A DNA stretch of 64,000 nucleotides from contig NZ_AUIS01000004.1 in the NCBI RefSeq assembly GCF_000423825.1, positions 124,001-188,000 on the forward strand. Direction: 5' to 3'. Under the pieces are notes generated by a model. The model did no database searches. It had not been told where the DNA came from and was given only the letters and a program-made list of their open reading frames with translations. How positions within the stretch are numbered: position 1 is the first letter of the stretch; each line of letters begins with the position of its first letter. Below are positions 1 to 64,000 of this stretch, piece after piece. The stretch comes from Thermithiobacillus tepidarius DSM 3134. Lineage in GTDB: Bacteria; Pseudomonadota; Gammaproteobacteria; Acidithiobacillales; Thermithiobacillaceae. Made by a program: the position numbers and the translations under genes.

Positions 1-909
1 ATCGCCGCCACGTCCAAGGACGAGACCGGACAGTTGCTGAGCGCCATGCAGAACATGGTGGCCAAGCTGTCGCAGATCATCACCGAGGTGCGCGGCTCGG
101 CCGATGCCCTGTCCAGCGCCGCCGGCGAGGTGAGCGCCACCGCGCAGAGCCTGAGCCAAGCCGCCAGCGAGCAGGCCGCCGGCGTGGAGGAGACCAGCGC
201 CGCCCTGGAGCAGATGACCGCCAGCATCAACCAGAACACCGACAACGCCAAGGTGACCGACGGCATGGCCGCCAAGGCGGCGCAGGAGGCGGCCGAGGGC
301 GGCACGGCGGTGCAGCAGACCGTCGCGGCCATGCAGCAGATCGCCGAGCGCATCAGCATCATCGACGACATCGCCTACCAGACCAACCTCCTGGCCCTGA
401 ACGCCGCCATCGAGGCGGCGCGCGCCGGCGAGCAGGGCCGCGGCTTCGCCGTGGTGGCAGCGGAGGTGCGCAAGCTGGCCGAGCGCAGCCAAGTGGCGGC
501 CCAGGAGATCGGCGAGCTGGCCGGCAACAGCGTGGCCCTGGCGGAACGGGCCGGCAAGCTGCTGGACGCCATCGTGCCGAGCATCCAGAAGACCTCGGAC
601 CTGGTGCAGGAGATCGCTGCGGCCAGCAGCGAGCAGTCGGCCGGCGTCGGCCAGATCAACACCGCCATGGCCCAGCAGAGCCAGATCACCCAGCAGAACG
701 CCTCGGCCAGCGAGGAGCTGGCCGCCACCGCCGAGGAGATGAGCGGGCAGGCCGAGCAGCTGCAGCAGGTCATGAGTTTCTTCCGCATGGCTGATGCTGG
801 CCGCGGCGGCCGGGTGTCGCCGGTCAAGCCGGTCGCGGCGCCGCGCGTCGCCCGGGCGGCCGCGCCGCTCCCGGCCGCGGCCGACGAGCGCGATTTCGAG
901 CGCTTCTGA
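1..909 (+). CDS. Methyl-accepting chemotaxis protein, C-terminal part (5' end outside window)
   Basis: Open from the first base, so only the last 302 residues are visible. The start of the fragment ([16 protein letters not shown]) looks like the end of a HAMP domain; the rest is the long coiled-coil signalling domain of a chemoreceptor. The hairpin tip is fully canonical ([17 protein letters not shown], then [18 protein letters not shown]), the segment that contacts CheA and CheW. Gln/Glu pairs in the flanking helices (for example [10 protein letters not shown]) are plausible methylation sites for the CheR and CheB encoded downstream. The last 40 residues are a Pro/Ala/Arg linker ending in DERDFERF; a short acidic tail of this kind may be a tether, but it is not the classic NWETF pentapeptide. 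The stop lies 10 bases before the cheW start. The sensing domain lies outside the window, so its ligand is unknown. Confidence 0.96.
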
Positions 910-919
910 GGAGGGCGGC

Positions 920-1447
920 ATGGGCGAACTCGTGGCAGCAGCACAGCCGGGCGCCGGATCGGCGCAGGAGCAGCAGTACCTCACCTTTCAGCTGGCGGGT
1001 GAGACCTATGCCCTGGCCATCCTGGGCATCAAGGAGATCATCGAGTACGGCCAGCTCACCGCCGTGCCGATGATGCCGGCCTGGATCCGCGGCGTGATCA
1101 ACCTGCGCGGCAGCGTGGTGCCGGTGGTGGATCTCGGCGTGCGCTTCGGCGGCGCGCCCACCGCCGTGCACAAGCGCAGCTGCATCGTCATCCTGGAAGT
1201 GGCGGCCGGCGAAGAGCGGCAGGATCTCGGCGTCATCGTCGACGCGGTCAACGAAGTGCTGGAAATCGCGCCGGCGGAGATCGAGCCGGCTCCCGCCTTC
1301 GGCGCGCGGCTGCGCACCGACTTCATCCGCGGCATGGGCAAGGTGGACGGACGCTTCGTGATCATCCTCGATGCCGGCCAGGTATTGTCGGTCGAGGAGT
1401 TGGCCCTGCTGGAGCAGAGCGTGGACAGCGTCGGCGCGGAGGCGTGA
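920..1447 (+). CDS. cheW: Chemotaxis coupling protein CheW
   Basis: A 175-residue CheW, the adaptor that links receptors to the kinase CheA in the cytoplasmic array. After an Ala-rich leader the single CheW (SH3-like) domain starts at about residue 15 with YLTFQLAGETYALAILGIKEI; the core motif IRGVINLRGSVVPVVDLGVRFG is intact. The ATG at 920 is chosen because a strong ribosome binding site (GAGGAGGGCGG) ends directly in front of it; an upstream in-frame ATG lies inside the receptor gene and would give an unlikely low-complexity extension. It sits between the receptor and the receptor-like gene, in the same operon. Confidence 0.97.
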   Translation: MGELVAAAQPGAGSAQEQQYLTFQLAGETYALAILGIKEIIEYGQLTAVPMMPAWIRGVINLRGSVVPVVDLGVRFGGAPTAVHKRSCIVILEVAAGEERQDLGVIVDAVNEVLEIAPAEIEPAPAFGARLRTDFIRGMGKVDGRFVIILDAGQVLSVEELALLEQSVDSVGAEA

Positions 1448-1483
1448 GCGAGCGGCTTGGCCCATGACCGGGAGGAGACGGCA

Positions 1484-2098
1484 GTGGTGATGGACGAGCA
1501 GGGGACGGGCGCGCAAGGCATGCTGCCGCGCTTCGTCGCGATCAACGAGGAAATCAAGCGCGTGGTGCAGGGCGCCCGCCAGGTGAACCACGCCGCCCTC
1601 AACGCCATGCTGCTGGCCAAGAAGTCCGGCAGCCGGGCGGCCGGCTTCGGCGTGGTGGCGGCGGAGCTCAGGCGCTTCAGCACGATGCTGGAAAGCCACA
1701 TGCAGGTGCTCAGCAGCCGCATCTTCGGCGTCATCGAGCGCTTTGCCGTGCTGCAAAAGCGCTCGCGCCTGCACGCTCTGCTGCGCCGCGCCGGCGAGTC
1801 GAGCGCCGAGGCGGGCGCCCGTGCGCTGGATGCCCGCCTGGCATGTGGCCGGGCGGCGCTGGCACGGGCCCGGACCGAGTTGCGGCAGGGCCTGGTCCGC
1901 TTCGGCCGGGAGCTGGATCGCTCCCGGGTCTTGTGCGAGCACGGCGCCCGGCTGGTCACCCTGGCCAAGGTCGAGTCGGCCTACGGCGGCGACTTCGCCG
2001 CCCGGCTGCGGCAGGTATCCCGGCACTTCGAAGCGGCCATCGAGCGCATCGTCGCATTGCTGGACGCCGTGAGACCGCGGCTGGCGGGGTGCGCATGA
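1484..2098 (+). CDS. Small soluble methyl-accepting-chemotaxis-like protein (degenerate receptor tip)
   Basis: About 204 residues with no membrane segment and no HAMP domain. Residues around 35-75 (HAALNAMLLAKKSGSRAAGF, then GVVAAELRRFSTMLES) align by eye with the receptor hairpin tip [30 protein letters not shown], but several conserved positions have changed (NAAIEAAR has become NAMLLAKK). The remainder is Arg/Ala-rich predicted helix. It may be a stripped-down cytoplasmic receptor or an adaptor that enters the signalling array. The GTG at 1484 is preferred because GGAGG lies 8 bases upstream; a TTG at 1457, a GTG at 1487 and an ATG at 1490 are alternatives. Its stop overlaps the ATG of the next gene (ATGA), so the two are translationally coupled, which suggests that they act together. 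Function not established. Confidence 0.75.
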   Translation: MVMDEQGTGAQGMLPRFVAINEEIKRVVQGARQVNHAALNAMLLAKKSGSRAAGFGVVAAELRRFSTMLESHMQVLSSRIFGVIERFAVLQKRSRLHALLRRAGESSAEAGARALDARLACGRAALARARTELRQGLVRFGRELDRSRVLCEHGARLVTLAKVESAYGGDFAARLRQVSRHFEAAIERIVALLDAVRPRLAGCA

Positions 2099-2829
2099 AA
2101 AAGCTGACCTTCATCTACGAGGACGGGGAGCACCGCTGGGCCGCCATTGCCCGCGATCCCGACAGGCCCGGCTACGTGATCGACACCAACGAGTACCTGG
2201 TGATCGACGGCGACGAGGCGCTGCTGACCGATCCGGGCGGCATGGAGATCTTCCCCGCGGTCTTTTCCGCCATCAGCGGCGGCTTCGATCCGGAGCGGAT
2301 CCGCTTTCTCTTCGCCTCCCACCAGGACCCGGACATCATCTCCTCTCTGGCCCTGTGGCTCGAGTTCAATCCGCGGATCAAGTGCTACCTGAGCTGGCTG
2401 TGGGGCTCCTTCGTGCCCCACTTCGGCGGCGACGCCGAGACCTTCATCAGCCTGCCCGACGAGGGCATGCCCTTCACCCTGGGCAAGACCACCCTGCAGG
2501 CGGTGCCGGCCCATTATCTGCACTCTTCCGGCAATCTCCACCTCTATGATCCGCGGGCGAAGATCCTGTTCAGCGGCGACGTGGGCGCCGCTCTCCTGCC
2601 GTCGGCGGCCGATGGCCTCTTCGTCACGGACTTCGATCGCCACATCCGCCATGCGGAGGGTTTCCACCGGCGCTGGATGGGGTCCAACGACGCCAAGCGG
2701 CGCTGGTGCGAGCGCGTCAGCCGCCTGGATATCGACCTGCTCTGCCCGCAGCACGGCGCCATCTACCAGGGCGCCGACGTTGGCCGCTTCATCGAATGGT
2801 TCGCGGAGCTGGAGGTCGGCCTCGCCTAG
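2095..2829 (+). CDS. MBL-fold di-iron protein of the ODP (oxygen-binding di-iron protein) type
   Basis: A 244-residue metallo-beta-lactamase-fold protein resembling the di-iron domain of flavodiiron proteins but without the flavodoxin domain. Candidate metal ligands by motif are H76-x-D78-x-D80 (in ASHQDPD), H143 (AHYLHSSGNLHLYD), D162 (LFSGDVGAAL) and H220 (CPQHGAIYQG). The residue after D80 is Ile, where hydrolytic MBL enzymes have the His of HxHxDH, and flavodiiron proteins typically have HxExDH, so the site is atypical. Stand-alone ODP proteins of this build are known as oxygen sensors feeding into chemotaxis in Treponema denticola. The gene starts inside the stop of the receptor-like gene and precedes cheR, which supports a sensory rather than metabolic role here. 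Oxygen binding is inferred, not shown. Confidence 0.85.
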   Translation: MKKLTFIYEDGEHRWAAIARDPDRPGYVIDTNEYLVIDGDEALLTDPGGMEIFPAVFSAISGGFDPERIRFLFASHQDPDIISSLALWLEFNPRIKCYLSWLWGSFVPHFGGDAETFISLPDEGMPFTLGKTTLQAVPAHYLHSSGNLHLYDPRAKILFSGDVGAALLPSAADGLFVTDFDRHIRHAEGFHRRWMGSNDAKRRWCERVSRLDIDLLCPQHGAIYQGADVGRFIEWFAELEVGLA

Positions 2830-2850
2830 GCCGTCGAACGGAAGCTCGCC

Positions 2851-3660
2851 ATGCAGACGCCCCAGCTCTCGGTCCAGGAGTTCGCCCAATTCCAGCGCCT
2901 GATCCATCAGGTGGCCGGCATCAGCCTGTCGTCCGCCAAGATGGCGCTGGTGACCGGCCGGTTGGCCAAGCGCCTCAAGCACCACGGACTGAGCAGCTTC
3001 GGCGAGTACTACCGGTTGGTGAGCGGGGCAGGGCAGGCCGGCGAGCTGCAGATCATGGTGGACCTGCTGACCACCAACGAGACCTACTTCTTCCGCGAGC
3101 CGAAACACTTCGATTTCCTGAAGCAGCACGCCGCGGCGCATGCGGGCGGCGGCCGGCCGTTCCGCGTCTGGAGCGCGGCCAGTTCCTCGGGCGAGGAGGC
3201 CTACAGCATCGCCATGACCCTGGCCGAGTGCCTGGGCGACGCGCCCTGGGAGGTGCTCGGTTCCGACATCAGCACGCGGGTGCTGGAGCGGGCGCGCGCC
3301 GGCCAGTACCCGCTGGAGCGCGCCCGCCACATCCCCGAGGCTTGGCTTCGGAAATATTGCCTGAAGGGGGTGCGCTCCCAAGCCGGCACCTTCCTGATCG
3401 ACCAGCGCCTGCGCAGTCGGGTGCGCTTCGTCCAGGTCAACCTGACCGCGCCGCTGCCCAACCTGGGCGAGTTCGACGTGATTTTCCTGCGCAATGTCAT
3501 GATCTACTTCGATACCGAAACCAAGCGCCAAGTGGTGCAGCGCATGCTGCCCCTGCTGCGCCCCGGCGGCTGCTTCCTGGTCGGACACTCGGAGAGCCTG
3601 CACGGCATCAGCGACGGCCTGCAGAGCGTGCGGGCCGCCATCTACCGGAAGCCGCGATGA
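2851..3660 (+). CDS. cheR: Chemotaxis protein methyltransferase CheR
   Basis: A 269-residue S-adenosylmethionine-dependent methyltransferase that methylates glutamates on receptors for adaptation. The N-terminal helical CheR domain (FQRLIHQVAGISLSSAKMAL) is followed by the catalytic domain with the SAM-binding segment VWSAASSSGEEAYSIAMTL at about residues 107-125 and the conserved DVIFLRNVMIYFD near residue 210. The length is normal for the family. The ATG at 2851 follows the ODP gene by 21 bases, and the stop overlaps the cheD start (ATGA), so CheR and CheD should be made together. No TPR extension is present. Confidence 0.97.
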   Translation: MQTPQLSVQEFAQFQRLIHQVAGISLSSAKMALVTGRLAKRLKHHGLSSFGEYYRLVSGAGQAGELQIMVDLLTTNETYFFREPKHFDFLKQHAAAHAGGGRPFRVWSAASSSGEEAYSIAMTLAECLGDAPWEVLGSDISTRVLERARAGQYPLERARHIPEAWLRKYCLKGVRSQAGTFLIDQRLRSRVRFVQVNLTAPLPNLGEFDVIFLRNVMIYFDTETKRQVVQRMLPLLRPGGCFLVGHSESLHGISDGLQSVRAAIYRKPR

Positions 3661-4163
3661 ACGCGCAACCAGCGCAGTACCTGGAGATCTTCCTGCAGCC
3701 CGGCGACTTCTACTTCGGCGACGCCGACACGCGCATCCGCACCATCCTGGGGTCCTGCGTATCCATCACGCTCTGGCACCCGGGCCTGCGCGTGGGCGGC
3801 ATGTGCCATTACATGCTGCCCAGCCGCGGCGGCCGGCTGGGCGATGCCCTGGATGGCCGCTACGCCGAGGAGGCCATGCAGCTCTTCCTGCGCGAGCTGC
3901 GTCCGTTCAAGGCCCCGCCGCAGGCATGGGAAGCCAAGCTCTTCGGCGGCGCCGACATGTTCCCGCACATCGAAAAGCGCGAGGCGAGCCTGGTCGGCCA
4001 GCGCAACGTCGCCATGGGCCGGGCGCTGCTCAACGGCTACGGCTTTCGCGTCGTGGCCGAGCACGTGGGCGGCGTCGGCCATCGGCGGCTCATCTTCGAC
4101 CTGTGGAGCGGCGCGGTGTGGCTGAAGCAGGAAACGGATGCCCTGCGGGCGCGAGCCTCGTAG
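3657..4163 (+). CDS. cheD: Chemoreceptor glutamine deamidase CheD
   Basis: A 168-residue CheD, which deamidates specific receptor glutamines to glutamate. The catalytic Cys ([13 protein letters not shown], about residue 32) and His ([11 protein letters not shown], about residue 49) are both present, as is the family segment [10 protein letters not shown]. The ATG overlaps the cheR stop and the stop is followed one base later by the cheB start. Together with CheR and CheB it completes the receptor-modification set, which fits the several Gln/Glu sites in the receptor at the window edge. No CheC or CheX partner is visible inside the window. Confidence 0.96.
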
Positions 4164-4164
4164 C

Positions 4165-5229
4165 ATGGACAAGATCCGGGTCTTCATCATCGACGATTCC
4201 GCCGTGGTGCGCCAAGTGCTGAGTGGCATCCTGGCCGCCGATCCGGCAGTGGAGGTCATCGGCGCGGCGCCGGACCCGCTTTTCGCCCTGGAGCGCATGC
4301 AGCGCCAGTGGCCGGACGTGATCGTGCTGGACGTGGAGATGCCGCGCATGGACGGCATCACCTTCCTGCGCAAGATCATGGCCGAGCGCCCCACCCCGGT
4401 GCTGATCTGCTCCACGCTGACGGAAAAAGGCGCGCAGACCACCATGGAGGCCCTGGCAGCCGGTGCGGTCGGCATCATCACCAAGCCCAAGCTCGGCCTC
4501 AAGGGCTTCCTGAGCGAGTCGAGCGCCGAATTTCTCAGCGCGGTGAAGGCAGCGGCCCAGGCCCGGGCCGGCCGCCTCAGGCTCCCGGTGCCGCCGCCCG
4601 CGCCCCGGCTGAGCGCCGACGCCATCCTGCCGGCCACCGGGCCGGCCCTGGCGCAGACCACCGAGCGGCTGGTGGCCATCGGCACCTCCACCGGCGGCAC
4701 CCAGGCCCTGGAGTTCGTGCTGCGGGCGCTGCCGCGCGTGGTGCCGGGCATGGTCATCGTGCAGCACATGCCGGAGAAGTTCACCGGCGCCTTCGCCGCC
4801 CGCCTGAACGATCTGTGCGAGATCGAGGTCAAGGAGGCGGAGCACCACGACCGCGTGCTGCCGGGCCGCGCCCTCATCGCGCCGGGCGGGCGGCACATGC
4901 TGCTCAGGCGCAGCGGCGCCCAGTACCACGTGGAAGTGCTCGACGGCCCGCCCGTCAACCGGCACCGGCCCTCGGTGGACGTGCTGTTCCGCTCCGTGGC
5001 CAAGGCCGCCGGACGCAACGCCGTGGGCATCATCATGACCGGCATGGGCGACGACGGCGCACGCGGCCTCAAGGAAATGCACGAGGCGGGCGCCCGCACC
5101 ATCGCCCAGGACGAGGCGAGCTGCGTGGTCTACGGCATGCCGAAGGAGGCGGTCAAGCTCGGCGCCGTGGATCAGGTGCTGTCCCTGCAGGCCATGCCCG
5201 GACTGCTGATGCAGTTGGCGCGCGACTGA
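4165..5229 (+). CDS. cheB: Chemotaxis response regulator protein-glutamate methylesterase CheB
   Basis: A 354-residue two-domain protein. The N-terminal receiver (residues about 1-125) carries the acidic pair DD in [12 protein letters not shown], the phospho-acceptor Asp in [16 protein letters not shown] and the Lys in IITKPKLG. The C-terminal methylesterase (about 165-354) has the catalytic Ser in [12 protein letters not shown], His in [13 protein letters not shown] and Asp in [15 protein letters not shown]. It removes methyl groups from receptors when phosphorylated by CheA. It is the last gene of the operon; a REP-like palindrome begins about 30 bases after the stop. Confidence 0.97.
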
Positions 5230-5261
5230 GGGCCGGCCCTGCGCCGGACGATGGGCCAATC

Positions 5262-5325
5262 ATCGCGAGCAAGCTCGCTTCCAGGATTCGTGCCGGTCGT
5301 TGCAGGAGCGGGCTTGGCGGCGATC
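5262..5325. repeat. Pair of inverted REP-like palindromes
   Basis: Bases 5262-5283 (ATCGCGAGCAAGCTCGCTTC) and 5304-5325 (GGAGCGGGCTTGGCGGCGAT) are opposite-facing copies of one motif, approximately GGRAGCGRGCTTGCYCGCGAT. This is the arrangement of a bacterial interspersed mosaic element. Related copies lie at 5384-5404, 11089-11110, 12712-12734 and 42849-42870, always between genes. Such elements are known from gammaproteobacteria and are mobilised by REP-associated TnpA-REP proteins; none is encoded here. Confidence 0.65.
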
Positions 5326-5383
5326 CGCCGCATGGCCAGTCGCAAGCGCCGCCGTTCAAGGTATAATCCGGCATCCGGGTGCA

Positions 5384-5404
5384 GGCGCGGGCTGGCCCGC
5401 GAGC
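5384..5404 (+). repeat. Degenerate REP-like palindrome
   Basis: GGCGCGGGCTGGCCCGCGAGC is a self-complementary GC-rich element similar to the REP copies nearby. It lies between a TATAAT hexamer at 5362-5367 and the start of the transporter gene, so it would fall in the 5' untranslated region if that hexamer is the promoter. Confidence 0.45.
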
Positions 5405-5426
5405 AACCCAACGAAGGACACGGATC

Positions 5427-6332
5427 ATGCCCCAGCCGCCCCGACAACGACCCACCCCGGCCGACGACGCCCGCTACGGCCCGGTCGCGCTCGCGCTTTT
5501 CATCGTCTACGTGGTCTGGGGTTCCACCTACCTGGCCATGCGCTTCGCCGTCCAGGGCCTGCCGCCCCTTCTGATGGCGGGCAGCCGCTTCCTGGCGGCC
5601 GGCGCGATACTCTATCTGATCCTGCGCCTGCGCGGCGCGCCGCCGCCCGATCGCTTCCAGTGGCTGGGCGCGGCGCTGGTCGGCGTGCTGCTGCTGGTCA
5701 TCGGCAACGGCGTGGTGGCCTATGCCATCCAGTGGGTGCCCTCCGGCCTGGCCGCCATCGAGCTGGCTACCGTGCCGCTCTGGGCGGCGCTCTTCGCCGG
5801 CCTGTGGGGCACCTGGCCCGCGCGGCTGGAGTGGCTGGGCATCGGCCTGGGTCTCATCGGCATGGTGCTGCTGAACTGGGAAGGCGACCTGCGCGCCTAT
5901 CCGGCCGGCGCCCTGGCCCTGCTGCTGGCGGCGGTGAGTTGGGCGCTGGGCTCCATCTGGAGCCGTTATCTCACCCTGCCCGCGGGCCTCATGGCCGCCG
6001 CCGCGGAAATGCTGGCGGGCGGCGCCTTGCTGATCGGTCTGAGCGCCGTTTTCGGCGAGCGGCTGCCGGCGTCGCTGGCGCCCTCCGCCCTGGGCGCCTT
6101 GCTCTATCTCGTCGTCTTCGGTTCGCTGGTGGGCTTCAGCGCCTATAATTACTTGCTGCGCCAGGTGCGTCCGGCGCTCGCCACCAGCAACGCCTATGTC
6201 AATCCGGTGGTGGCGGTGGGGCTGGGGGCTGGGCTGGGCGGCGAGCAGGTGACCGGGACGGCGATGCTGGCGCTGCTCGTCATCCTGGCCGGCGTGGGCC
6301 TGATCGCGCTGGGGCGCCAGCGGAGCTTTTAG
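5427..6332 (+). CDS. EamA/DMT-family inner-membrane transporter
   Basis: A 301-residue protein with about ten hydrophobic segments arranged as two five-helix EamA repeats (the first from about residue 15, the second from about residue 155). The family hallmark VYVVWGSTYLAMRFAVQGLPP is present near the N-terminus and matches the YedA-like branch of drug/metabolite transporters. Substrate cannot be told from sequence; relatives export amino acids or metabolites. The ATG at 5427 has GAAGGA 10 bases upstream; an in-frame ATG at 5379 lies in the REP region and is less likely. Stands alone between the chemotaxis operon and the PAS kinase. Confidence 0.88.
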   Translation: MPQPPRQRPTPADDARYGPVALALFIVYVVWGSTYLAMRFAVQGLPPLLMAGSRFLAAGAILYLILRLRGAPPPDRFQWLGAALVGVLLLVIGNGVVAYAIQWVPSGLAAIELATVPLWAALFAGLWGTWPARLEWLGIGLGLIGMVLLNWEGDLRAYPAGALALLLAAVSWALGSIWSRYLTLPAGLMAAAAEMLAGGALLIGLSAVFGERLPASLAPSALGALLYLVVFGSLVGFSAYNYLLRQVRPALATSNAYVNPVVAVGLGAGLGGEQVTGTAMLALLVILAGVGLIALGRQRSF

Positions 6333-6374
6333 GCGTGCAGGCGCCTGCCTGTGGCAAGCGCCTGGCTTGTCATC

Positions 6375-6380
6375 TATAAT
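6375..6380 (+). promoter_or_regulatory. Possible -10 hexamer for the PAS histidine kinase
   Basis: A perfect TATAAT lies in the 308-base gap between the EamA gene and the kinase. The -35 position at the usual distance (TGGCAA, about 6352) is poor. Aside from this I see no gene, repeat or clear terminator in 6333-6640; a 90-codon reading frame there has no ribosome binding site and no recognisable composition. Confidence 0.35.
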
Positions 6381-6640
6381 CAAGTGCATTCCAGTGCTCG
6401 CATGCGAGGTCGCCAGGCCCATCGTTCAGCCGCTGCAAGCAGTTGAGCGGACCGTGGGTGAAAACCAGCCCAAGATGCCAGGTCGAACCTCCACGATTAC
6501 GCCCGCCATAACAAATAAAACCCCTCACTTCCTGCCGCGCGAGTTCAACGTGCGCTTCAGCTTGTCAGCCTGCCCACCCCACTGGCGGTGCGCTCGGCAT
6601 GCCCTGGTCAATACAGTCTCGTGCAGGAACAGTCTCTGAG

Positions 6641-9004
6641 ATGACAACTTCGATGCAAAGCGGTTCTCAAACGCTGGAAACCCATCCGGGCAGCGAGGCA
6701 GCCTTCCGGCTGCTGTTCATGGATCATCCGCTGCCCATGTGGATGGTCGACCTGGACAGCCTCGCCTTTCTGGAAGTGAACGCGGCGGCGGTGCAGCTCT
6801 ACGGCTACTCGCGCGACGAGTTCCTGGGCATGACCATCGTCGACATCCGGCCGGCCGAGGACGTGCCCCGGCTACTGGCGCATCTGGTCGATAGCGAAAC
6901 CGGCCTGTACCGTGCCGGCGAGTGGCGCCACCGCTGCCGGGATGGCCGCCTCATCGACGTGGAAATCACCTCGCATATCCTGGATTTCCAGGGTCACCGG
7001 GCGGCTTTGGTGACCATCGAGGACGTCACGGCGCGCAAGCAGGCGGAGCGCGAGCTGGTCCGCCACGGCGAGCGGATGGAAAACGCATTCATCAACGCCG
7101 ATGTGCTCATGGCCTACCTGGACCGCGATTTCCACTTCATCCGCGTCAACCGCGCCTATGCGGCCGCAGGTGGGCTGGCGGCGGTGGATTTCGTGGGCAG
7201 ACGGCACTTCGAGCTTTACCCCAACGCCGAGAACGAGGCCCTGTTCCGGCAGGTGCTGGCGACCGGCGAAGCGCTCTTCGTACGTGAAAAGCCCTTCGCT
7301 TATCCGGACCAGCCCGAGCGCGGCGTGACCTACTGGGATTGGCATCTGCAGCCCGTCAAGACGGCGGATGGCCGGGTGGAAGAGCTGATTCTCAGCTTGG
7401 TGGATGTCACCGAGCGGGTACGGCGCCGACACACGGAAATGGAGCTGCGCGAGAGCGAGGAACGCTTCCGCCTCTTGGTGGACACCATCCAGGACTACGC
7501 CATCGTCATGCTCGACCCGCAGGGCCGGGTCAACAGTTGGAACGCCGGCGCCGAGCGCATCTACGGCTACCAGGAAGCAGAGATCCTTGGCCAATCCTGC
7601 GATCGCTTCCATTCGGTCGAGGAGATTCAGCATGGCAAGCCGGACGAGCTGCTGGCCCGCGCCGCCCGCGAGAGTCGCGCCGAGGACGAGGGCTGGCGGG
7701 TGCGCCGGGACGGCGGCCGCTTCTGGGCCCACGTGGTGATCACCGCCGTGCGCCATCCCGACGGCAGCCTGTGCGGTTTTTCCAAGGTGACGCGCGACGT
7801 CACCGAGCGCCGCCTGGCCGACGCCCTGCTGCAGCAGACCCTGAAGGAACTGTCCGATTTCAAGTTCGCCCTGGACAGTTCGGCCATCGTGGCGATCACC
7901 GACAGCGCCGGGGTGATCACCTACGTGAACGACAAGTTCTGCGAGATCTCCCAATACACCCGCCAGGAACTGCTCGGCCAGACCCACCGGCTGCTCAATT
8001 CCGGCCACCACCCCAAAGCCTTCTTCAAGCAGCTCTGGAAGACCATCGGCGCCGGCAAGGTGTGGAAGGGCGAGATCCGCAATCGCGCCAAGGACGGCTC
8101 CTATTATTGGGTATTCACCACCATCGTGCCGCTGCTGGATGCCGTCGGCCGGCCGGTCCAGTACGTGGCCATCCGCTACGACATCACCGAGCAGAAGCGG
8201 GCGCGCGAGATCGAGCTCATGAACGTGGAGCTGGAGCGGCGGGTGGCGGAGCGCACGGCGGAACTGACGGCGGTGAACCGGGAGCTGGAGGCGTTCTGCT
8301 ATTCCGTGTCTCACGACCTGCGCGGTCCGCTGCGCGCCATCAACGGCTTCAGCCATGCCCTGCTGGACGAATACGAGGGCAAGCTCGACCAGGGCGGGCA
8401 GGAGTATCTGGAACGGGTGCGCAACGCCAGCCAGCGCATGGCGCAGCTCATCGACGATCTGCTCGACCTGTCGCGTATCACCCACAGCGAAATGCGCCGC
8501 GAAGAAACCGACCTGAGCGGCATCGCCTGGCAAGTGGCCGAAGCTCTGTATGCCTCCGCGCCGGCGCGCGAGGTGGAGTTCGCCATCGCGCCGCAGGTCG
8601 TCGCCCAGGTGGATCCGAAGCTGCTGAAAATCGTGCTGGACAATCTGCTCGGCAACGCCTGGAAGTTCACCCGCGAACAGGCCGATGCCCGCATCGAGTT
8701 CGGTGTGCGGGAGGAGGACGGGCAGACCGTCTATTTCGTGCGCGACAACGGCGTCGGTTTCGACATGGCCTATGTCGACAAGCTCTTCAAGCCCTTCCAC
8801 CGCCTGCACGGTGCCCTGGAGTTCGATGGCACCGGCATCGGCCTGGCCACGGTGCAGCGCATCGTGGAACGCCATGGCGGCCGCATCTGGGCCGAGGGGA
8901 TGGTGGGGCAGGGGGCGGCTTTTTACTTCACCTTGCCGTTCACCGGGGCCGGCCAAGCCCGTCCCGAGGCGGCCTGCCGGCGTCGGCGCGGCTCAGTGGC
9001 TTAG
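6641..9004 (+). CDS. Multi-PAS sensor histidine kinase
   Basis: A 787-residue kinase with no predicted membrane segment, so probably cytoplasmic. Four PAS domains can be seen at about residues 15-135 ([11 protein letters not shown]), 145-265 ([12 protein letters not shown]), 275-395 ([13 protein letters not shown]) and 405-530 ([20 protein letters not shown]), followed by a HisKA dimerisation domain with the phospho-acceptor His in [19 protein letters not shown] and a HATPase domain with N-box [12 protein letters not shown]1 [10 protein letters not shown] and G2 [19 protein letters not shown]. The order and the H-box resemble bacteriophytochrome-type kinases without the chromophore domains. 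No receiver domain is attached and no response regulator gene is adjacent, so it is an orphan kinase. The start at 6641 avoids a short, poorly supported extension to 6599. Confidence 0.93.
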
Positions 9005-9169
9005 CGGCTCGACATCGTAGAAGTGTTGGCGGTACAGCGAATATAGGCTTTCCCGCAGGTCCGGCGGGGCGTTTTCGATGCAGTATTCCAGCGCTTCCTC
9101 ATAGACCGGGCTGTCTTCCTTGCTGTTGACCAAGACCTCAATGGCTTGCTCGACGGATTGAAAGTCCAT
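8993..9169 (-). CDS. 58-residue acidic protein of unknown function, copy B
   Basis: Small protein beginning [20 protein letters not shown] and ending [13 protein letters not shown]. It is 33/58 identical with no gaps (by hand count) to the protein encoded just upstream at 9219-9395, so the two are tandem duplicates. Predicted mostly helical and acidic, with a conserved core Y-E-E-A-L, a single Cys, P-P, then L-Y-x-L-Y-R and F-Y-x-x-E-P. The ATG at 9169 is set by conservation with the paralogue and by a GGAG six bases upstream on the minus strand; a longer frame upstream has no support. The last 12 bases overlap the 3' end of the kinase gene on the other strand. Family not recognised; the conservation of length and pattern is strong evidence of real coding. 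Confidence 0.8.
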
Positions 9170-9218
9170 GGGCAACTCCAGGTGGGCTGTGCGGACGGGG
9201 GCGGTGTCGATGCGGGTG

Positions 9219-9395
9219 TCAATGCAGCGTGGGCTCGGCTTCGTAAAAGCGATCGCGATACAGGAAGTACAGACGCTCCACCACTTCGGGCGGCAGGCTT
9301 TCGACGCAGAAGGCGAGGGCCTCCTCGTAGAGCTGGCTGTCCTCGTCGCTGCTGACCAATACCTCCACGGCTTGCTGAAAGGATCGGAACCGCAT
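9219..9395 (-). CDS. 58-residue acidic protein of unknown function, copy A
   Basis: First gene of a tandem pair on the minus strand, 49 bases ahead of its paralogue. Begins MRFRSFQQAVEVLVSSDEDS and ends YRDRFYEAEPTLH. Substitutions relative to copy B are mostly conservative (I/V, D/E, Y/F), with AGGAG properly spaced before the ATG at 9395. The pattern suggests a compact two- or three-helix domain. No catalytic motif, signal peptide or membrane segment is seen. It may be a small regulator or adaptor; no function can be assigned from sequence. Confidence 0.82.
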   Translation of the reverse strand: MRFRSFQQAVEVLVSSDEDSQLYEEALAFCVESLPPEVVERLYFLYRDRFYEAEPTLH

Positions 9396-9559
9396 CGCGT
9401 CACTCCTGGTAATCGGCGGAAATGTAGTCTTAGACTGCATGCGGCGGGGCAAGTTTGGCATCATGGGCGGAATTCGCCGTTGCCTCCGGCTTAGGTCGGA
9501 TCGAAGCGCCTTGCCGACTTTGGCTATAACAAAGCCTGACTGCCATTCAGGAGGCGCCG

Positions 9560-9745
9560 GTGCTCAAGCCCTTTGCGTTCATCAACCATTTCGCCCATCC
9601 CCTGTCCACCTTTTCCTGGGCTGAAAAAAGCGAGCTGGACGGCTGCGGCAAGCCTCTGCCGACCGCATCCGAAGACACCGCGCACTTCCATGACGGCCAC
9701 GCGGACGATCCCAAGTACCGGGATGCCGGCGAGCACGGTGCCTGA
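9560..9745 (+). CDS. Possible small protein of 61 residues
   Basis: A GTG-started frame with an excellent ribosome binding site (AGGAGG ending 5 bases before the GTG). The product starts MLKPFAFINHFAHPLSTFSW and has a His/Asp-rich second half (HFHDGHADD). No family is recognised. The ribosome binding site and the lack of a competing gene argue for it; small size and absence of a homologue to compare against argue for caution. The following bases up to 9920 contain nothing else that I can identify. Confidence 0.4.
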   Translation: MLKPFAFINHFAHPLSTFSWAEKSELDGCGKPLPTASEDTAHFHDGHADDPKYRDAGEHGA

Positions 9746-9920
9746 CCACCCTTGCGCCGGATCGAGCGGCCCTGGCAGGGCTTGGCCGCCCCGGTCCGTC
9801 GGCTGACGCCATCCGGCAGCAATCCCGCGCACTCGGTCCTCGCCGGGCCCCTGCGCTTGTCGCTCCGTTCCTCCGGCTGTGCTATATCCTGCAGAGATCC
9901 CTTGCGACAGGGTGCGCCAC

Positions 9921-11075
9921 ATGGATAAGCGCGTAAAGCCGGAGGCAGACTGGGACGAGCGCCTGTTCCGGGTGCTAGTCCGGATCATCCTGCTCGCCGC
10001 CGCCGTCTATGTGCTGCTGCAGTTTCTGGCGGCCATCACCTACGTGCTGCTGTTCTTCGCCTTCGTGCTGGTGTTCAGCGTGGCCCTGAACCCGCCGGTG
10101 GTCTGGCTCGAGCGCCGGGGCGTTCCCCGGGTGGCGGGGGCCCTGCTGGTGGCCCTGGCGGGACTGCTGCTGGCCGCGCTGCTCGGCTGGCTGGTCGTGC
10201 CCGATCTGATCACCCAGGTCACCGGCCTGGTGGAAAACCTGCCCCAGTACGCCGCCGCCCTGGCGCAGCGGCTGTCCCGCCTGATGGCGGACTACCCGGA
10301 CGTGCAGCAGCGCCTGCAGGCCCAATTCGATGCCTACGCCGCCGAGCGCCTGATTCCTTCCGTGCAGACCCTGCTGATCAAGGTCGGCCAGTATTCCCTG
10401 TCCTTCTTCAACGCGCTGGTCTTCGGCATCCTGCTCTTCAGCACCGTCGTCTACGCCCTGATCAATCCCCGGCCGCTGTTGCAGGGTTACCTGCTCATGA
10501 TGCCGGACCGCTGGCGCGACGCGGCCGCCCGCGCCTTCAGCCGCGGCGCCAAGATCGTCAACGGCTGGATCTGGTCGAACATCATCGTGGGCGGCATCGA
10601 GGGCGTGGCCGCGGCCATCTTCCTGGCGATCATGGAGGTGCCGGGCGCGGTCCTGTGGGGCGTGCTGGCCTTCTTCGCCGAGATGGTGCCGCGCCTGGGT
10701 CCCTACCTGGCTGCCCTCCCGCCGATCCTGGTGGCGCTGGCGGTCGATCCCATGACCGCCCTGTGGGTGGCCATCTTCTACGTGGTGCTGCAGGAGATCA
10801 GCGGCGACTTCATCGCGCCGCAGATCCGCTCGTCGCAGATGAACATCCACCCGGTGACCCAGCTCTTCGTGCTGCTCGCCATGACCGCGGTCTTCGGCTT
10901 GGTCGGCGCCCTCATCGCCCTGCCCATCACCGGCTTCCTCACCGCCTACTACGAGGAGTTCTATGTCTACCGCCAATCCGCGGACGCCCGCCTGCAGGCG
11001 CGCATCGACGCCATGCTGAGCGGACGCATCGAGGACGACGCGCAGGCGCGGGAGCAGCCGCCGGATCGCGGGTGA
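9921..11075 (+). CDS. AI-2E family (PerM/YdiK-like) membrane transporter
   Basis: A 384-residue polytopic inner-membrane protein. Hydrophobic segments at about residues 16-60, 70-95, then a soluble stretch (about 95-160), and a C-terminal cluster of five or six helices containing the family features GGIEGVAAAIFLAIMEVPGA, PRLGPYLAALPPILVAL and SGDFIAPQIRSSQMNIHPVTQ. The superfamily includes autoinducer-2 exporters and Na+/H+ antiporters; the substrate here is not predictable. The start at 9921 gives the charged MDKRVKPEADWDERLFR leader before helix 1; the upstream in-frame ATG at 9879 is less plausible. Confidence 0.9.
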   Translation: MDKRVKPEADWDERLFRVLVRIILLAAAVYVLLQFLAAITYVLLFFAFVLVFSVALNPPVVWLERRGVPRVAGALLVALAGLLLAALLGWLVVPDLITQVTGLVENLPQYAAALAQRLSRLMADYPDVQQRLQAQFDAYAAERLIPSVQTLLIKVGQYSLSFFNALVFGILLFSTVVYALINPRPLLQGYLLMMPDRWRDAAARAFSRGAKIVNGWIWSNIIVGGIEGVAAAIFLAIMEVPGAVLWGVLAFFAEMVPRLGPYLAALPPILVALAVDPMTALWVAIFYVVLQEISGDFIAPQIRSSQMNIHPVTQLFVLLAMTAVFGLVGALIALPITGFLTAYYEEFYVYRQSADARLQARIDAMLSGRIEDDAQAREQPPDRG

Positions 11076-11088
11076 TGCGCTTGCATGG

Positions 11089-11110
11089 CCGCGGGCTTGC
11101 TTGCGCGCAA
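11089..11110 (+). repeat. Degenerate REP-like element
   Basis: CCGCGGGCTTGCTTGCGCGCAA lies in the gap between the AI-2E gene and moaD and resembles the intergenic REP-like palindromes elsewhere in the window, with mismatches in one arm. Confidence 0.35.
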
Positions 11111-11218
11111 CGGCTCCGTTCGCCCCGGGAAGGCCGGGATGAATAAATCCTCCGATAGTGCTAATGTGAAAGCGGTGCGGGGCGCCGCCCCGCGTGAGCG
11201 GATACGGACTCAACAGCC

Positions 11219-11467
11219 ATGATTCGAGTGAAATGCTTTGCCAGCGTGCGCGAGGAACTGGGCGTGGACGAACTGGCCCTGCCCCTGCCCCGGGCGGACG
11301 CCACGGTGGCCGACGTGCTCCAGGCCCTGCAGGCGCAGGCGGGCAAATCCCTGGCCCAGGCGCATCTCCTGGCCGCCGTGAACATGACCCATGTCGCCAT
11401 GGACGCGCCGGTCCAGGACGGCGACGAAGTGGCCTTCTTCCCGCCGGTGACCGGAGGTGGCGCATGA
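11219..11467 (+). CDS. moaD: Molybdopterin synthase small subunit MoaD
   Basis: An 82-residue ubiquitin-fold sulfur carrier that delivers sulfur for converting precursor Z to molybdopterin. Typical features are IRVKCFASVREELG at the start and DGDEVAFFPPVTGG near the end. The carboxylate that is thiolated in MoaD should be that of a terminal Gly-Gly; here two further residues (Gly-Ala) follow TGG before the stop, giving a GGGA end. This may need trimming or the start of moaE may be read over a shifted stop. The stop overlaps the ATG of moaE. Confidence 0.9.
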   Translation: MIRVKCFASVREELGVDELALPLPRADATVADVLQALQAQAGKSLAQAHLLAAVNMTHVAMDAPVQDGDEVAFFPPVTGGGA

Positions 11468-11964
11468 TCGTCAAGGTGCAGGCCGCAGATTTCGATCCTC
11501 AGGCGGAAATGGACGCCTTCCCGCCGGCCGCCATCCAGGGTGCCGGCGGCCAAGTGACCTTCGTCGGCCTGGTGCGCGATTACAGCGAGGCGAGCGATAT
11601 CCTCGCCATGGAGATCGAGCATTATCCCGGCATGACCGAGCGGGAACTGCAGCGCGTCTGCACCGAGGCGCAGCAGCGCTACGACATCCTGGACAGCCTG
11701 GTGATCCACCGCCACGGTCGCCTGCTGCCCACCGACCGCATCGTTCAGGTGACCGTCTGGGCCCGGCACCGGGCGGCGGCCTTCGACGCCTGCCGCTACA
11801 TCATCGACGAACTCAAGACCCGCGCGCCGTTCTGGAAGAAGGAAGTCACCCCCGCCGGCCAGCGCTGGGTCACTGACTGCCCCGGCTGCCGCGCCGGCAG
11901 CCACGGCCATGGCCACACCCACCTCGGCCCCGCCCACCGCCACCGCGCCGGCGGGGAGGGCTGA
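11464..11964 (+). CDS. moaE: Molybdopterin synthase catalytic subunit MoaE
   Basis: A 166-residue MoaE, which with MoaD forms the heterotetrameric molybdopterin synthase. Family motifs: GGQVTFVGLVRDYSE (residues about 28-42), MEIEHYPGMTERELQ, IHRHGRL, the Arg/Ala-rich WARHRAAAFDACRYIIDELK and the catalytic-lysine segment RAPFWKKEV. A C-terminal extension after WVTDCPGC is rich in His and Gly (GSHGHGHTHLG), which could bind metal or be a tail of low significance. Coupled to moaD by a 4-base overlap. Other molybdenum cofactor genes are not in the window. Confidence 0.95.
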   Translation: MIVKVQAADFDPQAEMDAFPPAAIQGAGGQVTFVGLVRDYSEASDILAMEIEHYPGMTERELQRVCTEAQQRYDILDSLVIHRHGRLLPTDRIVQVTVWARHRAAAFDACRYIIDELKTRAPFWKKEVTPAGQRWVTDCPGCRAGSHGHGHTHLGPAHRHRAGGEG

Positions 11965-12016
11965 GGCCGGGCGCGGCCTCGACGACAGTTTTCAGGCAAT
12001 GCGAAGGGAGTGAATC

Positions 12017-12502
12017 ATGCCGTCCTTTGACGTGGTTTCCAAGGTCGATCTGCAGGAAGTGGACAACGCCGTGAACCAGACCATGAAGGAGATCGGCACC
12101 CGCTACGACTTCAAGGGCTCCAAGGCCAAGGTGGAGCGCAACGAGGAGGAACTGCTGCTGAGCGCCGAGGACGACTACAAGCTCGGCCAGCTCCTGGACC
12201 TGCTCAGCACCCGCCTGGTCAAGCGCGGCATCGACCTCAAGGCCCTCGATCTCGGCAAGGTGGAGAATGCCGCCGGCAACACCGTGCGCCAGAAGATCAA
12301 GGTCAAGGTCGGCGTGGAGACCGAAACCGGCAAGAAGATCATCAAGCACCTCAAGGATACCAAGCTCAAGGTCCAGGCCTCGATCCAGGGCGACCAGGTG
12401 CGGGTGACCGGCAAGAGCCGGGACGACCTGCAGGCGGCCATTGCGGAACTGCGGGGGCAGGACTTCAATCTGCCGCTGCAGTTCGTGAATTTCCGGGATT
12501 GA
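12017..12502 (+). CDS. YajQ family nucleotide-binding protein
   Basis: A 161-residue protein matching the YajQ/UPF0234 family along its full length ([20 protein letters not shown] at the start, ending [14 protein letters not shown]). The family has two ferredoxin-like folds; members bind nucleotides, and a Xanthomonas member binds cyclic di-GMP and acts with a transcription factor. The start ATG has a GAAGGGAG ribosome binding site. Nothing here shows which role applies. After the stop there is no convincing U-tract terminator. Confidence 0.93.
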
Positions 12503-12660
12503 GGGGAAAGCGTTCCCCACTTTGGGGCACTTGCCCCCCGTTTCAATCTGGATAATCGGGAAGGACAGGCCAAGGGCGCCAATGGCCTGAACGCACGTCC
12601 GCCACAGGCCTGTGTGCCTGTGTTCGACCCCGTGCAAGGCGCTGACCGGGTGAGGGGAAT

Positions 12661-12679
12661 ATGGCCGGCGCCCGGCCAT
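12661..12679. repeat. Perfect GC-rich hairpin in the yajQ-leuA gap
   Basis: ATGGCCGG-CGC-CCGGCCAT can form an 8-base-pair stem with a 3-base loop. There is no following U tract. It lies in the 460-base stretch 12503-12968, in which I see no supportable gene, only this hairpin and the REP-like element at 12712. Confidence 0.4.
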
Positions 12680-12711
12680 TGCCCCTGGGCCGCGCTGCCG
12701 CCTCCAGCCGT

Positions 12712-12734
12712 GGGAGCGGGCTTGCCCGCGATCC
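12712..12734 (+). repeat. REP-like palindrome
   Basis: GGGAGCGGGCTTGCCCGCGA is the best-preserved copy of the window's REP-like family, with the arms GCGGGC and GCCCGC. It lies alone in the yajQ-leuA gap. The motif closely resembles REP elements of pseudomonads. Confidence 0.6.
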
Positions 12735-12968
12735 GGTGACGACTGATGCATCCGATCATGGGCTTGCCCGTTCCTGCAAGCCAGGATGCCAGCCCGGCAG
12801 CGTTTGGCACGGTACCAAGTTGGCGTGCCCCGGACACCCGCCTCCCTCGGGGAAAGGGCAGGGGAGGGCCTGTCGCTGGAGTGTGAGCTGCTCTCCAGCC
12901 GATTTCCAGATCCATTGCCCGCGCACGATCACTTGCACACTGCCAAAGCCTTGCGCTAAGATTTTTTC

Positions 12969-13097
12969 ATGAATCCGCAGATTATCCAGGCCCATTCCGT
13001 CACCTGCCATCCCCAGCGCTGGCGGCCGGCCTGCGCCTCGGCCTTGCACCTCAGCCTGCCCCTCGTGTTCGCCGGTCTGCTGCTACCCTACGGGTAG
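12969..13097 (+). other. Possible leuA leader peptide (42 codons)
   Basis: A short frame beginning MNPQIIQAHSVTC and ending VFAGLLLPYG lies 84 bases ahead of leuA. It holds seven Leu codons in its last 19 sense codons, three consecutive (CTG CTG CTA), as in leader peptides that sense leucyl-tRNA. The Leu run coincides with a possible small hairpin (CTACCC-TAC-GGGTAG, 13083-13097). Against it: no ribosome binding site before the ATG and no clear U-tract terminator before leuA. Confidence 0.3.
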
Positions 13098-13181
13098 AGC
13101 GACTGCATCCACACTTCCCCTCGGGGATCCAAGCACAACAATTCATGGCGCCGTGAGGCGTACTTCGTCATGGAGCATGAC

Positions 13182-14714
13182 ATGAGCGAACACTTGATTA
13201 TTTTCGACACCACCCTGCGCGACGGCGAGCAGTCGCCGGGCGCGGCGATGACCCGGGACGACAAGATCCGCATCGCCAAGGCCCTGGAGCGCCTGCGGGT
13301 GGACGTGATCGAGGCGGGCTTTCCGGCGGCCAGCAACGGCGACTTCGAGGCGGTGCGGGCGGTGGCGGAGGCGGTGAAGGACAGCCGCATCTGCGGCCTG
13401 GCCCGGGCGCGGGAGCAGGACATCACCCGGGCCGGCGAGGCCCTGAAGCCGGCCGCCGCCAACCGCATCCATACTTTCATCGCCACCAGCCCGATCCACA
13501 TGCAGGCCAAGCTGCGCATGAGCCCGGAGCAGGTGCTGGAGGCGGCGGTGGCGGCGGTGAAGCTGGCGCGCCGCTTCGTGGAGGACGTGGAGTTCTCCCC
13601 GGAGGACGCGGGCCGCTCGGATGAGGATTTCCTGTGCCGGGTGATCGAGGCGGTCATCGAGGCCGGCGCCCGCACCATCAACATTCCCGACACGGTGGGC
13701 TACAACCTGCCGGACCGCTTTGGGCGCCTGATCCGCAATTTGCGCGAGCGCATCCCCAACGCCGACAAGGCGGTGTTCTCGGTGCACTGCCACAATGACC
13801 TGGGCCTGGCGGTGGCCAACTCGCTGGCGGCGGTGCAGAACGGCGCGCGCCAGGTGGAGTGCACCATCAACGGCCTGGGCGAGCGCGCCGGCAACGCGGC
13901 CCTCGAGGAGATCGTGATGGCGGTGCGCACGCGCCGGGATCTCTTCACCTGTGACACGCGCATCGACACCACCCAGATCGTGCCGGCCAGCAAGCTGGTG
14001 TCCAGCATCACCGGCTTTCCGGTGCAGCCCAACAAGGCCATTGTCGGCGCCAACGCCTTCGCCCACGAGTCGGGCATCCACCAGGACGGCGTGCTCAAGC
14101 ACCGCGAGACCTATGAGATCATGCGCGCCGAGGACGTGGGCTGGAGCACCAACCGCATCTCGCTGGGCAAGCTCTCGGGCCGTGCCGCCTTCCGCTCGCG
14201 CCTGCAGGAGCTGGGCATCGCCCTGGGCGAGGAGGAGTTGAACCTGGCCTTCGCCCGCTTCAAGGATCTGGCCGACCGCAAGGCCGAAATTTTCGATGAG
14301 GATCTGCAGGCGCTGATCAGCACCGAGGTGCACGCCGGCCTGACCGAGCATTACCGCCTGGGCTATCTGCGCGTCTGCTCGGAGATGGGCACGCGCCCGG
14401 AAGCCACCGTGGAGCTCCTGGTCGACGGCGTGGAGAAGACCGCGCGTGCCCACGGCGGCGGACCGGTGGACGCGGCCTTCAAGGCCATCGAGTCCATCGC
14501 CCAGTCCGGCGCCACGTTGCTGCTTTATTCGGTCAATGCCATCACCACCGGCACCGACGCCCAGGGCGAGGTGACGGTGCGCCTGGAGAAGGACGGCCGC
14601 GCCGTGAACGGACAGGGGGCGGACACGGACATCGTGATCGCCAGCGCCAAGGCCTATCTCAATGCCTTGAACCGCCTGGCCCAGCCGATCGCCCGCCAGC
14701 ATCCGCAGTTGTAG
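13182..14714 (+). CDS. leuA: 2-isopropylmalate synthase LeuA
   Basis: A 510-residue enzyme that condenses acetyl-CoA with 2-oxoisovalerate, the first committed step of leucine synthesis. The catalytic TIM barrel opens with [19 protein letters not shown]; metal-binding [17 protein letters not shown] and [17 protein letters not shown] are present, as is [20 protein letters not shown]. The C-terminal regulatory domain (about residues 390-510) for leucine feedback is complete. ATG 13182 is favoured over ATG 13170 because GGAG lies 6 bases before it. Transcribed alone and closed by a strong terminator. The gap upstream may hold leucine-responsive control. Confidence 0.97.
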
Positions 14715-14737
14715 CGGGCGAGCTGGCCGCAAATCGG

Positions 14738-14765
14738 GGAATGGTCCGCGGACCATTCCTTTTTT
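14738..14765 (+). terminator. Rho-independent terminator of leuA
   Basis: A 22-base perfect palindrome (arms GGAATGGTCC and GGACCATTCC) is followed directly by six Ts. It starts 23 bases after the leuA stop. The best-formed intrinsic terminator in the window. Confidence 0.9.
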
Positions 14766-14897
14766 GCGTCCTGTCGCCCGTCCAGGAGTCCGGTCCTTGC
14801 CGGAACGGCGGACTTCTCCTATCTACTAGGGTGATCTCTGCTCTGCAAAGCTCGTCAAGGACAGCAACAACCAAAAAACAACCGGGCGGCCTGGCAC

Positions 14898-15689
14898 ATG
14901 GATTCCTCCTTCGATCTCTCCGGCACTTTGCTGGACATCGTCAACTACGCCCTCAGTCTGGATCTGAGCGGGCGCCTGCCCATTGCCGATGCCCACGGCA
15001 ACGCGGGCTGGCTGCTCTTTGCCGGGCGCCGGCTGCGCAACGTCATCCTGGGGGAGACGGAGGGGCAGGAGGCGCTGCGCGCGCTGGCCGGCGGCGCCCA
15101 GGTCAATTGCAGCTTCGACGAGGCGCTGGCGGGCGAGGAGGGCGGGCCGCTGAGTCTGGATTACGCGGCGCTGCGCGAGGTGCTGGAGCGCCTGCAGCAG
15201 GAAACCGCTCCCCGGCGCCGCAAAATCCTGCCCAAGGAGAAGCTCGAACCGCGCCGGGTCAGCCCGGCGGCCGGGCGGCTGCCGGCGGGCCCCGCCTTTC
15301 CGGCTCTGCCCAAGGACGTGTTTCCCAACGATCGGGACGTGCGCGTCTTCGGCACCATCATCGGCGACCGGGTGCAGTGCTATGCGGTCAACATGGCCAG
15401 TTTGCCGGCCCAAAAACTGCGCCTGCTGATCCGACAGATCCGCAATCATGCCGAGAGCGCCCGGGAGCTGGCCGCCTATCTGCCCGACCGGGAAACGGCG
15501 GACCGGCGCTACACCCAGATCGTGGAAGTGCCCGGCAATCTGCTGGGCGTGCTGCAAGAGGACGGCATCCCCTGGACCCTCTTCGTCGTCTGCCGCAAGC
15601 CGGACGTGCTCGGCCATACCCTGCTGCTGGGCCGCCTGGAAATGTTGATTCACCGCCTGAACAATTCTGCAAGCGAGAACGAGGCATGA
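14898..15689 (+). CDS. DUF4388 (PATAN-like) protein, partner of a small GTPase
   Basis: A 263-residue cytoplasmic protein. Residues 1-75 fit the DUF4388/PATAN pattern (LSGTLLDIVNYALSLDLSGR, WLLFAGRRLRNVILGETEG, then EALRALAGGAQVNCSFDEA). A basic, Pro-rich linker follows (about 90-135), then a second alpha/beta domain (about 138-260) of unknown type that could be roadblock-like. The stop overlaps the ATG of the GTPase gene, so the pair is coupled. PATAN domains in other bacteria act as adaptors near signalling GTPases and response regulators in motility and polarity. No direct evidence of function. Confidence 0.7.
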   Translation: MDSSFDLSGTLLDIVNYALSLDLSGRLPIADAHGNAGWLLFAGRRLRNVILGETEGQEALRALAGGAQVNCSFDEALAGEEGGPLSLDYAALREVLERLQQETAPRRRKILPKEKLEPRRVSPAAGRLPAGPAFPALPKDVFPNDRDVRVFGTIIGDRVQCYAVNMASLPAQKLRLLIRQIRNHAESARELAAYLPDRETADRRYTQIVEVPGNLLGVLQEDGIPWTLFVVCRKPDVLGHTLLLGRLEMLIHRLNNSASENEA

Positions 15690-16261
15690 GCATCACCGCT
15701 GAAAACAGTGCGTCGGCCGCCCGGCGGCAGCGCCCGAAGATCGTCTTCACCGGCAGCGTGGGTGCCGGCAAGACCACCGCCCTGAAGACCATCAGCAGCA
15801 TCCCGCCGGTGACCACCGACGTGCGGGCCTCCGAAGCGGAGGTGCTGGCCGTCAAGGACGAGACCACGGTGGCCATGGACTACGGCCACCTGATGCTGGC
15901 CAGCGGCGTGAAGGTGGACCTCTATGCGACGCCCGGACAGGAACGCTTCTCGTTCATGTGGGACATCCTCGGCAAGGGCAGCACCGGACTGATCCTGCTG
16001 GCGGACGCCAGCCGCCCCGACCCGCTGGCCGATCTGGCTTTCTTCCTGGAGCGTTTCCGTCCCATCGTCCGGGACGCACCGATGGCGGTGGGCATCACCA
16101 AGGCGGATGAGGGCGCGGGCGCGGTGGAGCCGCTGCAGCAATACCTGAAGCAGCTCGACCCGCCCGTGCCGGCTGTTGCCGTGGACGCCCGCGAGGCCGT
16201 GCAGGTCAAGCGCTTGGTCTTTTCCCTCCTGCTGCGCATCGATCCCGGGCTGCTGCGCTAG
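15686..16261 (+). CDS. Small Ras-like (MglA/ArfS-type) GTPase
   Basis: A 191-residue P-loop GTPase. G1/Walker A is FTGSVGAGKTTALK (residues 21-34), the G3 region reads YATPGQERFSFMWDIL where Ras proteins have DTAGQE, and G4 is GITKADEG, with TKAD in place of NKxD. This is the pattern of bacterial single-domain GTPases related to MglA. No signal peptide or membrane anchor. It overlaps the preceding DUF4388 gene by four bases; in known systems such GTPases are paired with a roadblock protein as regulator, so the upstream protein may be its activating partner. Confidence 0.85.
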   Translation: MSITAENSASAARRQRPKIVFTGSVGAGKTTALKTISSIPPVTTDVRASEAEVLAVKDETTVAMDYGHLMLASGVKVDLYATPGQERFSFMWDILGKGSTGLILLADASRPDPLADLAFFLERFRPIVRDAPMAVGITKADEGAGAVEPLQQYLKQLDPPVPAVAVDAREAVQVKRLVFSLLLRIDPGLLR

Positions 16262-16282
16262 CACGGCCCAGTCCAGCCGTCC

Positions 16283-16951
16283 TTATCCCCGTCGCGCCTG
16301 CCGCTCCGCCTTCAGCAGCGGCTGCAGGCTGCGCCACACCGTGTCGCTCAGGATGCGCTGACCCCTGGCGTTGGGGTGGATGCCGTCATCCAGGTTCAGG
16401 CTTGCCTGGCCCGCCACCCCTTCGAGCAGGAAGGGCAGGAGGGGCACCTGATATTGGCGCGCCAGCTCGGGATAGATCTGCTGGAACTTATTGGCGTAGA
16501 CCGAGCCATAATTGGGGGGAATCCGCAGTCCCACCAGGAGCACCCGGGCGCCCGCCGCCTGGGACAGCTCGATCATGCGCGCGAGGTTGGCCCGGGTCTG
16601 GGACAGGGACAGCCCGCGCAACGCATCGTTGGCGCCCAATTCGAGAATGACGATCTGCGGGCGCTCCCGCGCCAGGGTGCGGGGCAGCCGCGCCAGTCCG
16701 CCCGCCGTGGTATCGCCGCTGATGCCCGCGTTCACCACGCGGTGGGGCAGGCGCGCGGCCTGCAGCCGCTGCTGCAGCAGGGCCGGCCAGGCCTGTTCCC
16801 GGGGCAGGCCGTAGCCGGCGGTGAGGCTGTCGCCGAAGGCCAGCACGAGCGGGGCTTCCCGCGCCGTGGCGGGGGCTGCGGACAGGAACATCAGGAGCAG
16901 CATCAGGATCAGATGCCGGCGGGCGAGCAGAGACGGTAAATTCACGGTCAT
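16283..16951 (-). CDS. tesA: SGNH/GDSL esterase, TesA-like (periplasmic)
   Basis: A 222-residue secreted hydrolase. An N-terminal signal peptide (hydrophobic LILMLLLMFLSAAPATA, probable cleavage after ATA, near residue 30) targets it to the periplasm. Catalytic blocks: Ser in LAFGDSLTAGYG, Gly in NAGISGDTTAGG, Asn in ELGANDALRG, and Asp/His in DDGIHPNARG. This is the thioesterase I / lysophospholipase L1 family, acting on acyl-CoA-like or phospholipid esters. It is divergent from the ABC transporter genes (11 bases between starts); the same divergent pairing of tesA with the ybbA-ybbP transporter is known in Escherichia coli. Confidence 0.95.
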   Translation of the reverse strand: MTVNLPSLLARRHLILMLLLMFLSAAPATAREAPLVLAFGDSLTAGYGLPREQAWPALLQQRLQAARLPHRVVNAGISGDTTAGGLARLPRTLARERPQIVILELGANDALRGLSLSQTRANLARMIELSQAAGARVLLVGLRIPPNYGSVYANKFQQIYPELARQYQVPLLPFLLEGVAGQASLNLDDGIHPNARGQRILSDTVWRSLQPLLKAERQARRG

Positions 16952-16962
16952 GGAGGTACCTG

Positions 16963-17637
16963 TTGTCCAGCATCCTGGAAGTGAGACACCTGGCGAAGGA
17001 GGTGGCCGACAGCGCCGGTGTCCTGGTGCTGTTGGAGAATATCAGCTTTTCCCTGCAGGCGGGCGAGAGCGTCGCTATCCAGGGGCCGTCGGGGGCCGGC
17101 AAGTCGACCTTGCTGGGCCTGCTGGCTGGCTTGGACCTGCCCACCCGCGGCCAAGTTCTGCTGAACGGGATCGATCTCTTCAAGCTGGACGAAAACGCGC
17201 GGGCGCGGCTGCGCGGCCAGTCCATCGGCTTCGTCTTCCAGTCTTTTCAGTTGCTGCCGTCCCTGACCGCCCTGGAGAACGTCATGCTGCCCCTGGAGCT
17301 GGCCGGGCGGCGCGACGCGCGGGCGCGGGCGCAGGAGATCCTGGAGCGGGTAGGCTTGGCGCAGCGGCTGTCGCATTATCCGGCCCAGCTTTCCGGGGGC
17401 GAGCAGCAGCGCGTCGCCGTGGCCCGCGCCTTCGCCCCCGAACCGCCTTTGCTCTTGGCCGATGAGCCGACCGGCAACCTGGACCAGGCCACCGGCGCCC
17501 GCATCGTGGACCTGCTCTTTTCCCTGAACCGGGAAAGGGCCGCCACCCTGGTGCTGGTCACCCACGACCCGGCGCTGGCCGGCCGCTGCGAACGGCAACT
17601 GCATTTGCAGGCCGGCCGCCTGCTGGAGGAGCGGTGA
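16963..17637 (+). CDS. ybbA: ABC transporter ATP-binding protein (YbbA/LolD-like)
   Basis: A 224-residue ATPase. Walker A GPSGAGKSTLLGLLAG, Q-loop FVFQSFQLLPSL, signature LSGGEQQRVAVARAF, Walker B LLLADEPTGNLD and switch His VLVTHD are all present. Sequence and length match the LolD/MacB group, whose partners are mechanotransmitting permeases. The start is a TTG; no better start lies nearby. The stop overlaps the GTG start of the permease gene. Proximity to tesA supports the YbbA assignment. Confidence 0.93.
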   Translation: MSSILEVRHLAKEVADSAGVLVLLENISFSLQAGESVAIQGPSGAGKSTLLGLLAGLDLPTRGQVLLNGIDLFKLDENARARLRGQSIGFVFQSFQLLPSLTALENVMLPLELAGRRDARARAQEILERVGLAQRLSHYPAQLSGGEQQRVAVARAFAPEPPLLLADEPTGNLDQATGARIVDLLFSLNRERAATLVLVTHDPALAGRCERQLHLQAGRLLEER

Positions 17638-20135
17638 CGCGGCCCGCCGCGCAGCTGGCTCTGGCCCTGCGGCTGGCGTTGCGCCAAAGCCGGGTGAGCT
17701 GGCGCGAGCTGGCCGGACTGGTGCTGGCGCTCGTGGTCGGCATCAGCGCGCTGGTCGCCGTCAGCGCCTTCACCGATCGCGTCGGGCGCGGCCTGCAGCT
17801 CAATGCCGCCGCCCTCTTGGGCGGCGATCTGGCCGTCATTGCCGATCGGCCCATTCCGCTTGCCTTCGCGCAGGAGGCGCAGCGGCGCGGCCTGCGCTCG
17901 GCGCAGACGGCCGGTTTTCCCAGCATGGTGCTGGCGGGCGAGCGCGACAAGCTGGTGGAGCTCAAGGCGGTCGGCGCCGGCTTTCCGCTGCGGGGCGAGC
18001 TGCGGGTGGAGGACGGGCGCGGCCGCAGCCTCGCCGGCATACCCGCGCCGGGCACCGTGTGGGTGCAGCCGGACCTCCTGGCGCAGCTCGGCGTGCGGAT
18101 CGGCGATGCCTTGCAGGTGGGCGAGCGCAGCTTGCGCATCGCCGGCGTGATCCTGGAGGAGCCGTCCAGCGGCGGCGGGCTTTTCAGCATCGGCCCCCGG
18201 GTCATGTTGAACTGGGCGGATCTGGCCGGCACCGGGCTGATCCAGTACGGCAGCCGCGTCGGCTACCGTCTGCTGCTGGCCGGCGGGGAGGCCGAGGTCA
18301 AGGCCTACCGCCAATGGGCCAAGTCTCGCCTGCAGCGCGGCATGCGCCTGGAGGGCGTGACCGACGCGCGTCCGGAACTGCGCATGACCCTGGAGCGGGC
18401 CGAACGTTTCCTCGGCCTGGCGGCCCTGAGCGCGTTGCTGCTGGCGGGCATCGCCGTGGCCACCAGCGTGCGCAGCTTCGTCGCCCGGCGGCTGGATGCG
18501 GTGGCGGTGCTGCGCTGCCTGGGAGCGGGCAGCGGACTGATCCTGGCCATTTATTTGAGCCAGGTGGTGCTGCTCGGCGTGCTCGGCACGGGACTCGGCG
18601 TGCTGCTGGGCTACCTCTTGCAGGGCGCCCTGCCGGCGTTGCTGGGCGGCGTGCTGCCCGGCCCGCTGCCGCCGCCGTCCTGGCTGCCCGCCGGCGTCGG
18701 GCTGGCCATGGGGCTGTCCAGCGTCATCATCTTCGCCTTGCCGCCGCTGCTGCGCCTGCGCCGGGTGCCGGCCCTGCGGGTGCTGCGCCGGGATCTGGAG
18801 AGCACGGGCCGGCTGGATGCGGCGACGGCACTGGTTTATCTGCTGTCCGCGGCGCTCTTGGTGGGCTTGGTGCTGTGGCAGGCTGGCGATCTGCGCTTGG
18901 GGCTCTACACCCTGGCGGCGGTGCTCGGTACCGTGGTGGTCCTGGCCGGCCTGGGCTATGGCTTGATCGTGCTGATCAGCCGCCTGCGCATCTGGGGCGG
19001 GGTGAGCTGGCGCTTCGGCTTGGCCAACCTGGCGCGGCCGGGCAACCGCAGCATCGGCCAGATCCTTGCCTTCGGCATCGGCCTCCTGGCGCTGCTCAGC
19101 ATCACCGTGGTGCAGGGCGATCTCTTCAAGGCTTGGCAGCACCAGGTGCCGCCCGACGCGCCCAATCACTTCGTCATCAACATTCTGCCCGATCAGCAGG
19201 CAGAGATCGCCGCGTTTTTCCGCGGCCAGGGCCTGCCGCCGCCCGCGCTCTATCCCATGGTGCGGGCGCGGCTGGTCGCCATCGACGGCAAGCCCCTGCG
19301 CAGCATCCGCTTCAAGGACCGCCGCTCCCAGGCGCTGGCCACGCGCGAGTTCAACCTGTCCTGGGCGGCACGGCCGCAGGCGGACAACGTCGTCACCGCC
19401 GGCCGCTGGTGGGCCCCGGCGCAGCGGGGGCAGGCGATCCTGTCGGTGGAGGAGGGCATCGCCGAAGCGCTTGGCGTGCGGGTGGGCAGCACCCTGCGCT
19501 ACGACATCGCCGGGCAGCCCTTCGAGGCGCGCATCGTCAACCTGCGGCGGGTGAACTGGGACAGCTTCAACGTCAACTTCTTCGTGGTCGCCCCGCCGGG
19601 CGTGCTGGATTCCTTTCCCGCCACTTACGTCACCAGCTTCCATCTGCCGCCCGGCCGGGCGCGTTTTTCCTCCGAGCTGGTGGCGCGCCTGCCCAATCTG
19701 ACCGTCATCGACGTGGGCGCGGTGCTGGCTCAGGTGCAGCAGGTGCTGGCCCAGATCCGCGAGGTGGTGGGCTTCGTCTTCCTGTTCACCCTCCTGGCCG
19801 GCTTCGTGGTGCTCCTTGCGGCGATCCAGGCCACCCAGGGCCAGCGCAGCCGCGACGCGGCCCTGCTGCGCACCCTGGGCGCGCGCGCCGGTCAGCTGCG
19901 CGCCGCTGCCTTCGCGGAGTTCGCCGCGATCGGCCTGGCCGCCGGCCTCATTGCCGCCCTGGGTGCCACCGTGCTGACCGGTGTGCTCAGCGCCCGCATC
20001 TTCGAGCTGCCGTTCCGGCCGAATCCCTGGCTGTGGCTGTGGGGGCCGGGACTGGGCAGCCTCGGCATCGGGCTGGCGGGAATGCTGGGCCTGCGCCGCG
20101 TGCTGGCGACGCCGCCCCTGCAGGTGCTGCGCTGA
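17634..20135 (+). CDS. ybbP: FtsX-like ABC transporter permease (YbbP-like)
   Basis: An 833-residue membrane protein with two FtsX/MacB-type modules. The first helix is at about residues 20-45, a large periplasmic domain follows, then three helices around 260-370, a second helix set around 390-470, a second periplasmic domain (about 480-690) and a last group of three helices (FVFLFTLLAGFVVLLAAIQA and following) ending in LGLRRVLATPPLQVLR. This ten-helix layout is the YbbP form rather than LolC/E. Probably pairs with the upstream ATPase to move or release an envelope lipid or protein; substrate unknown. Confidence 0.92.
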   Translation: MTRPAAQLALALRLALRQSRVSWRELAGLVLALVVGISALVAVSAFTDRVGRGLQLNAAALLGGDLAVIADRPIPLAFAQEAQRRGLRSAQTAGFPSMVLAGERDKLVELKAVGAGFPLRGELRVEDGRGRSLAGIPAPGTVWVQPDLLAQLGVRIGDALQVGERSLRIAGVILEEPSSGGGLFSIGPRVMLNWADLAGTGLIQYGSRVGYRLLLAGGEAEVKAYRQWAKSRLQRGMRLEGVTDARPELRMTLERAERFLGLAALSALLLAGIAVATSVRSFVARRLDAVAVLRCLGAGSGLILAIYLSQVVLLGVLGTGLGVLLGYLLQGALPALLGGVLPGPLPPPSWLPAGVGLAMGLSSVIIFALPPLLRLRRVPALRVLRRDLESTGRLDAATALVYLLSAALLVGLVLWQAGDLRLGLYTLAAVLGTVVVLAGLGYGLIVLISRLRIWGGVSWRFGLANLARPGNRSIGQILAFGIGLLALLSITVVQGDLFKAWQHQVPPDAPNHFVINILPDQQAEIAAFFRGQGLPPPALYPMVRARLVAIDGKPLRSIRFKDRRSQALATREFNLSWAARPQADNVVTAGRWWAPAQRGQAILSVEEGIAEALGVRVGSTLRYDIAGQPFEARIVNLRRVNWDSFNVNFFVVAPPGVLDSFPATYVTSFHLPPGRARFSSELVARLPNLTVIDVGAVLAQVQQVLAQIREVVGFVFLFTLLAGFVVLLAAIQATQGQRSRDAALLRTLGARAGQLRAAAFAEFAAIGLAAGLIAALGATVLTGVLSARIFELPFRPNPWLWLWGPGLGSLGIGLAGMLGLRRVLATPPLQVLR

Positions 20136-20142
20136 GACGGGC

Positions 20143-20925
20143 TCAGGCGCCGGGCGGCGGGCTGGCGTGCTGCAGCAGTTGACGGGCCGTCCGGGCTTTG
20201 CGCTCGTCATCGTGGGTGAAGAAGAACTCCACCCGCGGCGGCGTGGTCGCCGGTGCGTCGTCCAGGATCGGCAGGCGGTTGCGCAGATGGCGGGCCAGGC
20301 CGGCGTTGCCGTCGAAGATGCGCGCCTCCGCGCCGAAGACTTGGCGGATCTGGGGCTGGATCAGGGAGTAATGGGTGCAGCCCAGCACGAAGAGGGGCGT
20401 GCCTTCGGCGGGCAGCCGGGGTTTTACCGTGTCGGCCAGATAGGCTTGGGCGCCGGCATAGTCCGCCGCTTCGATCAGATCGGCCAGCCCCGGGCAGGCG
20501 ATGGGATGGATATGCGCCGCCCGTTCCGGAAAGCGGCGGATGAGCTGCCGCAGCTTCTCGCCGCGGATGGTCATGGCCGTGGCCAGCACGGCGATGGGCT
20601 CGTCCCGGCTCTGCTCGACCGCGGTCTTCAGGGCGGGCTCGATGCCGAGCACCGGGATGTGGGCAACTGCCCGTACCGCTTCCACGGCGGCGCTGGTGGC
20701 GGAGTTGCAGGCAATCACCATGGCCGCCGCGCCCCGGTCGAGGAAATGATGGTAGGCCGCCAGGCTCCAGGCCTGCACCCGTTCCGGCGCCTTGTCGCCG
20801 TAGGGGGCATTGGCGGTGTCGCCGTAATAGAGGAAGTGGGCTTGCGGAAAACGCTGGAGCAGGCTGGCCAGCACGCTGACGCCGCCGAGGCCGGAGTCGA
20901 ATACGCCAATCTTCACAGGGGACAT
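20143..20925 (-). CDS. murI: Glutamate racemase MurI
   Basis: A 260-residue racemase giving D-glutamate for peptidoglycan. The substrate-binding start IGVFDSGLGGVSVL, the first catalytic Cys in VIACNSATSAAVEAVR and the second in FVLGCTHYSLIQPQI are intact, as is YYGDTANAPYGDK. Convergent with the permease gene, 7 bases apart. The start ATG at 20925 leads straight into the conserved first strand. Confidence 0.97.
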   Translation of the reverse strand: MSPVKIGVFDSGLGGVSVLASLLQRFPQAHFLYYGDTANAPYGDKAPERVQAWSLAAYHHFLDRGAAAMVIACNSATSAAVEAVRAVAHIPVLGIEPALKTAVEQSRDEPIAVLATAMTIRGEKLRQLIRRFPERAAHIHPIACPGLADLIEAADYAGAQAYLADTVKPRLPAEGTPLFVLGCTHYSLIQPQIRQVFGAEARIFDGNAGLARHLRNRLPILDDAPATTPPRVEFFFTHDDERKARTARQLLQHASPPPGA

Positions 20926-21004
20926 GCAGCGGCTGACTTAAGTCGGATTTCCGGAATGACGCCGCTATTTTTGCAGTTCTCCGGGGGAAAAACCAGTCTA
21001 AGCA

Positions 21005-21033
21005 TTTACCCCCGGCCGGCAAACCCCTACAAT
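21005..21033 (+). promoter_or_regulatory. Likely sigma-70 promoter of slyD
   Basis: TTTACC and TACAAT are separated by exactly 17 bases, giving transcription from about 21040 and an 85-base leader before the slyD ATG. The leader contains an inverted repeat (see 21065-21100). Confidence 0.55.
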
Positions 21034-21064
21034 TTCGGGCAATCACAGTGTAACGACCACGTCT

Positions 21065-21100
21065 GTTACGGCAGGCCGGTCCGATTCCAATTACCGTAAC
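21065..21100 (+). promoter_or_regulatory. Inverted repeat in the slyD leader
   Basis: GTTACGG at 21065-21071 pairs with CCGTAAC at 21094-21100 across a 22-base loop; a further GTAAC lies at 21050-21054. It may be an operator for a dimeric regulator or an mRNA hairpin just ahead of the GAGAGGAG ribosome binding site. Confidence 0.35.
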
Positions 21101-21124
21101 GGGCCAACAGCGAGAGGAGCCAAG

Positions 21125-21601
21125 ATGATCAAGAACAACGACGTGGTTTACATCCAATACACGTTGAGCGACCAGGCGGGCGAGGTGCTGGAAAAGACCT
21201 CCAGCCCGATCCCTTACCTGCATGGCCATCACAACATTTTTCCCAAGCTGGAGAGCATGTTGGAGGGCAAGTCGGAGGGCGACAAGATCTCCGTCGACCT
21301 GAGCGCGGACGAGGCCTTCGGCGAGAAGCGCGACGACCTGCGCCGCGTGGAATCGCGCGACAGCTTCCCCGATGACGCGCAACTGGTGGTCGGCAGCCAG
21401 TTCGAGGGTGAGCTGCCCACCGGCGAGGTCGCCATCTTCACGGTGGTCGGCATGGACGGCGACAAGGTCTACCTGGACGGCAATCACCCCCTGGCCGGCC
21501 AGCCCCTGCACTTCGATGTGGAGGTGACCTCCGTCCGCGCCGCCAGCCCCGAAGAGATCGCCCACGGTCACGTGCACGGCGAGGGCGGGCACCACCACTA
21601 G
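21125..21601 (+). CDS. slyD: SlyD-like FKBP peptidyl-prolyl isomerase
   Basis: A 158-residue FKBP-type isomerase/chaperone. The FKBP half-sites (YIQYTLSDQAGEVLEKT and FDVEVTSVRAAS) surround an insert-in-flap domain of about residues 70-125, the SlyD arrangement. The His-rich tail (HGHVHGEGGHHH) is a short metal-binding tail, as in SlyD proteins that hand nickel to hydrogenase. Strong ribosome binding site GAGAGGAG. Followed by a bidirectional terminator. Confidence 0.94.
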   Translation: MIKNNDVVYIQYTLSDQAGEVLEKTSSPIPYLHGHHNIFPKLESMLEGKSEGDKISVDLSADEAFGEKRDDLRRVESRDSFPDDAQLVVGSQFEGELPTGEVAIFTVVGMDGDKVYLDGNHPLAGQPLHFDVEVTSVRAASPEEIAHGHVHGEGGHHH

Positions 21602-21624
21602 GCCGTCCTGGCGGACGCGAGCTG

Positions 21625-21649
21625 AAAAGGCCCCGTTCGGGGCCTTTTT
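21625..21649. terminator. Bidirectional terminator between slyD and dedA
   Basis: AAAAGGCCCC-GTTC-GGGGCCTTTTT forms a strong stem with a T tract on both strands. It serves convergent slyD (plus) and the dedA/uppP genes (minus). Confidence 0.9.
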
Positions 21650-21659
21650 CATGGGCACT

Positions 21660-22268
21660 TCAGCGGCGCAGGTGGCGGCGCACGTACCAGACCAGGCCCA
21701 GGAGCAGCGCCGCGCCGATGAGGAAGTCGAAGCGGTGGAAGTAGACCTTCAGGCCGGTCCAGTTCTCGCCCAGGGTGTAGCCGAGCCAGGCGAGCCCGTA
21801 GCACCAGAGAAAGGAGCCGACGAAGGTGTAGATGACGAAACGGCCCAGGTGCATGCGGCTGATGCCGGCGGGAAAGGCGATGAAGGTGCGGATGATGGGC
21901 AGCAGGCGCCCCACGAAGATGGTGATGTCGCCGTGGCGGCTGAACCAGCGGTCGGCGAGGTCGAGGTCGTGGTGGGAGATGAGCACGTAGCGGCCGTACT
22001 TCTCCACCAGCGGGCGGCCGCCCCAGGCGCCGGCGTAGTAGGCGACCAGTGAACCCAGCACGCAGCCGACCGCCCCCGCCAGGGCCACTCCCCACAGGGT
22101 CATGTCGCCGCGCCAGGCCAGATAGCCGGAGAAGGGCATGATGACTTCCGAAGGCAGGGGAATGCAGGCGCTCTCGATGGCCATGAGCAGCGCGACGCCA
22201 CCATAGCCCAGGTTGCTGATGACGCCGATGACGAAGCCGCTCAGGACGGCCAGGAGCTTTTCAATCAT
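21660..22268 (-). CDS. DedA family membrane protein
   Basis: A 202-residue inner-membrane protein of the DedA/SNARE-associated family, which has roles in lipid-carrier flipping and membrane potential. Conserved features are ESACIPLPSEVIMPFSGYLA with the acidic residue in helix 1-2, GSLVAYYAGAWGGR and the Arg motif FVGRLLPIIRTFIAFPAGISRM. It begins three bases after the uppP stop, so both probably share a transcript; members of the family are thought to translocate undecaprenyl phosphate, a striking link with UppP. Confidence 0.93.
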   Translation of the reverse strand: MIEKLLAVLSGFVIGVISNLGYGGVALLMAIESACIPLPSEVIMPFSGYLAWRGDMTLWGVALAGAVGCVLGSLVAYYAGAWGGRPLVEKYGRYVLISHHDLDLADRWFSRHGDITIFVGRLLPIIRTFIAFPAGISRMHLGRFVIYTFVGSFLWCYGLAWLGYTLGENWTGLKVYFHRFDFLIGAALLLGLVWYVRRHLRR

Positions 22269-22271
22269 GGC

Positions 22272-23072
22272 TCAGGGCCAGAAATACCAGAGGACGACGA
22301 GCCCGAAGACGATGCGGTAGTAGGCGAAGATCTTGAAGTCGTGGCGCCCGACGTAGGCCAGCAGGGAGCGCACTACGATGAGGGCGGAGACGAAGGCGGC
22401 CGCGAAGCCGATGGCGAATAGCACGAAGTCCTCGGCATGGAGGATGTCGAGGTTTTTGTAAAGGTCGTAGGCGGTGGCGGCGAACATGGTTGGAATGGCC
22501 AGGAAAAAGGAAAACTCCGTCGCCGCCGGCCGCGAAAGGCCCACCACCAGGCCGCCCATGATGGTGGAACCCGCCCGGGACACGCCGGGAAAAAGGGCGA
22601 AGCTCTGCGCCAGCCCTACCTTGAGGGCATCCGGCCAGCGCATCTCGTCCACGCTGTGAATGCGCGGCGCCGGCTTGAAGTGCTCGATGGCGAGGATGAC
22701 GAAGCCGCCCGCCACCAGGGCGGCCGCCACCGTGAAGGGATTGAAGAGGTGCGACTTGATGAAGCCGTGCAGGGCGACGCCCAGCAGGGCGGCCGGCAGG
22801 AAGGCGATAAGCAGGTTGACGGCGAAGCGCTGGGCGGCGGGGTCGCTGCCCAGGCCGCCGACCACCTTGCCCACCTTGGCCCGGTAATTGTACACCACGG
22901 CGACGATGGCGCCGAGCTGGATTACGATTTCGAAGACCTTGGCCTGTTCGCCGGTGTAGTGGAGCAGATCGGCAGCAATGATGAGGTGCCCGGTGCTGGA
23001 GATGGGAAGAAACTCCGTGGCGCCCTCCAGGATGCCGAGAATGAGGGCTTTGAGCCAAAGCAGGGTATCCAC
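22272..23072 (-). CDS. uppP: Undecaprenyl-diphosphatase UppP (BacA)
   Basis: A 266-residue integral membrane phosphatase that regenerates undecaprenyl phosphate for cell-wall synthesis. The two signature motifs are present: EGATEFLPISSTGHLI near residue 17 and FPGVSRAGSTIMGG near residue 170. Eight or so hydrophobic segments follow the family pattern. The GTG at 23072 (leading to MDTLLWLKALILG) is chosen because a longer frame adds a basic hydrophilic stretch not found in the family; GGAG lies 8 bases upstream. Shares a likely operon with dedA. Confidence 0.95.
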   Translation of the reverse strand: MDTLLWLKALILGILEGATEFLPISSTGHLIIAADLLHYTGEQAKVFEIVIQLGAIVAVVYNYRAKVGKVVGGLGSDPAAQRFAVNLLIAFLPAALLGVALHGFIKSHLFNPFTVAAALVAGGFVILAIEHFKPAPRIHSVDEMRWPDALKVGLAQSFALFPGVSRAGSTIMGGLVVGLSRPAATEFSFFLAIPTMFAATAYDLYKNLDILHAEDFVLFAIGFAAAFVSALIVVRSLLAYVGRHDFKIFAYYRIVFGLVVLWYFWP

Positions 23073-23115
23073 GTGGACTGCTCCTCCGTGTTTTTTGTGT
23101 TTTGAAACGGAAAAA

Positions 23116-24438
<1,323 letters not shown>

Positions 24439-24441
24439 GGG

Positions 24442-24879
24442 TTATTCCCCGGCCATCTGTTTTTCGCGTTTCTCCTGCAACGTCTTGCAGTCGATGCACA
24501 GGGTGGCGGTGGGACGCGCCTCGAGGCGGCGCAGGCCGATCTCCACGCCGCACATCTCGCAATAGCCGTAGTCGCCCTTGGCGATCAGGTCCAGGGTCTC
24601 GTTGATCTTGCGGATCAGCTTGCGCTCGCGGTCGCGGGTGCGCAGCTCCAGGGTCATGTCCGTTTCCAGGCTGGCCCGGTCATTGGGATCGGAGTAGACC
24701 ACGTTCTCGTCCTGCATGTGCTGCACGGTGCGGTCCACTTCCTCCATGAGCTCCTGCTTCCAATCCTCCAAGATCTTCTTGAAGTGAGCGAGCTGGGCCG
24801 GGCTCATATATTCTTCCGACGGCGCGGGTTCGTAGGGGGTGAAGGTTGCGCCGGTAGATTTGGATTGGGCTTGGGCCAT
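24442..24879 (-). CDS. dksA: RNA polymerase-binding transcription factor DksA
   Basis: A 145-residue DksA, which enters the RNA polymerase secondary channel and works with ppGpp. The long coiled-coil contains the functional tip DPNDRASLETD (residues about 65-75), and the zinc finger CEMCG...CIDCK retains all four cysteines. Predicted cytoplasmic. It begins an operon with the dihydroorotase gene, so stringent control and pyrimidine synthesis genes share a transcript. The 200-base gap upstream holds no other gene. Confidence 0.97.
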   Translation of the reverse strand: MAQAQSKSTGATFTPYEPAPSEEYMSPAQLAHFKKILEDWKQELMEEVDRTVQHMQDENVVYSDPNDRASLETDMTLELRTRDRERKLIRKINETLDLIAKGDYGYCEMCGVEIGLRRLEARPTATLCIDCKTLQEKREKQMAGE

Positions 24880-25083
24880 GTCGTGCTCCTGATAGTCATG
24901 CAGCCGCTGGGCTGCAACAGCGAATTATCGTTCGGCGGGAAGCTATATCAGATTGGGGCGGGTTTGGCAAATGCCCATCAGACCTTGGTAGCAAGTGCGC
25001 CGCGCGCCCGGTGAACCTGACTATTTCCCTCAGATAGTTCATAATGCCGGCAAGTAAACCATGACCTTTGGGCAGGAGAAATC

Positions 25084-25881
25084 ATGCCGAGCACTGCTAA
25101 TCTGGAAGCACTGATCTTCGATGTGGATGGCACCCTGGCGGACACGGAGCGGGACGGCCACCGGGTGGCCTTCAACCGGGCTTTTCGCGCGGCCGGTCTG
25201 CCTTTCGACTGGGACGTGGCGCTGTACGGACGCCTGCTGGAGATCACCGGCGGCAAGGAGCGCATCCGCCATTACCTGAACCTCTTTCCCGAGCAGCCCC
25301 GTCTGAGCGATGCCGAGATCGCTGCGCTGCACAAGGCCAAAACCGCCCACTACGTCGACATCATGGCCGCCGGCGGCGTGCCCCTGCGCCCCGGCGTGCT
25401 GCGCCTGTTGCAGGAAGCCCGCGCCGCTGGCCTGCGCCTGGCCATTGCCACGACCACCACGCCGGAAAACGTGGAAGCGCTGCTGGTCAATGCCGTTGGT
25501 CCCGAGGCCATGAGCTGGTTCGAGGTGATCGCCGCCGGCGATGTGGTGCCCGCCAAGAAACCGGCACCGGACATCTATCTGCTGGCCATGGAGCAAATGG
25601 GCCTGCGTCCGGAGCAGTGCCTGGCCTTCGAGGATTCGGAAAACGGCGTGCGCGCGGCGCTGGGAGCGGGTCTGCGGGTGCTGGCGACGGTCAACGACTA
25701 TACCCTGGACCACGACCTGAGCGGCGCCCTGGCGGTGCTGGAGCACCTGGGCGAGCCGGAGCAGCCCGCCCGCGTCCTGGCCGGGCCGGCGGCCGGCCAA
25801 TCCCTGACCGTGGATGTGGCGCTGCTGCAGCAATGGTGCACCAGCGCGGTGCCGGCACGCCAGGCTGTCCAGGGGAGCTGA
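25084..25881 (+). CDS. cbbY: HAD phosphatase of the CbbY family
   Basis: A 265-residue haloacid-dehalogenase phosphatase. Motif I IFDVDGTLADTERDGH (nucleophile Asp and the acid/base Asp two residues later), motif II Thr/Ser in IATTTTPENV, motif III KKPAPDIYLLA and motif IV FEDSENGVRAA are all present, with a helical cap from about residue 20 to 90. This fits CbbY, which in RuBisCO-containing bacteria dephosphorylates the inhibitor xylulose-1,5-bisphosphate. No other Calvin-cycle genes are in the window, so the role is inferred from family likeness. Confidence 0.88.
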   Translation: MPSTANLEALIFDVDGTLADTERDGHRVAFNRAFRAAGLPFDWDVALYGRLLEITGGKERIRHYLNLFPEQPRLSDAEIAALHKAKTAHYVDIMAAGGVPLRPGVLRLLQEARAAGLRLAIATTTTPENVEALLVNAVGPEAMSWFEVIAAGDVVPAKKPAPDIYLLAMEQMGLRPEQCLAFEDSENGVRAALGAGLRVLATVNDYTLDHDLSGALAVLEHLGEPEQPARVLAGPAAGQSLTVDVALLQQWCTSAVPARQAVQGS

Positions 25882-26303
25882 GCCTGCCCCGCCTTCCAGT
25901 CCGTTTGCCTTGGCGGGCCGCGCAGCAGGCGCGGGCCCGCCGCGGCTGGATCTCTCCAGCCGCAACTCCCCGGCTGCCCGAATGCCGTGCTTTTCCCAAA
26001 AACGCTTTATGCCACATAAAAAATACTGCCCGTTTTTGCTCGCCTCGGGCAATTATTCTCGAAAAATATAGTGAATTTCTAATGAACGGTGCGCGGGCCA
26101 AGAGTTGACTTGCCCGGCCCTGAAGCTATTTCATAGATAAAGAGCCCGGCAGGGATGGGTCGCTGGGAAAAGCGTCGCGCGGGTGCCCGCCGATGCTTCC
26201 GGTCGCGGAAGCTTGGCGGTTCCGGGCTTTCGGAGCCGTTGCCGCCATGCCGGCCGTGCGGCGTGCCATTGCGGCGTCCCCCGGCCCGCACCAGCCAACA
26301 AAA
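25882..26303. other. Gene-free stretch of 422 bases
   Basis: No supportable gene. Bases 26010-26100 are clearly richer in A and T than the surroundings (CATAAAAAATACTGCCCG and CGAAAAATATAGTG), as expected for a promoter region of the EAL/HDOD gene. A weak hairpin GCCCG...CGGGC lies at about 26027-26051. Confidence 0.4.
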
Positions 26304-27521
26304 ATGGAACAACAAGTGAATACCACCACGTACCTCGGGCGTCAGCCCATTTTGGACAACAGCCAGCAAATCGTCGCCTACGAACTGCTGTACCGGCGTG
26401 GCAGCCAGGGGGGCGCCGCGGTTCAGGATGCCTCGCAAGCCACCGCCCAGGTGTTGCTGAACACCTTTTCGACCATGGGCGCCCAGCAGGTGCTGGGCAG
26501 CAAGCTGGGTTTCATCAACTTCGGACGTGAGCTGCTGGAAAGCGATCTCGTGTATCTCCTGCCCAAGGAACGCGTGGTTCTGGAGATCCTGGAGGATGTG
26601 GAGCCGGATACGGAGCTGATCCGGCGCTGCAGGCAGCTGCGGGAGGAGGGATACCGGTTCGCCCTGGATGATTTCATCCATCGCGATGATTTGATGCCCT
26701 TGGTGGAGATCGCCGAAGTCCTCAAGCTGGACATCACTCAGCACGATGCCCTGAGCTTGCGCGAGCACGTGCGTCTGGCTCGCAGCCGCGGTCTGCGGAC
26801 ACTGGCGGAGAAGGTAGAAGACAAGGACCAAGTCGAGCAGTGTCGGGCGCTGGGCATGGATTATTACCAGGGCTATTACTTCGCCCGCCCGGTCACGCTG
26901 GAGCAGAGCGACATTCCGAGCTTGCGCCTGAGCGTGATCCGCGGCCTGAACCTGATCATGGCCGACGCGGAACTCGGCGAGTTGGAGGCCCTCATCAGCC
27001 GTGATGCCGGCTTGAGCTATAAGCTCCTGCGCTACATCAACTGTGCCGGGATGGCCGGCCTGAGCAAGATCGACAGCATCCGCCAAGCCATGGTGCGCAT
27101 GGGCCGGCAACAGCTCTATCGCCTGCTGACGCTGCTGCTCTTCGCCAACGAGGGGGAGGGGCCGTCCTCGCCCCTGCTCCTGACTGCCCTGCAGCGCGGC
27201 CGGCTCCTGGAGCAGCTGGGGCAGGGAAGCGAGCGAGGCAACGAAAACGAGCTCTTCGTGGTGGGCATGTTCTCCATGCTGGAGGCCCTGCTGCACATGC
27301 CGATGACGCGCATTGCGGAAGAAATGGTGCTGCCGGACAGCATCCGCACCGCGCTGCTGGAGCGGCGCGGGCCCTATGCGCCCTACCTGGCCTTGGTGGA
27401 GGCGCTGGAGCGCTGCGACTGGGCGCAGATGCAACGGCTGGCCGGCGAGCTGGGGATGGCGGAGGAGGCCATCAATGCGGCGGCGCTGGAGGCGCTTGCC
27501 TACAGCGAAAAGCTGGCCTGA
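26304..27521 (+). CDS. EAL/HDOD (YuxH-type) signalling protein
   Basis: A 405-residue cytoplasmic protein with an N-terminal EAL-like domain (YLGRQPILDNSQQIVAYELL, ALDDFIHRDDLMPLVEIAEV, LAEKVEDKDQVEQCRALGMD) and a C-terminal HDOD domain (about residues 205-405, LSYKLLRYINCAGMAGLSKI). The EAL core lacks the classic E-A-L and several metal ligands, as usual in this family, so it probably does not cleave cyclic di-GMP. Relatives influence motility and chemotaxis-related signalling. The ATG at 26304 is chosen for alignment with the family start; an in-frame GTG at 26316 is possible and there is no strong ribosome binding site. Confidence 0.88.
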   Translation: MEQQVNTTTYLGRQPILDNSQQIVAYELLYRRGSQGGAAVQDASQATAQVLLNTFSTMGAQQVLGSKLGFINFGRELLESDLVYLLPKERVVLEILEDVEPDTELIRRCRQLREEGYRFALDDFIHRDDLMPLVEIAEVLKLDITQHDALSLREHVRLARSRGLRTLAEKVEDKDQVEQCRALGMDYYQGYYFARPVTLEQSDIPSLRLSVIRGLNLIMADAELGELEALISRDAGLSYKLLRYINCAGMAGLSKIDSIRQAMVRMGRQQLYRLLTLLLFANEGEGPSSPLLLTALQRGRLLEQLGQGSERGNENELFVVGMFSMLEALLHMPMTRIAEEMVLPDSIRTALLERRGPYAPYLALVEALERCDWAQMQRLAGELGMAEEAINAAALEALAYSEKLA

Positions 27522-27679
27522 GCCGGCCGATCGGCCATTCCCGAATAGTTCCCGCGGGTCCGTCGGACTTAAGTAGCTTGAGGGCCGCTCTGGCGGGGCA
27601 TAAGGTGCTTGCTCAGCAGCCGGATTCCCGCCTGGGGCGGGCAGTCCGGCATCTCCCACTTTCAAGCAGGAGTACCGCC

Positions 27680-28261
27680 ATGAGCGAACGCACCGAAACC
27701 CTGACCCAATACGTGGGCGACATGCACGCCCTGGAAAAGCACATGCTCGAGGCCTTCGAGAGCCAGCAGGACCACAGCAAGGACGTGCCCGAAGCCCATC
27801 GCGTCGTCCAGCACCTGGTGGAGATGTCGCGCCGGCACATTGCCGACCTGGAGCGCCGGGTCGACACTCTGGGCCACTCGGGCAAGAGCATGACCGATGC
27901 CATCAAGTCCGCCGTGTCCGGCATCTTCGGCGCGACCTCCGGGTTGATCGGCAACCTGCGCACCCTGAGCCTGTCGAAGGACATGCGCGACAACTACACC
28001 GTCCTGAGCCTGGCCAACATCTCCTACGAGATGCTGTCGACCACTGCGCTGGCGCTGAACGACACCGAAACCGCCGAACTGGCCGAGCGGCATCTGCGGG
28101 AATGCATCGCCGCCGCGCAGATGGTGGCCAACCTGATTCCCGCGCTGGTGATCCGCGATCTGCGCGAGGAGGACGTGGCGGTGAACGCGGATGCAGAGGC
28201 GCGCGTGCCGCACATTGCCATCCAATTGGGCGCCCCTGGGCAGGCCGGCCTGCCGCACTAG
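27680..28261 (+). CDS. Ferritin-like domain protein (probable DUF892/YciE-type)
   Basis: A 193-residue, almost entirely helical protein. Glu and His residues occur at helical spacing (ALEKHMLEAF, VEMSRRHIADLERR, YEMLSTTALALNDTE, LAERHLRECIAAA), compatible with a four-helix ferritin-like bundle. The segment DAIKSAVSGIFGATSGLIG forms a glycine-rich connection. I cannot confirm a di-iron site from sequence alone. Start ATG 27680 has CAGGAG 7 bases upstream. It precedes a flavoprotein gene, with a strong hairpin in the gap, which hints at a redox or iron-storage context. Confidence 0.6.
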   Translation: MSERTETLTQYVGDMHALEKHMLEAFESQQDHSKDVPEAHRVVQHLVEMSRRHIADLERRVDTLGHSGKSMTDAIKSAVSGIFGATSGLIGNLRTLSLSKDMRDNYTVLSLANISYEMLSTTALALNDTETAELAERHLRECIAAAQMVANLIPALVIRDLREEDVAVNADAEARVPHIAIQLGAPGQAGLPH

Positions 28262-28303
28262 GACGGCGGGCATTCCGGCGCGTGCCGGGATGCGGAGCAT
28301 CGC

Positions 28304-28334
28304 CGCTTATGCCCGCATCTTGCGGGCATAAGCG
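28304..28334 (+). terminator. Perfect 14-base-pair hairpin between two genes
   Basis: CGCTTATGCCCGCA-TCT-TGCGGGCATAAGCG is followed by TTT only. It starts 43 bases after the ferritin-like gene and ends 17 bases before the next ATG. It may terminate the first gene, or act as an mRNA element limiting or stabilising the second. Confidence 0.55.
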
Positions 28335-28351
28335 TTTGGAGAGGATGGCTT

Positions 28352-29254
28352 ATGCCACTCGATTGCCTCGTGGTCGGCGCCGGGCCCGGCGGCCTGACGG
28401 CGGCCACTTATCTCGCGCGCTTCCGGCGCCGCTTCCAGGTCGTCGACAGCGGCGCCAGCCGCGCGCGGCTCATCCCCGTATCGCACAACTGTCCGGGTTT
28501 TCCCGACGGCATTCCCGGCCCGGTGCTGCTGGAGCGCTTGCGCGCCCAGGCGGAGCGCTACGGCGCGTCCATCGGCAGCGGAGTGGTGGAGCGCCTCCGG
28601 AAAGTGCCCGACGGCTTCGTGGCCTACACCACCTTGGGCGAGATCCACGCCAGGACAGTGCTGCTGGCCACCGGCACGGTGGACATCGAGCCGGCGCTGC
28701 CCGACCTGAATGATGCGGTCAGCCGCGGCCTCATCCGCCACTGCCCCATTTGCGACGCCTACGAGGTAATCGACCACCACGTGGCGGTCATCGGCTATGG
28801 CAGCGGCGGGCTGCGGGAGGCGCTGTTCCTGCGCACCTATACGCCTCACCTGATGCTCCTGACCCTGGGCCAGGAGATGCGGCTGAGCGACGAGGAGTGG
28901 CAGGCGGCGCGCGAAGCCGGCATTCGCGTCGTCGAGGAGCCGGTGGCCACGGTGCACCTGGAGGGCGACAAGATCGCAGCGCTGCGCATGCACAGCGGGG
29001 TGGAGCAACGCTTCGATACCCTGTATTCCGCCCTGGGTGCCCGGGAACGCTCGGGCTTGGCGCGGGACCTGGGGGCGCGGCTGGACGAGCAGGGCTCTTT
29101 GCTGGTGGACGCCCATCAGCGCACTTCGGTGCCGGGCCTCTACGCCGCCGGCGACGTGGTGCATAGCCTCAATCAGATCAGCGTGGCCTACGGCCAGGCG
29201 GCGATCGCCGCCACGCATATCCACAATACCCTGCGGCATCTCGACTCGGCATAG
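28352..29254 (+). CDS. Thioredoxin-reductase-like FAD/NAD(P)H oxidoreductase
   Basis: A 300-residue flavoprotein of the TrxR fold. The FAD-binding dinucleotide motif is [18 protein letters not shown] at the N-terminus; ATGTVD closes the FAD domain; the redox Cys pair is [10 protein letters not shown] (CxxC) near residue 132; the second nucleotide motif is [12 protein letters not shown], and the final FAD contact is [22 protein letters not shown]. The NADPH motif GxGxxG reads GYGSGG, slightly unusual. Short N-terminus and length are like bacterial TrxR. Its thioredoxin or other partner is not identified. Ribosome binding site GGAGAGG. The 10-base gap to the next gene suggests co-transcription. 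Confidence 0.87.
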
Positions 29255-29264
29255 GGGGACGCGG

Positions 29265-29699
29265 ATGGAAGGCCAGGAGCGGGCAGGTTTCGGCAAGCGG
29301 ACGCGCCCGGCGCCGCTCGGTGGGCAGCCAGGCCCGCAGGAGGCGGCGCGCGCGCCGGACGATAATCGCATTCGCACCTATCTGGCCAACGAGCGCACCT
29401 TCGCCGCCTGGGTACGCACCGGCATCGCCATTGCCACGGTGGGCTTCGCCATCGCGCGCTTCCTGGCGCTCGAGCACAGCGCCTTCAAATCCCTCTTCGT
29501 ATTCCTGGGCGACGCCTACGTGCTGATCGGCGTCGCGCTCTTCGGCTTCGCGGCCTTCGACTACTTCCGCACGCACCGGGAAATCGAAGCCGGGCATTAC
29601 CGCACGCCGCGGCCTTTCTTGATCGGCATGGTGCTGGCCATCTCGGCGCTGACTCTGCTCCTGATGGTGGTGCTGACCATCGACATGCGGTCGCGCTAG
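29265..29699 (+). CDS. DUF202 (YidH-like) membrane protein
   Basis: A 144-residue protein with a hydrophilic N-terminal region of about 35 residues, then NRIRTYLANERTFAAWVRTG, the hallmark of DUF202, and three hydrophobic segments (residues about 50-70, 80-100 and 115-138). The family is widespread and of unknown function. Ten bases after the flavoprotein gene, in the same direction. Confidence 0.85.
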   Translation: MEGQERAGFGKRTRPAPLGGQPGPQEAARAPDDNRIRTYLANERTFAAWVRTGIAIATVGFAIARFLALEHSAFKSLFVFLGDAYVLIGVALFGFAAFDYFRTHREIEAGHYRTPRPFLIGMVLAISALTLLLMVVLTIDMRSR

Positions 29700-29774
29700 A
29701 CGGGCAAAGATGGCCGAGGCGACGGGGGTGGAGCAGGTGCATGCCGGCGCGCGGTTGCCGTTGCGCCGCCCGTT

Positions 29775-31190
29775 TCAGCGGTGGGCCGGCGCGAAGCGGT
29801 CGATGAAAGCCTGCAGCCGCTCCTGGAACGGCGGCACCACCCAGGGCTCGGGCTCGAAACGGCGGCACGGCTGCGCCAGCGCGCCTTGCGCCGCGGCCAG
29901 CGTGCCGAATTGCGGCACGGCGGCGAGCATGGCCGCGCCCAGGGCCGCCTCCGGGCAATCGGGGACCAGCACGGGCCGCCCCAGCACGTTGGCGCGGAGC
30001 TGCATCCAGGCTGCGTTGCGGGTGCCGCCGCCGAGGGTCAGCACGGCCTGCGGCGGGGCATCCACGGCCAGGCGCCGGTAGCCCCAGGCCTCGATGTAGC
30101 TGAGCCCCTCCAGCAGGGCCTGGAAGCGCGTCAGCGGGCCGGCCGCGGGCGGGGGAGTGCCGGCGAAGGCCGGGTCGTTCAGGGGAAAGCGCTCTCCGGC
30201 GGCGGGCAGGGGATAGCAGAGCCGCCCGGTCGGCCGTTCCGGCCGCAGTTGCAGGGTGAGCGCCTCCATCTCGGCCGGGCTGAAGTGGCGCAGGAGGGCG
30301 GCGCCGCCGGCGTTGGAGGCGCCGCCCGGCAGCCAGAGGGTGCCGAGGCGGTGGCTGTAGATGCCCGCCGCCAAATCATCGAGGGGGCGGGCGGCGGCCA
30401 GCTTGAGCACCAGGGTGGAGCCCAGGGAGCTGGCCGCCTGGCCGGGCGTGCGCACGCCGGCGGCAATGAGGGCGGCCAGGCTGTCGGTGGTGCCGCCGAG
30501 CACGGGCAGGCCGGCAGGCAGATCCAGGTGCTCCGCCCAGGCCGGCTGCAGCGCGCCGAACACCTCGCCGCTCGGCACGATGCGCGGCAGGCAGGCGGGA
30601 TCGATGCCGGCCGCCTCCAGCAGATTCGTGACGGCGCCCGGCCAGCGCAGACTGGCCGCATCCAGGCCAAGCTTCAGGGCATTGCCGGGATCGCTCCGGC
30701 CCCAGCAGCCGGTCAATTGGGCGGCGATCCAGTCGGCCTGATGATGGAGGTGACGCAAGCCGGCCAGCATCGCGGGCTCGTGGCGCGCCAGCCACAGCAG
30801 CTTGGCCAGGGAGGCGCTGGCGCCGGCCAACGCGCCGTTGCCCGGGAAGCGGCCGGCCAGCATCTGCGCCTCGGCGCGGGCGCGCTGGTCGTGGTACATG
30901 AGCGCCGGGCGCAGGGGACGGCCCCGGGCATCGGCCGGCACCAGGGTCGCCGAGGTGCCGTCGATCGCCAGCGCGGTTGCCTGGCGCCAGGCAGCGCCTA
31001 CTTGGGCGGCCAGCTGGGCCAGGGCCTGGGTCAGGGCCTCCAGCCAAAGGGCGGGATCCTGCTCGCGCCACCCGTCTTCGCCCACGGCTTCGGGCAGGGC
31101 GGCGCGGCCCTGGCCGCGGATTCGCCCATCGCCGTCCACCGCCAGGGCGCGGACGCCGGAGGTGCCGAAATCGATGCCGAGGAAGAGCAC
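29775..31190 (-). CDS. FGGY-family sugar kinase (xylulokinase-like)
   Basis: A 471-residue carbohydrate kinase. The N-terminal phosphate-binding segment LFLGIDFGTSGVRALAVDG and the C-terminal adenosine motif VLTLGGGTRNAAWMQLRANVLGRPV are typical of FGGY kinases. The conserved Asp of YHDQRA (MYHDQRARAEAQML) and GGTTDSLAAL are present. Closest to xylulokinases and related plant/cyanobacterial pentulose kinases, so D-xylulose or D-ribulose is a reasonable substrate guess, not a demonstrated one. The GTG at 31190 follows the queF stop by five bases, so it is the second gene of a queF transcript. Confidence 0.85.
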   Translation of the reverse strand: MLFLGIDFGTSGVRALAVDGDGRIRGQGRAALPEAVGEDGWREQDPALWLEALTQALAQLAAQVGAAWRQATALAIDGTSATLVPADARGRPLRPALMYHDQRARAEAQMLAGRFPGNGALAGASASLAKLLWLARHEPAMLAGLRHLHHQADWIAAQLTGCWGRSDPGNALKLGLDAASLRWPGAVTNLLEAAGIDPACLPRIVPSGEVFGALQPAWAEHLDLPAGLPVLGGTTDSLAALIAAGVRTPGQAASSLGSTLVLKLAAARPLDDLAAGIYSHRLGTLWLPGGASNAGGAALLRHFSPAEMEALTLQLRPERPTGRLCYPLPAAGERFPLNDPAFAGTPPPAAGPLTRFQALLEGLSYIEAWGYRRLAVDAPPQAVLTLGGGTRNAAWMQLRANVLGRPVLVPDCPEAALGAAMLAAVPQFGTLAAAQGALAQPCRRFEPEPWVVPPFQERLQAFIDRFAPAHR

Positions 31191-31195
31191 GGGAC

Positions 31196-31585
31196 TTAAG
31201 GCAGCTCCACCTTCAGCGGCGGCTGCCAGCCGGGCTTGCGGTGCTCGGCGACCACGGTGGTGTAGATGCCGCCGCGTACGTTGAATTTGCCGGTCAGGCG
31301 CATGAAGCGCGGCTGGGTGGCGGCCACCAGGTCGCCCAGGATGCGGTTGGTCACCGCCTCGTGGAAGGCGCCCTCCTCGCGGAAGCTCCACATGTAGAGC
31401 TTGAGGGCCTTGAGCTCGACGCACAGCTCGTCGGGCACGTATTCGATGAGGAAAGTGGCGAAGTCCGGCTGGCCGGTCTTGGGGCACAGGCAGGTGAACT
31501 CCGGGATTTCCATGTGGATGGTGTAGTCCCGCTCCGGGTTGGGATTGGGGAAGGTTTCGAGGGTTTTGCTGGGTTTGGTCGACAC
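31196..31585 (-). CDS. queF: NADPH-dependent 7-cyano-7-deazaguanine reductase QueF
   Basis: A 129-residue type I (YkvM-like) nitrile reductase that converts preQ0 to preQ1 in queuosine synthesis. The active-site Cys in [20 protein letters not shown] and the motif [20 protein letters not shown] are present. Length is typical of the short form. The start codon is a GTG at 31585, 81 bases from the divergent SMC gene. Confidence 0.96.
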
Positions 31586-31666
31586 GCTGGGGGTCCTGTG
31601 TTAGAAACTGGTTGAAATTCGGCTATTTTATCCGGCTTCAGGCACAAACCCAAACTTGCACCCTGC

Positions 31667-34600
31667 ATGAAACTGCGCCGCATCAAACTGTCCGGCTTCA
31701 AATCCTTCGTGGACGCGACCACCGTCGAGCTGCCCAGCCAACTGGTCGGCATCGTCGGCCCCAACGGCTGCGGCAAGTCCAACGTGGTGGATGCGCTGCG
31801 CTGGGTGCTGGGCGAATCCTCGGCGCGCCAATTGCGCGGCGACAGCATGCTGGACGTGATCTTCAACGGCTCCCAGGCGCGCGCGCCCGTCAGCCGCGCC
31901 CAGGTGGAGCTGCGCTTCGACAACAGCGCCGGCCGGGCGCTGGGCCCCTTCGCCGGCTATGCCGAAATCGCCGTCAAGCGCGAGCTGGGGCGCGACGGCA
32001 CCTCCCAGTACAGCATCAACCAGACCCGCTGCCGCCGCCGCGACGTGGCGGACCTCTTCCTCGGCACCGGCCTCGGGCCGCGCGCCTACGCCATCATCGA
32101 GCAGGGCATGATCTCGCGCATCATCGAGGCGCGGCCCGAAGACATGCGCGCCTTCCTGGAGGAAGCCAGCGGCGTGAGCCGCTACAAGGAGCGCCGCCGG
32201 GAGACGGAGCTGCGCATCGAGCACACCCGCGAGAATCTGGCGCGCGTCACCGACCTGTGCCAGGAGCTGGAGAGCCAGTTGAAGCGCCTGGAGCGGCAGG
32301 CGGAGGCGGCCCGGCGCTACCGCGCCTTCAAGGCCGAGGAGCGGCAGCTGCAGGCGGCCCGCCTGCGCCGCCGGCTGACGGACCTGGAAGCGGAGATGGA
32401 TGGCCGCCGGACCGACATGGCCGCCCTACGCATCCAACTGGAGGAAGCGACCGCCCGCCTGCGCAGCCTGGAGGCGCAGGGCCTGCGTGAGCGCGAGGCC
32501 TTTCAGCAGGCGCAGGCACAGGCCAACGACGCCCAGGGCCGCTACTACGCCAGCGCCGCCGAGCTGGCGCGCCTGGAGCAGCAGTTGGCGCACCTGGCCC
32601 AGGAGGAGCAGCGACTGCAGTCCGAGCGGGACAAGCTGCTGCGCGAGGAGGCCGAGATGCGCCGGCAAGCGGCGGATCTGGACCAGTACCTGACCGAAGC
32701 GGACAAGCGCCTGCGCGACCTGGAGGCGAAACGGGCCGCCGCGCGGAGCGAGGAAAGCACCGCACGCGACGCGCTGCATCAGGCCGAGAGCGAGCTGACG
32801 GCGGCGGAGCGGGACATCAATGCCCTGGAACAGGAGGCCAACGGCTTCCGGCGCGAGGTGCAGGTGCAGGGCGCGCGCCTGGAGCAGTTGCGCGCGCGCC
32901 TGCAGGACCTGCACCAACGTCGGCAGCGCCTGCAGGCCGAGGCCGCCGCGCCGGCCGCAGTACCCGCCGACGGCTTGCGCGGCGAGTGCGCTGCCCTCGA
33001 GGCCGCCGTGGCCGCTGCCCGTGATCAGGAACAGGCGCTGCTGGCCCGCCTGGGCGAGCTGCGCCGCAACGTGGAGCAAGCGGACAAGGCGTTCGACGAC
33101 AGCCGCGAGCGCTACCAGACCCGACGCGCCCAATGGCAGGCGTTGGAGCAAAGCGTTGCTGCCATGAGCCGCCCCGGCGAGGGCCTGAAGCGTTTGGCGG
33201 AGCAGTTGGGCGACCAGGCGCGCATGCTGCTGGAACAGCTCCAGGTGGAGCCCGGCTGGGAGCAGGCGGTGGAAACGGTGCTGGGCTGGCGCCTGAAGGC
33301 GCTGCAAGTGGATGATCTCGAGACCGCGCTGCCGCGCGACTGGTTGGGGCGGCAGAAGAACGGTCAGTTCGCCCTGCTCGAAGCCGGCGCCGGCGCAGTG
33401 TCGATGCCCACGCCGGACGCCCTGCTGCACAAGCTGCACTGGCAGGGGAGCGGCGCCAATCCCCTGGCCGGCTGGCTGGCCGGCATCCGCTGCGCGCCGG
33501 ACCTGGACGGTGCCCTGCGCGCACGCGGCACGCTGCAGGTCGGCGAGTTTTGGATCACGCCGGATGGCGTTCTGCTGGGCCGGCATTCCTTCGAATGGGA
33601 CCGCGGCCAAGCCCAGGACAGCCTGTTGCGCAAGCGCGAGGAGGTGATGCACCTGGCCGGCGAAGTCGCCGCGCTGGAGTCCGTGCATGAAGCGGCGCGC
33701 GGCGCGCGCGAGGGCCTGCGCCAGGAGTTGACGCAGTTGGAGCAGGCCCTGAACCTGGCCCGGCGGGAGCTGCAGGAACGGCAGCAGCAGCTCGGGCGCC
33801 TGCAGGCGGATCTGGCGCGTCGGGAGGCGGAGCAGGCCGCCCACGCCCGGCGCATGCAGCAGGTTGCCGAGGAACTACAGGCTTTGGATGAGCAGGCGGC
33901 CACCGTGGAGGAAAGCCTGCGCGCGGCCGAGCAGGCGCGTGCGGTGGCGGACAGCCGCCTGCGCAATCTCGACAGCCAGCTCGAGCCGGCGCAGGAGGCG
34001 AGGAGCCGCGCCCGCGAGCACCTGCAGATCCAGCGCAGCCAGTTTTCGCGCCTGCGCGAAAGCCTGCACCAGCTCGAATTGCAAATGCAGGGCCTGCAGG
34101 TGGAGTCCAAGGCCAAGCAGGCCGCCAAAACCGAAGCCGAGCAGCGCCTGGGCCAGTGCCTGGCGCGCCTGCAGCAGACCGAAGCCGCGCAGGCGGCCGG
34201 CAGTGCGGCAAGGCCGGCGCTCGAGGAGAGCTTGCAGGCCTGTCTGCGGCAGCGCGATGAGTTGGAGGCGCAGCTGCGCGAGGCCCGCAATCATCAGGAA
34301 AGCATCGAGGCGCAGCTGCGCCAGGTGGAGGAGATGCGCCTACAGGTGACGCACGAAGGCGAGCGGCTGCGCCAGCAGGTACAGGCGGCCGAGCTGCACC
34401 TGAGCGCCGGCATGGCCAAGGCCGAGGAGCTGGGCCAGCAGTTGGCGGCACTGCTGCCCTACGTGGGTCCCGAGGAAGGCGAGCAGGTCGACGTCGAACG
34501 CATGCTGGAAGCCCTGACCGCCTTGTCACTGGATGAGATCGATGCGCGGCTGGAGCAGCTCGGGCGGCGCATCGGGGCATTGGGCAACGTCAACCTGGCC

Positions 34601-35197
34601 GCCATCGAGGAGCAGCAGCAGGTGGCCGAACGCAAGGGTTATCTGGATGCCCAATACGCCGATCTAAACGATGCCCTGGAAACGCTGGAGGCGGCCATCC
34701 GGCGCATGGACAAGGAGACCCGCGAGCGCTTCCAGCAAACCTTCGAGGCGGTCAACCGGAATTTCCAGGCGCTCTTTCCGCGCCTCTTCGGCGGCGGCGA
34801 AGCCCGGCTCGCCCTGACCGAGGACAATCTGCTGGAGGCGGGCGTCAGCGTGACCGCGCGTCCGCCCGGCAAGCGCAACAGCAGCATTCACCTCTTGTCC
34901 GGCGGCGAGAAGTCACTGACGGCGGTGGCGCTCGTGTTTGCCCTGTTTCAGCTCAATCCGGCGCCCTTCTGCGTGCTGGACGAGGTGGACGCGCCCCTGG
35001 ACGAGGCCAACGTCGGACGCTTTTGCGACATGGTGCGGGAGATGTCCGGCGAGACCCAATTCCTCTTCATCACCCACAACAAGGTAACCATGCAACTGGC
35101 CGATCACCTGATCGGCGTCACCATGGCCGAGCCCGGGGTGTCGCGCATCGTCAGCGTGGACGTTGAAGAGGCGGCCCGCATGGCGGGCGTGGCCTGA
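31667..35197 (+). CDS. smc: Chromosome segregation protein SMC
   Basis: A 1176-residue SMC ATPase, full length for the family. The N-terminal Walker A is GIVGPNGCGKSNVVDALRWVLGESSARQ's first half (from about residue 28), then a coiled-coil (about 170-490), a hinge (about 510-640, with KALQVDDLETALPRDWLG), the return coiled-coil and the C-terminal ATPase with signature LLSGGEKSLTAVALVFALFQ and Walker B FCVLDEVDAPLDEAN. It condenses and organises the chromosome. No ScpA or ScpB gene is adjacent. The start is an ATG straight before KLRRIKLSGFKSFVD. Confidence 0.97.
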   Translation: MKLRRIKLSGFKSFVDATTVELPSQLVGIVGPNGCGKSNVVDALRWVLGESSARQLRGDSMLDVIFNGSQARAPVSRAQVELRFDNSAGRALGPFAGYAEIAVKRELGRDGTSQYSINQTRCRRRDVADLFLGTGLGPRAYAIIEQGMISRIIEARPEDMRAFLEEASGVSRYKERRRETELRIEHTRENLARVTDLCQELESQLKRLERQAEAARRYRAFKAEERQLQAARLRRRLTDLEAEMDGRRTDMAALRIQLEEATARLRSLEAQGLREREAFQQAQAQANDAQGRYYASAAELARLEQQLAHLAQEEQRLQSERDKLLREEAEMRRQAADLDQYLTEADKRLRDLEAKRAAARSEESTARDALHQAESELTAAERDINALEQEANGFRREVQVQGARLEQLRARLQDLHQRRQRLQAEAAAPAAVPADGLRGECAALEAAVAAARDQEQALLARLGELRRNVEQADKAFDDSRERYQTRRAQWQALEQSVAAMSRPGEGLKRLAEQLGDQARMLLEQLQVEPGWEQAVETVLGWRLKALQVDDLETALPRDWLGRQKNGQFALLEAGAGAVSMPTPDALLHKLHWQGSGANPLAGWLAGIRCAPDLDGALRARGTLQVGEFWITPDGVLLGRHSFEWDRGQAQDSLLRKREEVMHLAGEVAALESVHEAARGAREGLRQELTQLEQALNLARRELQERQQQLGRLQADLARREAEQAAHARRMQQVAEELQALDEQAATVEESLRAAEQARAVADSRLRNLDSQLEPAQEARSRAREHLQIQRSQFSRLRESLHQLELQMQGLQVESKAKQAAKTEAEQRLGQCLARLQQTEAAQAAGSAARPALEESLQACLRQRDELEAQLREARNHQESIEAQLRQVEEMRLQVTHEGERLRQQVQAAELHLSAGMAKAEELGQQLAALLPYVGPEEGEQVDVERMLEALTALSLDEIDARLEQLGRRIGALGNVNLAAIEEQQQVAERKGYLDAQYADLNDALETLEAAIRRMDKETRERFQQTFEAVNRNFQALFPRLFGGGEARLALTEDNLLEAGVSVTARPPGKRNSSIHLLSGGEKSLTAVALVFALFQLNPAPFCVLDEVDAPLDEANVGRFCDMVREMSGETQFLFITHNKVTMQLADHLIGVTMAEPGVSRIVSVDVEEAARMAGVA

Positions 35198-35206
35198 GGC
35201 GACGCT

Positions 35207-35905
35207 TCAGTTTCCGGTTCTAAGTGACGGATTTTCTTGTTGAATGCGCTCGCCGCTCAGGTCCAGGATCGGCCAGCCGGCCCGTTCAGCGTGCTCGCGC
35301 AGTTGCGGGTCGGGATTGACGGCCACTGGATGCTCGACTTCGCGGAGCAGGGGCAAGTCGTTGTGGGAATCGCTGTAGAAGTGGCTGCCCGCCAGGCTGT
35401 GGTGGGTGTTTTCCAGCCATTGGCGCAGGCGCGTCACCTTGCCCTCGCGAAAGCAGGGCGTGCCGAAGACGCGCCCGGTGTAGCGCTCGCCGATGGCTTC
35501 GGGCTCGGTGGCGATGAGGTGGGGGATGCCGAAGACTTCGGCGATGGGCCGGGTCACGAAGCTGTTGGTGGCGGTGATGATGACCAGTTCGTCGCCCCGG
35601 CTGCGGTGCCGCTCCACCAGGGCGCGCGCCGCCGGCGTGATCATGGCCTGGATGCGGCTTTCCAGGAACTGCGCATGCCAGCGGCGCAGATCCGCCAGGG
35701 AGTGGCTGGCCAGGGGCTTCAGCTGAAAGTCCAGGAACTCGTGGATATCCAGGGTGCCGGCGACGTATTCGGCGTAAAAGCGCTCGTTCTGCGCGCGGAA
35801 GCGCTCGCCGTCCAGCACGCCCAAATCGATGAGAAACTCGCACCAGGCGTGATCGCTGTCGCCGCGCAGGAGGGTGTTGTCCAGGTCGAACAGGGCCAGA
35901 GGCAT
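35207..35905 (-). CDS. HAD-IB phosphatase (phosphoserine-phosphatase-like)
   Basis: A 232-residue HAD subfamily IB hydrolase. Motif I is LALFDLDNTLLRGDSDHAW, motif II is VIITATNSFVTRPIAE, and motif III/IV FYSDSHNDLPLLREVEHPV holds the metal-binding Asp residues. The FDxDxT and SDSxND pattern is that of SerB-like and CicA-like enzymes; the lack of a SerB N-terminal ACT domain makes histidinol-phosphate or phospholipid-type substrates possible. The ATG at 35905 has GGTGGAG upstream, so the longer frame is rejected. Convergent with smc. Confidence 0.85.
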   Translation of the reverse strand: MPLALFDLDNTLLRGDSDHAWCEFLIDLGVLDGERFRAQNERFYAEYVAGTLDIHEFLDFQLKPLASHSLADLRRWHAQFLESRIQAMITPAARALVERHRSRGDELVIITATNSFVTRPIAEVFGIPHLIATEPEAIGERYTGRVFGTPCFREGKVTRLRQWLENTHHSLAGSHFYSDSHNDLPLLREVEHPVAVNPDPQLREHAERAGWPILDLSGERIQQENPSLRTGN

Positions 35906-35969
35906 GCGGGGTCTCCACCGGAAAAAGGCAGAGGATACGCACAAGGCCCTGCCAGCGCAATTTCCCGGT

Positions 35970-36557
35970 TCAGGAGCCGCCGCCCGCGCCGGCGGGCGCC
36001 AGTCCGGCCAGCTTCTTCTGCACGCTGTCCTGCGCGTAGGTGACGACCAGCAGTCCCAGCTTTTCGTTGAGCCCCATGATGGGCACCGCCACTCGGATGT
36101 CGCCGCGCTCGTCGCGGTCGACCACGACCCGATCCTGCTGCATCAGCCCGGCCGGGAAGACGGCGGCCATCTCCTGGCCCTCCAGCTTCTTGTTGGTGGC
36201 CAGGACGATGGTGCCGTCGGGCCGCACCAAGGCCATCTGCCGGAGATAAGGCTCCTTGATGAACTCGTTGAAATAGCGGTTGATCTGGTCGTAGTTGGCG
36301 TTGATGAGTTCGCTGCGGATGGCCCAGGCCAGTGGAATGGAGGAAAAGCGCAGCAGCTCGACAGTCTGCTCGTTGAGTGCCTGTGCGGCTTGCCTGGCGA
36401 GTTCCGTCCGTTGCGCCTCGAGCTGCTTCCCGGCGCTGCGCTCGGTCCACAGCTTCCAGAGATACAAGGCGCCCGCCAGCAGCAGCAGAACGCCGATGGC
36501 GGCCAGGCAGAAGGTGCGGGCGGGAGACCGCCTGGAGGCGGTTGTGGTATTGTTCAT
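35970..36557 (-). CDS. Membrane-anchored sensor-domain protein without output domain
   Basis: A 195-residue protein with one hydrophobic helix (about residues 16-33) and a C-terminal extracytoplasmic domain. ALVRPDGTIVLATNKKLEG, followed by VAVPIMGLNEKLGLLVVTY, has the beta-strand pattern of a single Cache/PAS-like sensor domain. No kinase, GGDEF, EAL or receptor signalling domain follows. It may be an accessory sensor acting on another membrane protein, or a remnant of a receptor. Divergent from ligA with 170 bases between them. Confidence 0.6.
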   Translation of the reverse strand: MNNTTTASRRSPARTFCLAAIGVLLLLAGALYLWKLWTERSAGKQLEAQRTELARQAAQALNEQTVELLRFSSIPLAWAIRSELINANYDQINRYFNEFIKEPYLRQMALVRPDGTIVLATNKKLEGQEMAAVFPAGLMQQDRVVVDRDERGDIRVAVPIMGLNEKLGLLVVTYAQDSVQKKLAGLAPAGAGGGS

Positions 36558-36697
36558 GTGGCGACTCCGTGGCGGCAGTGATGGTCTCGAAAAAGTATAG
36601 CTGAGCACGACCGCCCTCGAAGGAAAATCGCCGATAAGTCCGATAATTGAACGGCAAAGTGCATGTTTCGCGTCCGGTGCGGCCAGCCGGCAGCTGA

Positions 36698-38749
<2,052 letters not shown>

Positions 38750-38766
38750 AAGGCGGGACGCTCAAT

Positions 38767-38802
38767 GCTCAAAGGCCCCGCCATGCGACGGGGCCTTTGA
38801 GC
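38767..38802. terminator. Bidirectional hairpin between ligA and the repeat protein
   Basis: GCTCAAAGGCCCCG pairs perfectly over 14 bases with CGGGGCCTTTGAGC around an 8-base loop. It lies between convergent genes and can act on both; T tracts are short (within the stem). Confidence 0.75.
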
Positions 38803-38844
38803 CAGGTTGAGACGGATCTTAACCCACTTGCGACAAGCAGCTGC

Positions 38845-40098
38845 TTAGGGTGCGGTGCCCGACGGGCTCATCGGCCCCATGGGGCTCGTGCTGCCGGACG
38901 AAGTGCCGGTACCAGTGGTGGTGCCGGTGCCCACGCTGGAGCCGGTGACTGCACCCGTGCTGGTGTCAGTGCCCGTGCTGGATCCGACCCCGGCGCCGGT
39001 GCTGGAGCCGGCACCCATGCCGGTGCCGTCCATGGATCCCGCGCCGGTTGCCCCCGGCGTGCCGCTGGCGCTGCCCGGGCCAGCCTGATCGGCCTCGCCG
39101 GCGCCGGTGCCGGAGCCCATGCTGGAACCGGTGCCGCTGCTCATGCCGTTGCCGGTGCTGGAGCCGGTGCCCATGCTGCTGCCGGATTCCACCGAGCTCG
39201 TGCCGCTGCTGGAGGGCGTGCCGCCGCCGGCGGCACCGCCTGTGCTGCCGGTGCCCATGCTGGAGCGGTAGCCCGCACCATCGGAGCTCTTGCTGGAGCT
39301 GCCGCCGGCCAGTTGCAGGGCAGCCATTTGGTAGCCTTTGCCGGGCGTGAAGTTCATGCTGGAGCCGCCGCTCACGCCGGCGCCGCTCTTGCCGCCCGTG
39401 CCCAAGCCATCGGTCTCAACGTTGCTGCTGCCGCCCGTCGAGCTGCCGGTACCGGAATCCATGCCGCTGCCGGTGCTGGAGCCGGTGCTCCCGCCCGCGG
39501 CACCGCCCTCGCTGCCGGAGCCCATGCTGGAGCGGCTGCCGGCACCGGTGGAGGTACTGGATTCCTCGCTGGACTTCTTGCTGGATTTCTTGGTGCTGGA
39601 ACTGGAGCCGGTAGTGCTGTCCGCTGCGGCCAGATGCATGTTCAGGCCGGCGGAAGCGCGCTGGTCCTTGGCAGGCACGGTGTTCATGCTGGAGCCGCCG
39701 CTCACCCCGGCGCCGCTGCCGCTACCCGAAGTGCCGCTTTTGCCCGGGCTATCGGAGCTGGTGCCGCTCCCGCTGCCCATGCTGGAACCCGTCCCGCTGG
39801 CGCCGGTGCCGGCATCGGTGGAGCTGTCGCTGTTGCCGGAAGTGCTCATGCCGGTGTCGGCGCTGGAACCGGAGCCTGAGCCGGCGGTGTTGGCCGACCC
39901 TGTGCTCGATCCGGTCGCTCCCTTGTCCTTCTCCTTGGAGCCCATGCTCAACACAATGGCTGCAGGGGCGTTTGCCTGAGCCTGTTTCGAAACGGCGTCA
40001 TGGTCACCGTGCCGATCGAGGGCGGAGGCCATCGACGCGGTGCCCAGAGAAATCGAACCAGCCAGAGCGGCCAATATGAGATTGCGGTTTATCATCAT
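38845..40098 (-). CDS. Secreted Gly/Ser/Thr-rich repeat protein of unknown function
   Basis: A 417-residue protein with a signal peptide (MMINRNLILAALAGSISLGT, probable cleavage after ASA at residue 26). After a short His/Asp-bearing segment (LDRHGDHDAV) the mature chain is almost all Gly, Ser, Thr and Ala, with many SSMGSG and GTGSSTG units. Two larger blocks recur 110 residues apart: GAGVSGGSSMN at 129-139 and 239-249, and RSSMG at 189 and 278. Between them stand less repetitive islands (VPAKDQRASAGLNMHLAAA and TPGKGYQMAALQLAGG), perhaps folding units. The ribosome binding site AAGGAG is good and a hairpin (TTCACCG...CGGTGAA, 40122-40139) lies in the leader. Likely a surface or matrix protein with a flexible repeat chain; no family recognised. 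Confidence 0.75.
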   Translation of the reverse strand: MMINRNLILAALAGSISLGTASMASALDRHGDHDAVSKQAQANAPAAIVLSMGSKEKDKGATGSSTGSANTAGSGSGSSADTGMSTSGNSDSSTDAGTGASGTGSSMGSGSGTSSDSPGKSGTSGSGSGAGVSGGSSMNTVPAKDQRASAGLNMHLAAADSTTGSSSSTKKSSKKSSEESSTSTGAGSRSSMGSGSEGGAAGGSTGSSTGSGMDSGTGSSTGGSSNVETDGLGTGGKSGAGVSGGSSMNFTPGKGYQMAALQLAGGSSSKSSDGAGYRSSMGTGSTGGAAGGGTPSSSGTSSVESGSSMGTGSSTGNGMSSGTGSSMGSGTGAGEADQAGPGSASGTPGATGAGSMDGTGMGAGSSTGAGVGSSTGTDTSTGAVTGSSVGTGTTTGTGTSSGSTSPMGPMSPSGTAP

Positions 40099-40121
40099 GC
40101 GTCTCCTTAGCTTCAGTCCAT

Positions 40122-40139
40122 TTCACCGGTTTCGGTGAA
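40122..40139 (-). promoter_or_regulatory. Hairpin in the leader of the repeat-protein gene
   Basis: TTCACCG-GTTT-CGGTGAA forms a 7-base-pair stem with a 4-base loop. It lies 23 bases before the ATG, just upstream of the ribosome binding site on the minus strand. Confidence 0.45.
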
Positions 40140-40730
40140 TGGGCAGCTTGGTGCGTCAAAGATCAGATCAACTCGCAAGTCAATCCGCTATGCAGTTAAC
40201 AAGTCATCGGGCCCTGGCTGACGCCTGCAACCCGACTCGGTCTCAGACTCGCCGACGGCATTAGAGTTGCAGAAGATAGGTATTTTGTCGGATATTTTAA
40301 GATAAAGATCTGGACCGATTAAAAAACCAAATTTGTCCTATAAAGCATGGTTTGTAGATATTTCTTGGATAACATCTGATTAAAGTTAGCAAGCTATGAT
40401 TTTCTTGGCCGGCGATTTCGACGTTTGTCAAAGATAAGATGTCTTCACTGAAACTTGATTGAAGCTGTTGCCAATGTCAACCCAAGATATCCTGCGCGTA
40501 AAGCCGTTTGGGAGTGTTGGCCGGGCTTTATCGGCAACACCCAAATTATCCCGCCCGAGGACGGCGGGTTCCGGGCTGCCTGGAACGCGGTATTTTCGCA
40601 GGGTCGTCTGCAAGCGGGGCCGAATCGAAGCCGCTTTATGGGGATGATGTGGCGGAATGAAGCTGCCGGAAGCAGGGCAAGCATTCTGCGTGCGGCAAAG
40701 CAGAAGGACTTTTATTCGTGGTCACGGGCA

Positions 40731-40752
40731 CGGCGCCCGACCGGGCGCCGTC
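40731..40752 (-). terminator. Possible terminator of the small lipoprotein gene
   Basis: ACGGCGCCCG-AC-CGGGCGCCGT is a perfect 10-base-pair palindrome 14 bases beyond the lipoprotein stop on the minus strand. No U tract follows. Confidence 0.45.
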
Positions 40753-40766
40753 GAGTCAGGCCCGTC

Positions 40767-40952
40767 CTAGCCGGAGCCCGGGAACGGGTTCGGGGTGGGG
40801 TTGGGACCGGGTACGGCGCTGCCGGGCTGCTGAGCACCGGTTTGCCCCGTGCTGCTGCCAGTGCCCGACGCGGCAGGAGTTGTGGCGCAGGCGGCCGTGC
40901 CCAAAGCGAGCAGTCCAAGCAGCATGAAATGTTTGAAGTGAAGGCGATGCAT
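40767..40952 (-). CDS. Small lipoprotein, repeat-like tail
   Basis: A 61-residue protein: MHRLHFKHFMLLGLLALGT followed by the lipobox TAAC, so cysteine 22 would be lipidated and the mature part is 40 residues. It reads GTGSSTGQTGA, close to the GTGSSTG units of the secreted repeat protein on the same strand 668 bases further along, and ends in Pro-Asn-Pro segments. Ribosome binding site GAGGAG, 8 bases before the ATG. The two may be functionally related envelope proteins, but function is unknown. Confidence 0.65.
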   Translation of the reverse strand: MHRLHFKHFMLLGLLALGTAACATTPAASGTGSSTGQTGAQQPGSAVPGPNPTPNPFPGSG

Positions 40953-41149
40953 CGCTGTTCTCCTCTCGTCGAGCCTGGCAACCCCTGCGGTCGCCATGCC
41001 GCTCGGCCCCCATTGTAAGGCTTGACCATCGGGTGGACAGGGGAATAGGTCGGATGAATGCCGGCTGGGCGTCCTGGTAGAGGCGCGCGCTTGGGGAAAG
41101 GCGGCTTTCCGGGTTAGGATGTGCGCACGTATCCTGTGGAAGCTATCGC

Positions 41150-42709
41150 ATGTCCATCGAAGCCCTGATTGCCGCGCTCGTGCTCCTGCCCGTACTGATA
41201 TTGTTGTGGCAGGTGATGCAGCTGACTCGCCAGCAGGCGCAGATCCGCGATGCCCTGCTGCGCCAGGAAACGCGCATGGACGAACAGGGCCGTCGCGCCG
41301 AAGCTTTGGGACAGCAGTCGGAAAGCCGGGCGCGCAATGTGGAAGAGGTGGTGCGCCAACTGGATCAACACCTGCGCGACGGCCATGCCGCCGCGCAGCA
41401 GCAGCAATTGGCGGCCATGCACCAGTTGCAGGAAACCCTGCTGGAGCGCTTCGCCAGCTTGCAGCAGGGGCTGGAGCGCCGCCTCGGCGAGGCGCTGGGC
41501 GCGCAGGCGGACATGGCGGGGCAGCTGCGCGAGATCCTGCTGGAACGCTTCGAGGCGCTGCAAAAGGCGGTGGCATCCAGCCTCAACGACGGCCATGACG
41601 GCCAGCAGCAGGCCCTGGCCGCCTTGCGCGAGCAACTGCAGGCGGCCTTGGCCGCCAACCAGAACCACTTCGAGATCCGCCAAGGCGAAGCCCTCAAGAT
41701 CCTGCAGGACAGCCTGCGCGCCGGCATGGAGCTGGTGCAGCGGCAAGTGGCGGAGGCGCTGGCGCGCAACGCCGAGGAACTGGGCAAGCGCGTGGAGGGC
41801 CTGACGCAGACCACCGACAGTCGCCTGCAGGAAATCAGCGGCCAGGTGGAGCGGCGCCTGTCCGAGGGCTTCGAGAAGACAACCGCCACCTTTGCCGACG
41901 TGGTCAAGCGGCTGGCCCTCATTGACGAGGCGCAGAAAAAGATCACCGAGCTGTCCGGCAACGTCATCAGCCTGCAGGAGGTGCTCACCGACAAGCGCTC
42001 GCGCGGCGCCTTCGGCGAGGTGCAGCTCTATGGCCTCATCCGCAACGTGTTGCCCGAGTCCAGCTTCGCCGTCCAGCACACGCTGAAGAACGGCACGCGG
42101 GTGGACTGCATTCTCTTCCTGCCCGAGCCCACCGGCCACGTCGCCATCGATGCCAAATTTCCCCTGGAAAGCTACCGGCGCATGACCGACATCCACCTGC
42201 CGGAGAGCGAGCGCAAGCAGGCCGAGCGCCAGTTCAAGGTGGACATCCGCAAGCACATCCAGGACATCGCCGGCAAGTACATCATCCCTGGCCATACGGC
42301 CGACGGCGCGGTGATGTTCATCCCGGCCGAAGCCATCTTCGCCGAGATCCACGCCCACCATCCCGATCTCGTGGAGGAGGCCCACCGCACCCGGGTGTGG
42401 CTGTGCTCGCCCACCACCCTCATGGCCATCCTCAGCACCGCCCGCGCCGTCCTCAAGGACGCCGCCACCCGCCAGCAGGTGCACATCATCCAGGAACACC
42501 TGGCCGGCCTATCCAAGGATTTCAAGCTCTTCCAGCAGCGCATGGACGCGCTGGCCAACCACATCCGCCAAGCCAATCAGGACATCGACCAGGTCGGCAT
42601 CTCCGCCAAGAAGATCAGCAAACGCTTCCAGAAGATCGAGCAGGTGGAACTGGAGGATCTGGCGCGGGCGCATTTGACGGTGGTGCACGACGGGACGGGA
42701 GAGGATTGA
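41150..42709 (+). CDS. rmuC: DNA recombination protein RmuC
   Basis: A 519-residue protein with an N-terminal hydrophobic anchor (residues 1-25, LIAALVLLPVLILLWQVMQL), a long coiled coil to about residue 270, and the RmuC core with the conserved RGAFGEVQLYGLIRNVLPE, VAIDAKFPLESYRR and GAVMFIPAEAIFAEIHA. RmuC limits inversions at short inverted repeats and has a nuclease-like fold. Length is normal. Stands alone. Confidence 0.95.
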   Translation: MSIEALIAALVLLPVLILLWQVMQLTRQQAQIRDALLRQETRMDEQGRRAEALGQQSESRARNVEEVVRQLDQHLRDGHAAAQQQQLAAMHQLQETLLERFASLQQGLERRLGEALGAQADMAGQLREILLERFEALQKAVASSLNDGHDGQQQALAALREQLQAALAANQNHFEIRQGEALKILQDSLRAGMELVQRQVAEALARNAEELGKRVEGLTQTTDSRLQEISGQVERRLSEGFEKTTATFADVVKRLALIDEAQKKITELSGNVISLQEVLTDKRSRGAFGEVQLYGLIRNVLPESSFAVQHTLKNGTRVDCILFLPEPTGHVAIDAKFPLESYRRMTDIHLPESERKQAERQFKVDIRKHIQDIAGKYIIPGHTADGAVMFIPAEAIFAEIHAHHPDLVEEAHRTRVWLCSPTTLMAILSTARAVLKDAATRQQVHIIQEHLAGLSKDFKLFQQRMDALANHIRQANQDIDQVGISAKKISKRFQKIEQVELEDLARAHLTVVHDGTGED

Positions 42710-42848
42710 TTCTGAGGGGTGGCGGGTTGGGCTGGGCTCGATTCAGCGCGTGACCCGGCGGGACGAAGGAAGGGCACGGCACCACCCCAGCCCCCGTTGG
42801 GCTTCGCTGCACCCAGCCCAGGCTACGTAAGTTGCCGCTTCCGGCCGT

Positions 42849-42870
42849 GGGGGCGAGCTGGCTCGCGATC
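42849..42870 (+). repeat. REP-like palindrome in the rmuC-mutS gap
   Basis: GGGGGCGAGCTGGCTCGCGA is a further copy of the window's REP-like motif. The same gap (42710-42953) also holds a stretch reading GTTGGGCTTCGCTGCACCCA, typical of a second dispersed repeat family in gammaproteobacteria. No gene is supportable here. Confidence 0.5.
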
Positions 42871-42953
42871 AGGCCTGCCGGCCGCCCGTGCATCGCGGGC
42901 CAGCACGCTCCAATTCTGAATTCGGCCAATCCGGCGACGAGGAAAGTCCAAGC

Positions 42954-45497
42954 TCAGCCCTGCTTCGCCTGCTCCCGTAGCCGGTACAGCCAGTCCAGCG
43001 CCTCGCGCGGGCTCAGGCTGTCCGGGTCCAGCTCCGCCAGGGCCGCGACCACCGGATGCTGGGCAGGGGAGAAGAGGTCCAGTTGATTTTGCGGGCCAGG
43101 CTCGGCCCGGTGAGCGCCCTGTTCCAGCTCCATCAGCTTGCGGCGGGCGCGCTCCAGCACGGCGGCGGGCACGCCGGCCAGGCGCGCCACGGCGAGGCCG
43201 TAACTCTGGCTGGCCGGGCCCTCGCGCACGCTGTGCAGGAAGACCACGTCATGCCCGTGCTCCACGGCGCTCAGGTGCACGTTGGCCACGCCCGGCAGTT
43301 GCTCGGCCAGCTCGGTCATCTCGAAGTAATGGGTGGCGAAGAGGGTGAAGGCGCGGGTCTGGCGCGCCAGGTGCTCGGCGGCGGCCCAGGCGATGGACAG
43401 GCCGTCGAAGGTACTGGTGCCGCGCCCCACCTCGTCCATGATCACCAGACTCTGGGCGGTGGCGTTGTTGAGGATGTTGGCGGTTTCCGTCATTTCCACC
43501 ATGAAGGTGGAGCGGCCGGCGGCGAGGTCGTCGCTGGAGCCCACCCGGGTGAAGATCTGGTCGATGGCGCCGATGCGCGCCCGGCTGGCGGGCACGAAGC
43601 TGCCCGTATGCGCCAGCAGCACGATCAGCGCGGTCTGGCGCATGTAGGTGGACTTGCCGCCCATGTTCGGGCCGGTGATCACCAGCATGCGGCGCTGCTC
43701 GTGCAGGTCCAGGTCGTTGCCGATGAAGGGCGCGTCGATGCTGGTTTCCACCACCGGATGGCGGCCGCTCTCGATGCGAAGCACGGGTTCGTCAACCATC
43801 TCGGGGCGGCAGTAGTTGAGGGCATCGGCCCGCTCGGCGAAATCGGCGAGCACGTCGGCCTGGGCCAGCGCCCGGGCGCTGGCCTGCAGGGCCGGGACCA
43901 GAGGGCCCAGTTGCTCCAGGATGCCGTCCAACAAGGCTTTTTCCCGGGCCAGCGCCTTGCTTTGGGCGGACAGGGCCTTGTCCTCGAATGCCTTCAGCTC
44001 CGGCGTCAGATAGCGTTCGGCGCCCTTGAGGGTCTGGCGGCGGACGTAGTCGGCGGGCGCGTGGGCGCTGGCGGCCCGGCTGATCTCGATGTAAAAGCCG
44101 TGCACCTTGTTGTACTGCACCTTCAGCGTGCTGATGCCCGTGCGGGCGCGCTCGCGGGCTTCCAGATCCAGCAGGAAGCTGCCCACGTCATCGGTCAGCC
44201 GGCGCAGCTCGTCCAGCTCGGCATCGAAGCCCGGGCGGATGAAGCCGCCGTCGCGGGCGGTCACCGGCGGATTGTCCACGATGGCGCGGGCCAGCCAGTC
44301 CGCCGTCTCGCCGAAATCGCCGATGGCCGTGGCCAGCTCCTGCCAGCGGGCGGCCTGCAACTGCCGAAGCTGCGCCTTGAGCCCGGGCAGGGCGTGCAGG
44401 GCGTCGCGCAGTTGCGCCAGCTCGCGCGGGCCGGCGCTCTTCAGGGCGACGCGGGTCAGCAGGCGCTCCAGATCCGGCAGCGGCGCCAAATGCGCCCGCA
44501 GCTCGCCGTGGCGGCTGGCCTCCATGAGCTCCGCCACCGCGTCCTGGCGCAGGGCGATCTCGGCGCGGCCGCGCACCGGCTGTTCCAGCCAGCGCCGCAG
44601 CAGGCGCGCGCCCATGGGCGTGCGGGTGCGGTCCATGACCGCCAGCAGCGTATGCTTTTCCTCGCCCTGCAGGTTGCGGGTGATTTCCAGATTGCGGCGG
44701 CTGGCGCCGTCCAGAAAGAGGTGGTCCCGGGTGTGCTCCGGCAGCAGGCTCTGCACGTGGGGCAGGGGACCGCGCAGGTGCTCCTGGGCGTGGGCGAGCA
44801 GGGCGCCGGCGGCGCAGAGGGCCAGGCGCAGGTGGGCGCAGCCGAAGCCCTGCAGCGCATTGGCGCCGAACTGAGCGGCGAGATAGCGCTGGCTGCTCAC
44901 CTCGTCGAAGCGCCACGGCTCCAGATGACGGACCCGCGCTGCCCATGGGACGGGGCAGATGCCGCCTTCGGGCAGAATGATTTCGGCGGGCTGCAGCCGT
45001 TCCAGCTCCGCGCCGAGCTGGCTCGTCGGCACCTCCAGCACCTGAAAGCGCCCGCTGGAGAGCTCCAGGTAGGCCAAGCCCGCCGTGTCGGCCCGCGTCA
45101 CCCAGGCAAGCAGCAGGTTTTCCTTGCGGGCATCCAACAGGTGCCCATCGGTGATGGTGCCGCTGCTGATCACCCGCACTACCGCGCGCTCCACCGGCCC
45201 CTTGCTGGCGGCTGGGTCGCCCAATTGCTCGCAGATGGCCACGGTCTCGCCGGCCTTGACCAGACGCGCCAGGTAGCCGTCCACGCTGGCCACCGGCACG
45301 CCGGCCATGGGGATGGGCTCGCCGGCGCTGGCGCCTCGGCTGGTGAGGGTGATGTCGAGGATCTGCGCCGCGCGCCGGGCGTCGTCGTAGAAGAGTTCGT
45401 AGAAATCGCCCATGCGATAGAGCAGCAACGCCTGCGGATGCTCGGCCTTGATCCGCAGGTACTGCTGCATCATCGGGGTATGCTTGGGGGTGGTCAC
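42954..45497 (-). CDS. mutS: DNA mismatch repair protein MutS
   Basis: An 847-residue mismatch-recognition ATPase. The N-terminal mismatch-binding motif is RMGDFYELF (Phe-x-Glu form), the lever and clamp domains follow, and the ATPase carries Walker [16 protein letters not shown] and Walker [18 protein letters not shown]-terminal dimerisation region present. The start codon is GTG at 45497 giving [20 protein letters not shown]. Its stop is far from suhB; the two are 22 bases apart and co-oriented. Confidence 0.97.
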
Positions 45498-45519
45498 GGC
45501 CGCTCTCGACAGGCGGGTA

Positions 45520-46317
45520 TTACTTGCGCAGCTCCGCAGGCACCGTGTCCTTGAGCGTTTTGAGCATGGCGCTGTGAATGCGGCCGTTGCTGGCCAGGAT
45601 GTTGCCGCTTTGCAGGTAGTGGTCGCCGCCGCCGAAGTCGCTGACCATGCCCCCGGCTTCCTGCACCAGCAGGGCGCCCGCGGCCATGTCCCAGGCGTTC
45701 AGGCGGAACTCCCAGAAGCCATCGAAGCGCCCGGCGGCCACGTAGGCCAGGTCCAGCGCCGCCGAGCCGGGCCGGCGAATGCCGGCGGTGGGGCCGATGA
45801 ACGCCTTCAGCGTGGCCAGGTAGACGTCCAGGTAGGAGGTGTCCCGGTAGGGGAAGCCCGTACCGAGCAGAGCGCCCTCCAGACTGCGCGCGTTGCTGAC
45901 GCGCAGGCGCCGTTCGTTGAGCTGGGCGCCGCCGCCGCGGCTGGCGGTGAAAAGTTCATTGCGCACCGGATCATAGATCACCGCCTGTTCCAGCCGGTCG
46001 CGGTGCTTCAGGGCGATGGAGACGGCGAACTGGGGCATGCCGTGGATGAAATTGGTGGTGCCGTCCAGCGGGTCGACGATCCACTGGTATTCGTCCCCTT
46101 CCGTATAGCCTCCCTCTTCGCCCAGGATGCCGTGGTTCGGATAGGCCTTGCGGATGATCTCGACGATCTCCCGCTCGGCGGCGCGATCCACCTCGGTCAC
46201 GTAGTCGTGGCGGGTCTTGGCGGTGACGCTGAGATCGGCGACCCGATACAGGGCACGGTTGATCAGGTCGCCGGCCCGGCGGGCGGCGCGGACGGCAGTG
46301 GTAAGCATCGGATGCAT
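45520..46317 (-). CDS. suhB: Inositol monophosphatase family protein SuhB
   Basis: A 265-residue phosphatase. Metal-binding motifs are [10 protein letters not shown] (early Asp/Glu), GEEGG (residues about 67-71), [20 protein letters not shown] (residues about 80-100) and the later [15 protein letters not shown]. In Escherichia coli SuhB also takes part in ribosomal RNA antitermination. Co-oriented with mutS, 22 bases upstream, so likely co-transcribed. Confidence 0.95.
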
Positions 46318-46532
46318 GACGGATGGTTCTCTTCGTGAAAGATCAAGACGGTGCTCGGGAATTCAGGGGCCCAGTATAGCCCAGAGTGGGGGCCGGGGTC
46401 ATGTCCGCAGCGCGCGTTGCCGGATGCCTGCGTGGGCTGCCCGCAGCACGGAGAAATCGTGTAGCATACCCGGCGACCCCGGATTTTCGCTTTCGGAGCT
46501 CATCCAATGATCATGCCGCCCAAGCTTGCCCT

Positions 46533-47324
46533 ATGACCGAAGATCGTGTTTCCGCCGCACTCTCCCCGGAGGCCGTTTTGCAGCAGGTGCGCGTCGTCTT
46601 GGTTGAAACCAGCCATCCGGGCAATATCGGCGCCACCGCGCGCGCCATGAAGAACATGGGGCTGCGCCAGCTGGTGCTGGTGCGCCCCAAGTACTTTCCC
46701 CATCCGGACGCCACCGCCCTGGCCTCGGGCGCCGACGACATCCTGGAGCAGGCCCGCCTGGCGGATTCGCTGACGGACGCGGTGGCCGACTGTCATTTCG
46801 TCATCGGCACCAGCGCCCGCCCCCGGCGCGGCGAGTGGCCGTGCTTCGACGCCCGCGCGGCGGCCCTCAGGGTGGCCGGCGCCGTGGCCCTCGGGCCCTG
46901 CGCGGTGATCTTCGGGCGCGAGCGCACCGGCCTGACCAACGCCGAACTCGATCACTGCCATGCCCTCATGCAGATTCCCAGCAATCCCGACTACAGTTCC
47001 CTCAATCTGGCGCAGGCGGTGCAGGTGGTGGCCTACGAGCTGCGCATGGCCGCCTGCGGCGCGCCCGAGCCGCAGCAGCGCCAGCATCCGCCGGCGGCGG
47101 CCGCGGACATGGAGCGGTTCTACGAGCATCTGGAACGGGTCATGCTGCGGAGCGGCTTCCTGGACCCCGCCAATCCCCGCCACCTGCTGAGCCGCCTGCG
47201 CCGCCTCTTCGACCGCGCCGCCGTGGACCGCAACGAAGTCAACATCCTGCGCGGCATCCTGGCGGCCGTGGAGCAGTGGGCCGTCCGCGCAAAGTCCAAT
47301 GGCGGCGGCGATGGCCAAGCATAA
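46533..47324 (+). CDS. trmJ: tRNA (cytidine/uridine-2'-O)-methyltransferase TrmJ
   Basis: A 263-residue SPOUT methyltransferase modifying position 32 in tRNA. Motif 1 VLVETSHPGNIGATARAMKN, motif 2 AVIFGRERTGLTNAELD and motif 3 IPSNPDYSSLNLAQAVQVVA form the knotted SAM site. The ATG at 46533 gives the usual short lead (MTEDRVSAALSP); upstream in-frame codons look non-coding. Gene order trmJ-cysE-iscR is common in related bacteria. The cysE promoter overlaps its stop codon. Confidence 0.95.
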   Translation: MTEDRVSAALSPEAVLQQVRVVLVETSHPGNIGATARAMKNMGLRQLVLVRPKYFPHPDATALASGADDILEQARLADSLTDAVADCHFVIGTSARPRRGEWPCFDARAAALRVAGAVALGPCAVIFGRERTGLTNAELDHCHALMQIPSNPDYSSLNLAQAVQVVAYELRMAACGAPEPQQRQHPPAAAADMERFYEHLERVMLRSGFLDPANPRHLLSRLRRLFDRAAVDRNEVNILRGILAAVEQWAVRAKSNGGGDGQA

Positions 47325-47358
47325 ATACTTGACGGAATTTCTCGGGTAACGGTGTAAT
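47325..47358 (+). promoter_or_regulatory. cysE promoter with IscR type 1-like operator
   Basis: A 25-base window (47325-47349, from ATACTTGACGGAA to TCTCGGGTAA) matches 21 of 25 positions of my remembered IscR type 1 consensus (half-sites ATASYYGACTR and YAGTCRRSTAT). TTGACG at 47329-47334 is the -35, and TGTAAT at 47353-47358 is the -10, with an 18-base spacer. The operator covers the -35. It overlaps the trmJ stop codon. Confidence 0.6.
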
Positions 47359-47413
47359 ACGCCATTACTTTCACATCTTCTTTTGGCTGCCAGGCGCGCA
47401 GAACGGAGATTGG

Positions 47414-48187
47414 ATGCGATTCATCAAACAGTTGCAGGAGGATGTCAACGTCGTCTTTGAGCGCGACCCCGCCGCCCGCAACGTCCTGGAAGTCATCCTC
47501 ACCTATCCCGGCGTGCACGCGATCGTGTTCCACCGCCTGGCGCACGCGCTCTGGCTGCGCCGCTTCCACGGCTTGGCCCGCTTCATCGCGGCGCTGTCCC
47601 GCTTCCTGACCGGCATCGAGATCCACCCGGGCGCCTACATCGGCCGGCGCTTTTTCATCGACCACGGCATGGGCGTGGTGATCGGCGAAACCGCGCAGAT
47701 CGGCAACGACTGCACCCTCTATCACGGTGTCACCCTGGGCGGCACCACCTGGCAGAAAGGCAAGCGCCACCCCACGCTGGGCAACAACGTGATCGTCGGC
47801 GCCGGCGCCAAGATCCTCGGGCCGATCACCGTCGGCGACAACAGCCGCATCGGCTCCAACGCAGTGGTGGTGAAGGAGGTGCCGGCCGATGCCACCGTCA
47901 TCGGCATTCCGGGGCGGGTGGTGCGGCGCGAGGGGCGGGTCAACCGCCTCGGCTTCGATGCCTACGCCGCCACCGAACAGATGCCCGACCCGGTCGCCCG
48001 TGCCATCGAATGCATGCTCGACCACATGCACAAGCAGGACGAGCAGATCGAGGCTCTGCAGAATGCCTTGACCAGCGTGGCCCAGGTCGGCGCCCCGGCG
48101 CCGGCCGCGCCGGAACCCTTTGCCTGCCCGCTGGAGGACGAGCCAACCGAGACGGTGCGCGGGGAAAAGATGGGAACTAATACTTGA
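47414..48187 (+). CDS. cysE: Serine O-acetyltransferase CysE
   Basis: A 257-residue acetyltransferase making O-acetylserine, the direct precursor of cysteine. After an N-terminal helical region (residues 1-60) the left-handed beta-helix of hexapeptide repeats is visible ([20 protein letters not shown], then [20 protein letters not shown]). The catalytic His/Asp pair and the CoA-binding loop [14 protein letters not shown] are present. Immediately upstream of iscR, so cysteine supply is linked to Fe-S assembly in the same region. Confidence 0.95.
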
Positions 48188-48212
48188 CTAAAATAGTCGG
48201 ATAAGTTAGTTT
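48180..48212 (+). promoter_or_regulatory. iscR promoter with IscR type 1-like operator
   Basis: 48180-48204 (ATACTTGACTAAAA then TAGTCGGATAA) fits the type 1 IscR consensus at 23 of 25 positions by hand alignment. TTGACT at 48184-48189 is the -35; the -10 region (TTAGTT at 48207-48212) is weak. It overlaps the cysE stop codon. This is the expected autorepression site for iscR. Confidence 0.75.
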
Positions 48213-48242
48213 CCGAGGGGCGTAGCGTAAAGGTGCATTGAT

Positions 48243-48740
48243 TTGAAGCTGACAACCAAAGGCAGGTATGCGGTTACGGCCATGCTGGACCTGGCATTGT
48301 ACCAGGAACAGGGGACGGTGACGCTGGCGGACATCGCCCGGCGGCAGATGATCTCGCTGGCTTATCTGGAGCAGTTGTTCGGCCGCCTGCGGCGCATGGG
48401 ATTGGTCGAGAGCGTGCGCGGGCCGGGCGGGGGCTATCACCTGGCCAGGCCGGCGTCGGAGATCCGGGTGGCCGAGATCATCGCCGCTGTGAACGAACCG
48501 ATCACCACCACCCTGTGCGGCGGCGACGCCGCCCACCGCTGCAAGGGCAACAACGTGGCCTGCCTGACCCACGACCTGTGGGAGGAGTTGGGGTCGGAGA
48601 TCTACCGCTTCCTCAACGGCGTGACCCTGGGCAAGCTGGTGGCCGGCCACAAGTCAAAAGGCGGAGAGCGGCCGCTGCAGGATTTGCGGCATGCCGACGA
48701 GGGCGCCGAAGGCCCGGCGCAGGGGCAGTATGTATCTTGA
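48243..48740 (+). CDS. iscR: Rrf2-family Fe-S regulator IscR
   Basis: A 165-residue winged-helix regulator. The DNA-binding half starts [19 protein letters not shown] with [20 protein letters not shown]. Cluster ligands are in [25 protein letters not shown]-x7-C-x6-C-x2-H, one to two residues longer in the first spacing than in Escherichia coli IscR. The start is TTG at 48243; no ATG is nearby. It represses the operon when it carries a 2Fe-2S cluster. The 3' end overlaps the start of the next gene by 11 bases. Confidence 0.93.
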
Positions 48741-49875
48741 TCACAACGCCACCACGCCGCTCGACCCGGCGGTGCTGGAAGCCATGCTGCCTTACCTGCA
48801 GGGTCGCTGCGGCAATCCGTCCAGCGTGCATCAGGCCGGGCGGGCGGCGCGGGCGGCAGTGGACGAGGCCCGCGAACAGGTCGCCGCGCTGGTGGGCGTG
48901 CAGCCCAGCCAGGTGATTTTCACCGCCGGCGGCACCGAGGCCAACAATCTGGCCCTCAAGGGCATCGCCCTGCAAGGCGGGCGGGAAGCGGCGCTGGTGG
49001 TCAGCGCCATCGAACATCCTTCCGTGCTGCAGGCGGCAGCGCATCTGCAGCGCCAGGGCTGGCCGCTGGTGCAGGTGGCGCCCGACAGGGACGGGGTGGT
49101 GCAGCCGGAGACGGTGGCCGCGGCCATGCCGGCGAAAACGGCGCTGGTTTCGGTGATGCTGGCCAACAACGAAACGGGCGCCATCCAGGACGTGGCGGCC
49201 ATCGCCGCCCTGATCCGCGGGCGGGGTGCCCTGATGCATACGGACGCGGTGCAGGCCCTGGGCAAGATCCCGGTGCACTTTCCCAGCCTGGGCGCGCACC
49301 TGATGAGCCTGTCCGCGCACAAGATCCATGGCCCTCAGGGCGTGGGCGCCCTGATCCTGGACAAGCGCACCGGCATCGAGCCCCTGCTGCACGGCGGCGG
49401 CCATGAGCGCAAGCGCCGGGCCGGCACCGAGAACGTGGCGGGCATCGTCGGCTTCGGCCGGGCTGCCCAGCTGGCCCAGGAGCGGCTGGCGGCGGAGCAG
49501 GCGCGCTTGACGCAGTTGCGGGAGCGCCTGATCGCGCGGGTCAAGGCGGCGCTGCCGGATGCCGTGGTCTTTGCCGAGCGGGCCCCGCGTCTGCCCAATA
49601 CCGTCGCCCTGGGCGTCCCCGGCGTGGACGGCGAGACGCTCCTGATGAGCCTGGATCTCATGGGCATCATGGTATCGAGCGGCTCCGCCTGTGCCAGCGG
49701 CAGCTTGGAGCCGAGCCCGGTGCTGCTGGCCATGGGCGTGACGCGGGAGCTGGCGCGCAGCGCCATCCGCGTCAGCCTCGGGCGCGAGAACACGGCAGCG
49801 GAAGTGGATCTTTTTGCGGACGTGCTGCGGGCACAGGCGGAGCGCCTGCGCGGGCTGGCGCGGGCCGCGGGTTGA
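48730..49875 (+). CDS. Cysteine desulfurase (NifS/IscS-like), first copy
   Basis: A 381-residue PLP enzyme taking sulfur from cysteine. The N-terminus [23 protein letters not shown] Lys in [14 protein letters not shown] and the active-site Cys in [21 protein letters not shown] are present. It differs clearly from the adjacent IscS: shorter N-terminus and many changed positions in the core. The ATG at 48730 lies inside the end of iscR and is preceded by GGGGCAG. A second desulfurase gene follows directly, so the operon has two. This type is often NifS-like and may serve a distinct acceptor. Confidence 0.92.
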
Positions 49876-49886
49876 GGCGGTTTCAT

Positions 49887-49914
49887 CCGGACGCCGCAGG
49901 CGTCCGGCAGTTTT
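49887..49914 (+). terminator. Terminator-like hairpin between the two desulfurase genes
   Basis: CCGGACGCC-GCA-GGCGTCCGG is a perfect 9-base-pair stem followed after CAG by TTTT. It lies 11 bases after the first desulfurase stop and ends 20 bases before the iscS ATG. It may partly stop transcription or serve as a processing site. Confidence 0.65.
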
Positions 49915-49933
49915 GAGCACGATGGAGGGCAGG

Positions 49934-51217
<1,284 letters not shown>

Positions 51218-51240
51218 AGCGACGAGGGTGAATGGCGGAC

Positions 51241-51312
51241 CGGGAGCGCCTTTGCGCTGCTCCCGCTTCACCGCAAACGATGAAATTTCAGCGCGGCCTT
51301 GCCAAGGCCGCG
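51241..51312 (+). promoter_or_regulatory. Two hairpins in the iscS-iscU gap
   Basis: The first pairs CGGGAGC (51241-51247) with GCTCCCG (51259-51265), and flanking GTGAA/TTCAC can extend it. The second is CGCGGCCTT-GCC-AAGGCCGCG (51292-51312), a perfect 9-base-pair stem ending 22 bases before the iscU ATG. Neither has a long T tract, so mRNA processing or stability seems likelier than termination. Confidence 0.55.
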
Positions 51313-51334
51313 GTTTCGGACGAGGAGACTGACC

Positions 51335-51742
51335 ATGGCTTACAGCGACAAAGTGATCGACCACTACGAGAATCCCCGCAACGTGGGCAGCTTCGACAAG
51401 AGCGACCCCAGCGTGGGCACCGGCATGGTAGGCGCGCCGGCCTGCGGCGACGTGATGAAGCTGCAGCTCAAGATCAACGAGCAGGGCGTGATCGAGGACG
51501 CGCGCTTCAAGACCTACGGCTGCGGTTCCGCCATCGCCTCCAGCTCGCTGGTGACCGAGTGGGTGAAGGGCAAGACCCTGGAAGAGGCGGCCCAGATCAA
51601 GAATACCCAGATTGCCGAGGAGCTGGCCCTGCCGCCGGTGAAGATCCACTGTTCGGTGCTGGCCGAGGACGCCATCAAGGCGGCCATTGAGGACTACAAG
51701 GCCAAGCACGGCCAGAGCGAAGCTGCCGCCCAGGCGTCCTGA
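51335..51742 (+). CDS. iscU: Fe-S cluster scaffold IscU
   Basis: A 135-residue scaffold. Cluster cysteines occur in GAPACGDVMKLQL, TYGCGSAIASSSL and KIHCSVLAEDA. The LPPVK chaperone-recognition motif for HscA (LALPPVKIHCS) is intact. Start ATG at 51335 with GAGGAG 9 bases upstream. Receives sulfur from IscS and is released by HscA/HscB. Confidence 0.97.
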   Translation: MAYSDKVIDHYENPRNVGSFDKSDPSVGTGMVGAPACGDVMKLQLKINEQGVIEDARFKTYGCGSAIASSSLVTEWVKGKTLEEAAQIKNTQIAEELALPPVKIHCSVLAEDAIKAAIEDYKAKHGQSEAAAQAS

Positions 51743-51793
51743 GGCGGCTCCGGCCCGTCCGCTAAGCGGCCGGTCCGGCAAATGAACATGACA

Positions 51794-51817
51794 AGCGGCC
51801 TTCGGGGCCGCTCTTTT
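51794..51817 (+). terminator. Terminator-like hairpin between iscU and iscA
   Basis: AGCGGCC-TTCGG-GGCCGCT is a 7-base-pair stem with CTTTTC after it. It starts 51 bases after the iscU stop and precedes the iscA ribosome binding site (CAGGAGGGA). A good candidate for attenuation inside the operon. Confidence 0.6.
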
Positions 51818-51832
51818 CAGGAGGGATATGGC

Positions 51833-52159
51833 ATGAGGGGCGTGAGTTTGACGGAACGGGCCGCCCAGCACGTACAGAAGTCGCTGGCCAGGCGCGGCAA
51901 GGGCGAAGGCCTGCGCCTGGGCGTGCGGACCAGCGGCTGTTCGGGCATGGCCTACGTCCTCGAATTCGTGGACGAGGTGCGGCCCGAGGACCAGATCTTC
52001 GAGCACAACGGCGTCAAGGTCTTCGTGGACCCGAAGAGCCTGATCTATCTCGATGGCACCGAGCTGGATTTCGTCCGCGAGGGACTCAACGAAGGGTTCA
52101 AGTTCAACAACCCCAACGTCAAGGACGAATGCGGCTGCGGCGAAAGCTTCAATGTCTGA
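51833..52159 (+). CDS. iscA: A-type Fe-S carrier IscA
   Basis: A 108-residue HesB/IscA protein. Cluster cysteines in [11 protein letters not shown] and in DECGCGESF near the C-terminus are all conserved. The ATG at 51833 follows CAGGAGGG with suitable spacing; an ATG five bases upstream is in another frame. Delivers clusters to client proteins. Its 3' end overlaps the start of hscB by 8 bases. Confidence 0.95.
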
Positions 52160-52790
52160 CGGCGCGGCGGTGATGTGCTGGCGCTGCGGGACGCCCCTGC
52201 TGCCGGCGGCGGGCGTGCCCTTCGTGCTGGATTGCCATGCGTGCGGTGCCCTGCAGCCGCCGGCGCCGGTGACCGCCTTCCAGCTGCTGGGCCTGCCCGT
52301 CGGCTATGAGATCAATCTGGACGATCTCGACCGCCGCTACCACGAGCTGAGCCGGCGGGTGCACCCGGACCGCTTCGCCGCCGCGGACAGCCGGGAAAAG
52401 CGCTTTTCCCTGGAGTGGAGCACGCGGCTGAACGACGCCTACGCCACCCTGCGCGATCCCCTGCGGCGCGCCGAGTATTTGCTGGCCATGCACGGCGTGG
52501 AGAGCCAGGACGAGTCGCGCACGATCATGAATCCCGCCTTTCTCGACGAGCAGATGGACTTCCGCGAGCGGTTGGCGGAGCTGCGCCACGAGCCGGACCC
52601 CTTGCCCGGCTTGGCACGCCTGCGCCGGGATCTCAAAAGCGCGGTGGAAGAGCGCAACGAAGGCTTGCGGGTGGCCCTGCACGGCCCGGGCCTGGCCAAC
52701 CCCGCCAGCGCGGCCATCCTGGTGCAGGAACTGAAGTTCTTCAACAAGCTGCTGCAGGAGGCGGACCGCCTCGAGGAGCAGTTCGACTAG
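52152..52790 (+). CDS. hscB: J-domain co-chaperone HscB with N-terminal tetracysteine motif
   Basis: A 212-residue HscB. The J-domain (residues about 40-110) has the diagnostic HPD in [11 protein letters not shown] at residues 71-73, and the C-terminal three-helix domain ends [10 protein letters not shown]. Ahead of the J-domain is CWRCGTP...CHACG, with Cys 9, 12, 28 and 31, a likely zinc- or cluster-binding tetracysteine module that Escherichia coli HscB lacks but mitochondrial HSC20 has. It stimulates HscA ATPase and brings IscU. Starts inside the end of iscA. Confidence 0.92.
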
Positions 52791-52803
52791 CGCGCTGCCG
52801 CTG

Positions 52804-52821
52804 GCGGGCGTGCCCGCTTTT
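52804..52821 (+). terminator. Short hairpin with T tract in the hscB-hscA gap
   Basis: GCGGGC-GT-GCCCGC is followed at once by TTTT (effective stem five pairs, loop four). It lies 13 bases after the hscB stop and 30 bases before the hscA ATG. Confidence 0.5.
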
Positions 52822-52851
52822 GTCCCCGAACAACCATACCCGAGTACGCTT

Positions 52852-54726
52852 ATGGCCCTTTTACAGATCAGCGAACCTGGCTTGAGCACCGCCCCGCACC
52901 AGCATCGCCTGGCCGTCGGCATCGACCTGGGCACCACCAACTCCCTGGTCGCCACGGTGCGCTCCGGCATTCCGGACACGCTGCCCGACGCCCAGGGACG
53001 TCACTTGCTGCCCTCGGTGGTGCGCTATCTGGCCGATGGCGAGGTGGCGGTCGGCCAGGAAGCGCTGGCGGCGGCCGCCGCCGACCCCTTCAATACCATC
53101 GCCTCGGTCAAGCGCCTCATGGGCCGCGGCATCGAGGACGTGAAAACCCTGGCCGACCGCCTGCCGTACCACCTGGTGGCGCCGGAGGGGCAGGGGGGCA
53201 TGCCGCGCATCCGCACCATCGCCGGCATGAAGAGCCCGGTGGAGGTATCGGCGGAGATCCTCAAGGTGTTGCGCCAGCGCGCCGAGGCCGCGCTGGGCGG
53301 CGAAGTGGCCGGCGCGGTCATCACCGTGCCCGCCTACTTCGACGATGCCCAGCGGCAGGCCACCAAGGACGCCGGCACCCTGGCCGGCCTCCCGGTCCTG
53401 CGCCTGCTGAACGAGCCAACCGCGGCGGCGGTGGCCTACGGCCTGGACAAGGGGGCCGAGGGCGTCTATGCCGTCTACGATCTGGGCGGCGGCACCTTCG
53501 ACATCTCCATCCTGCGCCTGCGCCAGGGCATCTTCGAGGTGCTGGCGACGGCGGGCGATTCGGCGCTGGGCGGCGACGACATGGACCACGCGGTCGCCGA
53601 ATGGATTCTCGCCCAGGCGCAGGCGGACAATGCCGATCCCCAGTGGCTGCGCCGGGTGCTGGCGGCGGCGCGCCAGGCCAAGGAGGCCTTGACCGACGCC
53701 GAGAGCACGCCCATCGCCATCGAGATGACCGACGGCCGTGAATGGCGGGGCGAGCTGCGCCGTGACCAGTTCGAGCAACTGATCGAGCCGCTGATTCAGC
53801 GGACCCTGGCGCCGTGCCGCCGCGCCCTGCGCGACGCCAAGCTGAGCGCCGACGAGATCCGCGGGGTGGTGATGGTGGGCGGCAGCACGCGCGTGCCGCG
53901 GGTGCGCGCGGCGGCGCGCGAGTTCTTCCAGAGCGAGCCCCTGGTGGACATCGACCCCGACAAGGTGGTGGCCGTCGGCGCGGCCATCCAGGCCGACGTG
54001 CTGGTGGGCAATCGCCGCGACGAGGACCTGCTGCTCCTGGACGTCATTCCCCTGTCCTTGGGCATCGAAACCATGGGCGGCCTGGTCGAGAAGATCGTCC
54101 CGCGCAACACCCCCATTCCGGTGGCGCGCGCCCAGGAGTTCACCACCTTCAAGGACGGCCAGAGCGCCATGAGCATCCACGTGGTGCAGGGCGAGCGCGA
54201 GCTGGTGCAGGACTGCCGTTCCCTGGCCCGCTTCGAACTGCACGGCATTCCGCCCCTGGTGGCCGGCGCGGCGCGCATCCGCGTCACCTTCCAGGTGGAT
54301 GCCGACGGCCTCCTGTCCGTCTCCGCTCGGGAGCAGAGCACCGGCGTGGAGAGCCGCGTGCAGGTCAAGCCCTCCTACGGCTTGAGCGAGGAGGAGATCG
54401 AGCGCATGCTGCGCGACTCCTTCGCCCATGGCCAGGAGGACGTGGCGGCGCGCGCCTTGCGCGAAGCGCAAGTGGAGGCCCAGCGTGCCCTGGAGGCCCT
54501 GACGGCGGCCCTGGCCCAGGACCGCCACCTGCTGGAGGAGGGGGAGCGCGTCGCCGTGGACCTGGCCATCGCCGAGCTGCAGCAGGCCAGCGCCGGCAAC
54601 GACTTCGACCTGATCCGCGACAAGCTGCAGGCCCTTGAAGAGAGTACCCGGACCTTCGCCCAGCGTCGCATGGACGCCAGCGTCCGCGCGGCCATGGCCG
54701 GCAAGCACATTGAACAATTCGACTGA
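52852..54726 (+). CDS. hscA: Hsp70-type Fe-S chaperone HscA
   Basis: A 624-residue Hsp70 specialised for IscU. The nucleotide-binding domain has [15 protein letters not shown], the phosphate-2 motif [16 protein letters not shown] and [14 protein letters not shown]. The substrate-binding domain starts near residue 395 and binds the LPPVK motif of IscU; the C-terminal lid is helical. ATG 52852 gives [10 protein letters not shown], the usual HscA start. It is followed by fdx 11 bases later. Confidence 0.96.
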
Positions 54727-54737
54727 CGGGAAAGAAC

Positions 54738-55076
54738 ATGCCGAAAATCAAATTCCTGCCGCATCACGAGATCTGCCCGGAGGGCGCGGAAATCGAGGCG
54801 GAACCGGGCGAGACCATCATCGAGGCGGCCCTGCGCAACGGCATCGAGATCGAGCATGCCTGCGAGATGAGCTGCGCCTGCACCACCTGCCACGTCATCC
54901 TGCGCCAGGGCTTCGAGTCCCTGGAGCCGGCCGAGGAAACCGAGGAGGATCTGCTGGACAAGGCCTGGGGCCTGGAGCCCACCTCGCGCCTGAGCTGCCA
55001 GGCGGTGGTGGAGGACCAGGATCTGGTGGTCGAGCTTCCCAAGTACACCATCAACCTGGAAAAGGAGCGGCACTGA
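54738..55076 (+). CDS. fdx: ISC-type 2Fe-2S ferredoxin Fdx
   Basis: A 112-residue adrenodoxin-like ferredoxin. Cluster cysteines are in HACEMSCACTTCHVIL (C-x5-C-x2-C) and SRLSCQAVV. It gives electrons for cluster assembly on IscU. Directly downstream of hscA, with GGGAAAG as ribosome binding site. The gap to iscX holds the hairpin CGCGGC-GA-GCCGCG at 55078-55091. Confidence 0.97.
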   Translation: MPKIKFLPHHEICPEGAEIEAEPGETIIEAALRNGIEIEHACEMSCACTTCHVILRQGFESLEPAEETEEDLLDKAWGLEPTSRLSCQAVVEDQDLVVELPKYTINLEKERH

Positions 55077-55112
55077 TCGCGGCGAGCCGCGCAGGCCGAG
55101 AGGAGGACAACG

Positions 55113-55307
55113 ATGAAATGGACCGACACCCGCGAGATTGCCATTGCCCTGGACGAGGCGCACCCGGACGTGGATCCCCAGTACATCCGCTTCACCGACC
55201 TGCATGCCTGGGTGATGGCGCTGGACGGCTTCGATGACGCGCCCGAGCGTTCCAGCGAGAAGATCCTGGAGGCCATCCAGATGGCCTGGCTGGAGGAGCG
55301 GGAGTAA
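55113..55307 (+). CDS. iscX: Fe-S assembly protein IscX (YfhJ)
   Basis: A 64-residue acidic protein starting MKWTDTREIAIALDEAHPDV, with the family segments YIRFTDLHAWVMAL and EKILEAIQMAWLEERE. IscX binds IscS and iron and modulates the rate of assembly. Strong ribosome binding site AGAGGAGG. Last canonical isc gene. The gap to mnmA carries the hairpin GGCCGCCC/GGGCGGCC at 55311-55327. Confidence 0.95.
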   Translation: MKWTDTREIAIALDEAHPDVDPQYIRFTDLHAWVMALDGFDDAPERSSEKILEAIQMAWLEERE

Positions 55308-55346
55308 AACGGCCGCCCGGGGCGGCCCGCAGTTGAGGTGGATGGA

Positions 55347-56417
55347 ATGGAGAAGGGCGAACGGGTTCTGGTGGCCATGTCGGGCGGGGTGGACTCCTCG
55401 GTGACGGCCGCCCTGCTGGTGCGGCAGGGCTTTGACGTGGTGGGCGCCACCATGCGCCTGTGGCGCGGCGATCATGGCGAGGAGAGCACCTGCTGCGGCC
55501 TCGACGACGTGGCCGATGCCCGGCGGGTGGCCGACCGCCTGGGCATTCCCTTCTATGCCCTGAACTACGAGGAAAGCTTCCGCCAGACGGTGATCCAGAA
55601 CTTCCTGGACGATTACCGCGCCGGCCGCACGCCCAACCCGTGCGCGCGCTGCAACCAGTTCATGAAATTCGACCGCCTGATCCAGCAGGCCAGGGCGCTC
55701 GGCGCCCGCTACGTGGCGACCGGCCACTACGCCCGCCTGCTGCGCGAGCCCGGCGCGCGTCCGCGCCTCTTCCGCGGCGCCGATCCGGCCAAGGACCAGT
55801 CCTACTTTCTCTTTGCCACCCCGCCCGAGCAGCTCGACCGGCTGCTCTTCCCGGTCGGCGACCTGGACAAGGCGCAGGTGCGCGCCATGGCCCGCGAGCT
55901 CGGCCTGCGCGTGGCCGACAAGCCCGAGAGCCAGGACATCTGCTTCGTGCCCGGCGGCGATTACGGCGCCTTCCTCAAGCAGGAGCTGGGCGAGGACTTC
56001 GCGCGCCCGGGCGAGATCGTCGACGAGCAGGGCGCGGTGCTCGGTCGGCATCGGGGAGTGGCTTATTACACCATCGGCCAACGCAAGGGACTCGGCATCG
56101 CCGCCGCCCGCCCGCTCTACGTCAAGGCCATCCTGCCCGCGGAAAACCGCCTGGTGGTGGCCGAGGAGGGCGAGCTCTACCAGCACGAGGCGCAGCTCGA
56201 TGCCGTGAACTGGTTGTCCGGCCAGGCGCCGGCCGCGCCGCAGGCGCTGTGGGTCAAGATCCGCTACCGCAGCGTGCCGGCCCGGGCGGTCTTCCATCCG
56301 CAGGCGGCCGGGCGCGGGCGCCTGGTTTTCGAAGCGCCGCAGCGGGCCGTCACGCCGGGGCAGGGCGCGGCCTTCTACCACGGCGAGGAGCTGCTCGGCG
56401 GCGGCTGGATCGCCTGA
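55347..56417 (+). CDS. mnmA: tRNA 2-thiouridylase MnmA
   Basis: A 356-residue enzyme that adds the 2-thio group to U34 of tRNAs for Lys, Glu and Gln, using sulfur from IscS. The ATP-pyrophosphatase loop [15 protein letters not shown], the first catalytic Cys in [12 protein letters not shown] and the second in [12 protein letters not shown] are present, as is [11 protein letters not shown] 55347 is favoured (AGGTGG just upstream); GTG 55338 in the same frame is the alternative. Placing mnmA at the end of the isc operon fits its need for IscS. A terminator follows the stop. Confidence 0.95.
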
Positions 56418-56439
56418 GCGGCTCGGGCCTCGAAGGCGC

Positions 56440-56462
56440 CGCCGGCGTCGTGCCGGCGTTTT
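56440..56462 (+). terminator. Terminator after mnmA
   Basis: CGCCGGC-GTCGT-GCCGGCG is followed directly by TTTT and GCG. It starts 22 bases after the mnmA stop and probably ends the isc transcript ahead of ndk. Confidence 0.75.
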
Positions 56463-56585
56463 GCGTTTGCCGGGCCGGCGCCCGCGCCCTCCCATTGCCC
56501 CGCGTGCCTGCTGATGGTAGCCTAGGCGCCAAATTTCAGGCATTTGGAATCTTTATCTCTTTTTTCGATCAAAAAAGGACAAACC

Positions 56586-57017
56586 ATGGCAACTGAACGC
56601 ACGCTGTCCATTATCAAACCCGATGCCGTCGCCAAGAACGCCGTCGGCGCCATTCTCAAGCGCTTCGAGGACGCCGGCCTGCGCGTCGTCGCCGCCAAGA
56701 TGATGCACCTGAGTCCCGAGCAGGCGGGCGGCTTCTATGCCGTGCACAAGGAGCGGCCCTTCTACGGCGAGCTGTGCCAGTTCATGAGCAGCGGTCCGGT
56801 GCTGATCAGCGTGCTGGAAGGCGAAAACGCCATCAGCAAGAACCGCGAGCTGATGGGCGCCACCGACCCCAAGAAGGCCGCGCCGGGCACCATCCGCGCC
56901 GATTTCGCCGACAGCATCGATGCCAACGCGGTGCACGGCTCCGACGGCCCCGAAACCGCCGCCTGGGAGATTTCCTTCTTCTTCAGTCAGATGGAAATCG
57001 CCAGCCGCCCGGCCTGA
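56586..57017 (+). CDS. ndk: Nucleoside diphosphate kinase Ndk
   Basis: A 143-residue kinase. [19 protein letters not shown] at the start, [16 protein letters not shown], and the catalytic phospho-His in [14 protein letters not shown], all match. The ATG at 56586 is chosen; an upstream GTG/ATG frame start at 56544 would add an AT-rich stretch without likeness to the family. The 28-base gap to rlmN suggests a shared transcript. Confidence 0.97.
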
Positions 57018-57044
57018 TGGGATTTTTGCAGTGAAAGACGAAAG

Positions 57045-58136
57045 ATGAGCAACACCACGCGCGATGCCGCCCAAGCCCTCAACCTGCTCGATTACGATCG
57101 AGCGGGGCTGGAGGCACTGTTCGCCCAGTGGGGCGAGCCCCGCTTCCGCGCCGCCCAGCTCCTGCAATGGCTGCACCAGCGGGACGTGCGCGACTTCGGC
57201 CAGATGACCAATCTGGCCAAGTCCCTGCGCGCCCGCCTGCAGGCGGAGACCTGCGTGGACGAGCCGCGCGTGGTGCTGTGCCAGGATTCCCAGGACGGCA
57301 CGCAGAAATGGCTGCTGCAGCTGGCCGACGGCAACTGCATCGAGACCGTCTACATCCCCGAGGCCGAGCGCGGCACCCTGTGCATCTCGTCCCAGGTGGG
57401 CTGTCCCATCGACTGCGATTTCTGCGCCACCGCCGAGCAGGGCTTCAACCGCAACCTGTCGGTGGGCGAAATCGTCAGCCAGCTGCGGGTGGCCCGGCGC
57501 GAGCTGGGCGCCGACGCCATCACCAACGTGGTGCTCATGGGCATGGGCGAGCCCCTGCTCAACTACCGCAACGTGGTGGCGGCCTGCAATCTCATGCTGG
57601 ACGACCTGGCCTACGGCCTGTCGGCCAGGCGCGTGACCCTGAGCACCTCGGGCCTGGTGCCGGCCATGGACAAGCTCGGCCGCGACAGCAACGTCAGCCT
57701 GGCCATCAGCCTGCATGCCACCCGCGACGAGATCCGCGACAAGCTGGTGCCGCTCAACCGCAAGTATCCGCTGGCCGAGCTGCTGGACGCCTGCCGCCGC
57801 TATCCGGTCGGCACGCGCCGGCGCATCACCTTCGAATACGTGATGCTGGACGGAGTCAACGACGACCCCGCCTACGCGCGGGAGCTGGCCCGCCTGCTGC
57901 GCGACATCCCGAGCAAGGTCAACCTGATTCCCTTCAACCCCTATCCGGGCGCCCGCTATCAGCGCTCGCCCCAGGCCCGCATCGACGCTTTCCGCGACGA
58001 GCTGCTGGGCCGCGGCATCGTCACCGTCACCCGCCGTCCGCGCGGCGAGGACATCGCCGCCGCCTGCGGCCAGCTCGCCGGCCGCGTCCAGGATCGCACC
58101 CGCCGCAAAACCATTCCGCTTCAGGTTGCGCAATGA
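57045..58136 (+). CDS. rlmN: Dual-specificity rRNA/tRNA methyltransferase RlmN
   Basis: A 363-residue radical SAM enzyme methylating A2503 of 23S rRNA and A37 of some tRNAs. The cluster motif is [15 protein letters not shown] (CxxxCxxC), with N-terminal helical domain [20 protein letters not shown]. The catalytic Cys near the C-terminus ([13 protein letters not shown]) is present. It overlaps the pilF ATG by four bases. Confidence 0.96.
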
Positions 58137-58888
58137 AGCAGGGCGTTTGGCTGCTATTTCTGCTTGCCACCCTGACCGGCTGTGCCACCTCCACTCCCAA
58201 CCCACGCAGTTCCCCGGAGCACCGCGCGCAGATCTATACTTCGCTGGGCATCGCCTACCTGCAGGCGGGCGAGGTGCGGCCCGCCATCGTCGAGCTGGAA
58301 AAGGCCGTGGATCTCGACAGCCAGGCGGTCGGTGCCTACAGCGCATTGGGCTTGGCCTACCAGCAGCTGAATCAGCCGGAGCTGGCGGAACGCGCCTTCC
58401 GGCGCGCCCTGGACATCAACGGCAAGGCGTCGGACGTGCTGAACAACTACGGTGCCTTCCTCCTCGCCCAGGGCCGCCTGGACGAGGCGGAGCGTACCCT
58501 GCGCAAGGCCCTGGCCGATCCGCTCTATGCCACCCCCCATTTCGCCCATTTCAATCTTGCCAAGGTCGCCCTGGCGCGCGGCGACCGCGGCGCGGCCCGC
58601 CAGCAGCTTGCCCAAGCGCTGCGCCTGGCCCCCGACTACCCGCCCGCTTTGCTGCAAATGGCCTTGTTGGATTATGCTGAGGGACAGTTGAACGCGGCGG
58701 AGGTGGCGGTCGCGCGGGTGCTGGGGCAGACACCGGACAACATCGATGCCCAACTCCTGGCCGGGCAGATCGCCAAGGACCGCAACAACGTGGCCGAAGC
58801 ACGGCGCTATCTGCAGCAAGTGGTGGACAAGGCGCCTTATTCTGCGCAGGGGCGCAGCGCCCAGGCCCTGCTCCTGCAGCTTCCTTGA
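58133..58888 (+). CDS. pilF: Type IV pilus biogenesis/TPR lipoprotein PilF (PilW)
   Basis: A 251-residue lipoprotein. Signal peptide [20 protein letters not shown] with lipobox LTGC (Cys 18). The mature chain is made of about six TPR units (for example [20 protein letters not shown] and [20 protein letters not shown]). PilF assists assembly of the PilQ secretin. Gene order rlmN-pilF-rodZ-ispG-hisS is conserved across gammaproteobacteria. Other pilus genes are not in the window. Confidence 0.93.
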
Positions 58889-58907
58889 GACGAGCTTGAG
58901 TCCGATC

Positions 58908-59783
58908 ATGCCAGAAAACGAGATCAATACAGAAAGCGGCTTGCCGTCCACCCAGTCGGCGGGTGACTGCCTGCGCCGGGCGCGCCTGCAACGGGGCTTG
59001 AGCATCGAGCAGGTGGCCGCGCAGCTGAAGTTGACCTACGGGCAAGTGGAGGCCCTGGAGAGCGATCGCCACGACAAGTTGCCCGGCGCTGTCTTCGTGC
59101 GCGGCTTCCTGCGCAACTACGCACGCCTGCTGGGCTTGGACCCGGAAGAAGTGGTGCGGATCTATGCCTCCCAGAGCGGCGACGCGGGCACGCGCTCGGC
59201 CCAGCAGCTCGTGCCAAAGGCCGAGGGCCCGTTGATGGAGCACAGCTGGCGCACCGTGCTCTGGGCCCTGCTGGCCTTGGCCGTGATCGTCGGCATGGTG
59301 CTGTTCTTCTACGGCAACGGCGGCGAGCTGCCCGACGCCGATGATCTGGCCTTCAAGCAGTTGGACGGCCAGGCCGCGGGGCCGGCGGCCGCCAGTTCGC
59401 CCGCCGCGCCGGCCGCCAGCGCCGTCGCGCCGCAGGTCAGCGCAGCCGCTATCGAGCCGACCCCGGCCGCCGTGGCGCCCACCGCCTCCGCTTCGCCGCC
59501 GGCAGCCGCTGGGGGCAAGTTGAATCTGCAGTTCAGCGCCGAAGCGTGGGTCGAGGTGAGGGACGGTACCGGCAAGATTCTGCTGCGGCGCACCGTCCAG
59601 GCTGGCGAGCAGGCGGAGCTGCAAGGCGAAGCGCCCTATCGCATCGTGCTGGGCAACGCCGCGGCGGCGCAGATCCGGCTGGGCGACACACCGATCCCCG
59701 TGCCGGGCGGCAAGCCCGGCCAGGTGGTGCATTTCACGGTGGGTGATACGGCGGCGCCCCCGCCGGGCGGCACACCGGAGTAG
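58908..59783 (+). CDS. rodZ: Cell-shape protein RodZ
   Basis: A 291-residue bitopic protein. A cytoplasmic HTH (residues about 17-85, [40 protein letters not shown]) binds MreB in relatives. One transmembrane helix (about 108-128, [19 protein letters not shown]), an Ala/Pro linker (about 145-200) and a C-terminal periplasmic DUF4115 domain ([19 protein letters not shown]) follow. Coordinates rod shape. The ATG at 58908 lies 19 bases after the pilF stop. Confidence 0.93.
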
Positions 59784-59841
59784 TCGATCCAGGCGGCTGA
59801 CCCGTTCGCCGCCTCCACCATTGACGGAAGAGAGCAAGGAC

Positions 59842-60948
59842 ATGCACAGCCCATCTCCCATTCAGCGACGCCGGACCCGGCAGATCCGCGTCGGCAAAGT
59901 GGCCATCGGCGGCGACGCGCCTATCAGCGTGCAGAGTATGACCAACACCGATACCCGCGACGTGGCGGCCACGGTGGCGCAGATCCGGCGCCTGGAGCAG
60001 GTCGGCGTGGACATCGTGCGCGTGTCCGTGCCCGGCATGGAGGCCGCCGACGCCTTCGCGGCCATCCGCCGGGAAGTGGTAACGCCGCTGGTGGCCGACA
60101 TCCACTTCGATCACCGCATCGCCCTCAAGGTGCTGGCCGACGGCGTGGACGGGTTGCGCATCAACCCCGGCAACATCGGCAAGCGGGAGCACGTCAAGGC
60201 GGTCGTGTCCGCCGCCAAGGACCGCGGCGTGCCGATCCGCATCGGCGTGAACGCGGGCTCGCTGGAGAAGGACCTGCAGGCCAAGTACGGCGAGCCCACC
60301 CCCGAGGCCCTGGTGGAATCGGCCCTGCGCCACGTGGCTATCCTGGACGAGCTGGATTTCCACGACGTCAAGATCAGCGTCAAGGCCTCCGACGTCTTCC
60401 TCGCCGTCGGTGCCTACCGGCTGCTGGCCGAGCAGGTGGATTATCCGTTGCACCTGGGCATCACCGAGGCGGGCGGCCTGCGCTCCGGCACGGTGAAGTC
60501 GGCCATCGGCCTCGGCATGCTGCTGGCCGACGGCATCGGCGACACCATCCGCGTGTCCCTGGCCGCCGATCCGGTGGAGGAGGTGAAGGTGGGCTTCGAC
60601 ATCCTGAAAAGCCTGCACCTGCGCAAGAAGGGCATCAATCTCATCGCTTGTCCCTCCTGCTCGCGCCAGGAGTTCGACGTGATCAAGACCGTCAATGCCC
60701 TGGAGTCGCGCCTGGAGGACATCCTGGAGCCCATGGACGTGTCCGTGATCGGCTGCGTGGTCAATGGTCCCGGCGAGGCCCTGGCGTCCGACATCGGCCT
60801 GACCGGCGGCGACAAGCGCAGCATTCTCTATTTCCATGGCAAGCAGGTGGAGCGGGTGCCCAACGAAAGCATCGTGGACACCCTGGAACGGCACATCCGG
60901 GCCCAGCTCGCCGCGCGCAGATCGAGGAACGGGAAACGTGAAACGTGA
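59842..60948 (+). CDS. ispG: 4-hydroxy-3-methylbut-2-enyl diphosphate synthase IspG
   Basis: A 368-residue 4Fe-4S enzyme of the non-mevalonate isoprenoid pathway. TIM barrel with [20 protein letters not shown] at the start, [14 protein letters not shown], and cluster cysteines in [12 protein letters not shown] and [11 protein letters not shown]. Depends on Fe-S supply from the nearby isc genes. ATG 59842 has AAGGA upstream. The 105-base gap to hisS has an eight-copy heptamer repeat. Confidence 0.97.
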
Positions 60949-60990
60949 AGCGGCTTGCGCGCCGGCGCGGGCCGCGCCACACTCGCGCAC

Positions 60991-61046
60991 GAATCACGAA
61001 TCACGAATCACGAATCACGAATCACGAATCACGAATCACGAATCAC
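60991..61046 (+). repeat. Tandem repeat, eight perfect copies of GAATCAC
   Basis: The heptamer GAATCAC occurs eight times in a row without change. It ends 7 bases before the hisS ATG, so it replaces the place where a ribosome binding site is expected. Immediately upstream, GAAACGT occurs twice. Simple-sequence arrays of this kind gain or lose units by slippage. Confidence 0.95.
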
Positions 61047-61053
61047 TTAAAAC

Positions 61054-62316
61054 ATGGCAAGCACCATCCAAGCCGTACGCGGCATGAACGACATCCTGCC
61101 GGCCGAGACCGGCGCCTGGCAGCGCCTGGAGGCGGCCTTGCGCGATCTCATGGCCCGCTACGGCTACAGCGAGATCCGCCTGCCCATCGTCGAGCGGACC
61201 GAGCTCTTCGCCCGCGCCATCGGTGAAGTCACCGACATCGTGGAGAAGGAGATGTACACCTTCGTCGACCGCAGCGGCGACAGCTTGACCCTGCGCCCCG
61301 AGGGCACCGCCGGCTGCGTGCGTGCCGCCATCGAACAGAACCTGCTGCGCGGCCAGACGCCCCGCTTGTACTACATGGGCCCCATGTTCCGCCATGAGCG
61401 GCCGCAGAAGGGCCGCTACCGCCAGTTCCATCAGCTCGGCGTGGAGGCTTTCGGCCTGGCCGGCCCGGACGTGGATGCCGAGCAGATCGCCCTGTCGGCG
61501 CGCCTGCTGCGCGAGTTGGGGCTGAACGGCGTGACCCTGGAGCTCAACTCCCTGGGCTCCCTGGAGGCCCGCCAGCGTTACCGCGAACTGCTGGTGCGCT
61601 ACCTGGAGCCCAGGGCGGAGGCCTTGTGCCCCGATTGCCGCGCGCGCATCCACCGCAGCCCGCTGCGGGTGCTGGACTGCAAGGTGGAGAGTTGCCGCGA
61701 GGCGACCCGGGATGCGCCGCTCCTGGTGGATTTCCTGGACGAGGATTCCGCCCTCCACTTCGAGGGACTGCAGGCGCGGCTCCGGGCCCTGGAGATCCCC
61801 TTCGTGGTCAACCCGGTCCTGGTGCGGGGACTCGACTACTACAACCGCACGGTCTTCGAGTGGAAGACCGATCGCCTCGGCGCCCAGGGGACGGTGATCG
61901 CCGGCGGCCGCTACGATGGCCTGGTGCGGCAGATCGGCGGTCCCGATACCCCGGCCGTGGGCTTCGCCATGGGCCTGGAGCGCCTGCTCGCCCTGCTGGA
62001 GCTGGAGGTCGGCCAGGCGGCTCCCGAGCGCCCCGATCTCTTCATCGGCCCCTTCGGCGAGGCGGCGGCGCCCGCCGCCCTGTGCCTGGCCGAGCGGGCC
62101 CGCGACGCCGGCATCCGCGTGAGCACCGGCCCGGTGGGCGGGCTCAAGCAGCTTCTGAAGGCCGCGGAGCGCTCGCAGGCGCGCTTCATGCTCATTCTCG
62201 GCGAGCAGGAGCTGGCCGGCGGCGAGCTGCAGGTGAAGGAGCAGGAGACGGGCGAGTTCCTGCCCGCCAGCCTGGCCACCCTGCCGGAGCGGCTCAAAGC
62301 GAAGCTCGATGCCTGA
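61054..62316 (+). CDS. hisS: Histidyl-tRNA synthetase HisS
   Basis: A 420-residue class II synthetase. Motif 1 region [14 protein letters not shown], motif 2 [20 protein letters not shown], histidine-binding [12 protein letters not shown], and motif 3 near [15 protein letters not shown] are intact, followed by the anticodon-binding domain. No ordinary ribosome binding site is visible before the ATG; the space is filled by the GAATCAC array. Essential gene. The start of the next gene overlaps its end by 8 bases. Confidence 0.96.
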
Positions 62317-63279
62317 ACTGCTCGCCATCCGCGACCTGCGGGTCGCCCTCGCCAAGGACCCGGCGCTGCGGCCGGTGGACGGCGTGGATCTGCAGATCGG
62401 CGCCAGTGAGCTTGTATGCCTGGTCGGCGAGTCGGGTTCCGGCAAGAGCCTGACCGCGCTGAGCATCATGGGCCTGCTGGGGCCGGGACTGCGGACGCGC
62501 GGCGGCAGCATCGCCTTCCAGGGCGAAGACCTGCTGCGCCTGCCCCGGGAACGCCTGCGTCAGCTGCGCGGCAACCGCATCGCCATGGTCTTCCAGGAGC
62601 CGATGACCTCCCTCAACCCGGTCTTCGCCATCGGCCGCCAAGTGGCCGAGCCGCTCATGGTGCATCTGGGCCTGTCCCGGTCCGCGGCCCTGGCCAAGGC
62701 TGCGGAGCTGCTGGACCAGGTGGGCATCCGCGACGCCCGCGCGCGCCTGCGCGCCTATCCCGACGAGCTGTCCGGCGGCCAGCGCCAGCGCGTGATGATC
62801 GCCATGGCGCTGGCCTGTGCGCCTGACCTGCTCATCGCCGACGAGCCGACCACCGCCCTGGACGTCACCATCCAGGCGCAGATCCTGGACCTCATCAAGG
62901 AGCTGCAACGCCAGCGCGGCATGGCGGTGCTCTTCATCACCCACGACTTCGACGTGGTGGCGCGCATCGCCGACCGGGTGGCGGTCATGTACGCCGGCCA
63001 GGTGGTGGAGCAGGGGCCCGCCCGCGTCGTGCTGCAGTCTCCGCGCCATTCTTACACTGCCGGCCTGCTGGCCTGCCTGCCCGATCTGGCCGGCCGCCGC
63101 CATCTGCGTCCCATCGCCGGCCAGGTGCCGGCACTGGATGCCATTCCGCCGGGCTGCCGCTTTGCGCCGCGCTGCCCGCTGGCGCAGCCGGTCTGCCGCG
63201 AGGCGCCGGTGCCCCTGCTGGAGCTGGACGGCCGCCAGAGCCGCTGCCTGTTTCACGACCGTGTCGCGGAGGTGCAATG

Positions 63280-63283
<4 letters not shown>
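62309..63283 (+). CDS. Peptide ABC transporter ATP-binding protein (DppD/OppD family)
   Basis: A 324-residue ATPase for oligopeptide, dipeptide or nickel uptake. Walker [18 protein letters not shown]-loop [13 protein letters not shown], signature [15 protein letters not shown], Walker [14 protein letters not shown] and switch [11 protein letters not shown] are present. The C-terminal oligopeptide domain has the cluster [17 protein letters not shown] typical of the family. It starts inside the end of hisS and is coupled to the second ATPase by a 4-base overlap. The permease and binding-protein genes are not in the window. Confidence 0.93.

Positions 63284-64000
<717 letters not shown>

Follow-up and report, generated by a model that had tools for sequence, protein, structure and literature searches.

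The 64,000-nucleotide stretch of DNA analyzed here, referred to as the window, originates from Thermithiobacillus tepidarius DSM 3134 (RefSeq assembly GCF_000423825.1, contig NZ_AUIS01000004.1, positions 124,001 to 188,000 of the forward strand). It opens within a chemotaxis operon in the order mcp-cheW-mini-odp-cheR-cheD-cheB, in which odp encodes a member of the oxygen-binding di-iron protein (ODP) family and mini encodes a small receptor-like protein, here called the mini-receptor. The following features were delineated.

1..909 (+), 3' end of mcp; the whole gene encodes 4HB sensor, HAMP and MCP signaling domains and starts outside the window (domain search)
920..1447 (+), cheW (PF01584, 134.7 bits)
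1490..2098 (+), mini-receptor, a 202-aa soluble MCP-tip protein with tip 1 at aa 36-64 and tip 2 at aa 150-180 (profiles, synteny, AF2)
1595..1681 (+), tip 1 (aa 36-64), with the invariant N38 along with K45 and G52-F53, and the E385 equivalent lost (L42) (column statistics; hhalign P 6e-15)
1937..2029 (+), putative tip 2 (aa 150-180), with E162 in the place of E385, and the N381 and R388 equivalents lost (column statistics; hhalign P 1.9e-7)
2095..2829 (+), odp, a stand-alone ODP-family di-iron MBL protein of 244 aa (PF19583 at 249 bits, PDB matches, invariant ligands)
2320..2337 (+), HQDPDI motif (H76-Q-D78-P-D80-I81), the ODP-type counterpart of flavodiiron HxExDH (sequence; both solved ODPs)
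2851..3660 (+), cheR (PF01739, 187.9 bits)
3657..4163 (+), cheD (PF03975, 86.8 bits)
4165..5229 (+), cheB (PF01339, 228.2 bits, plus a response regulator domain)

The 5' part of the operon lies in the neighboring sequence (L064) and comprises an MCP-like gene, cheY, a small STAS-like ORF, cheA and the start of mcp. The first of these genes (L064:10073-12028) encodes hydrophobic N-terminal segments and no recognized sensor domain. An earlier, sequence-only reading of this DNA had placed odp between a receptor-like gene and cheR, as the gene order bears out, and had described overlaps at both its start and its stop. At the start, the ATGA at 2095-2098 indeed joins the mini-receptor stop to the odp start; at the stop, a 21-bp gap separates the end of odp (2829) from the start of cheR (2851). 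Elsewhere in the window, at 8993-9464 on the reverse strand, two tandem similar ORFs of ~80 aa each, of unknown family, share the pattern QA[VI]EVLV..KED/DED..YEEAL...YSLYR/YFLYRD and appear to be a duplication.

The odp ORF is intact, with an ATG start and a TAG stop. The search against flavodiiron and ODP families that the sequence-only reading had proposed gave a clear outcome. In the profile search, the odp product covers the entire ODP model (PF19583) at 249.3 bits, compared to a curated cut-off of 27.2, and matches the general Lactamase_B model at 57.9 bits. The absence of a flavodoxin domain, which had been noted from the sequence, was borne out by the domain profile search. Among PDB entries (phmmer), the top two matches are 6qrq (E 3e-67) and 6qnm (E 4e-60), both described as 'oxygen-binding di-iron protein', followed by flavodiiron proteins at E ~6e-5 and ~26 bits. 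Lactamases match at E > 0.1 only. A scan of viral contigs with the ODP recovered no relatives.

The six candidate ligands proposed from the sequence, H76, D78, D80, H143, D162 and H220, were found at those positions and are invariant in ODP alignments of 11 and 79 homologues, although the HQDPD block had partly served as a search pattern, unlike the other ligands. The Q219-H220 pair is likewise invariant in the 79 homologues; in the ODP of T. maritima, a motif-5 glutamine replaces the missing motif-2 histidine (PMC7785958, a review of MBL proteins). The odp product thus carries the ODP ligand set, consisting of H-x-D-x-D without a following histidine (I81), H143, D162 and Q219-H220. The HxDxD-Ile motif had previously been presented as a departure from the usual, with a metal site that may be tuned for binding. 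However, both solved ODPs carry HQDPDV, marking HQDPD followed by a non-histidine as the signature of the family. The idea that the motif is unusual was therefore dropped, and tuning for binding holds as a property of the ODP family, not as anything specific to this protein. The product has neither the flavodoxin domain nor the HxExDH motif of flavodiiron proteins, and carries HQDPDI instead of the HxHxDH of hydrolytic zinc MBL enzymes, among which it has no close match. Like the ODP of T. denticola, it stands alone and is encoded beside an MCP homologue that is soluble and sensorless. The profile score, the match to solved structures, the ligands and the tree placement agree and make a solid sequence-based case that the odp product is a true ODP. 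It adds a member to a family described before.

The gene directly upstream encodes a less conventional protein. The mini-receptor reaches 23.5 bits with the Pfam MCPsignal model, below the cut-off of 34.6 that canonical MCPs pass, in a match of 43 residues spanning the receptor tip, and no recognized membrane or sensor domain was detected in it. Its family profile matches the soluble receptor structures 3g6b/3g67 (E ~1e-15), the chemoreceptor Tm14 of Thermotoga maritima. Column statistics across 72 mini-receptor partners of ODPs revealed two conserved regions, at aa 36-64 and aa 150-180. In tip 1, N38 is present in every partner that has a residue there, position 45 is R in 81% of the family and K in the window protein, and G47, G52 and F53 are conserved in 90%, 93% and 89%, respectively. 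In Tsr numbering, N38, position 45, G47, G52 and F53 match N381, R388, G390, G395 and F396. At the E385 position of tip 1, most of the family has L, I, V or M. Tip 2 is built around the core K-I/V-E-A, with E162 conserved in 97% and L173 in 94% of the partners; upon alignment to the canonical tip, E162 falls on E385, and N381 and R388 are not kept. Hence, where a canonical MCP has N381, E385, R388 and F396 within one hairpin, the mini-receptor distributes them, with tip 1 carrying N, R/K and F and tip 2 alone carrying E.

Profile comparisons (hhalign) match canonical MCP tips to the N-half at P 6e-15 and to the C-half at P 1.9e-7, and the two halves to each other at P 4e-5 with the tips in register, in contrast to reversed controls at P ~0.01. 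For tip 2, column shuffles reached a maximum of 17.1 and the middle segment 13.6, compared to an observed score of 41.9. However, shuffles of seven-column (heptad) blocks, which preserve the motif, reach 45, so that the second-tip signal represents a local motif and not whole-length homology. Homology of the two halves over their whole length was consequently downgraded to local tip-motif similarity, and the sequence evidence for tip 2 is weak.

Structure prediction with the family alignment (AF2; pLDDT 95.3, pTM 0.87) yields helices at residues 11-104, with tip 1 inside, 107-163 and 167-201. An independent run restricted to the divergent Vibrio/Alteromonas-type group (pTM 0.83) yields helices at 2-52, 55-106, 110-163 and 166-204, with breaks at 53-54, 107-109 and 164-165. 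For both models, Foldseek ranks four-helix bundles made of one chain first (TM up to 0.66), the top entries being designed ones; MCP dimers are not picked up because Foldseek compares single chains. The mini-receptor is thus predicted to consist of four helices of about 36, 54, 56 and 35 residues, with a turn at each tip motif. Given these helix lengths and the matches to four-helix bundles, the two tips are expected together at one end of the bundle, as in a receptor dimer. The two motifs and two models together predict two hairpins in one soluble chain, the hallmark of single-chain MCP signaling domains. We read the mini-receptor as a natural single-chain mimic of the receptor-dimer tip, lacking sensor, membrane and methylation regions.

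From public genomes, 80 ODP loci were fetched, out of at least 585 relatives. In 72 of the 80, including one locus counted by hand (L110), the gene immediately upstream encodes a mini-receptor homologue and is oriented like odp. In six further loci the upstream protein is diverged and longer, at 258-409 aa with start sites that are possibly over-extended, and shows the same two motifs by eye. The remaining two sit at contig ends, where the partner is undecidable. Only ~19 of the 80 loci have two or more other che genes within the fetched flanks, so the conserved unit is odp with the mini-receptor gene, in or out of che operons, and not odp with cheR. Adjacency to cheR was dropped as meaningful, as cheR is not nearby in most ODP loci. 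The receptor-like gene, which had been described as a neighbor, does adjoin odp and is more than that: the mini-receptor is the conserved and probably functional partner of the ODP, and of the two proteins the more unusual one.

The genome of the window holds a second ODP (contig C27), which shares 42% identity with the first and falls on a separate branch of the tree. We refer to the branch of the window ODP as clade A and to the other as clade B. In the clade-A loci of relatives, a mini-receptor gene is found directly upstream in 26 out of 26, whereas none of the clade-B loci examined has one; within the order, clade-B genes are accompanied by a Roadblock-like gene instead. In the window's own genome, a Roadblock/LC7-domain gene directly follows the clade-B gene (G000:C27:16778-17488; L002:1429-2574). 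CheA (PF02895) was found in 23 of the 29 other genomes of the order and not in the remaining six. All 23 CheA-positive genomes carry a clade-A ODP and a mini-receptor, counting one ODP broken in two pieces and one running off its contig. None of the six CheA-negative genomes has either, whereas five of them keep a clade-B ODP. The chance of this distribution would be 1 in 475,020 if genomes were independent, which they are not, making the figure supportive and not a p-value. The link to chemotaxis put forward in the sequence-only reading is thereby backed by both operon context and co-occurrence with CheA. The Roadblock-like neighbors of clade-B ODPs, together with their occurrence even in CheA-negative genomes, suggest that clade-B ODP and Roadblock form a module outside chemotaxis. 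The family of the source organism is represented by one other genome (G001), which encodes CheA and lacks an ODP, so the odp-mini module is not universal.

In the CheA-positive genome G022 (C1:1098614-1099341), a clade-A odp lies in two pieces beside an intact mini-receptor gene, an apparent frameshift or decay. Genomes G019, G021 and G011 have two clade-A ODP genes each, with mini-receptor genes adjoining those checked, a possible lineage-specific duplication of the module. Finally, ODPs 60-71% identical to that of the window occur on contigs labeled Leptospirales/Spirochaetia (L080, L093 and L101), reflecting either horizontal transfer or mis-binned contigs.

Based on these data, odp and the mini-receptor gene likely encode a two-protein oxygen input module for chemotaxis, with Fe(II) possibly as a further input. 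By analogy with ODPs elsewhere, for which this is established, the odp product would bind O2 at its di-iron site as a stable adduct, without reducing it. Tip 1 of the mini-receptor, which keeps the N381, R388/K and F396 equivalents, could dock to CheA/CheW in the array, while the ODP would sit on the bundle away from the tips. The Fe/O2 state of the ODP might then shift the bundle and change CheA activity, such that the mini-receptor would couple the ODP to CheA/CheW, a step that we infer. Since the mini-receptor is too short to include the methylation region of ordinary receptors, adaptation would be supplied by neighboring receptors served by CheR, CheD and CheB. Docking in an ordinary array is uncertain, because the mini-receptor scores below the MCP cut-off and tip 1 has lost the trimer residue E385.

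This loss also leaves room for a mainly structural or inhibitory role of the pair, in which the double-tipped mini-receptor binds CheW/CheA without forming normal trimers and the ODP sets its insertion, loosening or capping the array. In its favor, tip 1 lacks the E385 equivalent while retaining those of N381 and R388, and deletion of the T. denticola ODP leaves CheA more ordered, with no ODP position seen in the array (PMC7666581). We regard it as rather unlikely; it still requires an ODP-dependent signal and differs from the oxygen input module in mechanism, not in input. Somewhat less probable again is that the mini-receptor works as an ordinary soluble homodimer of the Tm14 kind, with a second motif that is a chance feature of the helix. 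Although 3g6b (213 aa) is its best PDB profile match and the tip-2 signal is local, its first tip is centered on residue ~47 of a 202-residue chain, whereas the match places that of Tm14 near the middle. Moreover, two independent AF2 runs split the long C-terminal part into further helices with a turn exactly at motif 2, and E162 is 97% conserved in the family.

The sensor itself could alternatively be an enzyme. An O2- or NO-consuming protein like the flavodiiron proteins, present in the che operon by chance, would account for the shared fold superfamily and the weak flavodiiron similarity (~26 bits). However, the odp product has no flavodoxin domain and has Q219 in place of the motif-2 histidine, its ODP match (230 bits) is far above those of flavodiiron proteins, and a chance location fits poorly with a constant receptor-tip partner and the co-occurrence with CheA, which renders this option very improbable. 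An ordinary hydrolytic MBL enzyme, as the Lactamase_B score of 57.9 bits might suggest, has a negligible probability given the ODP profile score of 249 bits, PDB matches beyond ODPs and flavodiiron proteins at E > 0.1 only, and the missing HxHxDH. Returning to the oxygen input module, we see about even chances that its receptor half represents a class of single-chain chemoreceptors that is widespread, asymmetric and miniature, at ~200 residues. These would serve as dedicated adaptors linking a soluble di-iron O2 sensor to CheA/CheW without sensor, membrane or methylation region of their own, with the tip contacts divided between a hairpin of the N381/R388/F396 type and one of the E385 type.

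ODP sensing is best characterized in the anaerobe T. denticola. The loci studied here extend the tie between ODPs and chemotaxis to Pseudomonadota and several further phyla, with oxidizers of iron, sulfur and methane among them (loci named Gallionella, Sulfuricella and Methylomonas), and suggest a compact, widespread way to plug an oxygen sensor into the chemotaxis machinery. If the single-chain, double-tip structure holds true, the mini-receptor would be, to our knowledge, the smallest receptor-like CheA input. It would represent a naturally asymmetric tip, with contacts that an ordinary dimer has identically in its two subunits split over two hairpins, making the roles of single tip residues directly testable. 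It would also provide a function for 'single-chain MCP-like proteins' (PMC4692393).

In T. denticola, the ODP (TDE2498) is a chemotaxis oxygen sensor whose deletion alters CheA order in the array; it is coupled to TDE2496, a CheA-modulating MCP homologue that has neither membrane nor sensor modules (PMC7666581). The interaction between ODP and receptor depends on conformation (review, PMC6978683). ODP genes accompanying MCP genes, in either of two orders, and ODPs fused to other signaling domains are also known (TREND case study, PMC7319448). The window system resembles that of T. denticola in pairing an ODP with a sensorless, membrane-free MCP homologue (PMC7666581), and its ODP shares the family, the HQDPD motif, the Q-H pair and the stand-alone architecture with those of T. 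denticola and T. maritima. However, it belongs to another branch: the characterized ODPs lie nearer clade B than clade A, with weak support (84/73), so the details of their chemistry may not apply here. Its partner, at 202 aa, is predicted to be double-tipped and falls below the Pfam MCP cut-off, TDE2496 being compared by description only. We found no paper linking ODPs to single-chain MCP-like proteins, the 2019 PNAS ODP paper, which may contain part of this, being outside the search. The miniature double-tipped ODP partner is thus apparently a novel form of an already known type, a judgment we make with moderate confidence.

Flavodiiron proteins share the MBL fold and the di-iron site with ODPs but differ in their HxExDH ligands, FMN domain and catalytic turnover. 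Tm14 (3g6b/3g67) resembles the mini-receptor as a 213-aa soluble construct without a sensor domain (profile E 1e-15), but its single tip sits about halfway along the chain, whereas the mini-receptor has its first tip at residue ~47 and another tip motif at ~165. Natural single-chain MCP signaling domains have been described in Rhodospirillum centenum and 'a handful of other microbes', with a function called unknown, and engineered Tsr~Tsr single-chain dimers signal (PMC4692393). The mini-receptor would share with these natural domains the two signaling hairpins per soluble chain, and would differ from them in having hairpins cut to the tip region, diverged tips and a tie to an ODP.
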